Part shown: positions 1-37,399 of the stretch, one piece after another | Layout of the letters: the number at the start of each line of letters is the position of its first letter | How positions within the stretch are numbered: the first letter of the stretch is position 1 | Source: Pseudomonadota bacterium | GTDB lineage: Bacteria; Pseudomonadota; Gammaproteobacteria; Acidiferrobacterales; Acidiferrobacteraceae | Direction of reading: 5' to 3' | Assembly: GCA_021797365.1 (NCBI GenBank) | Contig: JAJZZU010000001.1 | Coordinates: 1 to 37,399 of the forward strand | DNA: 37,399 nt | Position numbers and translations under genes: made by a program | The notes under the pieces: generated by a model | Databases searched by the model: none | Told to the model about the DNA's origin: nothing | Seen by the model: only the letters and a program-made list of their open reading frames with translations

Positions 1-1
1 C

Positions 2-1201
2 CGGGAGATGACGCGCGACGAGGGGCGTCAGTTCCTGCGATCCCTCTACCAGGGGCAGGCCGGCAGCACTGGCGTGTCTTACCAGGAGTTGGAGTTTCAG
101 GACGGTCAGGTGACCGATCGGAGCGTCCTTCCAGACAGCATCGCGGCCCTTCGTGTCCAGCGCGGCCCTATGATGGGTGGCGAATTCATGGTCTTGCGTC
201 TGCTCTCGGCCCCAACGCGCAACGAGACCCGGCGCCGTAACCGGATCGTCAACGGGACATCTGTGGGCAGCACCGGCATGGCCCGGTTCATGGATTTTGG
301 CTATGTCCACGAGCAGGCGGCTGCCCTGGTGGCGGTGGCCCGCCAGCCGTTCGGATTGACCATCTTCTCGGGGCCCACCGGATCGGCCAAGTCGACGGCG
401 CTGAAGACTGCGCTCGAGTACCAGCACGACATCTATCCCCACAAGACGGTCTACACCATTGAGGATCCGGCCGAGTACCCGATTGATGGGGCGGTCCAAC
501 TGTCGTTGGCGGGAGCCAATTCCGACGAGGCGCGCAAGACCATGTTCCAGAAGGCGTTGCGCGTAGCGATGCGGTCCGATCCGGATATCCTGATGGTCGG
601 GGAAATCCGTGACGATGTCACGGCTTCGCTGGCCTTCGATGCGGTGCTGACTGGGCATCAGATGTGGTCTACGGTCCATGCCCAGGATGTGTTTTTGGTC
701 GTGACCCGCCTGATCCGCCTTGGGCTCGATCCGCGAGAGTTCGTTAACCCCGCGATCTTGCGGCTCATGGTCGGTCAACGCCTAATCCCGACTTTGTGCT
801 CGCATTGCGCCCTGCCGTTTGACCGATTCTCCAAGCACATGGATCAAGACTTAGTGGCGATCATCCGGAATTGGAGCGTTTCGATCAAAGGCATTCGCAT
901 GGCGCACCCCCAAGGGTGCCCGGCCTGTCAGGGCTCCGGGATCAGTGGACGGGCCGTGGTCGCCGAGGTCGTGACCATCACCCCGGACCTGGCCGGGCGA
1001 TTGCGCGAGGACGTGGGGGCGGCCGCCGCCCATTGGCGAAGCACGGATGGCAATCTGTCCTTTGCTGATCATGCGCTGCTGCACCTGTTTGCTGGCCGAT
1101 GCGACCCGTCGCACCTGTTGGCGAATACGGGGGATCTGCCGGAGACGTTGTCCGGGACATTGCGGCGCATGTTGGCGCAAAGGAATCTCGATGCCGCGTA
1201 A
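2..1201 (+). CDS. pilQ: PilQ-like thin-pilus ATPase (5' end outside window)
   Basis: Secretion-type ATPase of the GspE/PilB superfamily, most like PilQ of IncI thin pili, which powers pilus assembly at the inner membrane. Counting from the ATG at base 8, the Walker A motif GPTGSAKST lies at residues 122-130, followed by IEDPAEYP (Asp box) and LMVGEIRD (Walker B). Two CxxC pairs near residues 263-303 (CSHC, CPAC) match the zinc region of this family. The frame is open to the window edge and the protein is about 120 residues shorter at the N terminus than usual, so the true start is probably upstream. It is followed 48 bp later by pilR. The family is clear; the choice of PilQ over other PilB-type ATPases rests on the pilR-pilS-pilV neighbourhood. 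Confidence 0.85.
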   Translation, partial: REMTRDEGRQFLRSLYQGQAGSTGVSYQELEFQDGQVTDRSVLPDSIAALRVQRGPMMGGEFMVLRLLSAPTRNETRRRNRIVNGTSVGSTGMARFMDFGYVHEQAAALVAVARQPFGLTIFSGPTGSAKSTALKTALEYQHDIYPHKTVYTIEDPAEYPIDGAVQLSLAGANSDEARKTMFQKALRVAMRSDPDILMVGEIRDDVTASLAFDAVLTGHQMWSTVHAQDVFLVVTRLIRLGLDPREFVNPAILRLMVGQRLIPTLCSHCALPFDRFSKHMDQDLVAIIRNWSVSIKGIRMAHPQGCPACQGSGISGRAVVAEVVTITPDLAGRLREDVGAAAAHWRSTDGNLSFADHALLHLFAGRCDPSHLLANTGDLPETLSGTLRRMLAQRNLDAA

Positions 1202-1202
1202 A

Positions 1203-1240
1203 TATTGTATACTGACAGGACACTATATCCTGTGTCCCGA
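1203..1240 (+). promoter_or_regulatory. Possible promoter/operator before pilR
   Basis: A TATACT hexamer (1207-1212) is followed by an inverted repeat, GGACAC (1218-1223) and GTGTCC (1232-1237), separated by 8 nt. It lies in the pilQ-pilR gap and resembles the palindromic promoter at 8316-8333 (shared GTATACTG start). No good -35 box is visible, so this may be an operator or processing site rather than a promoter. Confidence 0.3.
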
Positions 1241-1249
1241 GAGGACTTG

Positions 1250-2386
1250 ATGGACGTTTCTGCCTGGATCGCCGATTGGAAGAGTCGTTCCGCGAACCCC
1301 TTCGAGGGGATTCAGGCGCGTTTGGCCCCCCTCATGACGCGCGGCCCCTGGGGACGCTCGCTGCGCGAGCATATGTACGAGCGGATCATCGTGCAGTCGT
1401 CAGCCGGCGTTCCGTTGCGCGAGATTTTTGTGGAGCTGGCCAAGCGATTGCGCAAGAACGCCCGTGGGCGGGCCACCACGGAGATCCTGATGATGGAGTC
1501 GGTGGCCCGATCGATGCGTGACGGGCGTACCCTGGCGGCCTCGCTCGAGCGGTGGGTGCCCCTGAACGAGTCGTCCATGATCGGTGTGGCCGAGGAGACG
1601 GGCGAGATCAACCGGATGTTGCATCTGATCCTCGACACCGGGCGCGTCGTCTCGCGCATGGTGACCATTCTGGCCGGCGGAATGCTGAAACCTATAGGTC
1701 TGCTGCTCGCCGGGCTCGCGTTCATCGTATACCTGTCCCACAGCGTTCTCCCGGCCATCATACCTTTGACCAAAGGGCATCCGATAACGGGGGCCGCGGG
1801 GGCGTTGCTCGCGGCCATACCCACCCTGACCAGCATCCCGGCGTTGACGGGGTTTCTGGCCGTTCTTGTGGCGGCCATCGTCTTTATCGCCTGGTCGATG
1901 CCAAACCTGACCGGCCCCATTCGGCGCGCGCTCGATGGCGTGCCGCCCTGGTCCATGTATCGCCGGATGCAAGGAGCGATCTGGCTTGCGGGATTCTCCG
2001 CTTTGTCGCAGGTGGGACTGCCGGAGCGCAACGCCCTGCTGAAGATGATGGAGCGCGCCACGCCCTATCTGCGCGAACGGCTGCGTATTGCCGCAAGCGG
2101 CCTGCGCGCGGGCCGTTCTGTGGGCGACGCCCTCATCGAGGCCCGGATGCCGTTTCCTGACGCGGACACCGTGGCCGATATGTCGATCATGGCGGGCTAC
2201 CCCCATTACCCGGAGAACCTGGCGCGCTTGGCCGGCCAGACGCTCGTGTCCACAGAGAAGGCGATCACGGTGTCGAGCAAAGCCTTATCGTGGGCGGTGG
2301 GAGCGGTGGTCACCGTGTTGATCATGATGCTGATCATTGCCGTCTTCGGGATCATCTCGTCGGTTTCGACGACCATGGCCGGCTGA
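1250..2386 (+). CDS. pilR: PilR-like inner-membrane platform protein (GspF/T2SF family)
   Basis: Integral membrane platform protein of type IV pilus/type II secretion systems, which couples the assembly ATPase to pilin extraction. It has the family layout: a cytoplasmic helical T2SF domain with the EETGEINRML signature, two membrane segments in the middle (one containing GLLLAGLAFIVYL), a second T2SF domain with LSQVGLPERNALL, and a C-terminal membrane helix. A TTG at 1205 would extend the frame by 15 codons, but ATG 1250 is preferred because GAGAGGA sits just upstream and the extension runs through promoter-like sequence. Its length of 378 residues is normal for PilR of IncI plasmids. It lies in one operon with the PilQ-like ATPase and the pilins. 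Confidence 0.85.
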   Translation: MDVSAWIADWKSRSANPFEGIQARLAPLMTRGPWGRSLREHMYERIIVQSSAGVPLREIFVELAKRLRKNARGRATTEILMMESVARSMRDGRTLAASLERWVPLNESSMIGVAEETGEINRMLHLILDTGRVVSRMVTILAGGMLKPIGLLLAGLAFIVYLSHSVLPAIIPLTKGHPITGAAGALLAAIPTLTSIPALTGFLAVLVAAIVFIAWSMPNLTGPIRRALDGVPPWSMYRRMQGAIWLAGFSALSQVGLPERNALLKMMERATPYLRERLRIAASGLRAGRSVGDALIEARMPFPDADTVADMSIMAGYPHYPENLARLAGQTLVSTEKAITVSSKALSWAVGAVVTVLIMMLIIAVFGIISSVSTTMAG

Positions 2387-2470
2387 TTGTGAACGCCGCC
2401 CAAAAGAGTCCGGGGCGGCGGTGGGGTGGGAGGACTCAAATCGTAAGTCCAGTGCTAAACGGAGAACGAC

Positions 2471-2962
2471 ATGCTTAACGGTCTATTGATGGTCATCATT
2501 TTTGTGATTGTGACCGCCTTTGGTATTCACGAGTACGACCTGACCACCGCCGCGAACAAGACTTCGAACGCGATCAGTGAAGTGGCCATGGTGATCTCGG
2601 GCACGGAGCGGATGGCGAATGGTAACCCCAACTACACGGGGCTCGACACCGCGGTCGCTATCCAGAACGGGGTCTTCCCGTCCAACATGGCGTCGCCGGG
2701 CGTGGCCGCCGCGGTCAATGGGTGGGGCGGGGCGGTGCATGACGACGCCGCGGCCACCGGGTTTACGGTGACCTTCGATGGCGTACCGCAAACGGCCTGC
2801 CCGTCCCTGGCGAGCGGTTACGCCGGGTCGGATCTGTTGTCGGTCTCGATCAACGGGTCGGTGTTGACGCCGCCGGTTACTTCGATGGAGGCCACCGCGG
2901 ATTGCACCCAGACCGGGTCTGGTCCAAGTGGCGGAAACACCGTCGCGTTCAACGTCGAGTAA
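2471..2962 (+). CDS. pilS: PilS-like type IV pilin
   Basis: Major thin-pilus subunit candidate. The 163-residue protein starts with a very short leader ending in Gly (MLNG), then a hydrophobic helix, then a soluble domain with the IncI/toxin-coregulated pilin pattern (YTGLDTAVAIQNGVFP..M...NGWGGAV) and two cysteines near the C terminus that could form the usual disulphide. The start is supported by GGAG 10 nt upstream of ATG 2471. The leader is shorter than in most prepilins and the usual Glu at position +5 of the mature pilin is not seen (LLMVI), which is unusual. No prepilin peptidase (PilU) gene lies in the window. Confidence 0.75.
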   Translation: MLNGLLMVIIFVIVTAFGIHEYDLTTAANKTSNAISEVAMVISGTERMANGNPNYTGLDTAVAIQNGVFPSNMASPGVAAAVNGWGGAVHDDAAATGFTVTFDGVPQTACPSLASGYAGSDLLSVSINGSVLTPPVTSMEATADCTQTGSGPSGGNTVAFNVE

Positions 2963-2980
2963 GGGAAAAGGGGGCGCGTC

Positions 2981-3874
2981 GTGCCGATCATCCTGCTGGT
3001 CGCCGTAGGCTTTTTCGCCCTGTTTTGGGCGGGCGCGGGGCAGATCGCGGGTGGTTTACGGTCGGCAGGTGTCCTGCCGCAGGCCCAGGAGCGCGATCGC
3101 GTTCAGGCCCGGCAGTTCGCTATGTTCGCTCGTGCGGCGCTGAACGAGTACACCGACGGGGGCGGGACGCCCCCATCGCCCTGCTATAACGCGCAGACCC
3201 TGGATTTCGCACCCGGGTTCACAGAGCCCGCGGGCTGGGGATGTTTCACCAGCCAGTACAACAACCAGACCCTGTTCTGGGTGTATGGGACCTTGAAGGC
3301 GCCGACCTTGAGCTACCTCTTGTCCGAGGTCCACGGCCAGACCTTCGGCGTCAACAGCAACGGGACATTGTCCTTGCCGGGGGGCGGCAATTCGCCAGTC
3401 CCTGTGCCGGGCCAAATCCCGAATGGAGACGTAGTCTCCTTGACTGCCACGGAGAACGCCCCGTTCGACTGGCAGTCGCTGAATGGCGAGTCGGCTAGTG
3501 GGTCGTTTGTGTTTTCGGGGTCGCCGTATTCCGTTGCTGTTTCATATAACGGCCAGACGGGCTGCACGTTTTGCTGTACGGTCTATTCAGGCCAATCGAC
3601 GGCCTACTGGTCGGCCAGCGTGACCAATGGGGTGCCGGCTGTCAACGAGTCCATCGTAAACACCTGGACCGAGTGTTACTTCTTTGGTTGCACTCCCTAT
3701 TCATCCACGACGTCGGCGTCGGGCGACTTCAGTGCAGGCACCATCAGTTCCGGGCCGCCTCCTTACGGCCCCGACTCGGTCTCCCTGGACTCATATGCCT
3801 TGCCGTCCGGGCTGGTGGGATTTGGCACCAACAGCAACACCGGTCCGCAAACCAGCACGGCCCCCTGGAGCTAG
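2981..3874 (+). CDS. PilM-like minor pilus protein
   Basis: A 297-residue protein starting at GTG 2981 after a purine-rich ribosome site (AAGGGAAAAGGGGG). It has an N-terminal membrane segment, then an amphipathic helix of the form QARQFAMFARAALNEY, as seen in PilM and in minor pilins of IncI clusters, then a long Ser/Gly/Asn-rich secreted-type domain with several cysteines (for example GCTFCCTVY). Its place between pilS and pilV suggests a periplasmic or surface pilus component. The N-terminal third resembles PilM but the rest does not, so the name is tentative; it could be a second minor pilin. Confidence 0.5.
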   Translation: MPIILLVAVGFFALFWAGAGQIAGGLRSAGVLPQAQERDRVQARQFAMFARAALNEYTDGGGTPPSPCYNAQTLDFAPGFTEPAGWGCFTSQYNNQTLFWVYGTLKAPTLSYLLSEVHGQTFGVNSNGTLSLPGGGNSPVPVPGQIPNGDVVSLTATENAPFDWQSLNGESASGSFVFSGSPYSVAVSYNGQTGCTFCCTVYSGQSTAYWSASVTNGVPAVNESIVNTWTECYFFGCTPYSSTTSASGDFSAGTISSGPPPYGPDSVSLDSYALPSGLVGFGTNSNTGPQTSTAPWS

Positions 3875-3877
3875 ATT

Positions 3878-4939
3878 ATGCCCGCGATCCTTGGTGTTTT
3901 ATTGGCACTGGCCTTATTGCTGGAGATGCTTCCGATCGCCACCCAGGAGGCCGTCCAGGGGGCCGCCACCGTGCGCGCGCACGAGGTGGCAAGCCAAGCC
4001 CACGCCATTGCCCTGGCCGTGGAAAACTACACGCAGAGCAATTACGCGGCCATCCTGGCGAACACGAAGAGTGGCCCGCAGACCATCCCGCTTTCGGCGC
4101 TGGTCACCACCGGCTACCTGCCGGCCGGGACCTCGGCGGTCGATGCCTACGACCAGACCTGGCAAATCTCGTTCTATCAGCCGGCCGCCAATGACATCGA
4201 TGCACTGATCAATGTCACCGGCGGGCGTCCTGTACATCCCGACATGCTCCCGGAGTTGGCGGCCGAGATCGGCCAACGGGGCGGCTTCCAGCCCAACAGT
4301 GGCAATGGCCTCTACAATGCCGACGTCGGCGACGCGGTCGGCGCCTTCGGTGGATGGAAGGTCCCGGTCGCGAGCTTTGGTCTCGCGCCTCAGCCCGGGA
4401 CCCCGGCCGCACTGGTCTACTTCAACTCCGGCACGGTCTCTAGCACCTACCTGTATCGCGTGGCGGTGCCTGGCAACCCCCAGGTCAACACCATGCAGAC
4501 CAACCTGAACACCGGAGGCAACGCCGTCACAAACACCGGCACCGTACAATTCACCACCAACCCGGCGAGCGGTGTGATCTATCAGGGTGAGGGCTGCGGG
4601 CAGAACGGCGCGATCGGCACCAACAGCGACGGCAGTGGGCAGCTGATGGTGTGTCAGGGGGGGAGTTGGCAGCCTGAAAAAGCCGCTCCAGTTACGATGC
4701 GGGTATTTAGTTCTGGAAGCTCGTCACCATTCAATGGATATGTGGGATGGTTTAACTGGTGTGGAATTGGCAACTTCTATATTGGTGGCAGCAATTATGA
4801 TGGCGGAGCAACCTATCCGGTCGCTGGGCCAAATGCCCAAGGGCAATATTTATGGTATGCCTCCAGCAAATACGGGATAGGGGTAAATTGCTATAATATG
4901 ACCGGCATCACTAACTTGCCATTTGGTGGGTGGCCGTAA
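3878..4939 (+). CDS. pilV: PilV-like pilus tip adhesin
   Basis: Minor pilin/adhesin at the tip of thin pili that decides recipient recognition in IncI conjugation. The 353 residues contain an N-terminal hydrophobic helix, a pilin-like region (HAIALAVENYTQSNYAAI), a central Asn/Thr/Gly-rich stalk, and the conserved junction GCGQNGAIG...LMVCQGGSWQ that in R64 PilV directly precedes the variable C-terminal segments. After that junction (about base 4680) base composition becomes clearly more AT-rich, as expected for a separately acquired receptor-binding tip. No alternative inverted tip segments or recombination-site repeats are visible downstream, so this is a fixed rather than a shuffling PilV here. 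Confidence 0.75.
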   Translation: MPAILGVLLALALLLEMLPIATQEAVQGAATVRAHEVASQAHAIALAVENYTQSNYAAILANTKSGPQTIPLSALVTTGYLPAGTSAVDAYDQTWQISFYQPAANDIDALINVTGGRPVHPDMLPELAAEIGQRGGFQPNSGNGLYNADVGDAVGAFGGWKVPVASFGLAPQPGTPAALVYFNSGTVSSTYLYRVAVPGNPQVNTMQTNLNTGGNAVTNTGTVQFTTNPASGVIYQGEGCGQNGAIGTNSDGSGQLMVCQGGSWQPEKAAPVTMRVFSSGSSSPFNGYVGWFNWCGIGNFYIGGSNYDGGATYPVAGPNAQGQYLWYASSKYGIGVNCYNMTGITNLPFGGWP

Positions 4940-4989
4940 CAAGCATAATACAAGACTGTCCATCCTGGTAACTACTCTGTCGGTCTCTG

Positions 4990-5079
4990 CCCATGGAGGC
5001 GGCGTAAACCCATCCCTTATCGGGATGGTGGCTGCCTAGGAAGTGGGAAGCTCCGGCCTTCAGGCCGGGGAGCAGTCAC
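4990..5079 (+). other. Orphan right end of a TnpB-type (IS200/IS605 superfamily) element
   Basis: Contains a perfect hairpin CCATCCC/GGGATGG (5010-5028), then GGAAGTGGGAAG and a strong GC hairpin (5051-5072), ending in GCAGTCAC at 5079. This is the typical right-end layout of IS1341/IS605-like elements, where the end also forms the 3' scaffold of the TnpB guide RNA. No tnpB on this strand precedes it; pilV ends 50 bp upstream. Directly after it lies the truncated mod gene, whose sequence would be the guide. The scaffold differs from that of the intact TnpB at 22362-23597, so it comes from a different element. Confidence 0.5.
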
Positions 5080-5335
5080 GTTCCATCCTATCTGAGTAGT
5101 GCTGGTAGCACTCACCATTGTTGTATGGTGGGTCAAGGTAAGTACACTTCACTGTCGATGGCTGGGTCGAGGCCAAATACGACAGCACATCCAAATTGTC
5201 GCCATGAATTACTGCGTTGCCGGAACCTTTAGCGCCCTCAGACCATTTTTCCACTCGCATACATGGAGAAAACGAGCCATCGCACTCGGTACAACCGGTA
5301 CTTTCATGGCGCATTTGGCTGTCGGTCAAGTACAC
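5060..5335 (-). pseudogene. N-terminal fragment of Mod-type DNA adenine methyltransferase
   Basis: The 91-residue frame carries VIHGDNLDVL and CTYLDPPYNNGE, the opening motif and catalytic motif IV (DPPY) of beta-class N6-adenine methyltransferases of the type III Mod kind. Only the first part of the roughly 500-residue enzyme is present: the frame runs into the transposon right end (after 5079) and stops, the last residues being element-encoded. A GTG start at 5335 or ATG at 5314 is possible. It must be inactive as a methyltransferase because the S-adenosylmethionine-binding and target domains are missing. It lies just downstream of the broken C39-like gene. Confidence 0.7.
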
Positions 5336-5359
5336 TTGTTACCCCGCGCTCTTTATGGA

Positions 5360-5940
5360 TTACTCGACAACCACGCTGGTCAGGAACCGGTTGGCGCTTC
5401 GCAGCAACCAATACGGATTTATCTCGCCTGGCGCCAACCCCATCTCGGTCCACTCTTCCCCGATAGCCACCACATCATCAGGAAGGACCCGCGGAAATGT
5501 GATGGCCCAGTTCTTGTACACAGAGTCTCCGCTACGCCAGTGGTCTTTGAGCCATGGCGCCGTAAGCCGTATGGTGCGGGCGTAATACGGGCAATAGACG
5601 ACAGCGGCGCCAGACGCATCCGATCGCAAGGCCACGACATAGTGACCTATACCAGAGATAGGGTTCAGGATGTTCAGTATCGCCAGTTTTTTGCCATCCC
5701 AAACGTCTTCACCACAGGCGTCGGCCCCAAAGCTCTGGGCCGTGGCCCACAGCACATCATTGTCGATCCCCAGAACGGGTCGTGCGTTCATCTGGATCGC
5801 GAGATCCTTTTCCCCTGCCGCTCGGGGGTGGGGGGGGAATGGTCTTGTGATCCCGCCTCGAGGAGTGCGCAGATAGCCGCCAAGCAGGCGGCCCCACAGG
5901 TATACACAGTCGTCTGGCGCGGCAAATGCAGAGTGGGCAT
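5360..5940 (-). pseudogene. C39-like cysteine peptidase, split by a one-base shift in a G8/C8 run
   Basis: From ATG 5940 (GGAGG upstream) the frame encodes HLPRQTTVYTCGAACLAA, with the Cys box of C39-type (double-glycine leader/bacteriocin-processing) peptidases at residue 15. It reads to a run of eight cytosines (5830-5837 on the given strand as G8). In the given sequence translation then ends after a few codons. Adding one C to the run restores one continuous 193-residue protein, whose second half has GIGHYVVALRSD, the His box of the same fold, and a C-terminal helix expected for the family. The Asp/Asn usually following as DP is replaced by CPYY. It may be a real frameshift, a phase-variable tract or a sequencing error. 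Confidence 0.65.
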
Positions 5941-5964
5941 GATCTGGTGTCCTCCACGGAGTCC

Positions 5965-6215
5965 TTAATGTGAGTTCCTTGCACAGTCCGGCGTAGCCAA
6001 GCTTTTTCTCGCCACGCTCGTAGCGTTCCTTCTGCAACGCCAACGCGTGGTTGTATACGAACCGGCATGACCCGGCGAAGCGGCGCATCTGGCGCTGCTG
6101 GTCGCCGTTGGGTTTTAGCTCATACTTGAAGGCCTGGAGACGAACCATAACCCTTATTATAGGCTAAAATCACGCTATCCATCCCCGCCCTGAACGACGG
6201 GGCTTTTCGCGTGAT
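5965..6215 (-). mobile_element. Left end and first ~60 codons of a TnpB element (truncated)
   Basis: From ATG 6148 the protein starts MVRLQAFKYELKPNGDQQ and is nearly identical over about 60 residues to the intact TnpB at 22362-23597, up to CKELT. There the homology ends (about 5970) and the C39-like region begins. Upstream, the hairpin CCCCG/CGGGG (6183-6202) followed by GGATAGCG on the minus strand matches the left end of the intact copy. All catalytic residues are lost, so this is a dead copy of the same insertion-sequence family. Confidence 0.8.
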
Positions 6216-6483
6216 TCTGGTAATGAGGGCCAAAATACAAGGCCAGATACTTGTCCAGCATCTCGATCTGGGTCAGCGACAGGCGATCAATTTCATCAAG
6301 AGGAAGATGGTTCCCAAGATCAATTAAAGAACGCAATAGATCCGGACTCGGCATACCGGATGGGTTTTTCGACGCTCTTGCCCACGCGGACCGCCATGCG
6401 AGGATAGCCGCTTCTTTTTTGGTGGGGCTGACTAGCCGAAGGCGGGGACGGTGGCCAGATGGGTCGCGAGGACGTGTTGTCAT
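6175..6483 (-). CDS. Unknown small protein, 3' end altered by TnpB-element insertion
   Basis: A 102-residue protein starting at ATG 6483, which has GGAGC 9 nt upstream; a longer frame to 6561 lacks such a site. The N terminus is Arg/Pro-rich (MTTRPRDPSGHRPRLRL), followed by predicted helices (SPDLLRSLIDLGNHLPLDEIDRLS in two stretches). The last ten or so residues (KSPVVQGGDG) are encoded by the inserted transposon left end, so the original C terminus was probably different. I do not recognise a family. Confidence 0.5.
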   Translation of the reverse strand: MTTRPRDPSGHRPRLRLVSPTKKEAAILAWRSAWARASKNPSGMPSPDLLRSLIDLGNHLPLDEIDRLSLTQIEMLDKYLALYFGPHYQNHAKSPVVQGGDG

Positions 6484-6673
6484 GTATTTTTGCTCCAAGG
6501 TTGAGGTAGACCTTGTCAAAATACACAAAGGAAGATGTTTAGTGGTGGCGAATCGGGCCACTTAGAGGGGGCCATTCGCGCGAGCGTTGTCAGTTTTTTG
6601 TGGTATGGCGTCACGCTCACCCGGGCCGGACCCAGGTAGCCCAACTTGATGAGCGTGAGGCGCGTATATATAT

Positions 6674-8281
6674 CTAGGGGGACAAGGATGGTGTCGCTGG
6701 ACGCTTCGGGACGGGTTTAGGTTCAGAAACCGGCTTGTCCTGAAGTGCCTCCAGAAGAGACTCAATCTCCATGATCTCTGACAAGCGCGACGACCTGACG
6801 CCGTTCTCAGATACGCAGCCCGGAAGAGACGACAGTGCCAGATCGGGTGTGTGATCGCAGCGTGTTGTCCCAATACTAAAATGCCGGTCAGGATTGGTCC
6901 ATCCGGATCCCTGGACAGCCCGCATCGCATGGGGCGCGAACGTCCATATCGCTCCCGTTCGTGCCTCAGGGTCGGCGTACTGGAAAAGCACCGGAAAAGG
7001 CGGCATGGGCAACCCCACATCAACTGTAGCCAAGTCTTGCGGCAGAAGTTCGCGATAGGTGGCGCCAGGAAACTTCTGGCCATATTCCTCGTTTTCCGTT
7101 ATGGAAGGAAGCGGTTTGCCGGGGTCGCTTTGCGCGATATCTTGTAGTGCTTGCGTATAGGTGTTTTTGACCCACTGCTCGACACGCAGCGCCGCGCTTT
7201 GGTACAGGGCAGCGTAAATCAAGAGATGGAAGCCCATCTCCCGATAGGGTCGCCTCTTCCAATCCACATACCCTACCTTGAGGAGCGCAGAAAGGCTTTC
7301 CCGTGTGTACCCGCGCGCGGCGGTCAGGACATTCAGGTCGTTCTTTCCATCACCACCCTGAGAGACCACATCCTGGGCCAGAAGCAGGCCCGCCAACTGG
7401 GTGAGACGGACGCTCGTGACGCGCGCATCGTGATAAAAATTCGCCACGGTGTGGGAAGGCGGCTCCTCTTGATTCTCCGCGCAGCGTCGCTCTTTGTAGG
7501 CGAGATTATCGAGATTTTCGGATTCCGATGCCTGAAAAAGACAGTCCGGCGTTTGCAGCTGGAGGCGCTCCCGCAGGTGTTGCAGGATCACGGCGGTATT
7601 CTCGAAGCCGGTTTGTGGCAAGTCCTGGGTCTGCTGGTGTTCAGTTCGGGATCCGCTCTGCTGCGATTGGGTGTGGGTGACGCGCTTTTCTTTCGTGAAG
7701 AGGCGCTTGAAGTGGCCTGTGATTGACCCTACCTGACCATTCGCCTTGGCGCTTACTTCGATACCCGTCTCTGTGCTGGTTATCGTCGCGTCGCTCTCGT
7801 CCACTTGAAATCCTCGGCCATCCGTGTGGGTGGATGTTCGTGAGATTTTTCCCGATGGTTTGTAGCGGGAGGGATGGCGAAGCGAATGACCGGATTCTTC
7901 CTGCTCTTTGGGTGTGGGGGCGATAACCCCTATCCCCGCCAGGAGGTCGCGTATGGCTTCCACGTCTTTCTGGAACGCCTCATAGACGGCGCCCTGGTCG
8001 CGATCCTGGTCCGCCAAGGCTGTGAACACCATGACCCGTCGCGCCTGATCCGCAGCGGCATAGCGAGTACGGTACGCGGCGGTTTGTACCCAGGGATGCA
8101 CCAGATTGGCCGGAAGCAAGCGATTCAGTAAAGCGTCGGCCTGGCGGGAATCCAGCCCGTGATCGAGTAGGGATTTTTGGGTGAGAGCGAAGATATGCCC
8201 GATACCGTGCCGGGCAGAAAAGGGGCCCGGCAGTCCTTCGCTGACGCGATCGAGGTGATCCAAGTATTCTGCGTTGATCAT
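6674..8281 (-). CDS. Unknown 535-residue protein, divergent from the DotB-like ATPase
   Basis: Start ATG 8281 has AAGGA 9 nt upstream; the frame could extend to 8341, but that stretch is the divergent promoter. The protein is mainly predicted helix. The N-terminal 150 residues end in a Glu-rich stretch, a central low-complexity region is rich in Gln, Ser and Thr (residues about 170-240), and a C-terminal helical region is followed by a Pro-rich tail. There is no signal peptide or membrane segment. Because it shares a symmetrical promoter with the DotB-like conjugation ATPase, a role linked to transfer is possible, but no family is recognised. Confidence 0.6.
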   Translation of the reverse strand: MINAEYLDHLDRVSEGLPGPFSARHGIGHIFALTQKSLLDHGLDSRQADALLNRLLPANLVHPWVQTAAYRTRYAAADQARRVMVFTALADQDRDQGAVYEAFQKDVEAIRDLLAGIGVIAPTPKEQEESGHSLRHPSRYKPSGKISRTSTHTDGRGFQVDESDATITSTETGIEVSAKANGQVGSITGHFKRLFTKEKRVTHTQSQQSGSRTEHQQTQDLPQTGFENTAVILQHLRERLQLQTPDCLFQASESENLDNLAYKERRCAENQEEPPSHTVANFYHDARVTSVRLTQLAGLLLAQDVVSQGGDGKNDLNVLTAARGYTRESLSALLKVGYVDWKRRPYREMGFHLLIYAALYQSAALRVEQWVKNTYTQALQDIAQSDPGKPLPSITENEEYGQKFPGATYRELLPQDLATVDVGLPMPPFPVLFQYADPEARTGAIWTFAPHAMRAVQGSGWTNPDRHFSIGTTRCDHTPDLALSSLPGCVSENGVRSSRLSEIMEIESLLEALQDKPVSEPKPVPKRPATPSLSP

Positions 8282-8292
8282 AAGGGGGTTCC

Positions 8293-8356
8293 TTGTTTGC
8301 TTTGGTGGCGAGCGGTATACTGCCATCAGTATATAGCACACCCACAGGACAAGGAA
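8293..8356. promoter_or_regulatory. Symmetrical divergent promoter with overlapping -10 boxes
   Basis: Bases 8316-8333 form a perfect inverted repeat: TATACTG, four bases, CAGTATA. Each arm is a near-consensus -10 hexamer (TATACT), one per strand, pointing at each other. For the plus strand, TTGTTT (8293-8298) is placed exactly 17 bp upstream of TATACT; for the minus strand TTCCTT (8356-8351) is also 17 bp away but weaker. Transcripts would start inside or beside the other promoter, so the two directions should exclude each other. The palindrome could also be an operator. Confidence 0.55.
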
Positions 8357-8362
8357 TCCGCC

Positions 8363-9352
8363 TTGAAGACCGACTGGTCAACCCTCTGGCTTTTCCCCAC
8401 CATGTCCGACTGTCGATATCGTCCGCGCGCCGCGTCCGACCTGCGTCTGCTGCCCGTTCCCGAAGAAGACTATCCAGCCCTGATCGACCTTTACAAGCGG
8501 TTGCATGACCTGCCGGATCAGGCCCGTATCCCGGCGGGCGGACATACCTGGTGCCGCTCGCAGCGCACCATGACCGTGGACGGCCCATGCTACGTTTTGG
8601 CACTGTTGCCGCAAGCGCGGACCTTGTCCGAGTTGGGCGTTCCCGCCGTGACCCAGAAGGCGCTCCTTGCGGAAGACTTGCGGGGGCTGGTGTTGATCGC
8701 CGGTAAGCAGGGGGCCGGCAAGACTACTCTGGCCGGTGCCGTCGTTCAGGAGCGGGTGCGCCTCTATGGGGGCTCGGCGCGCGTGATCGAGGATCCGCCC
8801 GAGATGGAGATCCACGAGGTCATGGAGCATGGCCTAATCCAGCAGATCGACGCGGCCAGCGCCCCGGCCGATATTCCGTCGCGCGAGCGTTTGGCGTGGT
8901 TTGCGCGCTCAAGCGTCCGGTCGCGGGCTGACCTGCTGTTTCTGGGGGAAGTACGCGACGCCTCCGAGGCCTCCGCGGTTGTCTTGCAGTCCGGCATCGG
9001 CGGTCCGGTGATCACGACCATCCACGCCGACAGCGTCGACACGGCGATCGACCGGCTGATCGCCTTGGCGGCCCGCGACATGGGCACGGAAGGGGCCGCC
9101 TCTCACGTCGCGGCGCACCTGTCGCTCGTGCTTCACCTGACATTGTCCTCCCGCCGTATCGAATCCCATCCCAGGCCCGCATTGGCGGGGCAGGGGAGAG
9201 AGGACGGCCTTATGGTGCTCTCCGTGCGCGCCTTGTCGATCGCTCCGGATGACCGGGCGCTGCGATCGGCGGTCCGGCGCCACGACAGCGCCACGATCCG
9301 GCAGGCGACGGAAAGCCAGAGTGCCAACCATCTTTACAGGACTGCGTTCTGA
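8363..9352 (+). CDS. traJ: DotB/TraJ-like conjugation ATPase
   Basis: Cytoplasmic ATPase of the PilT/DotB group, which in IncI (TraJ) and Dot/Icm systems energises type IVB secretion. The 329-residue product from TTG 8363 has Walker A GKQGAGKTT at residues 114-122, IEDPPEMEI, Walker B LLFLGEVRD (residues 191-199) and the His box TTIHADS. AAGGA at 8351-8355 supports the TTG start; ATG 8402 is an alternative. Its C-terminal tail is longer and less conserved than in DotB. The stop overlaps the start of the next gene (CTGA), so translation is probably coupled. The usual neighbours traK and traL are absent and unknown genes follow instead. Confidence 0.75.
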   Translation: MKTDWSTLWLFPTMSDCRYRPRAASDLRLLPVPEEDYPALIDLYKRLHDLPDQARIPAGGHTWCRSQRTMTVDGPCYVLALLPQARTLSELGVPAVTQKALLAEDLRGLVLIAGKQGAGKTTLAGAVVQERVRLYGGSARVIEDPPEMEIHEVMEHGLIQQIDAASAPADIPSRERLAWFARSSVRSRADLLFLGEVRDASEASAVVLQSGIGGPVITTIHADSVDTAIDRLIALAARDMGTEGAASHVAAHLSLVLHLTLSSRRIESHPRPALAGQGREDGLMVLSVRALSIAPDDRALRSAVRRHDSATIRQATESQSANHLYRTAF

Positions 9353-9933
9353 TCAAGGCTATTCCTATCCAGATTTGCGCTGGCGGATCCGCGTGCAACC
9401 TGACCCCGTTTGGCCGGTCTTTGCGCCGGTTCCTGCTCACAAAAACCGATCTGTTGCCCAGCGGCACCTGGATGAGTGGCGGTTGCTGGACGTTGGCTGC
9501 CGCGCTGCAGACCTGGTCAAACGGTGCGCTGTCTCTGTATACGGTGTGGGGTCGCGGCATGGGCCATGCGGCCCACAATGTCCCTCAGCATGTGGTCGCC
9601 GGCGGCCGTTTCTCAGATGGGCGCCTCTTGGGTGACGGGCGCCTCTTGTGCCTGGACGGGGATGGACTGGCCTGGGACACGGAATTGCTCACGAAAATGC
9701 GGTGGATCGAGGGCGTCAAGAACCCTACGCTGATGCCGTTCGACCAGGCGGCGCTCGAGTCCGTTGGCATCGAGTGCTACCCGCTCGCCGTGGCTACCTT
9801 GATTCGGTCGTTGCGCACAACCTTTGGCGAATGGTCGTTGGATCAGGTCTTGGCAGATTTCCCTTTGAGGCAAACGGCGTGCGCCAAAATCCTGAAAAAC
9901 AAGGTGGGCGCTGCGTCCTTGCCGGAACCTTGA
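9349..9933 (+). CDS. Predicted papain-like cysteine hydrolase (CTG start)
   Basis: No ATG, GTG or TTG lies upstream of base 9421 in this frame, but CTG 9349 has AGGA 7 nt upstream and overlaps the preceding TGA as CTGA, the same coupling as the ATGA overlaps elsewhere in the window. That start gives 194 residues. The sequence GTWMSGGCWTLAAAL (Cys46) followed by QHVVAGG (His81) and LCLDGDG (Asp103) has the Cys-helix, then His, then Asp order of papain-like or transglutaminase-like hydrolases. This is a pattern match, not a family identification. It leads a set of genes that ends with an ATP-grasp enzyme, a pairing known from peptide-ligation pathways. Confidence 0.5.
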   Translation: MIKAIPIQICAGGSACNLTPFGRSLRRFLLTKTDLLPSGTWMSGGCWTLAAALQTWSNGALSLYTVWGRGMGHAAHNVPQHVVAGGRFSDGRLLGDGRLLCLDGDGLAWDTELLTKMRWIEGVKNPTLMPFDQAALESVGIECYPLAVATLIRSLRTTFGEWSLDQVLADFPLRQTACAKILKNKVGAASLPEP

Positions 9934-9944
9934 GGAGGTTTTTG

Positions 9945-10400
9945 ATGTCCACAAAAATCCAAGTGACGGTCGGATCCGAGATTACCGAGATTCAGACGTC
10001 GACCCTTGAGGTGCCTGACGAGTTCCTCTCCTGGCCTACGGAAATGCAGAAAGGGTTTCTCGACGCCAAGGTCTCGGAATCCCTGCGAGCCAATGATAGT
10101 CAAGAGCACACCACCCGGCATGGCGTTCGTGTTATGGGTGCCATTCTGAACGGCCGCAAAATCCTGGGCGAGTTTCCGATTCAGCCTGATGTGGGCGCGG
10201 CGGGGCGGTCCCTATTGCGAGCAATGGAATACGCGCGCTCTGGACGGTCCCACGCGGCCCTGTTCGCCCTGGAGAGCGCCTGCCAATCACTCAAGCTGTC
10301 CCCAAGCACTGCGGGGGTTTTGGTGCGGGCCTTGCAAAATGTGGCGGGCCTCCACAAGCCCTCTGCTGATCCAGACACCGACGTATCGCCCAGGGTCTAA
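9945..10400 (+). CDS. Unknown 151-residue protein
   Basis: ATG 9945 has a strong ribosome site (GAGGAGG, 9932-9938) 6 nt upstream, so it is preferred over the longer frame beginning at 9648, which overlaps the previous gene. The product is soluble and mixed: a beta-rich start (KIQVTVGSEITEIQTSTLEV) and a helical C-terminal half (SLLRAMEYARSGRSHAALFALESA in two stretches) reminiscent of a helical repeat. There are no cysteine pairs or nucleotide motifs. It sits between the predicted hydrolase and the cysteine-cluster protein in the same operon. Confidence 0.6.
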   Translation: MSTKIQVTVGSEITEIQTSTLEVPDEFLSWPTEMQKGFLDAKVSESLRANDSQEHTTRHGVRVMGAILNGRKILGEFPIQPDVGAAGRSLLRAMEYARSGRSHAALFALESACQSLKLSPSTAGVLVRALQNVAGLHKPSADPDTDVSPRV

Positions 10401-10418
10401 CGACCCAAGGACAAATCC

Positions 10419-11060
10419 ATGAAGAATACAACACCAGAAACGCAAAACGAGCCCCCCATCCTTCTCGCGCGCTGCTCTATCCCCGCCTGCGAAGCCCTCT
10501 GCTGTCACGATGGCGTGTATCTCAAACCTGGGGAGGAGGATTTTCTGAAAGGTCTTCTGGCTTGCGTCCCGGAATTGAAGGCGAGGGTACCGGAACCTTT
10601 CATTGAGGACGGCTTCTGGAATGGCGCGTTCTACGGTCGCAAAACCGCGACGCGCCCACATGAATATAAAAGCACGCAGTTTCCTGCGCATTTTCCGCGG
10701 ACGCGCTGTGTCTTCGGCGATGACGACGGATTCTGCGAGCTGGAGAAATTCGCGCGTCGGCGAGGGGACCATCCCTGGCGTTTCAAGCCATCCGCCTGTT
10801 GGTTGTTTCCTTTGAGCGTGGAGAACGGGGTACCCGTTCCGCCTCCTAAAGATCCCACGCAAGACCCGTATTACCAGCCGGATTACCCGGGCTTTGTGAG
10901 CGCCGTGCCGTGTGGTCGCCATGATCCCGTCGGCTTGCCCTGGTGGGAGACACTGCGAGAGGAGGTCGCGTACCTGGAGGCCGCTTCGGGATTGCCGATT
11001 TTGGGGTCCCCTGGTCACGCGGTCGCGGACCTCTTACCCGACTCAGTGGGTGGGACATAA
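10419..11060 (+). CDS. YkgJ/DUF3109-like metal or Fe-S cluster-binding protein
   Basis: The 213-residue protein shows the cysteine pattern of YkgJ-like proteins: C19-x4-C24-x3-CC (residues 28-29) followed by DGVYL, a middle CVF...GFCELE pair, and FKPSACWLFPLS, the KPxxCxLFP signature that closes the cluster. Members of this family are small cysteine-rich proteins thought to hold zinc or an iron-sulphur cluster; their function is mostly unknown. It starts at ATG 10419, 18 bp after the previous gene, and the ATP-grasp gene follows 22 bp later, so the three are almost certainly co-transcribed. Confidence 0.65.
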   Translation: MKNTTPETQNEPPILLARCSIPACEALCCHDGVYLKPGEEDFLKGLLACVPELKARVPEPFIEDGFWNGAFYGRKTATRPHEYKSTQFPAHFPRTRCVFGDDDGFCELEKFARRRGDHPWRFKPSACWLFPLSVENGVPVPPPKDPTQDPYYQPDYPGFVSAVPCGRHDPVGLPWWETLREEVAYLEAASGLPILGSPGHAVADLLPDSVGGT

Positions 11061-11082
11061 GAGACCTTTTTGGAGGATGGGA

Positions 11083-12282
11083 ATGATGCAGTTTCTCTTC
11101 TGGCGTGAAAATCGCGGCACCCCGCCCCTGGATAAATCCCGGTCGGCACGCAATATCGATCAGCAACGCCGTCTTCTGGCACGCTGGAAGTTCCTGTTCC
11201 CGCGGTCCCGGCGATACGAGGAAGCAGACCTGGATTTCGAAGACTTCTGGGAACCAGCGAGCCTCTTGTTGGCGGCGATCGAGGCGGGCTATCCCTGCTG
11301 GGAAATGGAAGCCGAATCCCGGAAACTGATTCCGTTGAGCGGCCAAGATCCCAGGGACGCCCCTGTGGGTGATAATGGCCCTCCCACAATCCTTATAGGG
11401 CGATTGCCGGGGCGGGATCTGGCGCTCACTATCGAAGGGCTGTGGGGTGGTATCGGACTGCCAGTCTGGCCATCTATCCCCGATATCCGCAAGGCGGAAG
11501 GTTACCCAGTCTCACAGGTATTCCGGCGATTCGCGGGTCGCTGGACACGGATCGCGGGGATCCCCGCGGACGAGCATCGTCCCGGTTCCCAGACGCCCCG
11601 GTTCGATCGGAAGATCCTGGGGGACACCTCTAAGTCCGACCCGCCGATGAGCGTCGCTGAGGCCGTCCTGGAGGCCCACCAGCGGGGTTTGCGGCGTGTC
11701 TTCCTCAAGGTCAACAAGGCCAAATATCTGACGTGCCCCCTGGATCTGCCGGACACTTTGTCGAAAGAGAAGGCGCAGGCCCTGGTCTCAAATCTTCTGG
11801 GGTACGCCAGCACGCACCTCGAGGGCTATGCGGATGCCGTGCTCGTTCAGGAATGGGCGCCCATGCGCCGCGAATATCGCTTTCTCATCTGCGACAGTGT
11901 ACCGGTGACTGGGGCCGGTATCGTCCCGGAATTCACGCCGCTGGACGCCGATCCTGCGACGGCGTTTTCGCCGATCGTCCGGAAAGTGACCCACCAATCC
12001 GCGCAGGAACGCCTGACCGACCAGGAGATGGCGGGCTACCTGGATCTCGCCAGCCGGTTTGCGCTCGAGGCGCGTGCGGAAAACGGGATGCGGGATTTTG
12101 TGCTGGACGTCTGTACGATCGAGGGGCGCCCCGCGGTCGTGGAGGTCAACCCCTGCCAGAACATGGGGCTCTATGCCAGCCGCACGGATCTCTGGATCCG
12201 GGCGGTGGCTGCCGCTTGCGAAGCGCGCCTGAAGTGCGAGAAGACGCCAACGGCACAGAAGACTTTTTCGCCGATGTTGTAG
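11083..12282 (+). CDS. ATP-grasp family enzyme
   Basis: Starts at ATG 11083 (GGAGG at 11072-11076); the reading frame extends upstream but overlaps the previous gene. The 399-residue protein has ATP-grasp features in its C-terminal two thirds: a lysine strand (RRVFLKVNKAKYL), the hinge VLVQEWAPMRREYRFLI and the metal-binding end FVLDVCTIEGRPAVVEVNP with the conserved Asp, Glu and Asn. These enzymes join a carboxylate to an amine using ATP. The N-terminal part is specific to this protein. Neighbouring hydrolase-like and cysteine-cluster genes suggest a modification pathway, but the substrate is unknown. Confidence 0.7.
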   Translation: MMQFLFWRENRGTPPLDKSRSARNIDQQRRLLARWKFLFPRSRRYEEADLDFEDFWEPASLLLAAIEAGYPCWEMEAESRKLIPLSGQDPRDAPVGDNGPPTILIGRLPGRDLALTIEGLWGGIGLPVWPSIPDIRKAEGYPVSQVFRRFAGRWTRIAGIPADEHRPGSQTPRFDRKILGDTSKSDPPMSVAEAVLEAHQRGLRRVFLKVNKAKYLTCPLDLPDTLSKEKAQALVSNLLGYASTHLEGYADAVLVQEWAPMRREYRFLICDSVPVTGAGIVPEFTPLDADPATAFSPIVRKVTHQSAQERLTDQEMAGYLDLASRFALEARAENGMRDFVLDVCTIEGRPAVVEVNPCQNMGLYASRTDLWIRAVAAACEARLKCEKTPTAQKTFSPML

Positions 12283-12309
12283 CCGGTACAGCCCCGCCAG
12301 GATACATGA

Positions 12310-12696
12310 TCAGATTGGAGAAGGTCTGTTGGGTTTTTTTGATGGGGACGCCCCAATCTCACACTTAATGCTTTTCACCTTTGCCAAGAACCCTGGCAGC
12401 ACCTTCTCCACGGTGTTCCATACGATCTGCATGTTCACGTTGATGTAGCCATGGATTAGGCGGTTACGCATGCCGGATATTTCACCCCATGGCACATCGC
12501 TATGTGCGATCTTTAGCGCGGAACTCAGTTTGGTCACTGCCTCGCCGATGATCTCGAGATTGCGAATCACGCCGTCTTGGACGAGATCGTCGGCCATAAA
12601 GTCCGACTTGCTTTTGCCGGCTACATAGCGGTGAATTTTATCAATGGCGCTTTGAATGTGTTCCAGGTAGTCCTGGTCGCGCAGATCCTTGCTCAT
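12310..12696 (-). CDS. hepT: HepT-type HEPN ribonuclease toxin
   Basis: DUF86/HepT family toxin, a small all-helical RNase that is neutralised by AMP addition from its MntA partner. The active-site motif RX4HXY is intact: R77-NRLI-H82-G-Y84, the tyrosine being the known AMPylation target in studied homologues. The 128 residues start at ATG 12696, overlapping the mntA stop codon (ATGA), so the antitoxin is translated first. The C-terminal tail is basic (SPSKKPNRP). It lies tail to tail with the ATP-grasp gene, 27 bp apart. Confidence 0.9.
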   Translation of the reverse strand: MSKDLRDQDYLEHIQSAIDKIHRYVAGKSKSDFMADDLVQDGVIRNLEIIGEAVTKLSSALKIAHSDVPWGEISGMRNRLIHGYINVNMQIVWNTVEKVLPGFLAKVKSIKCEIGASPSKKPNRPSPI

Positions 12697-12983
12697 AGTG
12701 GCCGCGCCTCTCGGACCACTTTATCGCGGAATGTGGCGGGGAGATCCATTACTGTAAGCACGTCCACTGAAACGTCTAACTCTTTTTGGATGGCGTTCTG
12801 TAAACGGACCATATCGAGAAGGGTGGCGTCCTGGGGGACGTCCACCAAGAGGTCTATGTCGCTGTTTTCTGTATCTTCACCATGCAAGACGGAGCCGAAC
12901 ACGCGGACATTTCTGGCCCCGAGGCCCGCGGCAATCTGCAGTACGGCGGCCCGGTGATTTTGGAGGATCTGGGATGGTCTCAT
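12693..12983 (-). CDS. mntA: MntA nucleotidyltransferase antitoxin
   Basis: Minimal nucleotidyltransferase of 96 residues. The catalytic signature is complete: G30-S31 followed by D42-x-D44 (FGSVLHGEDTENSDIDLLVDV in two parts), and the C-terminal SVDVLTVMDLP strand that supplies the third acidic residue. In characterised pairs it transfers AMP to the HepT tyrosine and blocks the RNase. It is clearly related in sequence to the orphan copy at 31985-32275. Confidence 0.9.
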   Translation of the reverse strand: MRPSQILQNHRAAVLQIAAGLGARNVRVFGSVLHGEDTENSDIDLLVDVPQDATLLDMVRLQNAIQKELDVSVDVLTVMDLPATFRDKVVREARPL

Positions 12984-13091
12984 AGGATAGATTTGGTTGG
13001 TCGCTCGTTTGCATTTTACATAGACTACGCCATCTTACGAAAGAAGTCCTGCGGCGCCAGACATTCGAGCGACGCCGCTCACCTAACATGG

Positions 13092-13122
13092 GGCCATGGA
13101 CGCCAAATTCTCGTCCATGGCC
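13092..13122 (-). terminator. Strong hairpin downstream of the outer-membrane gene
   Basis: A perfect 11-bp stem, GGCCATGGACG and CGTCCATGGCC, with a 9-nt loop lies 17 bp after the stop of the outer-membrane protein gene. It lacks a U tract, so it may be a weak terminator or an mRNA-stabilising end. It also separates this gene from mntA. Confidence 0.5.
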
Positions 13123-13138
13123 ACTCTCTGCGACTGCT

Positions 13139-13816
13139 TCAGAACGCGTATCCCACACGGATCCCGATAACGGGCCAGAACCGATATGAGCTTCCCTTCT
13201 GGTTGGCGTTCGCTTGCGCGGCCGCCACGTCCTTGGTCAGTTGCTGGTCGTTGGTGGGGTTGCTGGCATTGAGAGCGACCTGCGGGCTGCCTGTCATGAG
13301 AACCCCGATATCAAAGCCGGCCGAAAGCCCGGAATGGCGGGCGGCTTTGCTGCCGAAACCGATCCCAAGATAGGGAGCCAGGCGGCGATAGGTGATCCGT
13401 CCGGTCAAGGTTCCCACCTGGGCTGCGCTGTAGGTGTCGCCGTTGATGGTGTAGGTCCCGCTGCCACCGCCGGCGACGGCGGAGATCCGATTCTCATTCA
13501 CCATGACCCCGCCCGTGATCCGGAACACGCCGTGAAATGGGTAATAGTCCAGCAGGACAGGAATGGTCTGCAGCCGGAGGTTCGCGGTATACGGGATGTC
13601 GTTTCCGCCGCTCGTATAGGTGCCGGAGTGGGATACGCTCAAGTGGTTCAACCCTAAGGCCAGATCCAGGGTGCCCGGGATCAGGGCCGTTGAAACCTGA
13701 ACGCCCAGACCCAGCGTGGAGCCGCCAACCGAGACATTGACGGGCGGCATGGTGAAGGCCTGCGCGGCCAATGGCATAGCCAGCATGGAAGCCAAAACGA
13801 TCTTTCTGGACAGCAT
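13139..13816 (-). CDS. Outer-membrane beta-barrel protein
   Basis: A 225-residue protein with a clean signal peptide (MLSRKIVLASMLAMPLAAQAF, cleaved after AQA) and a C terminus ending in aromatic GIRVGYAF, the outer-membrane insertion signal. The middle has the pattern of a known family of proteobacterial barrels: LDYYPFHGVFRITGGVMVNE, then TINGDTYSAAQVG, LAPYLGIGFG and a helical insert near the end. ATG 13816 has AAGGGGA upstream; the longer frame to 14284 is an antisense shadow of hipA. Strong promoter 13892-13921 lies upstream. Its function is unknown; a surface change or cargo role for the element is plausible. Confidence 0.8.
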   Translation of the reverse strand: MLSRKIVLASMLAMPLAAQAFTMPPVNVSVGGSTLGLGVQVSTALIPGTLDLALGLNHLSVSHSGTYTSGGNDIPYTANLRLQTIPVLLDYYPFHGVFRITGGVMVNENRISAVAGGGSGTYTINGDTYSAAQVGTLTGRITYRRLAPYLGIGFGSKAARHSGLSAGFDIGVLMTGSPQVALNASNPTNDQQLTKDVAAAQANANQKGSSYRFWPVIGIRVGYAF

Positions 13817-13891
13817 TTGTTGTTCCCCTTTTGTTTTTGGTGAGAACGAGCCGTCCGAAAGCCATGAGGCGCAAGGACAGTCGTGCGCAAT

Positions 13892-13921
13892 AATATACGC
13901 ACGATATGCTATACGCGTCAA
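13892..13921 (-). promoter_or_regulatory. Sigma-70 promoter for the outer-membrane gene
   Basis: On the minus strand TTGACG (13921-13916) is followed after 18 bp by TATATT (13897-13892). The -35 box overlaps the stop codon of hipA, so the gene has its own promoter within the hipA end. The 5' leader would be about 70 nt. Confidence 0.6.
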
Positions 13922-15369
13922 GGGCGCGGCGACGCGGACGCCTTGGGTTGGGCCGCGGGCTTTTGCCACTGGGCGGCGAGGGCGGCCAGATGGGCGACCG
14001 GCAGGCACTTGTGCATAGTCTGGGCCTCCGCCACGCCCATCCTGGCCCGCACGATGACCGTCTCGAGGTTGGTGACCATGCGTCCAGCCACGTCCGCGCA
14101 GATCCCGGAGACCTCGGGGAGCGGCAACCCGGTCTTGCGCGCCAGGATAGCCGGCAGGTCGGCCGTCAGGATCTGGCGCTGCGTGCGCAGCCCGCACAAG
14201 GGCGTTGCGAGTTCGGACTGGGGATTGGGCGCCAGATCGAAGAGGGGAGTGGGCACCCACCGGCCCTCGGGGCCGACCATCCACTCGAAGTTGCGCAGAT
14301 GGTTGTCGGTGATCGAGGCACCGGACTGGAAGATGGCGCGCCGCAGCATCTCGTGCCTGTCGGCCTGCCCGTCCTCGCCGCCTAGGTTTTTGGCCAGAGC
14401 AAGCAGGTCTTGGTAATCGGCGGACGCCATGGCGCCGCTATGGGGCAGGCCAAGCAGCGTCAGGGCGCTGACGCGATGCGCGCGGTGGGTGGCTGATCGG
14501 TCGTATCGTTCGATCAGCAAGACGTCCACACCGGAGTCCGGCAGGGTCACCACGCGCGAGAAAGGCGCATCGATCCCGGAGGCGCGCGCCAGCTCGAGCA
14601 TGGCATGCTCGACGCGGACGGCGTTGACCGGGTCCCCGGGGCGATTGAACTTGGCAATCCAGTATTTCCCCTCGAACTTCAGGAAGGCCTTGGGCTGGGC
14701 GCCGCCGGCGCTGGTCGTGGAGTACAGGCGCTCTTCATCGACGGGCGACAGGGCCCGTGACCCGTCTAGCGTCAGCATCCGGGTCATCTCCTGCATCTGG
14801 GAACGTATGGCCTGTTCGCGCACCACCTCCAGGTAGCGGATGCCGTCGACAGGTTTTTTGTTGGCATTGTCGGCCGTGTGGCCTGTCGCCGGAGTGGCCC
14901 CCCCAGCCAGTGCCACCGCCGGACCGCGCACTGCGTCCAGATCCTTCAGATTGCTGATGTACCGCTCGGGCGTGGCCCGCCCGGCGCGCTCGAAGAGCAG
15001 CCCGGAATGGGCGCGCTGCCCAAACCAGTCGATCAAGGCCGCGGGCGTGGCGCGCGACAGTTCCGGAAAGTGGCGCCACAGCACCTGCATGCCGAAATGC
15101 CCGGGCAGGGCGTCATGGAAGGCGCCCGGTATGTCGCCCGTTCCGCCGTGAGGACGGAAGACCGCCCCGGGCAGGTGCTGGCGATAATTCATATTGACCG
15201 GATCGAGGGCCGGCCCGTCGTAGTCGGAGAAATAGGTGAACAGCCCCGCGCTGGGGCCTTGTGTCGTGAGGAACCCGGCCGGCCGCCAGCGGCGGCCCCG
15301 GCTATCGGCGGGGGCTTTGGGGTTCCAGAGGCTGACGATCAGCCCTTGAGAGATGGCGGGTGCGTTCAT
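13918..15369 (-). CDS. hipA: HipA-like serine/threonine kinase toxin
   Basis: HipA-family protein kinase, toxin of HipBA modules; characterised members phosphorylate a translation factor such as glutamyl-tRNA synthetase and induce dormancy. In the 483 residues, GGAQPK near residue 222 is the phosphate-binding motif, ITDNHLRN near 353 is the catalytic loop with its Asp, and DLAP near 377 is the metal-binding motif, so it looks active. A long insertion with ATGHTADNANKKP precedes the GGAQPK motif, and the C terminus is Ala/Pro-rich. It starts 5 bp after the hipB stop and is co-transcribed with it. Confidence 0.85.
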   Translation of the reverse strand: MNAPAISQGLIVSLWNPKAPADSRGRRWRPAGFLTTQGPSAGLFTYFSDYDGPALDPVNMNYRQHLPGAVFRPHGGTGDIPGAFHDALPGHFGMQVLWRHFPELSRATPAALIDWFGQRAHSGLLFERAGRATPERYISNLKDLDAVRGPAVALAGGATPATGHTADNANKKPVDGIRYLEVVREQAIRSQMQEMTRMLTLDGSRALSPVDEERLYSTTSAGGAQPKAFLKFEGKYWIAKFNRPGDPVNAVRVEHAMLELARASGIDAPFSRVVTLPDSGVDVLLIERYDRSATHRAHRVSALTLLGLPHSGAMASADYQDLLALAKNLGGEDGQADRHEMLRRAIFQSGASITDNHLRNFEWMVGPEGRWVPTPLFDLAPNPQSELATPLCGLRTQRQILTADLPAILARKTGLPLPEVSGICADVAGRMVTNLETVIVRARMGVAEAQTMHKCLPVAHLAALAAQWQKPAAQPKASASPRP

Positions 15370-15374
15370 GGCTT

Positions 15375-16013
15375 TTATTCTCCACTGGATGGCGCATTGC
15401 CGCCCGCAGGGGCGGCGGGAGGTTCATTGTCGGCCGACCAGCCATTCGGCCGGCAATGACGGCTGGTGAGACTGGCGATCTCGGTGATCTCTTGCAGCCG
15501 TTCGCGCTTGGCGAGGAAGGGGTCCGGACCGATGACGGGGCCACCCTCGTCCGGAATCGGGACGGATGGCGTCGCGGATTCCTCCAGGTCGTCGTCCTCC
15601 GGATCCCGCGGCGTATGGCCGTTGCGCTGATACCACTCCATCACCGACGCCATTTGGCGTTCGATGTCGGACGCGATGTCGCCCTGGCGCCGCTGCATGA
15701 TTTCCTGGGCCTCCTGTGTTTGCGCGCGGGCCAGGGGTTCCGTCGGGTCGAGCAACGCCAGCATTCCGGTCAGAACCGAGAGATCGTGTCGGCGGTCGAG
15801 ATAGAGACGGCGCCAGGCGCCGATCCAGCACCCCAGCGGCACGCGGGGGTCGCCGGACTCCATGCGGATATAGGTCGACCGGGAGACACCGATCCGTCGC
15901 GCCATCTCCTCCTGCGACACAGCCACCAGGTTGGCGCGGTAGACCCGCAGGCTCTCCCCGATCTGGCGGAGGGCGGTTTCCCCGTCTCCCTGAAGAATGG
16001 CAGTAAAGTTCAT
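15375..16013 (-). CDS. hipB: HipB-like XRE antitoxin/repressor with long C-terminal tail
   Basis: Helix-turn-helix protein (residues about 16-60, SQEEMARRIGVSRSTYIRME) that is expected to bind the operon promoter and restrain HipA. ATG 16013 is preferred because TATACT (16050-16055) lies upstream in the longer frame, leaving a short leader; alternative starts would be inside the promoter. At 212 residues it is more than twice the length of classical HipB: a helical and then acidic, Pro-rich tail follows. Close to the C terminus the DNA carries a 14-bp inverted repeat (15424-15459) related to the insert in the CRISPR-like repeats. Confidence 0.8.
   Translation of the reverse strand: MNFTAILQGDGETALRQIGESLRVYRANLVAVSQEEMARRIGVSRSTYIRMESGDPRVPLGCWIGAWRRLYLDRRHDLSVLTGMLALLDPTEPLARAQTQEAQEIMQRRQGDIASDIERQMASVMEWYQRNGHTPRDPEDDDLEESATPSVPIPDEGGPVIGPDPFLAKRERLQEITEIASLTSRHCRPNGWSADNEPPAAPAGGNAPSSGE
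15424..15459. repeat. Inverted repeat related to the insert in the CRISPR-like array
   Basis: TCATTGTCGGCCGA and TCGGCCGGCAATGA face each other with 8 nt between them and one mismatch. The right arm plus neighbouring CCAT matches the 21-nt insert in repeats 3 and 4 of the array (ATTCGGCC, then two bases, then CAATGA). It is inside the hipB coding tail, so part of the similarity may be chance. Confidence 0.4.
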
Positions 16014-16049
16014 CCTTTTGCGCTCCGATGCGTCAGATACGATAAGGGA

Positions 16050-16055
16050 AGTATA
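16050..16055 (-). promoter_or_regulatory. -10 box of the hipBA promoter
   Basis: TATACT on the minus strand lies 36 bp upstream of the hipB start; no strong -35 box is seen. A short inverted repeat, CGAGA/TCTCG (16084-16100), upstream could be an operator. Confidence 0.4.
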
Positions 16056-16293
16056 GATCAGAAGTGCCTGCTGGGACATATTGCGAGACGATTGTTCTCG
16101 TGGGATACAGGTCGGAAGGAGGTCTGGCAGCGGATTGCTCTGGTTGAATGGTGTTAGTGGCGCGGAGACCGCCTGGGGTGGCATTTCGGTATGCACCGTC
16201 CTAATATGTTATACAAACCGGCGAGAAAAATAAGGAAAATAGCGTGAATTCACAGAAAATTGCGGCCGATACGGCACGCGGGCGGGCTGTATC

Positions 16294-19200
16294 ATGAGCG
16301 TATCGTCCCCCAAGTCTTGGGCTACCTATTGGCGGGATACCCTGATCGACGCGGATCTTTCCGCAATGGAAGATCGAATCAACGAGGCGAGCATCCTGCC
16401 ACAGGAGAGTATCCAAAGCGCTGTCCTTCCGATGGAAGTTGTGCGCAAACTGTTTGACGAGGTGCGAGGAAATGCCGCACCAGCCGTCGGCGGCGATGAT
16501 GCCGCTGAGCGTGCGCGGAAACAGCAGCCGGTGGCCGTTTTTGTGGCCCCCTTCTTGTTTAGCCCAGCGCACAATCACCAGTATCGGCGTGGCGCGGAAT
16601 ACGTCATTCCGGTCTGGGTCCCGGCCGTTCTTGCGCCTGACGGTTCCCTGAAGGCGGCACCAGACAGAAAGCCCTGGGTCCCTCGCAAATATCTGGAGCC
16701 GACCACCAATGATTTCGTGTTGGGCGCGATCGAGGAGGTGGACAAGAGGCTCGATACGGTTCGCTGTCCGGATCTCAATGGCGAAGAAGAGGGCGCGGCA
16801 TGGGGTAAATGGCTCGAGTATGCCGCAAATCTGCTGCCGCCGGACTGGCACAAAACCATGGAGGACGCCGAATATGTCTGTGCGGGATCTTTTGTCGCGC
16901 CCTCGTCGGACAAGGGCGTCGCAGCGAACCTCATAAGCCTCTACAACGACATCACACGCAGAGACAAGGCGCCAAGTCTTTTTGCCGCGTATTGTCGTGT
17001 ACCAGACGCGGCCCCTTGCGGGCTCAGATCGCCGATTGAGCAACTGGTTGCCGGCGCGGAACGGCATCTTGCGCATCCGTCCCCTCATTACCCTTTGTCA
17101 CCATCGCAACGTGAAACGCTCGTTCATATCCTGGATGCCAAGGAAGGGGACATTTTGGCGGTCAACGGTCCGCCGGGGACTGGGAAAACCACGCTGTTGC
17201 ATGACTTTTGGGCGAGCCTCTGGGTGAGCGCCGCATTGCATAGCAAGAACGGTCGGCCACCCGTTCTCGTGCTCTCGTCAACGAACAACCAGGCCGTAAC
17301 GAATATCCTCGACAGTCTCGCCCAGGTGGGCGGCGACATGGGCCGTTGGTTGCCCGCGCCATTGCGCGGGTTTGGTGTGTATCTCAGCAATAATCAGGAA
17401 AAGGTCAAGGCGGCCCTGGAGCGAGGTCACCATCACGTCAATAGAGGCGGCGGGATTTTTAAGGAGATGGAGGCGTGGCCGTATATTGATGAGGGTGATC
17501 GGGTCTTCTGCGAACAGGCCAGCCGGTTTGTCGCCGACGCAGGGCGCACAGCTCCTGTGCAGACTGTTTCGGAAGCGTGCGACATGCTGCGCGAAGACAT
17601 GCTCAGTATCGCCGGTGAGATCAGAAGCCTGACCGAATCATCGCAGTTCCTGTATAGGATCCTCAGCAAATATCCACAAGGCCTGGATCAGGCCGTGTCG
17701 GAGGCAAGACTGCATTACGAAGAGTGCGTCGCCGCCCTCAAGAAACGGAGCCATACCCAGGACGAGTGGCGCGCTTATATTGCGCATGAGTCGTTCATTC
17801 TCGGTCTGTTTGGGTTTCTCCCGTTCGTTCGCGCCAAGAGGTCTGCGTCCGATCACTTGTTTCTCGGGAGAATGGGGCTTACCGGAGATCCGTGGGAGGG
17901 TTTTGACCTTCCCAGGCAGCGTCTGGATGTGGAGTCTGCTATCAAGCGTGAGATCGGCAGGGCCGAGACGCTGTGCGAAAAGGCGAAGCAGGCCCTCGAT
18001 GCCATTGTTCGCGACAAGGTAGACGCCCAGGATAGCGATGCGAGAATCGCAAAAGCGATCAACGGCGGAACCTGGACGCATTGGGTCAGGCCGGAAAAGC
18101 GCGGCCAGGTCGATGTGCGGTATCTCATGGAGGCTGACCATCCCCACAACCCTGTGGTCTGGGCCGACACGACCATGCGCCTTGCCCTGTTTCGTGCCGC
18201 CGTGCATTACTGGGAGGGGCGATGGCTCATTGACGCGCGTGCGGCGCTCGCTGATCGCGAGCAACGCAAAAAGGACCGCGATCGCCAAGATCCCGCCTCC
18301 CGCAAAAAAACATGGCAGCGATATGCGATGTTGACACCTTGCATCGTGGTGACTCTGCATAGCGGCCCAGGGTTTTTTGATTGCTTCGAGAAGGGGCACC
18401 CTGGTTACCATTACGATGGGATTGACTGGCTTGTTCTCGACGAGAGCGGGCAGGTCTCACCGGAGGTGGCCGGACCCATGCTGGCGCTTGCGCGGCGCGC
18501 CATCGCGGTTGGCGATCGCCAGCAGATCAGCCCCGTTCATGCCGTGCCAGCCCCGATCGACATGGGGAATGCCTGGCGGACACTCGCGATCAACACCAGT
18601 ACCGACGATCGCGCCTACACGGACCTTGCGGAAAAATCGCTGATGTCGGCCAGCGGTTCGTTGTTGGGTATCGCGCAGCGCCGGACGGCGTTTTTCAAGG
18701 GGAGAGGGTACGAGCCCGGGTTTTTCCTATCTGAACACAGGCGTTGCGTGGATCCGATCATCGCCTACTGCAATGAACTGGCCTACAACGGCCGCATACA
18801 GCCGAAGAGGGGCGCTGGGCAGTTTGCGACTCCTTATCCATATCCGCACATGGGTTATGCCCACATCTTTGGTGAGGGCGAGCGCAAAGGCGGCAGTCGC
18901 GCCAATGTGGTTGAGGCGGACACGATCGCGCGATGGCTCAAGGATAACAGCAAGACCATCATAGATTTCTACGGTGGCGGAACCCTGTCGGACCATGTCA
19001 GCATCATCACGCCGTTCAAGGCGCAAGAGAAACAGCTGCGCACGGCGATGCGGCGCGAGGGTATCGAGGTCGAGAAGTGCGGTACTGTCCACAGTATGCA
19101 GGGTGCGGAACGCCACATTGTTTTGCTGTCTCCTGCGTATGGGGACGGGGACAATATCGGTTTTCTTGATGGTAGCGTGGAGATGCTGAATGTCGCCGTT

Positions 19201-19866
19201 TCCCGCGCACAAGACAGCTTTCTCGTGTTCGGGAACATGAGTCTGTTTCAGCCCGCCCGAGGAGGCGGTCAGAGCCCGTCCCAGCTTTTGGCGCGGCATC
19301 TCTTTTCCTCTCCGGAAAACGAGCTTGCGGTGCAGCCGGTTCGCGAGTCCCTGTTGCGCGGTAACCGCAACAATATCGCGACACGGCATGCCTCTGTTGG
19401 TGAGCATGACAGCTTGCTGAAAGAGTGTTTTCGGAACGCCAGGGAGCGGGTTGTTGTCTCTTCTCCCTATATCAGCGTAAGGGCCTTGAGGGCGACTGGC
19501 ATTACCGAAGACATCAGGGGTGCCGTGGCGCGCGGGATCCCCGTGCTTGTCTACGCGAGGCGTCCGCCGTCGGATCCCAGGAACGCGAACGCCAAAAAAG
19601 CCCATCAAGACGGTCTCGATCTTTTGCGTGAGGCGGGCGCCAAAGTAAGCATCGCCGAGCGGCTTCATTCCAAGATGCTGATACAGGATTCGGATCTCCT
19701 GGTTGAGGGGTCATTCAACTGGTTTTCGGCGGAACGTGTTGACCCTGGACGGCAGAACCTGGATACGTCGATTGCCTATCGCGGGCCGGACGTGGCCGCC
19801 TGGATCGAAAAGAGCCTGCCGTTGTTGCGCAACCTCGCATCGGACGAGGGCAAGGCCGCCGCCTAA
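16294..19866 (+). CDS. SF1 helicase fused to a PLD-family nuclease
   Basis: A 1190-residue protein starting at ATG 16294. Superfamily 1 (Upf1-like) helicase motifs are all visible: Walker A GPPGTGKTT (292-300), a long inserted helical region, motif II LVLDESGQ (714-720), motif III VGDRQQISPV (739-748), motif Va GTVHSMQGAE (930-939) and motif VI NVAVSRAQ (966-973). The C-terminal 170 residues form a phospholipase D-like domain with HSKMLIQDSDLLVEGSFNW (H1125, K1127), one HKD-type site, so a dimer would be needed for catalysis. Helicase-nuclease fusions of this sort occur in defence islands, and this one sits next to the CRISPR-like array and HipBA. DNA or RNA as substrate cannot be decided from sequence. 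Confidence 0.8.
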   Translation: MSVSSPKSWATYWRDTLIDADLSAMEDRINEASILPQESIQSAVLPMEVVRKLFDEVRGNAAPAVGGDDAAERARKQQPVAVFVAPFLFSPAHNHQYRRGAEYVIPVWVPAVLAPDGSLKAAPDRKPWVPRKYLEPTTNDFVLGAIEEVDKRLDTVRCPDLNGEEEGAAWGKWLEYAANLLPPDWHKTMEDAEYVCAGSFVAPSSDKGVAANLISLYNDITRRDKAPSLFAAYCRVPDAAPCGLRSPIEQLVAGAERHLAHPSPHYPLSPSQRETLVHILDAKEGDILAVNGPPGTGKTTLLHDFWASLWVSAALHSKNGRPPVLVLSSTNNQAVTNILDSLAQVGGDMGRWLPAPLRGFGVYLSNNQEKVKAALERGHHHVNRGGGIFKEMEAWPYIDEGDRVFCEQASRFVADAGRTAPVQTVSEACDMLREDMLSIAGEIRSLTESSQFLYRILSKYPQGLDQAVSEARLHYEECVAALKKRSHTQDEWRAYIAHESFILGLFGFLPFVRAKRSASDHLFLGRMGLTGDPWEGFDLPRQRLDVESAIKREIGRAETLCEKAKQALDAIVRDKVDAQDSDARIAKAINGGTWTHWVRPEKRGQVDVRYLMEADHPHNPVVWADTTMRLALFRAAVHYWEGRWLIDARAALADREQRKKDRDRQDPASRKKTWQRYAMLTPCIVVTLHSGPGFFDCFEKGHPGYHYDGIDWLVLDESGQVSPEVAGPMLALARRAIAVGDRQQISPVHAVPAPIDMGNAWRTLAINTSTDDRAYTDLAEKSLMSASGSLLGIAQRRTAFFKGRGYEPGFFLSEHRRCVDPIIAYCNELAYNGRIQPKRGAGQFATPYPYPHMGYAHIFGEGERKGGSRANVVEADTIARWLKDNSKTIIDFYGGGTLSDHVSIITPFKAQEKQLRTAMRREGIEVEKCGTVHSMQGAERHIVLLSPAYGDGDNIGFLDGSVEMLNVAVSRAQDSFLVFGNMSLFQPARGGGQSPSQLLARHLFSSPENELAVQPVRESLLRGNRNNIATRHASVGEHDSLLKECFRNARERVVVSSPYISVRALRATGITEDIRGAVARGIPVLVYARRPPSDPRNANAKKAHQDGLDLLREAGAKVSIAERLHSKMLIQDSDLLVEGSFNWFSAERVDPGRQNLDTSIAYRGPDVAAWIEKSLPLLRNLASDEGKAAA

Positions 19867-19873
19867 ACCTCCC

Positions 19874-19905
19874 CGTGCGCTCGCGAGGTCATCGAGCGCG
19901 CAGGG
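19874..19905 (+). terminator. Possible terminator after the helicase-nuclease gene
   Basis: TGCGCTCG and CGAGCGCG form a GC-rich stem around GAGGTCAT-like loop sequence just after the stop codon. The T tract is poor (GTTGATTTG), so termination may be partial. Confidence 0.35.
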
Positions 19906-19907
19906 AG

Positions 19908-20043
19908 TTGATTTGTGCGACATAGTATGCGTATATTATGCTGTATGGACGGCAAAAGGATTGGTAGATACAAGGTTTTACTTGTAGACAAAACCGTCAA
20001 GCGGCACAGAAAAGTGCAGTAAATCAGTTCTTTAACAAGAAGA
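19908..20043 (+). promoter_or_regulatory. Leader and promoter of the CRISPR-like array
   Basis: TTGATT (19908-19913) and TATATT (19932-19937) with 18 bp between them form a plausible promoter. The following hundred bases are AT-richer than the surroundings and reach the first repeat at 20044, as a CRISPR leader does. It also contains a 25-codon ORF (19945-20022). Confidence 0.5.
19945..20022 (+). CDS. Possible basic micropeptide (25 residues) in the array leader
   Basis: ATG 19945 starts 8 nt after the -10 box, so a transcript would be nearly leaderless. The product MDGKRIGRYKVLLVDKTVKR plus five residues has nine Lys/Arg. No ribosome site and no family; it may be chance in an AT-rich leader. 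Confidence 0.2.
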   Translation: MDGKRIGRYKVLLVDKTVKRHRKVQ

Positions 20044-20179
20044 GTGTGCCCTGCGCAAGCAGGGATGAAAGGTTAGGGTGGCAGTACGGTGACGCCCGGG
20101 GTGTGTGTGCCCTGCGCAAGCAGGGATGAAAGGGTCCACGTCGTAAATCGACCAGACCCGCAAGTGTGTGCCCTGCGCA

Positions 20180-20200
20180 TAGGCCATTCGGCCTACAATG
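20180..20200 (+). repeat. 21-nt palindromic insert in the loop of CRISPR repeat 3
   Basis: A 6-bp stem TAGGCC/GGCCTA around ATTC, followed by CAATG, lies between GCA and A of the GCAA loop. The surrounding repeat is otherwise perfect, and the outer CCCTGC/GCAGGG stem can still form, giving a longer stacked hairpin. Confidence 0.85.
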
Positions 20201-20261
20201 AGCAGGGATGAAAGGGGCCAAGCGAAAGCGGAGCCCGGCCCTCACCCGTGTGCCCTGCGCA

Positions 20262-20282
20262 TAGGCCATTCGGCCTACAATG
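20262..20282 (+). repeat. Identical 21-nt insert in the loop of CRISPR repeat 4
   Basis: All 21 bases and the insertion point are the same as in repeat 3, 82 nt away. Two identical insertions in two successive repeats need either two targeted events or copying from one repeat to another. Confidence 0.85.
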
Positions 20283-20300
20283 AGCAGGGGTGAAAGGTTG

Positions 20301-20329
20301 TTGACGCCTAGCGCCGGCGGCGCTATAGT
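20301..20329 (+). promoter_or_regulatory. Strong promoter with operator-like palindrome, for the C4-like RNA and ant operon
   Basis: TTGACG (20301-20306), 17 bp, TATAGT (20324-20329). The spacer carries a perfect inverted repeat, TAGCGCC and GGCGCTA (20309-20325) with 3 nt between, overlapping the -10 box. This suggests a repressor site. It begins 4 bp after the last CRISPR-type repeat. Confidence 0.7.
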
Positions 20330-20335
20330 TTTTAC

Positions 20336-20516
20336 AGGTGCTGAACACACCAGTTTCGTAGGCGGATACCGCGCCCGTCAGCTTTGCGGTTTTTTTGTGC
20401 CTACGATTTAAGGCCGGGTGGCGCGCAGCCATACAAGACTCTCGCAAGAGAGGAAATCTGCGGGCGGACCTACGACCGTGTTCAAGCACCCGGCCGCCTC
20501 CGTGAACGGGAGGCGA
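20336..20516 (+). ncRNA. Structured RNA resembling the C4 antisense RNA of P1/P4-type phages
   Basis: The stretch between promoter and icd-like ORF folds into nested hairpins: CGTAGGC/GCCTACG (20357-20405) around a terminator-like stem ACCGC/GCGGT followed by seven T; a 9-bp stem (20412-20420 with 20487-20495) enclosing CTCTC-GCAA-GAGAG (20439-20452); and CGCCTCC/GGAGGCG (20495-20515). CCTACGAT (20400-20407) and CCTACGA (20469-20475) are complementary to ATCGTAGG (20529-20536), which includes the ribosome site of the next ORF. In phage P1 and P7, C4 RNA represses icd-ant by exactly this kind of pairing. The match is to arrangement and mechanism; no alignment was run. Confidence 0.6.
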
Positions 20517-20547
20517 ACTTGAACGAATATCGTAGGAGGCCACCACC

Positions 20548-20817
20548 ATGGCTGCTCAAGCTCTTTCTCGCGTCCCCGCGCTGCGGGACACTATCGAATC
20601 CATCAATGGTTTAGCGGCAGACGGGCTGGCGGATATCGCCGCGATCGCCCGCCTTGCCCTGTTTCGCCTCGAAGCCCTCAAGGGTGATACAGACCTTAAG
20701 GATATCGCTCAAGCCTTGCGCGCGATAAGCGACCAAGCGGCGGAGACCCAAGACAGCATTGACGGCGAAACCGAGCACGCCGGTTGCCGCCTCACCGGCA
20801 TGAGGAGGGTGTCATGA
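20548..20817 (+). CDS. icd-like small ORF upstream of the antirepressor
   Basis: An 89-residue mostly helical protein starting at ATG 20548 after GTAGGAGG. It overlaps the ant start (ATGA at 20814-20817), matching the P1 icd-ant arrangement in which translation of the small ORF is needed for antirepressor synthesis. The peptide itself has no recognised motif; a C-terminal Cys and basic end (GCRLTGMRRVS) are noted. Confidence 0.6.
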   Translation: MAAQALSRVPALRDTIESINGLAADGLADIAAIARLALFRLEALKGDTDLKDIAQALRAISDQAAETQDSIDGETEHAGCRLTGMRRVS

Positions 20818-21620
20818 ACGCCCTCATCCCGGTGGTCGAGCGCCCCATCAACGGCGAGCCCATCCAAACCGTCAATGCGCGCGACCTGCATGCGTTCCTC
20901 GAGGTCGGCAAAGACTTCTCCAACTGGATTAAGGACCGCATTGCGCAGTATTATTTCGTGGAAAATCAAGATTTTATAATTTTCGCCAATTTTGGCGAAA
21001 ATTCTGGTCGGGGAAGGCCCGCAAAGGAATACGCCCTCACCCTCGACATGGCCAAGGAACTCTCCATGGTCGAGCGTAACGCCCGGGGCAAGGAGGCGCG
21101 GTTGTACTTCATCGCCTGCGAGCGTCGCGCCAAGGCCGCGGCCGCCGCGGCCCGGGTGGACGTCACGGCGGTCCTGTCCGACCCGGTCCACCTGCGCACG
21201 CTGCTCCTGTCCTACACGGAGAAGGTCCTGGCTCTCGAGGCAAAGGTCCAGGAGCAGGCGCCTAAGGCGCAGTTTTACGACGCCGTCACCCGATCCGTGA
21301 ACGACCAGAGCATCCAGGAGGTCGCCAAGGTACTGGGCACCGGGCCCAATCGTTTGTTCCGTTTTCTGCGGAAGGAGGGGTTGCTTATGCAGGGCAGCAA
21401 CCTACCTTACCAGCGGTATCTGGACGCCGGGTATTTCCGTGTGGTCGAGGGGAACTACCGCGACTCCCATGGCGGGGAGCGCACCTACACGCGCACGCTC
21501 GTAACCGGCAAGGGTTTTGTCTATATCCAGGGCCGCCTTCAGGGGCAGGCCGACGGCTTCATGCAGGCGGGGCCGGCGAACGCCACCAACAGCGGGGTGT
21601 CGGACATGGTGCTCGTCTAA
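20814..21620 (+). CDS. ant: Phage antirepressor protein (AntA + KilAC domains)
   Basis: A 268-residue antirepressor. The N-terminal AntA domain (residues 10-90) shows NARDLHAFLEVGKDFSNWI and, later, EYALTLDMAKELSMVERNARGKEARLYF in two parts; the C-terminal KilAC domain has QIQEV-type SIQEVAKVLGTGPNRLFRFLR and TLVTGKGFVYIQ. Such proteins free a prophage or plasmid from repression. ATG 20814 is preferred (GAGGAGG at 20802-20808). Together with the C4-like RNA and icd-like ORF this forms a complete immunity-type module, although no structural phage genes are present. A perfect 26-bp palindrome lies inside the coding sequence (20978-21003). Confidence 0.9.
   Translation: MNALIPVVERPINGEPIQTVNARDLHAFLEVGKDFSNWIKDRIAQYYFVENQDFIIFANFGENSGRGRPAKEYALTLDMAKELSMVERNARGKEARLYFIACERRAKAAAAAARVDVTAVLSDPVHLRTLLLSYTEKVLALEAKVQEQAPKAQFYDAVTRSVNDQSIQEVAKVLGTGPNRLFRFLRKEGLLMQGSNLPYQRYLDAGYFRVVEGNYRDSHGGERTYTRTLVTGKGFVYIQGRLQGQADGFMQAGPANATNSGVSDMVLV
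20978..21003. repeat. Perfect 26-bp palindrome inside ant
   Basis: AATTTTCGCCAA, two T, then its exact complement TTGGCGAAAATT. It encodes part of the AntA domain and is far more AT-rich than the rest of the gene. It may be an operator or an RNA hairpin. Confidence 0.6.
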
Positions 21621-21761
21621 GCCTGAGGGAACAGGCGGGGCTTTCTGCTGCTGTGGGTTGTGGCGCCGCGGGATTGCGGTGCCGCGTGCTACAATCGACG
21701 CAGCCCAGGGCGGGGGGCGAGGCTATGGCGCCCCCGACCACCTACCCCCATCCATTGCCGC

Positions 21762-22283
21762 TCAGACCGGGGAGTGTCCTGGCGGTTTTGCGGATTTTTG
21801 CTGGCCGTGGCCTTCCTTGGGAGACTCCATCGCACGCTCCCATTCCTTGAGGTCGTGCTGGCCTTCTGTCCAGAGGGCTATGGTTTGGGCAGCGATCTCC
21901 CGGACGCGTTGTTTCTGGATCGCTGCACTATAGAGGTTTCGCTCCCGATGACGGAAGGCGCGCAGGGCGTGTAGGTGCGCGATGGTGGTGGGCGCAAAGA
22001 CGGCCGGGCGCTTCCCGACCGCCATTCCCATTTGCTCCACGAGATCGCGATGCGAAGAGTCGCCGCCCGGCAGGTAATCATCCACATCCACGGCGATGCG
22101 CTTCATGATGCGCTCCCATCCCATATAGAGTTTTTCCGTGAGAGACGCGACGCCAATCCATCGAATCTCCTCCAGGAAGGGGGCGGCACGCGGAATCTGG
22201 GACGCAGGGAACGCGCACGTTTGTGTGAGGAGATCGACCTCCTGGCTCATCTGGGCAAGCTCTTGCCGAATCAGGGCGAACAA
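21762..22283 (-). CDS. HepT-like toxin-family protein, 5' end disturbed by TnpB element
   Basis: The 173 residues match a HepT-like (HEPN) family different from DUF86: YMGWERIMKRIAVDVDDYLP, SSHRDLVEQMG, RPAVFAP and LRAFRHRERNLY, where family members have the RFRHxxRxxY-type motif. The usual partner is a nucleotidyltransferase antitoxin next door, absent here. The frame begins at TTG 22283, only about 10 bp from the right end of the TnpB element, and continues open into the element, so the native start was probably removed. A C-terminal Glu/Lys/Pro tail follows the domain. Confidence 0.6.
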   Translation of the reverse strand: MFALIRQELAQMSQEVDLLTQTCAFPASQIPRAAPFLEEIRWIGVASLTEKLYMGWERIMKRIAVDVDDYLPGGDSSHRDLVEQMGMAVGKRPAVFAPTTIAHLHALRAFRHRERNLYSAAIQKQRVREIAAQTIALWTEGQHDLKEWERAMESPKEGHGQQKSAKPPGHSPV

Positions 22284-22293
22284 GGCCGTATGG

Positions 22294-22375
22294 TTGACAT
22301 CCTCCCCGCCCTTGGCCTACGGCCACCGCTTGCGCGGGAAGGGCGGAGATTCCTACGGCGTTCAGGCGGCTTGCG
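22294..22375 (-). ncRNA. Right-end guide RNA (omega RNA) scaffold of TnpB
   Basis: In this superfamily the RNA overlaps the tnpB 3' end and the right end, and the next bases outside the element act as guide. Here the stem GAATCTCCGCCC / GGGCGGGGAGG is clear, and the guide would start at about 22293 reading into the HepT-like gene (CATACGGCC...). The 5' border is not visible. Confidence 0.5.
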
Positions 22376-23597
22376 CCTGAGTCGCTTCGGTGGGTTCCTG
22401 TTTCATCGAGCGGTCTAACGGCACCCTCTCTCCGCAGGCTAATAAGCGATGTCCTCGCTCTAAAATATTGATCGCGCCGACCAGATCGGCATTGTCCTCG
22501 AAGCCGCATTCCACGCACGCGAACCGCGCCTGTGTCTTGCGATTGTCGGCGCTTATGTGGCCACAGCACGGGCACGTCCGGCTGGTGTACTGCGGCGGCA
22601 CGGCGACGAGCCAGCCGCCGTTCCACGCCAGCTTGTAGTCCAGTTGGCGGCGGAACTCGAACCAGCCCTGGTCGAGGATGGACTTGTTCAGGCCGGACTT
22701 GGCCCGGACGTTTCTTCCCGGTTTCTCGGTTGTGCCGGCCGCCGATTGGGACATATTCCGCACCTGCAAGTCCTCGAGACATACGATCGCGTGGTTTTGG
22801 CTGATCTGTGTCGAGGCTTTGTGCAGGAAGTCGCGGCGGGCGTTACCGATCCGGGTATGGATACGCTGGACGCGGGCCTTCGCCTTCTTCCAGTTGTTGC
22901 TGAACTTCTGTTTGCGGCTCATGGCCCGTTGATAACGAGCGAGGCGCTGCTGGTGTTTCTTGAAGCTGTTGAGGGGTTCGATGAAGTGGCCATCGCTTAG
23001 GGTGGCGAAGCGAATGATCCCCATGTCGATGCCGACAATGCTGGAGGCAGGGTGGACGGGTTCGGCCACATGGCGCTCGGTCTGGATGCTGATGAACCAC
23101 TTGCCCGCCTTCAGGCTCACGGTGACATTCTTCACCGTGCCCAGCACCTCCCGGCTGTTGCGATAACGCAACCACCCGAGTTTGGGCAGGAACACCCGAT
23201 CGTTGGCCTGATCGAGCTTGATCTGCTTCGGATCGGGATAGCGAAAGCGGTCGCGTTGGCCCTTCTTCTTGAAACACGGGAAGTCGGCGTGTTTGGCGAA
23301 GAAGTTGGCGTAGGCCCGCTCCAAGTCCTTGAGCGTCTGCTGCAGCGGGTGAACGGGCGCGTCCGCAAGCCAGGCCGCCGCGCGGCCGGATGGCAGCGGG
23401 GCGCCATTGCGCCACGCGGTGAGTTCCTTGCACAGTCCGGCGTAGCCAAGCCTCTTCTCGCCACGCTCGTAGCGTTTCTTCTGTAAAGCCAGCGCCTCAT
23501 TGAACACGACACGGCATGACCCGGCGAAGCGGCGCATCTGGCGCTGCTGGTCGCCGTTGGGTTTTAGCTCATACTTGAAGGCTTGGAGGCGCTGCAT
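22362..23597 (-). CDS. tnpB: TnpB RNA-guided nuclease
   Basis: A 411-residue protein from ATG 23597 (GTG 23615 would add six residues lying over a TATACT box). It has the N-terminal wedge/REC helices beginning MQRLQAFKYELKPNGDQQ, and a RuvC-like nuclease with all three acidic residues: D191 in GIDMGIIRFATL, E275 in VCLEDLQVRN and D371 in DNADLVGAINI. The zinc finger CPCC...CVEC is at 342-364. It should therefore be an active RNA-guided DNA endonuclease, which in studied systems helps the element stay in place by cutting empty sites. The C-terminal tail is Gln/Ala/Thr-rich. Confidence 0.9.
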   Translation of the reverse strand: MQRLQAFKYELKPNGDQQRQMRRFAGSCRVVFNEALALQKKRYERGEKRLGYAGLCKELTAWRNGAPLPSGRAAAWLADAPVHPLQQTLKDLERAYANFFAKHADFPCFKKKGQRDRFRYPDPKQIKLDQANDRVFLPKLGWLRYRNSREVLGTVKNVTVSLKAGKWFISIQTERHVAEPVHPASSIVGIDMGIIRFATLSDGHFIEPLNSFKKHQQRLARYQRAMSRKQKFSNNWKKAKARVQRIHTRIGNARRDFLHKASTQISQNHAIVCLEDLQVRNMSQSAAGTTEKPGRNVRAKSGLNKSILDQGWFEFRRQLDYKLAWNGGWLVAVPPQYTSRTCPCCGHISADNRKTQARFACVECGFEDNADLVGAINILERGHRLLACGERVPLDRSMKQEPTEATQAQAA

Positions 23598-23680
23598 GCG
23601 GATAGTATAGATCACCGAAAGGACGCCTTCGGCGTCCGCGCTATCCTTCCCCGCTGTGAACGGCGGGGCCTGTCGCGCAT

Positions 23681-23797
23681 CTGGTCATCTCGCGGCTGGA
23701 AGGCGGAATGAAGCACGCGCCATCCGTGGCGTCGCTTAAAAAGTATGCGGAGGCCGTTGGTTGCACGCTGTCTATCGCCCTCATTCCTCATCCATAG
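23681..23797 (+). pseudogene. C-terminal remnant of an XRE-family antitoxin
   Basis: The frame LVISRLEGGMKHAPSVASLK then KYAEAVGCTLSIALIPHP ends at TAG 23795. It matches the recognition helix and tail of HigA-like helix-turn-helix antitoxins (SxVISRLExGxxxPSxxTLxxYAxAxGxxLxIxLxP). Everything before it was removed by the left end of the TnpB element. It is too short to fold as a DNA-binding domain. Confidence 0.65.
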
Positions 23798-23878
23798 AGC
23801 GACGCCCAGCCCTTGACGCCCAGCCCGCCCGGTCTTAACATAAGTTATATTGGTGATAGAGCAGCAACGAGGTGAACC

Positions 23879-24607
23879 ATGGGTGCCCACGACCAGGCCT
23901 GGAGCGATACCGCCGATTCGATCAGTTTTCTAAAGAACGGCCTTTCCGGGGCGTTTTCTGCGGAGAACCGGCAAGCAGCTCATGATTTCGCCGAGTACCT
24001 GTTCGGTGACTCAAAGGCCACCAAGGCTGCTCAGGCCGCCCAGGCCGCGGAAAATGAAAAATGGGCAGAAGGGGCGCGCGAGGCGCTGTATCGCAACGCC
24101 GTGCTGGCCGCGCAGGCCTATGCCCTTATCGCCAACGATCTGGCCGGGGAACTGAAGATCCCGCGGTCGGTGATCGAGCGCAAGGTCGTGGAGTACATGG
24201 GCAAGCTGGGGCAGTATGGCCAAGGCTCGCGCATCCAGGCTTTTCTCGAGACCGGGCGCGAGGATGCGGAGGCCTACAACAAGCGCGTGAATGAACACGC
24301 GGAGAAGCTCGATCCGGCGGCTTTTCAGGAAAGGTACGGTTGCCACCCCGATGACCGCGCGCAGGCCTATCGCAATGCTCAGGACTGGCGACAGTATTAC
24401 GTGGGCGCAAGCCACATCTACAAGAATGTGCTGTTTTTTGTGGGGGCCAAAAGCAGCCAAGGGGCGCCCACGCGCCGCCCGCATTTTCTCGATTGGCTGA
24501 ACGCCCGGCGCGCCCTGGCGAAGCTGGAGTCCGGGCAGGCACCCAAGACGGGACCGGCACCCAAGCATGAGGAGTGTCCCGTTTATTACCCCTTGGATGT
24601 GTATTAG
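23879..24607 (+). CDS. Unknown 242-residue protein
   Basis: ATG 23879 follows GAGGTG and a leader with TATATT (about 23846). The product is soluble and helical, with an Ala/Lys-rich segment (KATKAAQAAQAAENEKW) and a more conserved-looking second half (YRNAQDWRQYYVGASHIY, then Arg/Pro-rich). The end is Pro-rich and acidic. It stands alone between the XRE remnant and the TraY gene, which it faces tail to tail. No family is recognised. Confidence 0.6.
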   Translation: MGAHDQAWSDTADSISFLKNGLSGAFSAENRQAAHDFAEYLFGDSKATKAAQAAQAAENEKWAEGAREALYRNAVLAAQAYALIANDLAGELKIPRSVIERKVVEYMGKLGQYGQGSRIQAFLETGREDAEAYNKRVNEHAEKLDPAAFQERYGCHPDDRAQAYRNAQDWRQYYVGASHIYKNVLFFVGAKSSQGAPTRRPHFLDWLNARRALAKLESGQAPKTGPAPKHEECPVYYPLDVY

Positions 24608-24618
24608 TTTAGTGGCTT

Positions 24619-24641
24619 GGAAGGGGGTTTTCTCCCCCTTC
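24619..24641. terminator. Bidirectional terminator hairpin
   Basis: GAAGGGGG (24620-24627) pairs with CCCCCTTC (24634-24641); the loop holds four T. It lies between two convergent genes and can serve both, although neither side has a long T run. Confidence 0.6.
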
Positions 24642-24648
24642 ATCGCCA

Positions 24649-27384
24649 TTATTCAGAGTCTTCAGAACTTGGCGTGGCGGATGGGGCGCCACCCTCTTTA
24701 CCTTTTGTCGCCAACCCACCCCCCTTGCCCGTCGCCTTGTTCATATCCCTGATGTTGGCGGCCGCGCCTTGGCTGTGAGACACCACGACACCCATCACCT
24801 TATTGACGTGCCCCTGCATGTCGGCCGCCGCCCCGAGGGCGTCCGTCCCGCCGCCGATCCACTTCAGGACTTGATCGGGCAGGACCGTGATCACGCGGAC
24901 GGACATATGGCAGACATAGACCAGCATGCCGATCAAGACAATGACCAGGCCATTTGCCTCGAGGGCTTGCGTAACCGACTGCGTGCCGTTCAGGTAGGCC
25001 GAGGCATAGCCCAGGAAGCTGATCCCGATCAGCCAGGCCGCCGCCTCCATGAGCGCCATGGCGAGGAAGGCCCCGATCGTGATCATGATGGGGCGCAGGA
25101 CGAGGCCTGCCACCATCTGGTAGCCCAGCTGGGCGCGTTGGGGCGCCCAGCCTTCGCCCTCGAACGAGACGTGCGCGGCGGCCCAGAGGGGCGCGGCCAT
25201 CATGGTCTCGGCGACCATGAGCATCCAGCCCATCGCCGCTGACAGGAAGGCGATCAAGGGTAGGGCAGGGAGCAGGATGGCCAAGAAGAAGCCGCCGATC
25301 AGGAATGCGGCGATGGCCATCATGGCGAATGCTACGACCTTAGTGATGATTTTTTTGAGGAGGGCTGCGCCGAGTGCTCCAACTACGTTGCCGGTAATGG
25401 CGCTGCCTATCGAGATCGCTCCGAGAAGGGGTTTCGCGATGTAAGCCGCCAGCGCGGTGACAATGATCCACCCGGCAAACGTCAGCATCAGCTGACCCGC
25501 CTCCATGAATAGGATGAGCGGGTTGCCGTTTGAGAGGGTATGCGTCGCCGACGTAATGGTTTGTTGCGCATTGCCCCAGCCGCCGCTGGAGCCGACAAAT
25601 ACGCTGAGAATGATCTCCGCGGGCGCCATAAGCACGCGCGATATGACGTCGGAGACGACGTGCCCAATGCCTTTGATCCAGCCCCATACGCCTGTTTCCT
25701 TGCGCGCGCTCGTGCCCACGAGCCGCCCCAGCGCAGTCGTGGGGTGACTACCGATGGCTATCGCCTGGCGGACGACGATCGCACCGCGCGAAGATTGCGC
25801 GAGACCCTTGGTGGCGGGCGTGGAGATCGCCGTGTGCGGCGAAGCGAGGTTGTGTTCGGACTGGTCGAGGCGCGCGAGGTTGAGCCACAGCCCGCCGATG
25901 GTGAGCCAGCCCTCTTTTTCGACGACATTGACGATAGCCTGCATGTTCTTCTGCCCCACGAGCATATGGATCGCGGCATTGCTCGCGTTGACGACCGGGG
26001 TATCGAAAGCCGCTGAGGCCTGGGCGAAGGCCGCCTCCGCGGACTCCACCTGGCTGACGCTGGGGGCTTTTGGTGCCGGCGGCGTGGTGACCGGCACGGT
26101 GGCCCCACCGGCGACCGCCTGGGGCGCTGGCGTGGCGCCCGATGGGAACGCGGGCGAAGGCAGGACGAGGTCGCCTGTGGTTGAGGATACGGGAGCGCGC
26201 CCCGTCCCGAGCAGAGTGGCCAAAGGTTTTGTGTCGGCGGCCGCCGCCTGCACCCCTTGCTGTTCGGCGTTGAACATGAAGTTCTGCACCATGCGCTCGC
26301 TTTGAGGGTTACTGACCTCGCCCAGCAGGCCGTTGGTCCAGCCGTGAGAGGGGAGGTTGAGCGGCACGCGAAAACCCACCCCACCGCAGATGTCGTCTGT
26401 CGTAGGGACCTGCGTCGCCTTCCAGTTCTGCGGGTCCTTGATGTGGACCCATTGGTACTGGGTCTCGTCGGTCGAGCTACCCGACGTGAAGGAGTGGGTC
26501 CAGATATTCGAGCCGGTCGGGGCGACCAGTTGTTCGGTCGTGTCGCCACCGGCTTCGCTCGTGACCAGTTCATCGACATACCACTGCGTCGGCGTGGCCT
26601 TGGCCGGGTTGTAGTTGTCGATCTGTGCGCCGGTGTGGGCGTTGTAGTACGCGGCGCAGGCTTGGCCTGCGAGCAGCCCCTCGGCGATCTGGCGGCCCGC
26701 GGGAGGCGACGGGGCGACCACGGCCGGACGGCTCACGAACGCGGAGATCATGACGTCGGCCGCGCGGTTGGCGACCCCCATCCCCGCCATGGTGGTCCAG
26801 AGCACCATGGCCTGGACCAGGGAGTAGCCGCCGAAGACGGGCATCAGGGCTCCGCCGCCGATAATGACGCGGACCGGGGCCCAGAACACAGACCCGTTGC
26901 GCCCCATCCACTCGCCGCGGTTCGCCGTATGCAGGATGCCGGTCAGCGACCCAAAGATGGTCATCAGCGCGACGATCAATAGGATGCCGGTATTCATCAC
27001 ACCGAAGCCATCGGCCAGGACGCTGCCCGCACCGGAGACGTTCGTGGCAGAGGCCGCAGACGAGGAAGAGGTGCCTCCCGAGAGGGTCAGCCCGCCGGAT
27101 GCGATCGTGGTCACCTCGGGGCCGAAGATCCGCTGCAGCAGGGAGTAGCCGATGTCCTGGGGGGCGAGAGGGTAGAATATCACGCCAAAGAGCGAGCCGG
27201 TGCCCGACCCGGGCGCGAGCGATGGCATGGACAGGGAATTGCCACCGCCGGACGAGGGCGTGTATGTCCCTGCCTGCGCCATCGGCGGCGGCGCCGGGGC
27301 GGCGCCGGCAAAGGCCGGGGCGGACAGGGCGGAGCCGACCAGCAAGAGCAAAGCTGCCAGTGTCGTGACGGATTTGTGGGTCAT
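24649..27384 (-). CDS. traY: DotA/TraY-like conjugal transfer membrane protein
   Basis: A 911-residue polytopic protein of the DotA/TraY family, an inner-membrane component of type IVB secretion systems. From ATG 27384 there is a signal peptide (MTHKSVTTLAALLLLVGSAL...), a first membrane segment with GILLIVALMTIFGSLTGILH, the family stretch GRNGSVFWAPVRVIIGGGAL..PVFGGYSLVQAMVLWTTMAG (seen in parts), a large periplasmic Pro/Thr-rich domain (residues about 230-560), and at least five C-terminal membrane segments. Small Gly-rich tail. The adjacent exclusion gene of IncI plasmids (excA) is not recognisable here. Confidence 0.85.
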   Translation of the reverse strand: MTHKSVTTLAALLLLVGSALSAPAFAGAAPAPPPMAQAGTYTPSSGGGNSLSMPSLAPGSGTGSLFGVIFYPLAPQDIGYSLLQRIFGPEVTTIASGGLTLSGGTSSSSAASATNVSGAGSVLADGFGVMNTGILLIVALMTIFGSLTGILHTANRGEWMGRNGSVFWAPVRVIIGGGALMPVFGGYSLVQAMVLWTTMAGMGVANRAADVMISAFVSRPAVVAPSPPAGRQIAEGLLAGQACAAYYNAHTGAQIDNYNPAKATPTQWYVDELVTSEAGGDTTEQLVAPTGSNIWTHSFTSGSSTDETQYQWVHIKDPQNWKATQVPTTDDICGGVGFRVPLNLPSHGWTNGLLGEVSNPQSERMVQNFMFNAEQQGVQAAAADTKPLATLLGTGRAPVSSTTGDLVLPSPAFPSGATPAPQAVAGGATVPVTTPPAPKAPSVSQVESAEAAFAQASAAFDTPVVNASNAAIHMLVGQKNMQAIVNVVEKEGWLTIGGLWLNLARLDQSEHNLASPHTAISTPATKGLAQSSRGAIVVRQAIAIGSHPTTALGRLVGTSARKETGVWGWIKGIGHVVSDVISRVLMAPAEIILSVFVGSSGGWGNAQQTITSATHTLSNGNPLILFMEAGQLMLTFAGWIIVTALAAYIAKPLLGAISIGSAITGNVVGALGAALLKKIITKVVAFAMMAIAAFLIGGFFLAILLPALPLIAFLSAAMGWMLMVAETMMAAPLWAAAHVSFEGEGWAPQRAQLGYQMVAGLVLRPIMITIGAFLAMALMEAAAWLIGISFLGYASAYLNGTQSVTQALEANGLVIVLIGMLVYVCHMSVRVITVLPDQVLKWIGGGTDALGAAADMQGHVNKVMGVVVSHSQGAAANIRDMNKATGKGGGLATKGKEGGAPSATPSSEDSE

Positions 27385-27399
27385 GAGTGCGGCTCCGCG

Positions 27400-27442
27400 C
27401 CAGTGGTATACATAGCGTACAGTATACACAACAGGCTATAAT
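27400..27442. promoter_or_regulatory. Divergent control region between traY and the HD gene
   Basis: Two GTATAC palindromes (27406-27411 and 27422-27427) are 16 bp apart, one and a half helix turns. TATACT on the minus strand (27426-27421) could be the traY -10 box and TATAAT (27437-27442) the -10 box of the HD gene. No convincing -35 boxes are seen, so an activator may be needed. Confidence 0.4.
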
Positions 27443-27476
27443 CAGCCCACAAGCCCATTTCCACAAGGACGCGCCG

Positions 27477-28082
27477 ATGTCTTCAGCCCCCTCGATCCTC
27501 ACCGGCGACGGCCGGTACTACGATTTCCTCAACCCGTCGCTTACGGGGACCAGCGTGGCTTGTCTGGCGCGCGCCCTGTCCCGGCTGTGCCGGTTCACGG
27601 GGCATACCGCCAGGTTCTACTCCGTCGCCGAACATAGTGTCTGGGTCTCGCTCCTGGTTCCCCCGACCCTGGCGCGCCAGGCGCTGGTGCATGATCTGCA
27701 CGAGGCTCTGGTCGGCGATGTCTCGGCGCCCCTCAAGGCCTTGATCCCGGACTATCGGGCGATCGAGCAGGCCGCTTGGCGACAGGTGGCCCTGTTGTGT
27801 GATGTCCCAGTGGAAGTCCACCCCCTGGTCAAGCGAGCCGACCTCATGATGTTGGCGGCTGAACGGCGTCTGCTGATGCCGCACGATCACGAGGACTGGC
27901 CGATCTTGAAGGGGATCCCGGATATCTTGACCGATCACCCGGGGCTGCATCTCGGCAAGGATCCGGATGACGCCTTCCGGTTCTTCATGGAGCGGTACCA
28001 CGCGATTGCTGCCCCGCGCGCCCAGGAGGCGCCGCGCCCGGCGCCCGAGCCCTATCCGTCGGCTGCCCTGGCGGTTTCGTGA
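27477..28082 (+). CDS. HD-domain phosphohydrolase
   Basis: A 201-residue HD-family hydrolase, of the group found in phages and plasmids that resembles nucleotide phosphohydrolases such as YfbR. The metal ligands are visible: FTGHTARFYSVAEHS (H53), LVHDLHEALVGDVSAPLK (H72-D73, D81). ATG 27477 has AAGGA upstream. A Pro/Ala-rich tail of about 20 residues ends the protein. Possible roles are dNTP pool control or second-messenger hydrolysis. The stop overlaps the start of the nuclease gene (TGATG), so both are made from one message. Confidence 0.75.
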   Translation: MSSAPSILTGDGRYYDFLNPSLTGTSVACLARALSRLCRFTGHTARFYSVAEHSVWVSLLVPPTLARQALVHDLHEALVGDVSAPLKALIPDYRAIEQAAWRQVALLCDVPVEVHPLVKRADLMMLAAERRLLMPHDHEDWPILKGIPDILTDHPGLHLGKDPDDAFRFFMERYHAIAAPRAQEAPRPAPEPYPSAALAVS

Positions 28083-28633
28083 TGGCTTGCGTCGTCCGGC
28101 TGGCAGACCTGAACGCCGACGCCCGCCGACTGGTCCGCGCGGCACTACGCACCGCGCAGCGCGGCGCGCCGCGCGCCCAACCCGCTGTCGTGACCTTGCC
28201 GCCTCGCCCTCGACGCCCAGGGCGCACCTCGAAGGTCGTAGCGCCTCCTGCAGCCCATTATCAGGATCCCACGCCGCACGACCGGCTGTGGGCCGAGGTC
28301 AGTCGGCGTTGGCCGGGGCAGGCGTTTCGCGAGTATCCCAAGATGGTGCCGGGGCGCCGAATCCGCGGCGACATCGCGTTCCCGGCGCATCGGTTGGTAG
28401 TCGAAGTGGACGGCTGGAAGCATCACGGAAAATATCTGAAGGACTTTCGGCGGGACCGGACCCGGCAGAACCTGCTCACCATCGCCGGGTGGCGGATCCT
28501 GCGGTTCGCGGCGGGCGATATTTATGCGGATCCGGGGGCCTGTTGCGTCTTGATTGGGTTGGCGTTGACCGAGGAAAAGGCTGACACCCCATGGGATAAG
28601 AGAGATTCACGGAGGGCGCCTGATGACACCTGA
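28082..28633 (+). CDS. DUF559/Vsr-like PD-(D/E)xK nuclease
   Basis: A 183-residue protein from ATG 28082. After a basic, Pro-rich N terminus (residues 1-60) comes the endonuclease-like core: HDRLWAEVSRRWPG, YPKMVPGRRIRGDIAFP (first Asp), RLVVEVDGWKHHGKY (E-x-D-G), RDRTRQNLLTIAGWRILRF (C-terminal helix and strand). This is the pattern of DUF559 proteins, related to Vsr mismatch nicking enzymes. Coupling with the HD gene suggests joint action on nucleic acids or nucleotides. Biochemical activity of the family is little known. Confidence 0.75.
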   Translation: MACVVRLADLNADARRLVRAALRTAQRGAPRAQPAVVTLPPRPRRPGRTSKVVAPPAAHYQDPTPHDRLWAEVSRRWPGQAFREYPKMVPGRRIRGDIAFPAHRLVVEVDGWKHHGKYLKDFRRDRTRQNLLTIAGWRILRFAAGDIYADPGACCVLIGLALTEEKADTPWDKRDSRRAPDDT

Positions 28634-28659
28634 ACAGGAAAAATGGATGGGAGTGCTGC

Positions 28660-28851
28660 TTGTTTGCCAGATGTTTCCCGGATGCCGATGTGCAAGGCTT
28701 ACAAAACCGGCTCTTGAAAGTCGGAGATGGCACGGAATGCGCCTTGTTTGCCCAGCGCGTCCCAGGCGCCGATGTGGAGGCCCTGGAGAAGTGGGGGCGG
28801 AAATGCGTCTATTTGGAACCGTCACCGCCTGCACCTCCCCAAGACCCATAG
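28660..28851 (+). CDS. Short ORF with internal duplication, possibly broken gene
   Basis: TTG 28660 has GGGAG 6 nt upstream and gives 63 residues. CLFARCFPDADVQGLQ and ALFAQRVPGADVEALE are two versions of one motif about 28 residues apart. The end (PSPPAPPQDP) runs into the IscB remnant in another frame, so the true C terminus was probably lost. An overlapping ORF beginning ATG 28623 (MTPEQEKWMG) may be its displaced start. Confidence 0.3.
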   Translation: MFARCFPDADVQGLQNRLLKVGDGTECALFAQRVPGADVEALEKWGRKCVYLEPSPPAPPQDP

Positions 28852-29086
28852 CCTCGATGCCGCCTGTGTCGGGCACGTTGATGCCATCCACTGCTGGCAA
28901 CAACCCGTCCTCACCATCCAGGCCACAGGTCGGGGGAGTTACCAATATTTGACCCGAAACAAAAGCGCCTTTGGGTTCCAGACGGGGGATCTGGTCCGGG
29001 CTTTTGTTACGGGAATGGGGCGGTCTGCGACCGCCGCGCTCTCCCTCCCTGGGCTGAACCCCAGGGTTTCCCGCGTTATTGGATGA
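28829..29086 (+). pseudogene. C-terminal remnant of IscB
   Basis: The frame contains LPKTHSLDAACVGHVDAI, then TIQATGRGSYQ and GFQTGDLVRAFV, which are the well-known C-terminal signatures of IscB, the RNA-guided ancestor of Cas9 from the IS200/IS605 superfamily. RuvC and HNH domains are missing, and a stretch between GSYQ and GFQTGD is shortened, so this is a dead remnant. No left or right element end is recognised around it. Confidence 0.7.
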
Positions 29087-29104
29087 TTTCTCTGGAGAAA
29101 GCCT

Positions 29105-29911
29105 ATGTGTATTCGCGGACACAATCGGTTCATTATGGCCTATGCCGCATTATCTCTACTTTTCGGCACAACACCGTGGTGGTCTGGAATTGTGCTGGCC
29201 ATCCCTATTCTTGGGACGATCTGGTGGTTCCCCAAGTGGTCTGCGTCTCTCGATGAGATCCCGGACGGGTATTTGCTATTGGCGGCGCTTATTGGTGTCA
29301 TCGCATCAGCGACCATTGTATGGAGTGGTGCTTTCGCTCCTTTTGGCAACCTCGTGATCGTATTTTTCCTGGTCCTTGTCTTTGTCTGGACTGTCAAAGA
29401 TAAGGCCATAACCGCCCGCGTCACCCGTCAATCGTCCGCAATATGGCATGCCTTCGTGGATGGCAGTCCTATCGGCACAATCCCTGATACCGAATTGGCG
29501 GCTATTGAACGCGCTGTTTGGCGTGACTACGCCCTATCCATGCGCTATGCGCGTTTCTGGGTGCGCCAGATTCTGGACATTGCCGAACAAATGTTGGTGG
29601 TTATCCCCCTCTTTCTTTTTTGGGGTATCGTACTTTATTCTCAAGGTTCGCCCCATCTTCTTGCGCAGACATTTCATGCGGCTATTCATCACCCCGCGCG
29701 GGTCGTTGTCTATGTGCGCATTATTGGTCTTATGGGATATATCGTGTTTGTTGTGCGGGTCGGCGTCGGCAGTCGTAATATATGGCGCAGCACGATATAC
29801 GATAAGGTGGGCCGGTATTTCTCTCTGGCGCCCAAAAAAGCCGATACTATCGTACTGAAAATGGTTAGCGAGCAGGACCGGTCCAGTGTGTCGACTGGCG
29901 CAACCCGATGA
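29105..29911 (+). CDS. Unknown integral membrane protein
   Basis: A 268-residue protein from ATG 29105 (TGGAGAA 8 nt upstream). Four hydrophobic segments lie in residues 8-95, then a soluble stretch with IERAVWRDYALSMRYARFW, then two more segments around 160-225 and a charged C terminus. It has no signal peptide. Lower GC than its neighbours. A surface-exclusion role like ExcA near TraY is conceivable from position only; nothing in the sequence shows it. Its stop overlaps the next start (ATGA). Confidence 0.6.
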   Translation: MCIRGHNRFIMAYAALSLLFGTTPWWSGIVLAIPILGTIWWFPKWSASLDEIPDGYLLLAALIGVIASATIVWSGAFAPFGNLVIVFFLVLVFVWTVKDKAITARVTRQSSAIWHAFVDGSPIGTIPDTELAAIERAVWRDYALSMRYARFWVRQILDIAEQMLVVIPLFLFWGIVLYSQGSPHLLAQTFHAAIHHPARVVVYVRIIGLMGYIVFVVRVGVGSRNIWRSTIYDKVGRYFSLAPKKADTIVLKMVSEQDRSSVSTGATR

Positions 29912-30378
29912 ACCGCGAATCGCCAGAGTCTCCGGATGTCATCAACTTCGAGCAGTATGTCGCCTTACGGCACAAGCCCGTGCAATGTCGCCACAGTCAC
30001 GTCGAGGTGGACCCCACCAATCGCGAGGTGACCTGCCACGATTGCGGGAAGGTCGTGGACCCATTCGATGTCCTGGTGCAATTTGCGCAGGACGGATCCT
30101 CCCTTCAGTACACCTATACGACGCTCCAGAAGGAAGTCGAGCGCTTGCGTCGCTGGAATCCGTTTTTGCGGGCCGTTAAGAAACTCGAGGAAATTTGGCG
30201 AGGCTCCATGCTGCCGACGTGTCCCCATTGCAGGCACGGCATCCGGGCGGAAGATTTAGCGGGATCGGGGCGGATCAATAAGGAATTCGCCATGGCTCGT
30301 GGGGTGGCGCACGAGAAAGGCGTTCCGGTTCTGGCGGATGCCGAAAACCGATCAGGCACACCTCGTAAACCCGTATAG
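29908..30378 (+). CDS. Zinc-ribbon protein
   Basis: A 156-residue protein with C-R-H (residues about 27-29) and C-x2-C (CHDCGK) in the order CRHSHVEVDPTNREVTCHDC, a zinc ribbon found in small phage and plasmid proteins, followed by a helical region (YTTLQKEVERLRRWNPF) and a second pair CPHCRHGI. It may bind nucleic acid or a partner. It is translationally coupled to the membrane-protein gene. Confidence 0.6.
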   Translation: MNRESPESPDVINFEQYVALRHKPVQCRHSHVEVDPTNREVTCHDCGKVVDPFDVLVQFAQDGSSLQYTYTTLQKEVERLRRWNPFLRAVKKLEEIWRGSMLPTCPHCRHGIRAEDLAGSGRINKEFAMARGVAHEKGVPVLADAENRSGTPRKPV

Positions 30379-30414
30379 AGAACGTTCGTTGTGGGGTCAC
30401 AGGACTCGTCTTGA

Positions 30415-30801
30415 GAAGCGCATCAAAACGACCTGAGCGACGCCTATCGCTATTTTGATGCGACCGTCCCGGCGGAAACCGTCGGCCAGGCCGTACAAGC
30501 CGTGCTCACCGAAGATATCCCCCAGGAGATTCAGTTTCTCAGGACGTTTGATGCAGCTCGCGCTCGCTTGAGGGCGGCGATGGACCTGACCGACAAGGAA
30601 ATGGATGTGGCCGTTCATACGATCCTGCGCGAAGGGCGCATGAGCAAGGCCAAGAGGAGCCGGTATTTTGCCCATTACCCGGATGAGGTCATTCGGCGCA
30701 TGGAGCAGGCGGTCCTGCCACCGGCGGATATTCGTAACCAGTCGGATGTCGATCGCCATCCAAAGCGACGGTCGGGGCCGGGACCCGGGATAGATTCCTG
30801 A
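30415..30801 (+). pseudogene. C-terminal remnant of a Fic-family protein
   Basis: The frame from 30415 reads QNDLSDAYRYFDATVPAETV, then TEDIPQEIQFLRTFDAARAR and GRMSKAKRSRYFAHYPDEVI, which is the usual C-terminal third of Fic AMP-transferases (SKxxR and DEExxRIE parts). A stop at 30412-30414 closes the frame upstream and the catalytic HPFxxGNGR motif is missing. From GTG 30502 a 99-residue product could still be made, but not an active enzyme. Confidence 0.6.
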
Positions 30802-30833
30802 TCAAAAAAGGGGAGGGGATACGCAGGACGCGG

Positions 30834-31988
30834 TCACGCCTCGTCCGCCCTCTCCGTGGTCTTTCGGTGCCGCTCATCATCCTCCGCATGCAAATAGATG
30901 CTCGTTGTGTCGAGTGAGGCATGCCGCAGGTTCTTCTGGATGAACCGAAGATCGGTACCGGCGTCCGCCTGATGGGTGGCCGCGGTGTGCCGCAGCCAGT
31001 GGGTTGAGGCGCGCCGGAGGAGGGCGGCCCCCGTCGGGTCTTCGGCCTCGATGGCCTCCGCAGCCCGGCGCATGACTTCTTTGACGATCAGGTAGATGGC
31101 CGACGGCGTCAGGGGCCGGTCCGCTGACCCCCCCACGGGCAGCACGAGCGGCACATCGGCATCATCCGCCCCTGGGGCCTCGTGCAAGCCGTAAAGCCGC
31201 CTGTAGCGCCCCAGATCGGCCAGAAGACCGTCGCTCACGGGGACCTCTCCGGTCACGCCGCCCTTGCCAGTCACGCGCAGCCACCAGCGCCCACGGCGCT
31301 GCACCAGGTCCCCCGTCCGGGCTTGCGCGGCCTCGGACGCCCGTAGGCCGGTGCCGTAGAGCAGACGGAACAACCAGCGCACCCGTTCGTGGTGCTGTTG
31401 CTCGCGGGTCGTACCCGTCGGTAAGGTGTCGATGAAGGCCATCAGGCGGTTCCATAGGGCCTGATCCAAATACCGCTCCTGGACGGGCCTGGCCCCACGC
31501 GTCTTGCGGCTCTTGCGCCGGCGCAACGCTAGTGGGTTGCCGGCGAGGTAGCCCGCAGCCGTGAGGTAGGCGAACAGGCCGGAGAGGATGCCCAGGGCGT
31601 GCCGGATGGATGCCGGCGAGAGTGGCCCCTCAAATAGGCGCCGGTCACCGCCCGTCCGCGGGCGACTCGGATCCACCCAGTCGCCGGCCGGGTGCGCCAG
31701 GAACGCCTCGTAGATCAGCAGGTCCTCGCGAGTGAGACTGGAGAGTGGTTTGTCCAGCGCTTGTGCCGCCCACAACATCAACCGCACCACCTCTTTCCGA
31801 TAGGCGCGCAAGGTATGGGGCGAGTCCGCGTACTCGGCCAACCACGCGCGCACGGCCTCGAGGTCAGTGTCGGCGGCGATCTGGCGGTGCGCGCCCAGGG
31901 CGCGGTTCGTCCCCCGGCGTCCGTCCAGGCGGGTGGACGCGGCAGGTAAATCTTGAGCAGTCTGGGAAATAAGTTGGTCGTGAGTCAT
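30834..31988 (-). CDS. Tyrosine recombinase/integrase
   Basis: A 384-residue phage-integrase family recombinase. The N-terminal SAM-like DNA-binding domain covers residues 42-150 (SPHTLRAYRKEVVRLMLWA), the catalytic domain 170-375 with R216 (LYGTGLRASEA), K242 (TGKGG), H330-x2-R333 (THWLRHTAA), H356 (LRHASLDTT) and the nucleophile Y365 (SIYLHAED). All are present, so it should be active. It could integrate the element, resolve multimers or, as Rci does for PilV, move segments; no att site or shufflon is visible nearby. ATG 31988 overlaps the stop of the MNT gene. Confidence 0.85.
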   Translation of the reverse strand: MTHDQLISQTAQDLPAASTRLDGRRGTNRALGAHRQIAADTDLEAVRAWLAEYADSPHTLRAYRKEVVRLMLWAAQALDKPLSSLTREDLLIYEAFLAHPAGDWVDPSRPRTGGDRRLFEGPLSPASIRHALGILSGLFAYLTAAGYLAGNPLALRRRKSRKTRGARPVQERYLDQALWNRLMAFIDTLPTGTTREQQHHERVRWLFRLLYGTGLRASEAAQARTGDLVQRRGRWWLRVTGKGGVTGEVPVSDGLLADLGRYRRLYGLHEAPGADDADVPLVLPVGGSADRPLTPSAIYLIVKEVMRRAAEAIEAEDPTGAALLRRASTHWLRHTAATHQADAGTDLRFIQKNLRHASLDTTSIYLHAEDDERHRKTTERADEA

Positions 31989-32275
31989 ATGACGCGCGCT
32001 TCTGCGAGCACCTTGGCCCGAAAGCTGTCCGGCAAGGCGTTTGGAGTCAGAACATCCACAGACACACCGAGGAGTTCACCGAGTTCGTGAGAAATAGCGC
32101 CAATATCGAGCAGGGTTGTCTCGGACGTTGGGTCGACCAGGATATCGAGATCACTGTCGTCTGTGTCTTGTCCCTGCAGGACAGAACCAAATACGCGGGC
32201 ATTGCACGCGCGATGTGATTCGACCACGCGTCGAATGGCGGCACGGTTTAACGCGAGCGCGTCGGACGGTTTCAT
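31985..32275 (-). CDS. Orphan MNT-type nucleotidyltransferase (MntA-like)
   Basis: A 96-residue protein with G30-S31, D42-x-D44 (FGSVLQGQDTDDSDLDILVD in parts) and SVDVLTPNALP, thus catalytically complete. It resembles MntA at 12693-12983 along its whole length. No HepT gene follows; its stop codon overlaps the start of the integrase gene (ATGA). It might control the HepT-like protein at 21762-22283 or the recombinase, but both are speculation. Confidence 0.75.
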   Translation of the reverse strand: MKPSDALALNRAAIRRVVESHRACNARVFGSVLQGQDTDDSDLDILVDPTSETTLLDIGAISHELGELLGVSVDVLTPNALPDSFRAKVLAEARVI

Positions 32276-32389
32276 GAGTTTTTCTACCTCTGCTGGTATC
32301 TCCGGGGTTTCGCCGACCCTGTCGGATATTGTACGGTGGCTTTTCTCACGATAATAGGACTTATCACAAATAAATCCGAGAAATCGTAC

Positions 32390-32417
32390 TTGCTATAATG
32401 TAATACAGGTGTATACT
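32390..32417 (+). promoter_or_regulatory. Promoter of the cytosine methyltransferase gene
   Basis: TTGCTA (32390-32395), 16 bp, TATACT (32412-32417); a second TATAAT (32394-32399) overlaps the -35 box, so tandem promoters are possible. The ATG follows 30 bp later. Confidence 0.5.
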
Positions 32418-32447
32418 ATAGCGCAAGTACACCCGAATGGACTTTTT

Positions 32448-34190
32448 ATGGGACACAACAACAACCGAAACCCCCTGATTGCCCGCACCTCTCTCGAGCC
32501 CTCCGAGATGGTCGTCGACCTCTTCGCGGGCGGCGGCGGCATGTCGTGCGCCATCGAGCAGGCGGGTTTCTCGGTGGACGTGGCCATCAACCATGATGCC
32601 GAAGCCATTGCGATGCACACTGCCAACCATTCCGCGACCCAGCACTATGTGAGCGATGTCTTCGAGGTGGACCCGCGCCAGGCGACCCGCGGATGCCACG
32701 TAGGTCTCCTGCATGCCTCGCCGGATTGCCGGGATCACTCCCAGGCCAAGGGCGGCCAGCCGCGGCGCCGGAAGATTCGCGCCCTCTCTTGGGTGGTGCG
32801 GCGCTGGGCAGGCCAAGTGCGCCCGCGCGTGGTCACGCTCGAGAACGTGAAGCAAATCCAAGCTTGGGGGCCTTTAGTCGCAAAGCGCGATCCGGCGACC
32901 GGGCGGGTTGTACGCCTCGATGGGTCCGTGGCCGCCCCAGGCGAACGGGTGCCGCTGTCCGAGCAGTATCTGGTTCCGGATCCCCGGCGGGCCGGGCAGA
33001 CCTGGCGGGCCTTCCTGCGGTCGTTGGAATCCCTGGGTTATGAGGTCGAGACCCGCGTGCTGTGTGCCGCGGACTATGGCGCGGCCACCACGCGCAGCCG
33101 CCTCTTTCTCGTCGCCCGGTGCGACGGAGAACCGATCCGGTGGCCAGTCCCGGTCCGGGCCAAGACCGCCACTCGCGAGCGTCCCCGGTGGCGCGCGGCC
33201 GCCGAGTGTCTGGACTGGTCCCAGCCCTGCCCGTCGATATTCACCCGGCGCAAACCGTTGGCCGAGGCCACTTTACGGCGCATCGCCAAGGGGCTCAAAA
33301 AATACGTCCTGGATAGCGCCGAGCCCTTTATCGTCCCCGTCGCGTCGGCGCCGGAAAATCCTGCGGAACAGGTCTCTGCTGCCCATGCCCCGGTCTTGCT
33401 GCCGATAACACATCAAGGTGACGATCGGTGCCATGATGCCCGGGAGCCGCTGCGCACGATCACCAGTGCCCACCGCGGGGAGATGGCTATGGCGTCCGCC
33501 TACCTCATGCAGGCCAATGGCGGTTTCAATGTCACAGTCGGCCGCGACCCGCGGGAACCCCTGACGACGGTCACGAACACCGGCAGTCAGCAACAACTGG
33601 TCATGGCGTACTTGGCCCATCTGCGGCAACACTGCGACGCCCGAGACGTTCAGGATCCCCTGCAGACCATCAGTGCCGGCGGGGAGCACCACGCCCTGGT
33701 CGCGGCTTTCCTGATGCGCCAATTCGGCAATAGCGTAGGTTCAGACGCCCGCGCCCCCGTGGGGACGATCATGGCCGGTGGGGCCGGCAAGACCGCGCTC
33801 GTGGAGTGCGCAGTCTCCCGCCAAGACACAGAAGGGGCCTTGCGGGCCGCGGCTTTCCTGATGCGCTATTACAGTGAGGGTGGCCAATGGGGTGATCTGC
33901 GTGATCCGGTCGACACGATGACCACCAAAGACCGGCTGGCTTTGGTCACGGTCACGATCCAAGGGGTCCCTTACATCATCGTCGATATCGGCCTGCGCAT
34001 GCTGACCCCGCGGGAGCTGTATCGCGCCCAGGGCTTCCCGGACAGCTATGTCATCGACCGGGACTACCAGGGACGGCCTTTGAGCAAGTCGGCGCAAGTG
34101 CGCATGGTCGGCAATTCCGTGTCGCCGCCGCCGGCGACGGCCTTGATCAGGGCCAACTTTACGCCGCGCCGGCGCGCGCAGGCGGCATAA
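32448..34190 (+). CDS. DNA (cytosine-5) methyltransferase with repeated variable region
   Basis: A 580-residue C5 methyltransferase. Motif I is VVDLFAGGGGMSCAIEQAG (about 21-39); the catalytic loop is ASPDCRDHSQAKGG with Cys94 (PDC instead of the usual PC-Q pattern, as in one phage/plasmid subgroup); motif VI LENVK (E132); motif VIII ATTRSRLF; motifs IX-X RELYRAQGFPD...VRMVGNSVSPP. Between them, residues 325-500 have five repeats of the form DxRxPLxTIxxxxxxxLV, the first four about 33 residues apart. No restriction partner is adjacent, so it probably protects the element. ATG 32448 chosen because the GTG at 32409 lies in the promoter. Confidence 0.85.
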   Translation: MGHNNNRNPLIARTSLEPSEMVVDLFAGGGGMSCAIEQAGFSVDVAINHDAEAIAMHTANHSATQHYVSDVFEVDPRQATRGCHVGLLHASPDCRDHSQAKGGQPRRRKIRALSWVVRRWAGQVRPRVVTLENVKQIQAWGPLVAKRDPATGRVVRLDGSVAAPGERVPLSEQYLVPDPRRAGQTWRAFLRSLESLGYEVETRVLCAADYGAATTRSRLFLVARCDGEPIRWPVPVRAKTATRERPRWRAAAECLDWSQPCPSIFTRRKPLAEATLRRIAKGLKKYVLDSAEPFIVPVASAPENPAEQVSAAHAPVLLPITHQGDDRCHDAREPLRTITSAHRGEMAMASAYLMQANGGFNVTVGRDPREPLTTVTNTGSQQQLVMAYLAHLRQHCDARDVQDPLQTISAGGEHHALVAAFLMRQFGNSVGSDARAPVGTIMAGGAGKTALVECAVSRQDTEGALRAAAFLMRYYSEGGQWGDLRDPVDTMTTKDRLALVTVTIQGVPYIIVDIGLRMLTPRELYRAQGFPDSYVIDRDYQGRPLSKSAQVRMVGNSVSPPPATALIRANFTPRRRAQAA

Positions 34191-34225
34191 CGGTAAACAC
34201 GTTGGTTAGACAAAGGAGAACGCAA

Positions 34226-34771
34226 ATGACCGCAAACACTTCAATGACACCTTTCCCGGGAACCGCTGACTGGTTGGGCGTAAGGGCCGCCGCTACCAAG
34301 ACGCACGACGCAATCTGGCAAGCCCGTCAGAGCGCCATCCATTGCCGGTGGTACGAAAGGGAGTGGGCGGAGCCTGTAGTGCTCGCGCTGACACTTGTCG
34401 GCATGGTGTCTCTTTTTACGCAGCCGGTCTCTTATCTTTGTGAGGTCGTAGTGGGAATACTCCTCTTGCTTCCCCCTGGCCTCATCGCCGGCGCGAGCGC
34501 AGCACGAAAAAATGCGCTGGCCCAGTCTTACAAGTCCCCTTTGACGGACGCCGAACTGCAATCTGTAGCGTTCTTGCCCATCTCTTCCAAAACTCCAGGA
34601 TGGGACGGATGGATGGCGGCCGCTGCCGATCACAGACTGGGGCTCGCGGATCTTGAGAATCTGATCCGCGCCATTGATGACCATCAGGAGGTCGAGCGCC
34701 AGCGCCGGGTTTTACGACACCAGAACCAGATCGTCTTTCGTGACCAGGAAACAGAGGGGTCTACTGCATGA
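34226..34771 (+). CDS. Unknown membrane protein with two central helices
   Basis: ATG 34226 has AAAGGAG at 34212-34218. The 181 residues have a soluble N terminus, two hydrophobic segments at about 50-65 and 70-90 (PVVLALTLVGMVSLF, CEVVVGILLLLPPGLIAG) and a hydrophilic C-terminal half ending in a charged helix (HQEVERQRRVLRHQN). The stop overlaps the next start (ATGA). No family is recognised. Confidence 0.6.
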   Translation: MTANTSMTPFPGTADWLGVRAAATKTHDAIWQARQSAIHCRWYEREWAEPVVLALTLVGMVSLFTQPVSYLCEVVVGILLLLPPGLIAGASAARKNALAQSYKSPLTDAELQSVAFLPISSKTPGWDGWMAAAADHRLGLADLENLIRAIDDHQEVERQRRVLRHQNQIVFRDQETEGSTA

Positions 34772-35619
34772 CCGAGCCTACGCCGCAGGACTCTACCGTC
34801 CTTGTCGCCTCTCTTCGGGCCGAGAATGCCACCCTGCGTGACCGGGTGCAACGGCTGGAGATTCGCCTGGAAATGGTGGATCAGGACGAGGATGGGGCCA
34901 AGTCGCTTCGTTTCGACGAATCGGCCGACGGAATCGCCTGCCGTGACGAGACTATCTGTCTCCAGGATCAGAATATCGACCGGTTGCGGGCAAAACTCGA
35001 GGCCTTGACGGGCGCCCAGGGGTTGGCCATGGTCTTCGGCAACCATGAGCCCGACCCCCTGAATCGTTTGATGCAGTGGGCCGATGTGTGGGACGACGAA
35101 TACCCTGGCAAGAATCATCCGGTAGCCGAGTCCCTGCGAACTTACGCCGCAGCCTGGCGCGCGGAACGGGCGACGCGACAGGCGCCCGAGAAAGACCTCA
35201 AGCAGACAATAGCGGCCATAAAGGGTAAACGCCCACCCATCGGTGACGAGGATCCCGAAAACGACCCCTTGGCCCGCATGATGCGCTACGCCGATCGGTG
35301 GTCCACGGAGTCTCCGGATCACACCTGTGCGGACAAGATTCACCCCATCACGGCTGCGTTGCGCATCTATGCCAACGAGTGGCGTGCGGAGCGGGCCGCC
35401 CGGCAGGCGTCCGAGAAGGATTACGAGGAGACGATCGCGGCCCTCGAGAGGAAGGTGGCCTCCTTGGCGCCCCACGAGACCTGCGCCTGCTCTTACGATC
35501 GCCCGGAGGATGTGTGCCTGCACCATGCGCCGGAGATCATCCGGTTGCGAGAGGCGGTGGCGGCCTTGCAGGCGCGTGTGGAGGACCTCGAACGTGACAC
35601 GAAAGGACGTGCGCCATGA
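34768..35619 (+). CDS. Coiled-coil protein with a tandem-duplicated module
   Basis: A 283-residue soluble protein. Residues about 12-70 are a coiled coil (SLRAENATLRDRVQRLEIRL). Then two copies of one module follow: DPLNRLMQWADVW...YAAAWRAERATRQAPEKD and DPLARMMRYADRW...YANEWRAERAARQASEKD, each about 60 residues, and a second coiled coil with CACSYDRPEDVCLHHAPE near the end. No known family; it may be a scaffold. Coupled at both ends (ATGA overlaps) to its neighbours. Confidence 0.65.
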   Translation: MTEPTPQDSTVLVASLRAENATLRDRVQRLEIRLEMVDQDEDGAKSLRFDESADGIACRDETICLQDQNIDRLRAKLEALTGAQGLAMVFGNHEPDPLNRLMQWADVWDDEYPGKNHPVAESLRTYAAAWRAERATRQAPEKDLKQTIAAIKGKRPPIGDEDPENDPLARMMRYADRWSTESPDHTCADKIHPITAALRIYANEWRAERAARQASEKDYEETIAALERKVASLAPHETCACSYDRPEDVCLHHAPEIIRLREAVAALQARVEDLERDTKGRAP

Positions 35620-36320
35620 CCATTGATGAATACAAGTGGAAACGGGAGTTTGATCTTGCGTTATCATCCGTTAATGGGTTCGGTGAATTGCGCCGCTTAC
35701 TCAGAAAAAAAGGCGGTGAGGCCCTGTCTGACCTCAAAAACGTGAACATGCTTGAGGCAGCCGCGTGGGGCCGGAAGTCCCGCCTGGAAAAGATCATCGC
35801 AGAGGGTGCTGATCCCAACGCCTTCAACGGTCGCGCTCTTGAGAACGCTGCTTTCGCTGGACGAACAGAGTGTGTGCGAGTCTTGTTGGATCATGGCGCA
35901 GATGCTCGCGCCAACGAGTCCCTCGCGGTATGCTTCGCAGCCATTCGCGGCGATGCAGATATCGTCAGAATGCTCGTCGCGGCCGGGGCGGATCCGAAGA
36001 CGCGCAATCATTCCGCGCTTCCCGATGCGATCGGCAGTGGTAACGACGATTGCGTCCGTCTCCTGCTGGAGTATGGGCTGGATCCCCGGAAACAAGAAGA
36101 GAACATCCGGTGGAACATGGGTCGGATAGCCAAACAGGCCAAGATAAGCCATGGAGGACCCATAGCGCGGTTCACGCGCTGGCTGAAGCGCAAAATCGGT
36201 ATACCTTGCCCTGCTGCGTATCGCATCACACCGCAAAATGGCGTCCCGCCCTATATCAAGTATGCCCCTCCCAGTTTTTGGGAGTCACGCACATGCCAGG
36301 TGGAGAAGATCCAGGAGTAA
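35616..36320 (+). CDS. Ankyrin-repeat protein
   Basis: A 234-residue protein with three to four ankyrin repeats between residues 45 and 155, for example LENAAFAGRTECVRVLLDHGADAR, VCFAAIRGDADIVRMLVAAGADP and LPDAIGSGNDDCVRLLLEYG. The N-terminal 40 residues are a charged helix; the C-terminal part is basic and Pro-rich. Ankyrin repeats bind proteins, so it is probably an adaptor. GC is lower than in the genes before it. Confidence 0.8.
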   Translation: MTIDEYKWKREFDLALSSVNGFGELRRLLRKKGGEALSDLKNVNMLEAAAWGRKSRLEKIIAEGADPNAFNGRALENAAFAGRTECVRVLLDHGADARANESLAVCFAAIRGDADIVRMLVAAGADPKTRNHSALPDAIGSGNDDCVRLLLEYGLDPRKQEENIRWNMGRIAKQAKISHGGPIARFTRWLKRKIGIPCPAAYRITPQNGVPPYIKYAPPSFWESRTCQVEKIQE

Positions 36321-36325
36321 TGGGT

Positions 36326-36643
36326 ATGGTATCCAAAACAAAAAGCTCCAGCGAACCATCGACCATCAGCGCCGAAGACCGGGACAATCTGCACCACATG
36401 CTGGGTGTGGGCGCCCATATCCCAAAAAGACGGTGGGGATTCCGTAACTACTATGCCTGCGGGCTCGCCGACCTGCCGAGCTTGGAGCGCCTGGAGGCGG
36501 CAGGACTCGTGCGCCGCGGACAGCCGTATGAGGATGGCTATTACTTCCAGGCCACCGAGGCCGGTTGTGCCCTGGCGGGACTCAATGCCCGCCAACGGCG
36601 GGAGGCCTTGGGGTGGCCCGTGACGGCGGTCTTGCGGCTTTAG
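36326..36643 (+). CDS. Small winged-helix-like protein of phage/plasmid type
   Basis: ATG 36326 is chosen because AGGAG (36313-36317) is 8 nt upstream; the frame is open further back. The 105-residue product contains NYYACGLADLPSLERLEAAGLVRRGQ and YYFQATEAGCALAGL (in parts), the pattern of a small winged helix in which an aromatic strand follows LexxGLV. Such proteins are common hypothetical genes in phages. Its function is unknown. Confidence 0.55.
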   Translation: MVSKTKSSSEPSTISAEDRDNLHHMLGVGAHIPKRRWGFRNYYACGLADLPSLERLEAAGLVRRGQPYEDGYYFQATEAGCALAGLNARQRREALGWPVTAVLRL

Positions 36644-36734
36644 GCCAACCGGGAGCAGCAGGATGTGAGTCCCAGGATTTTACCTGTCTCACACCATCTA
36701 ACAGTAGCTGAGAAAAATTGACAAAGTGAACAAG

Positions 36735-37399
36735 ATGCCCGGAGAAACATTTGCCTCAGCCGAGGACTACCAAAAGTTTTCCTCAACCCAGAAACAGCAG
36801 GGAATGTGCTTAATAAACGAGATCAAGCTAGAGCCAAGAATGAAGGTTTTAGACGTTGGGTGTGGTAATGGTCTGACCACACTGGAGTTGCTGAGAAAAG
36901 AGCCTAGCATCGCTATTGATGCCTTCGATATCTCAGGCAATATGATCGAACTATCTCAGACGAACTTGCGGAAATCTCATTTCGCGAAATGGAACGTCCA
37001 TTTTTTTGTGCAGGATGCGGAAACATTCGTAGCCGAAGACGTTTACGACCTTATCGTTAGTAACGCCGCATTACATTGGGTAAGAGACGGAAGGCGCATG
37101 TACAAAATCTTGTATGATGCGTTAAAGGAAAATGGGTCCATCGCCGTACACCAAGGGGGGTACGGTTGTTACCGAGGACTCCATAGTCTGGTACACAAGG
37201 CTATAAACGAGACACATTTGACAGACCACTTCGCGGATTGGTCGTATCCCATCTTTTACCCAAAAAAGGAAGAGATGGAACAGATATTGCGGTCGATCGG
37301 ATTCCTGTCCGTGCGCATCGTGTGTGTCGAGTCAGACGGGATGGAATACCATACGCTCGTGGAGGATTTTATCAACGCAGGCATGCTGCCATATTTTAG
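36735..37399 (+). CDS. Class I SAM-dependent methyltransferase (3' end outside window)
   Basis: ATG 36735 (or GTG 36726) opens a frame that is still open at the last base, so at least 221 residues. Motif I VLDVGCGNGLTTLELL near residue 38, FDISGNMIELSQ and YDLIVSNAALHWV define a Rossmann methyltransferase similar to BioC or Tam-type enzymes; the substrate cannot be told. The base composition is clearly more AT-rich than most of the window, suggesting separate origin. No good ribosome site is seen. Confidence 0.75.
   Translation, partial: MPGETFASAEDYQKFSSTQKQQGMCLINEIKLEPRMKVLDVGCGNGLTTLELLRKEPSIAIDAFDISGNMIELSQTNLRKSHFAKWNVHFFVQDAETFVAEDVYDLIVSNAALHWVRDGRRMYKILYDALKENGSIAVHQGGYGCYRGLHSLVHKAINETHLTDHFADWSYPIFYPKKEEMEQILRSIGFLSVRIVCVESDGMEYHTLVEDFINAGMLPYF

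Follow-up and report, generated by a model that had tools for sequence, protein, structure and literature searches.

Why should two of the four repeats in a small CRISPR array carry 21 nt more than the other two, inserted into the loop of the repeat hairpin, and where might these nucleotides have come from? The question arises from a locus in a 37,399-nt stretch of DNA from a Pseudomonadota bacterium, all of which is referred to here as the window.

An array with two repeat lengths and one spacer length

The array occupies positions 20044 to 20297 and comprises repeats of 29, 29, 50, and 50 nt (R1 to R4) separated by three spacers (S1 to S3; Table 1), thus displaying the direct repeats with a hairpin (6-bp stem) and the regular, unique spacers by which CRISPR arrays are recognized. 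R1 and R2 are identical 29-mers, and repeat comparison confirmed the observation, made in a preliminary description of this DNA, that both long repeats hold 21 extra bases, TAGGCCATTCGGCCTACAATG, between GCA and A (bases 14 and 15); the two inserts are identical. The long repeats had also been described as otherwise equal to the short ones, which is correct for R3 but not for R4, where one more change, A to G, is found at the first base past the stem. When the window was searched with the 26-nt core of the plain repeat, allowing up to three mismatches, two matches were obtained, compared to 0 in 100 shuffles.

All three spacers measured exactly 32 nt, as stated earlier, and this equality fits the proposal that a precise machinery built or kept the array, but it is silent on whether that machinery copied the 50-nt form. 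RNA folding yielded −12.2 kcal/mol for the 29-mer and −22.8 and −22.9 kcal/mol for the 50-mers, each predicted to form a single continuous hairpin, with additional pairing between the insert and two bases of the loop. The outer stem (6 bp) and the 8-nt handle are both preserved in the expanded repeat, in agreement with the initial impression of an intact stem and a longer hairpin.

Table 1. Positions of repeats, spacers, REP-like units, and putative flanking signals in the window
Feature	Positions	Strand	Remark
TG-type REP-like unit (minus-strand sequence, CATTGTGGGCCGCATGGCCCA) within ORF 9421–9933, in frame	9560–9580	−	28/79 exact copies
CC-type REP-like unit (minus-strand sequence, CATTGCCGGCCGAATGGCTGG), close to the 3′ terminus of ORF 15375–16196	15438–15458	−	3/79 exact copies
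Promoter-like site TTGATT-18-TATATT, upstream of the array	19908–19937	+	Consensus match only
IHF-consensus match in AT-rich leader	20022–20034	+	Consensus match
CRISPR repeat R1, 29 nt	20044–20072	+	
Spacer S1, 32 nt	20073–20104	+	Without convincing protospacer
CRISPR repeat R2, 29 nt, identical to R1	20105–20133	+	
Spacer S2, 32 nt	20134–20165	+	Without convincing protospacer
CRISPR repeat R3, 50 nt (29 nt plus loop unit of 21 nt)	20166–20215	+	
REP-like unit CATTGTAGGCCGAATGGCCTA (minus strand), R3 loop	20180–20200	−	
Spacer S3, 32 nt	20216–20247	+	Without convincing protospacer
CRISPR repeat R4, 50 nt, single substitution at the first base past the stem	20248–20297	+	
REP-like unit, R4 loop, identical to that of R3	20262–20282	−	
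Terminator-like hairpin (20309–20325) and T-rich tail, directly past the array	20309–20335	+	Consensus match only

The left flank of the array is AT-rich (GC 0.38) and contains an IHF-consensus match 9 nt upstream of R1, one of three such matches in the window (0.97 expected). According to PMC6895254, type I-E and I-F leaders need IHF. Together with the promoter-like site upstream of the array and the terminator-like hairpin past R4, both consensus matches (Table 1), these signs indicate that the leader probably adjoins the first repeat on this side, which would make the 50-nt repeats the old (trailer) end of the array. A second promoter-like site overlaps the terminator-like hairpin 3′ of R4; a promoter suspected inside the insert (TACAAT) was absent from the sites returned by the promoter scan.

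No Cas protein was detected among the 40 of 169 listed ORFs that were compared with Pfam, 10 of them also with PADLOC, and, as judged within this window, beyond which the element continues, the locus represents a 29/32-type mini-array without cas genes (orphan array). Its 29-nt repeat length and 8-nt handle fit both type I-E (PMC5965380) and type IV-A1 (PMC11519345). Spacers S1 to S3 gave no convincing protospacer match in plasmids, phages, or viral contigs, the viral scans permitting mismatches at every sixth position only. A match of S2 to a Comamonas plasmid rep gene (E = 4) was discarded, being absent from the matches of the 32-nt search.

The insert is one unit of a dispersed palindrome family

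Our first lead came from the window itself. The three best window matches of the insert sum to 51, a value that none of 300 block shuffles attained; of the control hairpins, 1 of 103 forward ones (the site at 9560) and 2 of 103 reverse ones did. In addition, the overlapping words CGGCCNACAAT and CGGCCNNCAATG were the top gapped 5+5 words in the window after those of the CRISPR repeat, a ranking that serves as a lead only and that, by estimate, is unremarkable once the array copies are removed.

Beyond the window, the insert proved to follow a family pattern, CATTG-NN-GGCC-GNAT-GGCC-NN. We found CATTGNNGGCCGNATGGC in 6 of 229 Gammaproteobacteria genomes (nine copies in genome G212 and a single one in each of the remaining five genomes; 0 in all with the reversed pattern as control), and within the gammaproteobacterial family of G212 it was present in 16 of 18 genomes (control, 0). 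Near-exact copies of the unit numbered 68 in G476 (a single contig of 3.4 Mb), 26 in G477, and 23 in G488. With two mismatches allowed, G212 gave 78 matches versus 38 for the reversed control, so that loose copies are uncountable and only near-exact ones were counted.

The unit is 21 nt long, with a 6-bp stem and a loop of 4, and several copies are arranged in 21-bp head-to-tail tandem, a spacing that identifies the insert as exactly one unit. Among 79 copies from fetched loci of G212, G476, and G480, the outer stem letters were CC/GG (n = 33), TG/CA (n = 32), TA/TA (n = 5), CG/CG (n = 2), CA/TG (n = 1), or others (n = 6); the stem letters covary, with mostly compensating changes. The exact 21-mer of the insert accounted for 4 of these 79 copies. 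Readings of the insert as an attC-like site or an IS605 end were dropped after inspection by eye.

Probable host and neighborhood of the array

The window encodes a T2SSF-like protein whose relatives in G480 and G488 (38% and 36%, respectively) are closer than the top-listed PLSDB match (28.9%). Relatives of this protein occur in 4 of the 18 family genomes, and a word-based protein search returned four close relatives among the best 7,997 candidates scored; PLSDB holds many distant ones. One database homologue, P0001, is at 98%. The presence of such relatives in the unit-bearing family suggests that the host probably belongs in or near the family of G212 and G476.

Several other features lie around the array. 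A 1,190-aa protein encoded at 16294–19866 (+) matches PADLOC MkoC (966 bits), and its gene, a putative defense gene adjoining the orphan array, ends about 180 bp upstream of R1. On the other side, an sRNA-Xcc1 match (RF02221, 68 bits) at 20412–20503 (+) separates the array from a gene for an AntA/KilAC antirepressor (20784–21620). A 173-nt direct repeat with 91% likeness between its copies (5970–6142 and 23419–23591) is situated at two TnpB-like (IS605 OrfB) genes, the first of which matched in its HTH domain only. A HepT-like ribonuclease (PF01934) and a separate nucleotidyltransferase-like ORF were also located (12310–12696 and 31985–32275, both on the minus strand).

Units lie beside Y1 transposase genes in a relative

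Y1_Tnp (PF01797) was matched in 15 of the 18 family genomes, but it is common elsewhere, too, with matches in 5 of 14 controls. Specifically, G476 has 16 such matches, which we merged by hand into 12 loci (one of them below the Pfam cut-off, some with stops in the frame, and some mutual copies); for 10 of the 12, a unit is found no more than 1 kb away, for 8 no more than 100 bp, and for six only 2 to 5 bp. Random placement put a mean of 0.32 loci within 1 kb, and 0 of 2,000 placements reached the observed number.

Palindromes beside Y1 transposase genes constitute the REP and RAYT arrangement (REPtrons; PMC3733652), and the location of the units in G476 appears similar to it. The same source describes REPs of the GTAG super-family as palindromes of 20 to 40 nt with a stem of mostly 6 to 9 bp, a range that includes the unit (21 nt, 6-bp stem). 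Many dispersed copies were found in the relatives G476, G477, and G488, and a Y1 gene, identified by Pfam match, lies beside the repeat in G476. As for the tag, the TA type of the unit contains GTAG, but its TAG falls in the stem; the other types read GTGG, GCCG, GCGG, or GCAG.

Further units in the window and an empty site

Two more units of the family are found in the window (Table 1). For ORF 9421–9933, which contains the first of these, a single homologue was found (P0006; 1 of 1,206 candidates); it is 90% identical and lacks seven residues at the position of the unit. The codon across the insertion point (A^TC, with the caret marking the point of insertion here and below) encodes Ile, and P0006, as read by eye, has Ile there. 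The 9560–9580 site therefore has an empty counterpart at the protein level, which fits a clean insertion of 21 nt. That this 18-of-21 match, lying in a reading frame, arose by chance was ruled out by its being an exact family unit. A further match at 14865 (CATTGTCGGCCGTGTGGCCTG) is matched exactly by 0 of the 79 fetched units; it may reflect chance or the decay of a unit. At 15425–15458, the second unit and an inverted half-unit (15425) make up a larger palindrome near the end of ORF 15375–16196.

Units prefer the tips of hairpins

In the relatives, units also occur in the loops of other units or palindromes, as in GGCC-GCA^T-GGCC, GGCC-GTA^T-GGCC, GGGC-GCA^T-GCCC, and GGCCGGGG-TG^GAC-CCCCGGCC. 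We quantified this on distinct sites derived from the 79 copies by collapsing or omitting tandems, counting same-flank copies once, and dropping copies at locus ends. Among 54 distinct single-unit sites, a set enriched for TA-type copies (the type most often at tips), the flanks formed a stem of at least 4 bp at 14 sites, compared to 9.1 to 9.3% of all positions, of at least 5 bp at 8 sites (2.9 to 3.0% of positions), and of at least 6 bp at 7 sites (1.0 to 1.1% of positions), leaving 47 sites without such a stem. Insertion exactly between the third and fourth base of a tetraloop with a 6-bp stem was seen at 5 of the 54 sites, three of which (L069, L084, and L087) may share descent, versus 0.05 to 0.08% of positions. 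Flank complementarity over 51 distinct sites exceeded that of all 1,000 flank-pair shuffles.

TA-type units were found at tips in 9 of 14 cases, 8 of these at the position after the third loop base, and 42 of 2,000 flank shuffles reached 9; this control is weak because the targets resemble each other, and we relied on the base rates instead. Tip insertion is a preference, not a rule. The earlier idea of a small palindromic element aimed at the tips of hairpins is supported as to the element (a dispersed family by Y1 genes, with an empty site and a second CRISPR-type loop, described below) and narrowed as to its targeting, given that 47 of 54 sites lie off the tips of stems of at least 6 bp. 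Five loci (L069, L084, L087, L090, and L092) display a nested-palindrome composite, in which CCCCGCC-type arms surround a TG unit with a TA unit in its loop.

A second CRISPR-type loop and searches for the repeat elsewhere

On the minus strand of G476, the exact 21-mer of the insert lies between bases 14 and 15 of a 29-nt repeat, GTGTGCCCCGCGTA^TGCGGGGATGAAAGA, and this expanded repeat is followed by a 32-nt spacer and then by a degenerate plain 29-nt repeat. Relative to the repeat, the unit points in the direction opposite to that in the window; with a palindromic target, both orientations at one point are expected of insertion at hairpin tips. CRISPR-type loci known to have a loop unit number two, the one in G476 having just two repeats, and a search of 57 genomes of the order returned G476 only. 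The exact 21-mer also occurs at non-CRISPR sites (L030, L078, and L079).

The search of plasmid and genome collections for the 29-mer and the 50-nt form that had been proposed as a check was run and gave no match. Specifically, BLAST found neither form of the repeat, nor the 21-mer, in plasmids or phages, all three were absent as exact patterns from viral contigs, the near-exact plain repeat had 0 matches in the genome-contig collection, and the plain repeat with up to three mismatches was present in 0 of 369 genomes of the class. Its 23-nt core was found in 1 of the 18 family genomes (G485), as two repeat-like words. These words, which end in GATGAAAGG and lie 81 bp apart (L080, G485:C53, 3860–3970), are possibly a decayed array and were left out of the comparison.

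A wide pattern scan of genome contigs for loop-expanded repeats yielded 19 loci and 0 loop-expanded repeats; for scale, the plain form of the pattern was present in 2 of 120 Pseudomonadota genomes. Four of the loci (L005, L007, L010, and L013) each consist of a truncated repeat joined to a complete one within an array, and the other fifteen have no CRISPR array within 70 nt on either side. The scan missed the G476 case because its pattern required G as the final base. Two viral matches to the pattern represent one shared stretch without adjoining repeats.

Origin of the expanded repeats

Taken together, we consider it highly likely that the locus is an orphan 29/32 mini-CRISPR array, similar to type I-E or IV-A and carried on a plasmid or integrative element, in which the loops of R3 and R4 hold a REP-like unit that was very probably moved by a Y1/RAYT transposase. 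The long repeats look like landing sites of a mobile palindrome rather than representatives of a new CRISPR class.

In mechanistic terms, we infer that a RAYT moves the unit, that the unit uses single-stranded loops, and that crRNA maturation tolerates the insert. The unit would insert without visible target duplication and would favor the loops of DNA hairpins, those of CRISPR repeats included. TnpAREP enzymes act on single-stranded DNA and recognize a hairpin with a tag (PMC8266576). Extrusion of a hairpin leaves its tip loop unpaired, and this single-strandedness would account for insertion at this point without duplication; such a loop would be a natural single-stranded target for an HUH enzyme, and a CRISPR repeat would supply the hairpin. 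Because landing between repeat bases 14 and 15 would interrupt neither the outer stem nor the 8-nt crRNA handle, the array can probably still be processed, and the insert is probably close to neutral.

The presence of the unit in two repeats may be accounted for by one insertion copied at spacer integration, by repeat conversion, or by two insertions. Work on type II systems, citing types I-E and I-B, indicates that a ruler counted from a motif inside the repeat fixes where the second integration takes place (PMC6895254); length added before the ruler anchor would be copied along, and a 50-nt repeat could therefore be copied whole. The plain repeats, however, adjoin the probable leader, so that copying requires a later loss within the leader repeat, conversion, or acquisition away from the leader, unless there were two insertions. 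Two separate insertions into R3 and R4, with no copying of an expanded repeat, are a real possibility, if one to which we give less than an even chance. They would agree with the position of the expanded repeats at the probable old end, where leader copying is not simple, and with the recurrence of the unit both in loops formed by its own copies and at the identical tip position of the CRISPR-type repeat in G476, but the two inserts are of the same variant, in the same orientation, and in neighboring repeats, and copying or conversion takes fewer insertions. A more far-reaching version of the preferred reading holds that a RAYT-driven REP unit lands in extruded loops with CRISPR repeats as recurrent targets, that acquisition copies the unit, and that crRNAs with longer 3′ hairpins still work; we advance it tentatively.

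It appears improbable that the nested positions were produced by template switching or hairpin recombination instead of HUH transposition. Units within units and 21-bp tandems could also form by replication slippage, but the protein-gene insertion with an empty site (9560) and the insertion into a CRISPR-type repeat unlike the unit both call for non-homologous insertion, and the six Y1 loci of G476 that nearly abut a unit likewise argue against this route.

We think it very unlikely that the loop extension is a functional part of the repeat kept by selection, either as a loop-expanded class or as the expanded processing or anti-processing signal suggested in the preliminary description. The preserved stem and handle, the continuous fold of insert and loop (−22.8 versus −12.2 kcal/mol), and the shared insert position in the G476 locus would all suit a function. 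The signal found no support, however, since plain and expanded repeats stand side by side in both CRISPR loci, and the class is opposed by the same coexistence as well as by the opposite orientations of the unit in the two loci, the occurrence of the same 21-mer at the three non-CRISPR sites, and the failure of the 19-locus scan to find a loop-expanded repeat (with a pattern that also missed G476). Finally, the idea that the palindrome is a chance or unrelated sequence or a misassembly, to which the finding of the array in this contig only might lend some credit, is hardly credible in view of the exact length, the exact 21-mer units in other genomes, the empty site at 9560, and the second CRISPR-type locus.

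Implications

With the landing of a REP-like unit, the puzzling architecture of the repeats would be explained and no new CRISPR class would be needed. Earlier work has already recorded REPs within other palindromes (PMC3733652); what seems novel is the combination, in that a REP-like unit occupies the loops of CRISPR repeats at two loci. At the level of titles and abstracts, we found no account in the literature of insertions, REP or MITE elements, or loop extensions in CRISPR repeats. Naturally loop-expanded repeats may serve as a natural experiment on the Cas1-Cas2 ruler and on the tolerance of Cas6 for a 21-bp loop insert. They would also define sharply where a REP-like element lands, namely after the third base of a hairpin tetraloop and before the fourth, which is useful because the spread of REPs is, according to PMC8266576, poorly understood. 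If copying at acquisition is true, CRISPR adaptation would be a way of multiplying a mobile palindrome. Arrays of this kind may be overlooked or broken up by CRISPR finders that assume uniform repeat length.

Comparison with known systems

IS1397 and IS621 are insertion sequences that target palindromes. Similarly, ISPpu9 targets a REP (PMC8450116). The present case resembles these three insertion sequences in having an element at a palindrome and differs from them in that the element, a unit of only 21 nt, has no coding capacity and has a CRISPR repeat as its target.

Like the orphan CRISPR arrays of plasmids described in PMC9071438, which are similar to types I-E and IV-A, our array is short, with 29-nt repeats, 32-nt spacers, a leader-like flank, and no Cas protein among the ORFs tested. 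In this comparison, two of four repeats with a mobile unit in the hairpin loop are found here alone.

The closest comparison is with REPs of the GTAG super-family (PMC3733652 and PMC8266576), with which the unit shares its size (21 nt), a covarying 6-bp stem, many dispersed copies, and adjoining Y1 genes. A location inside other palindromes is also shared, having been reported for GTAG-23 of T. roseum and for CGTC-1 dimers of H. neapolitanus (PMC3733652). In contrast to these REPs, the unit has a tag region of the form G-NN-G that lies partly within the stem (GTAG, GTGG, GCCG, and others), forms 21-bp head-to-tail copies, and occurs in the loops of CRISPR repeats.
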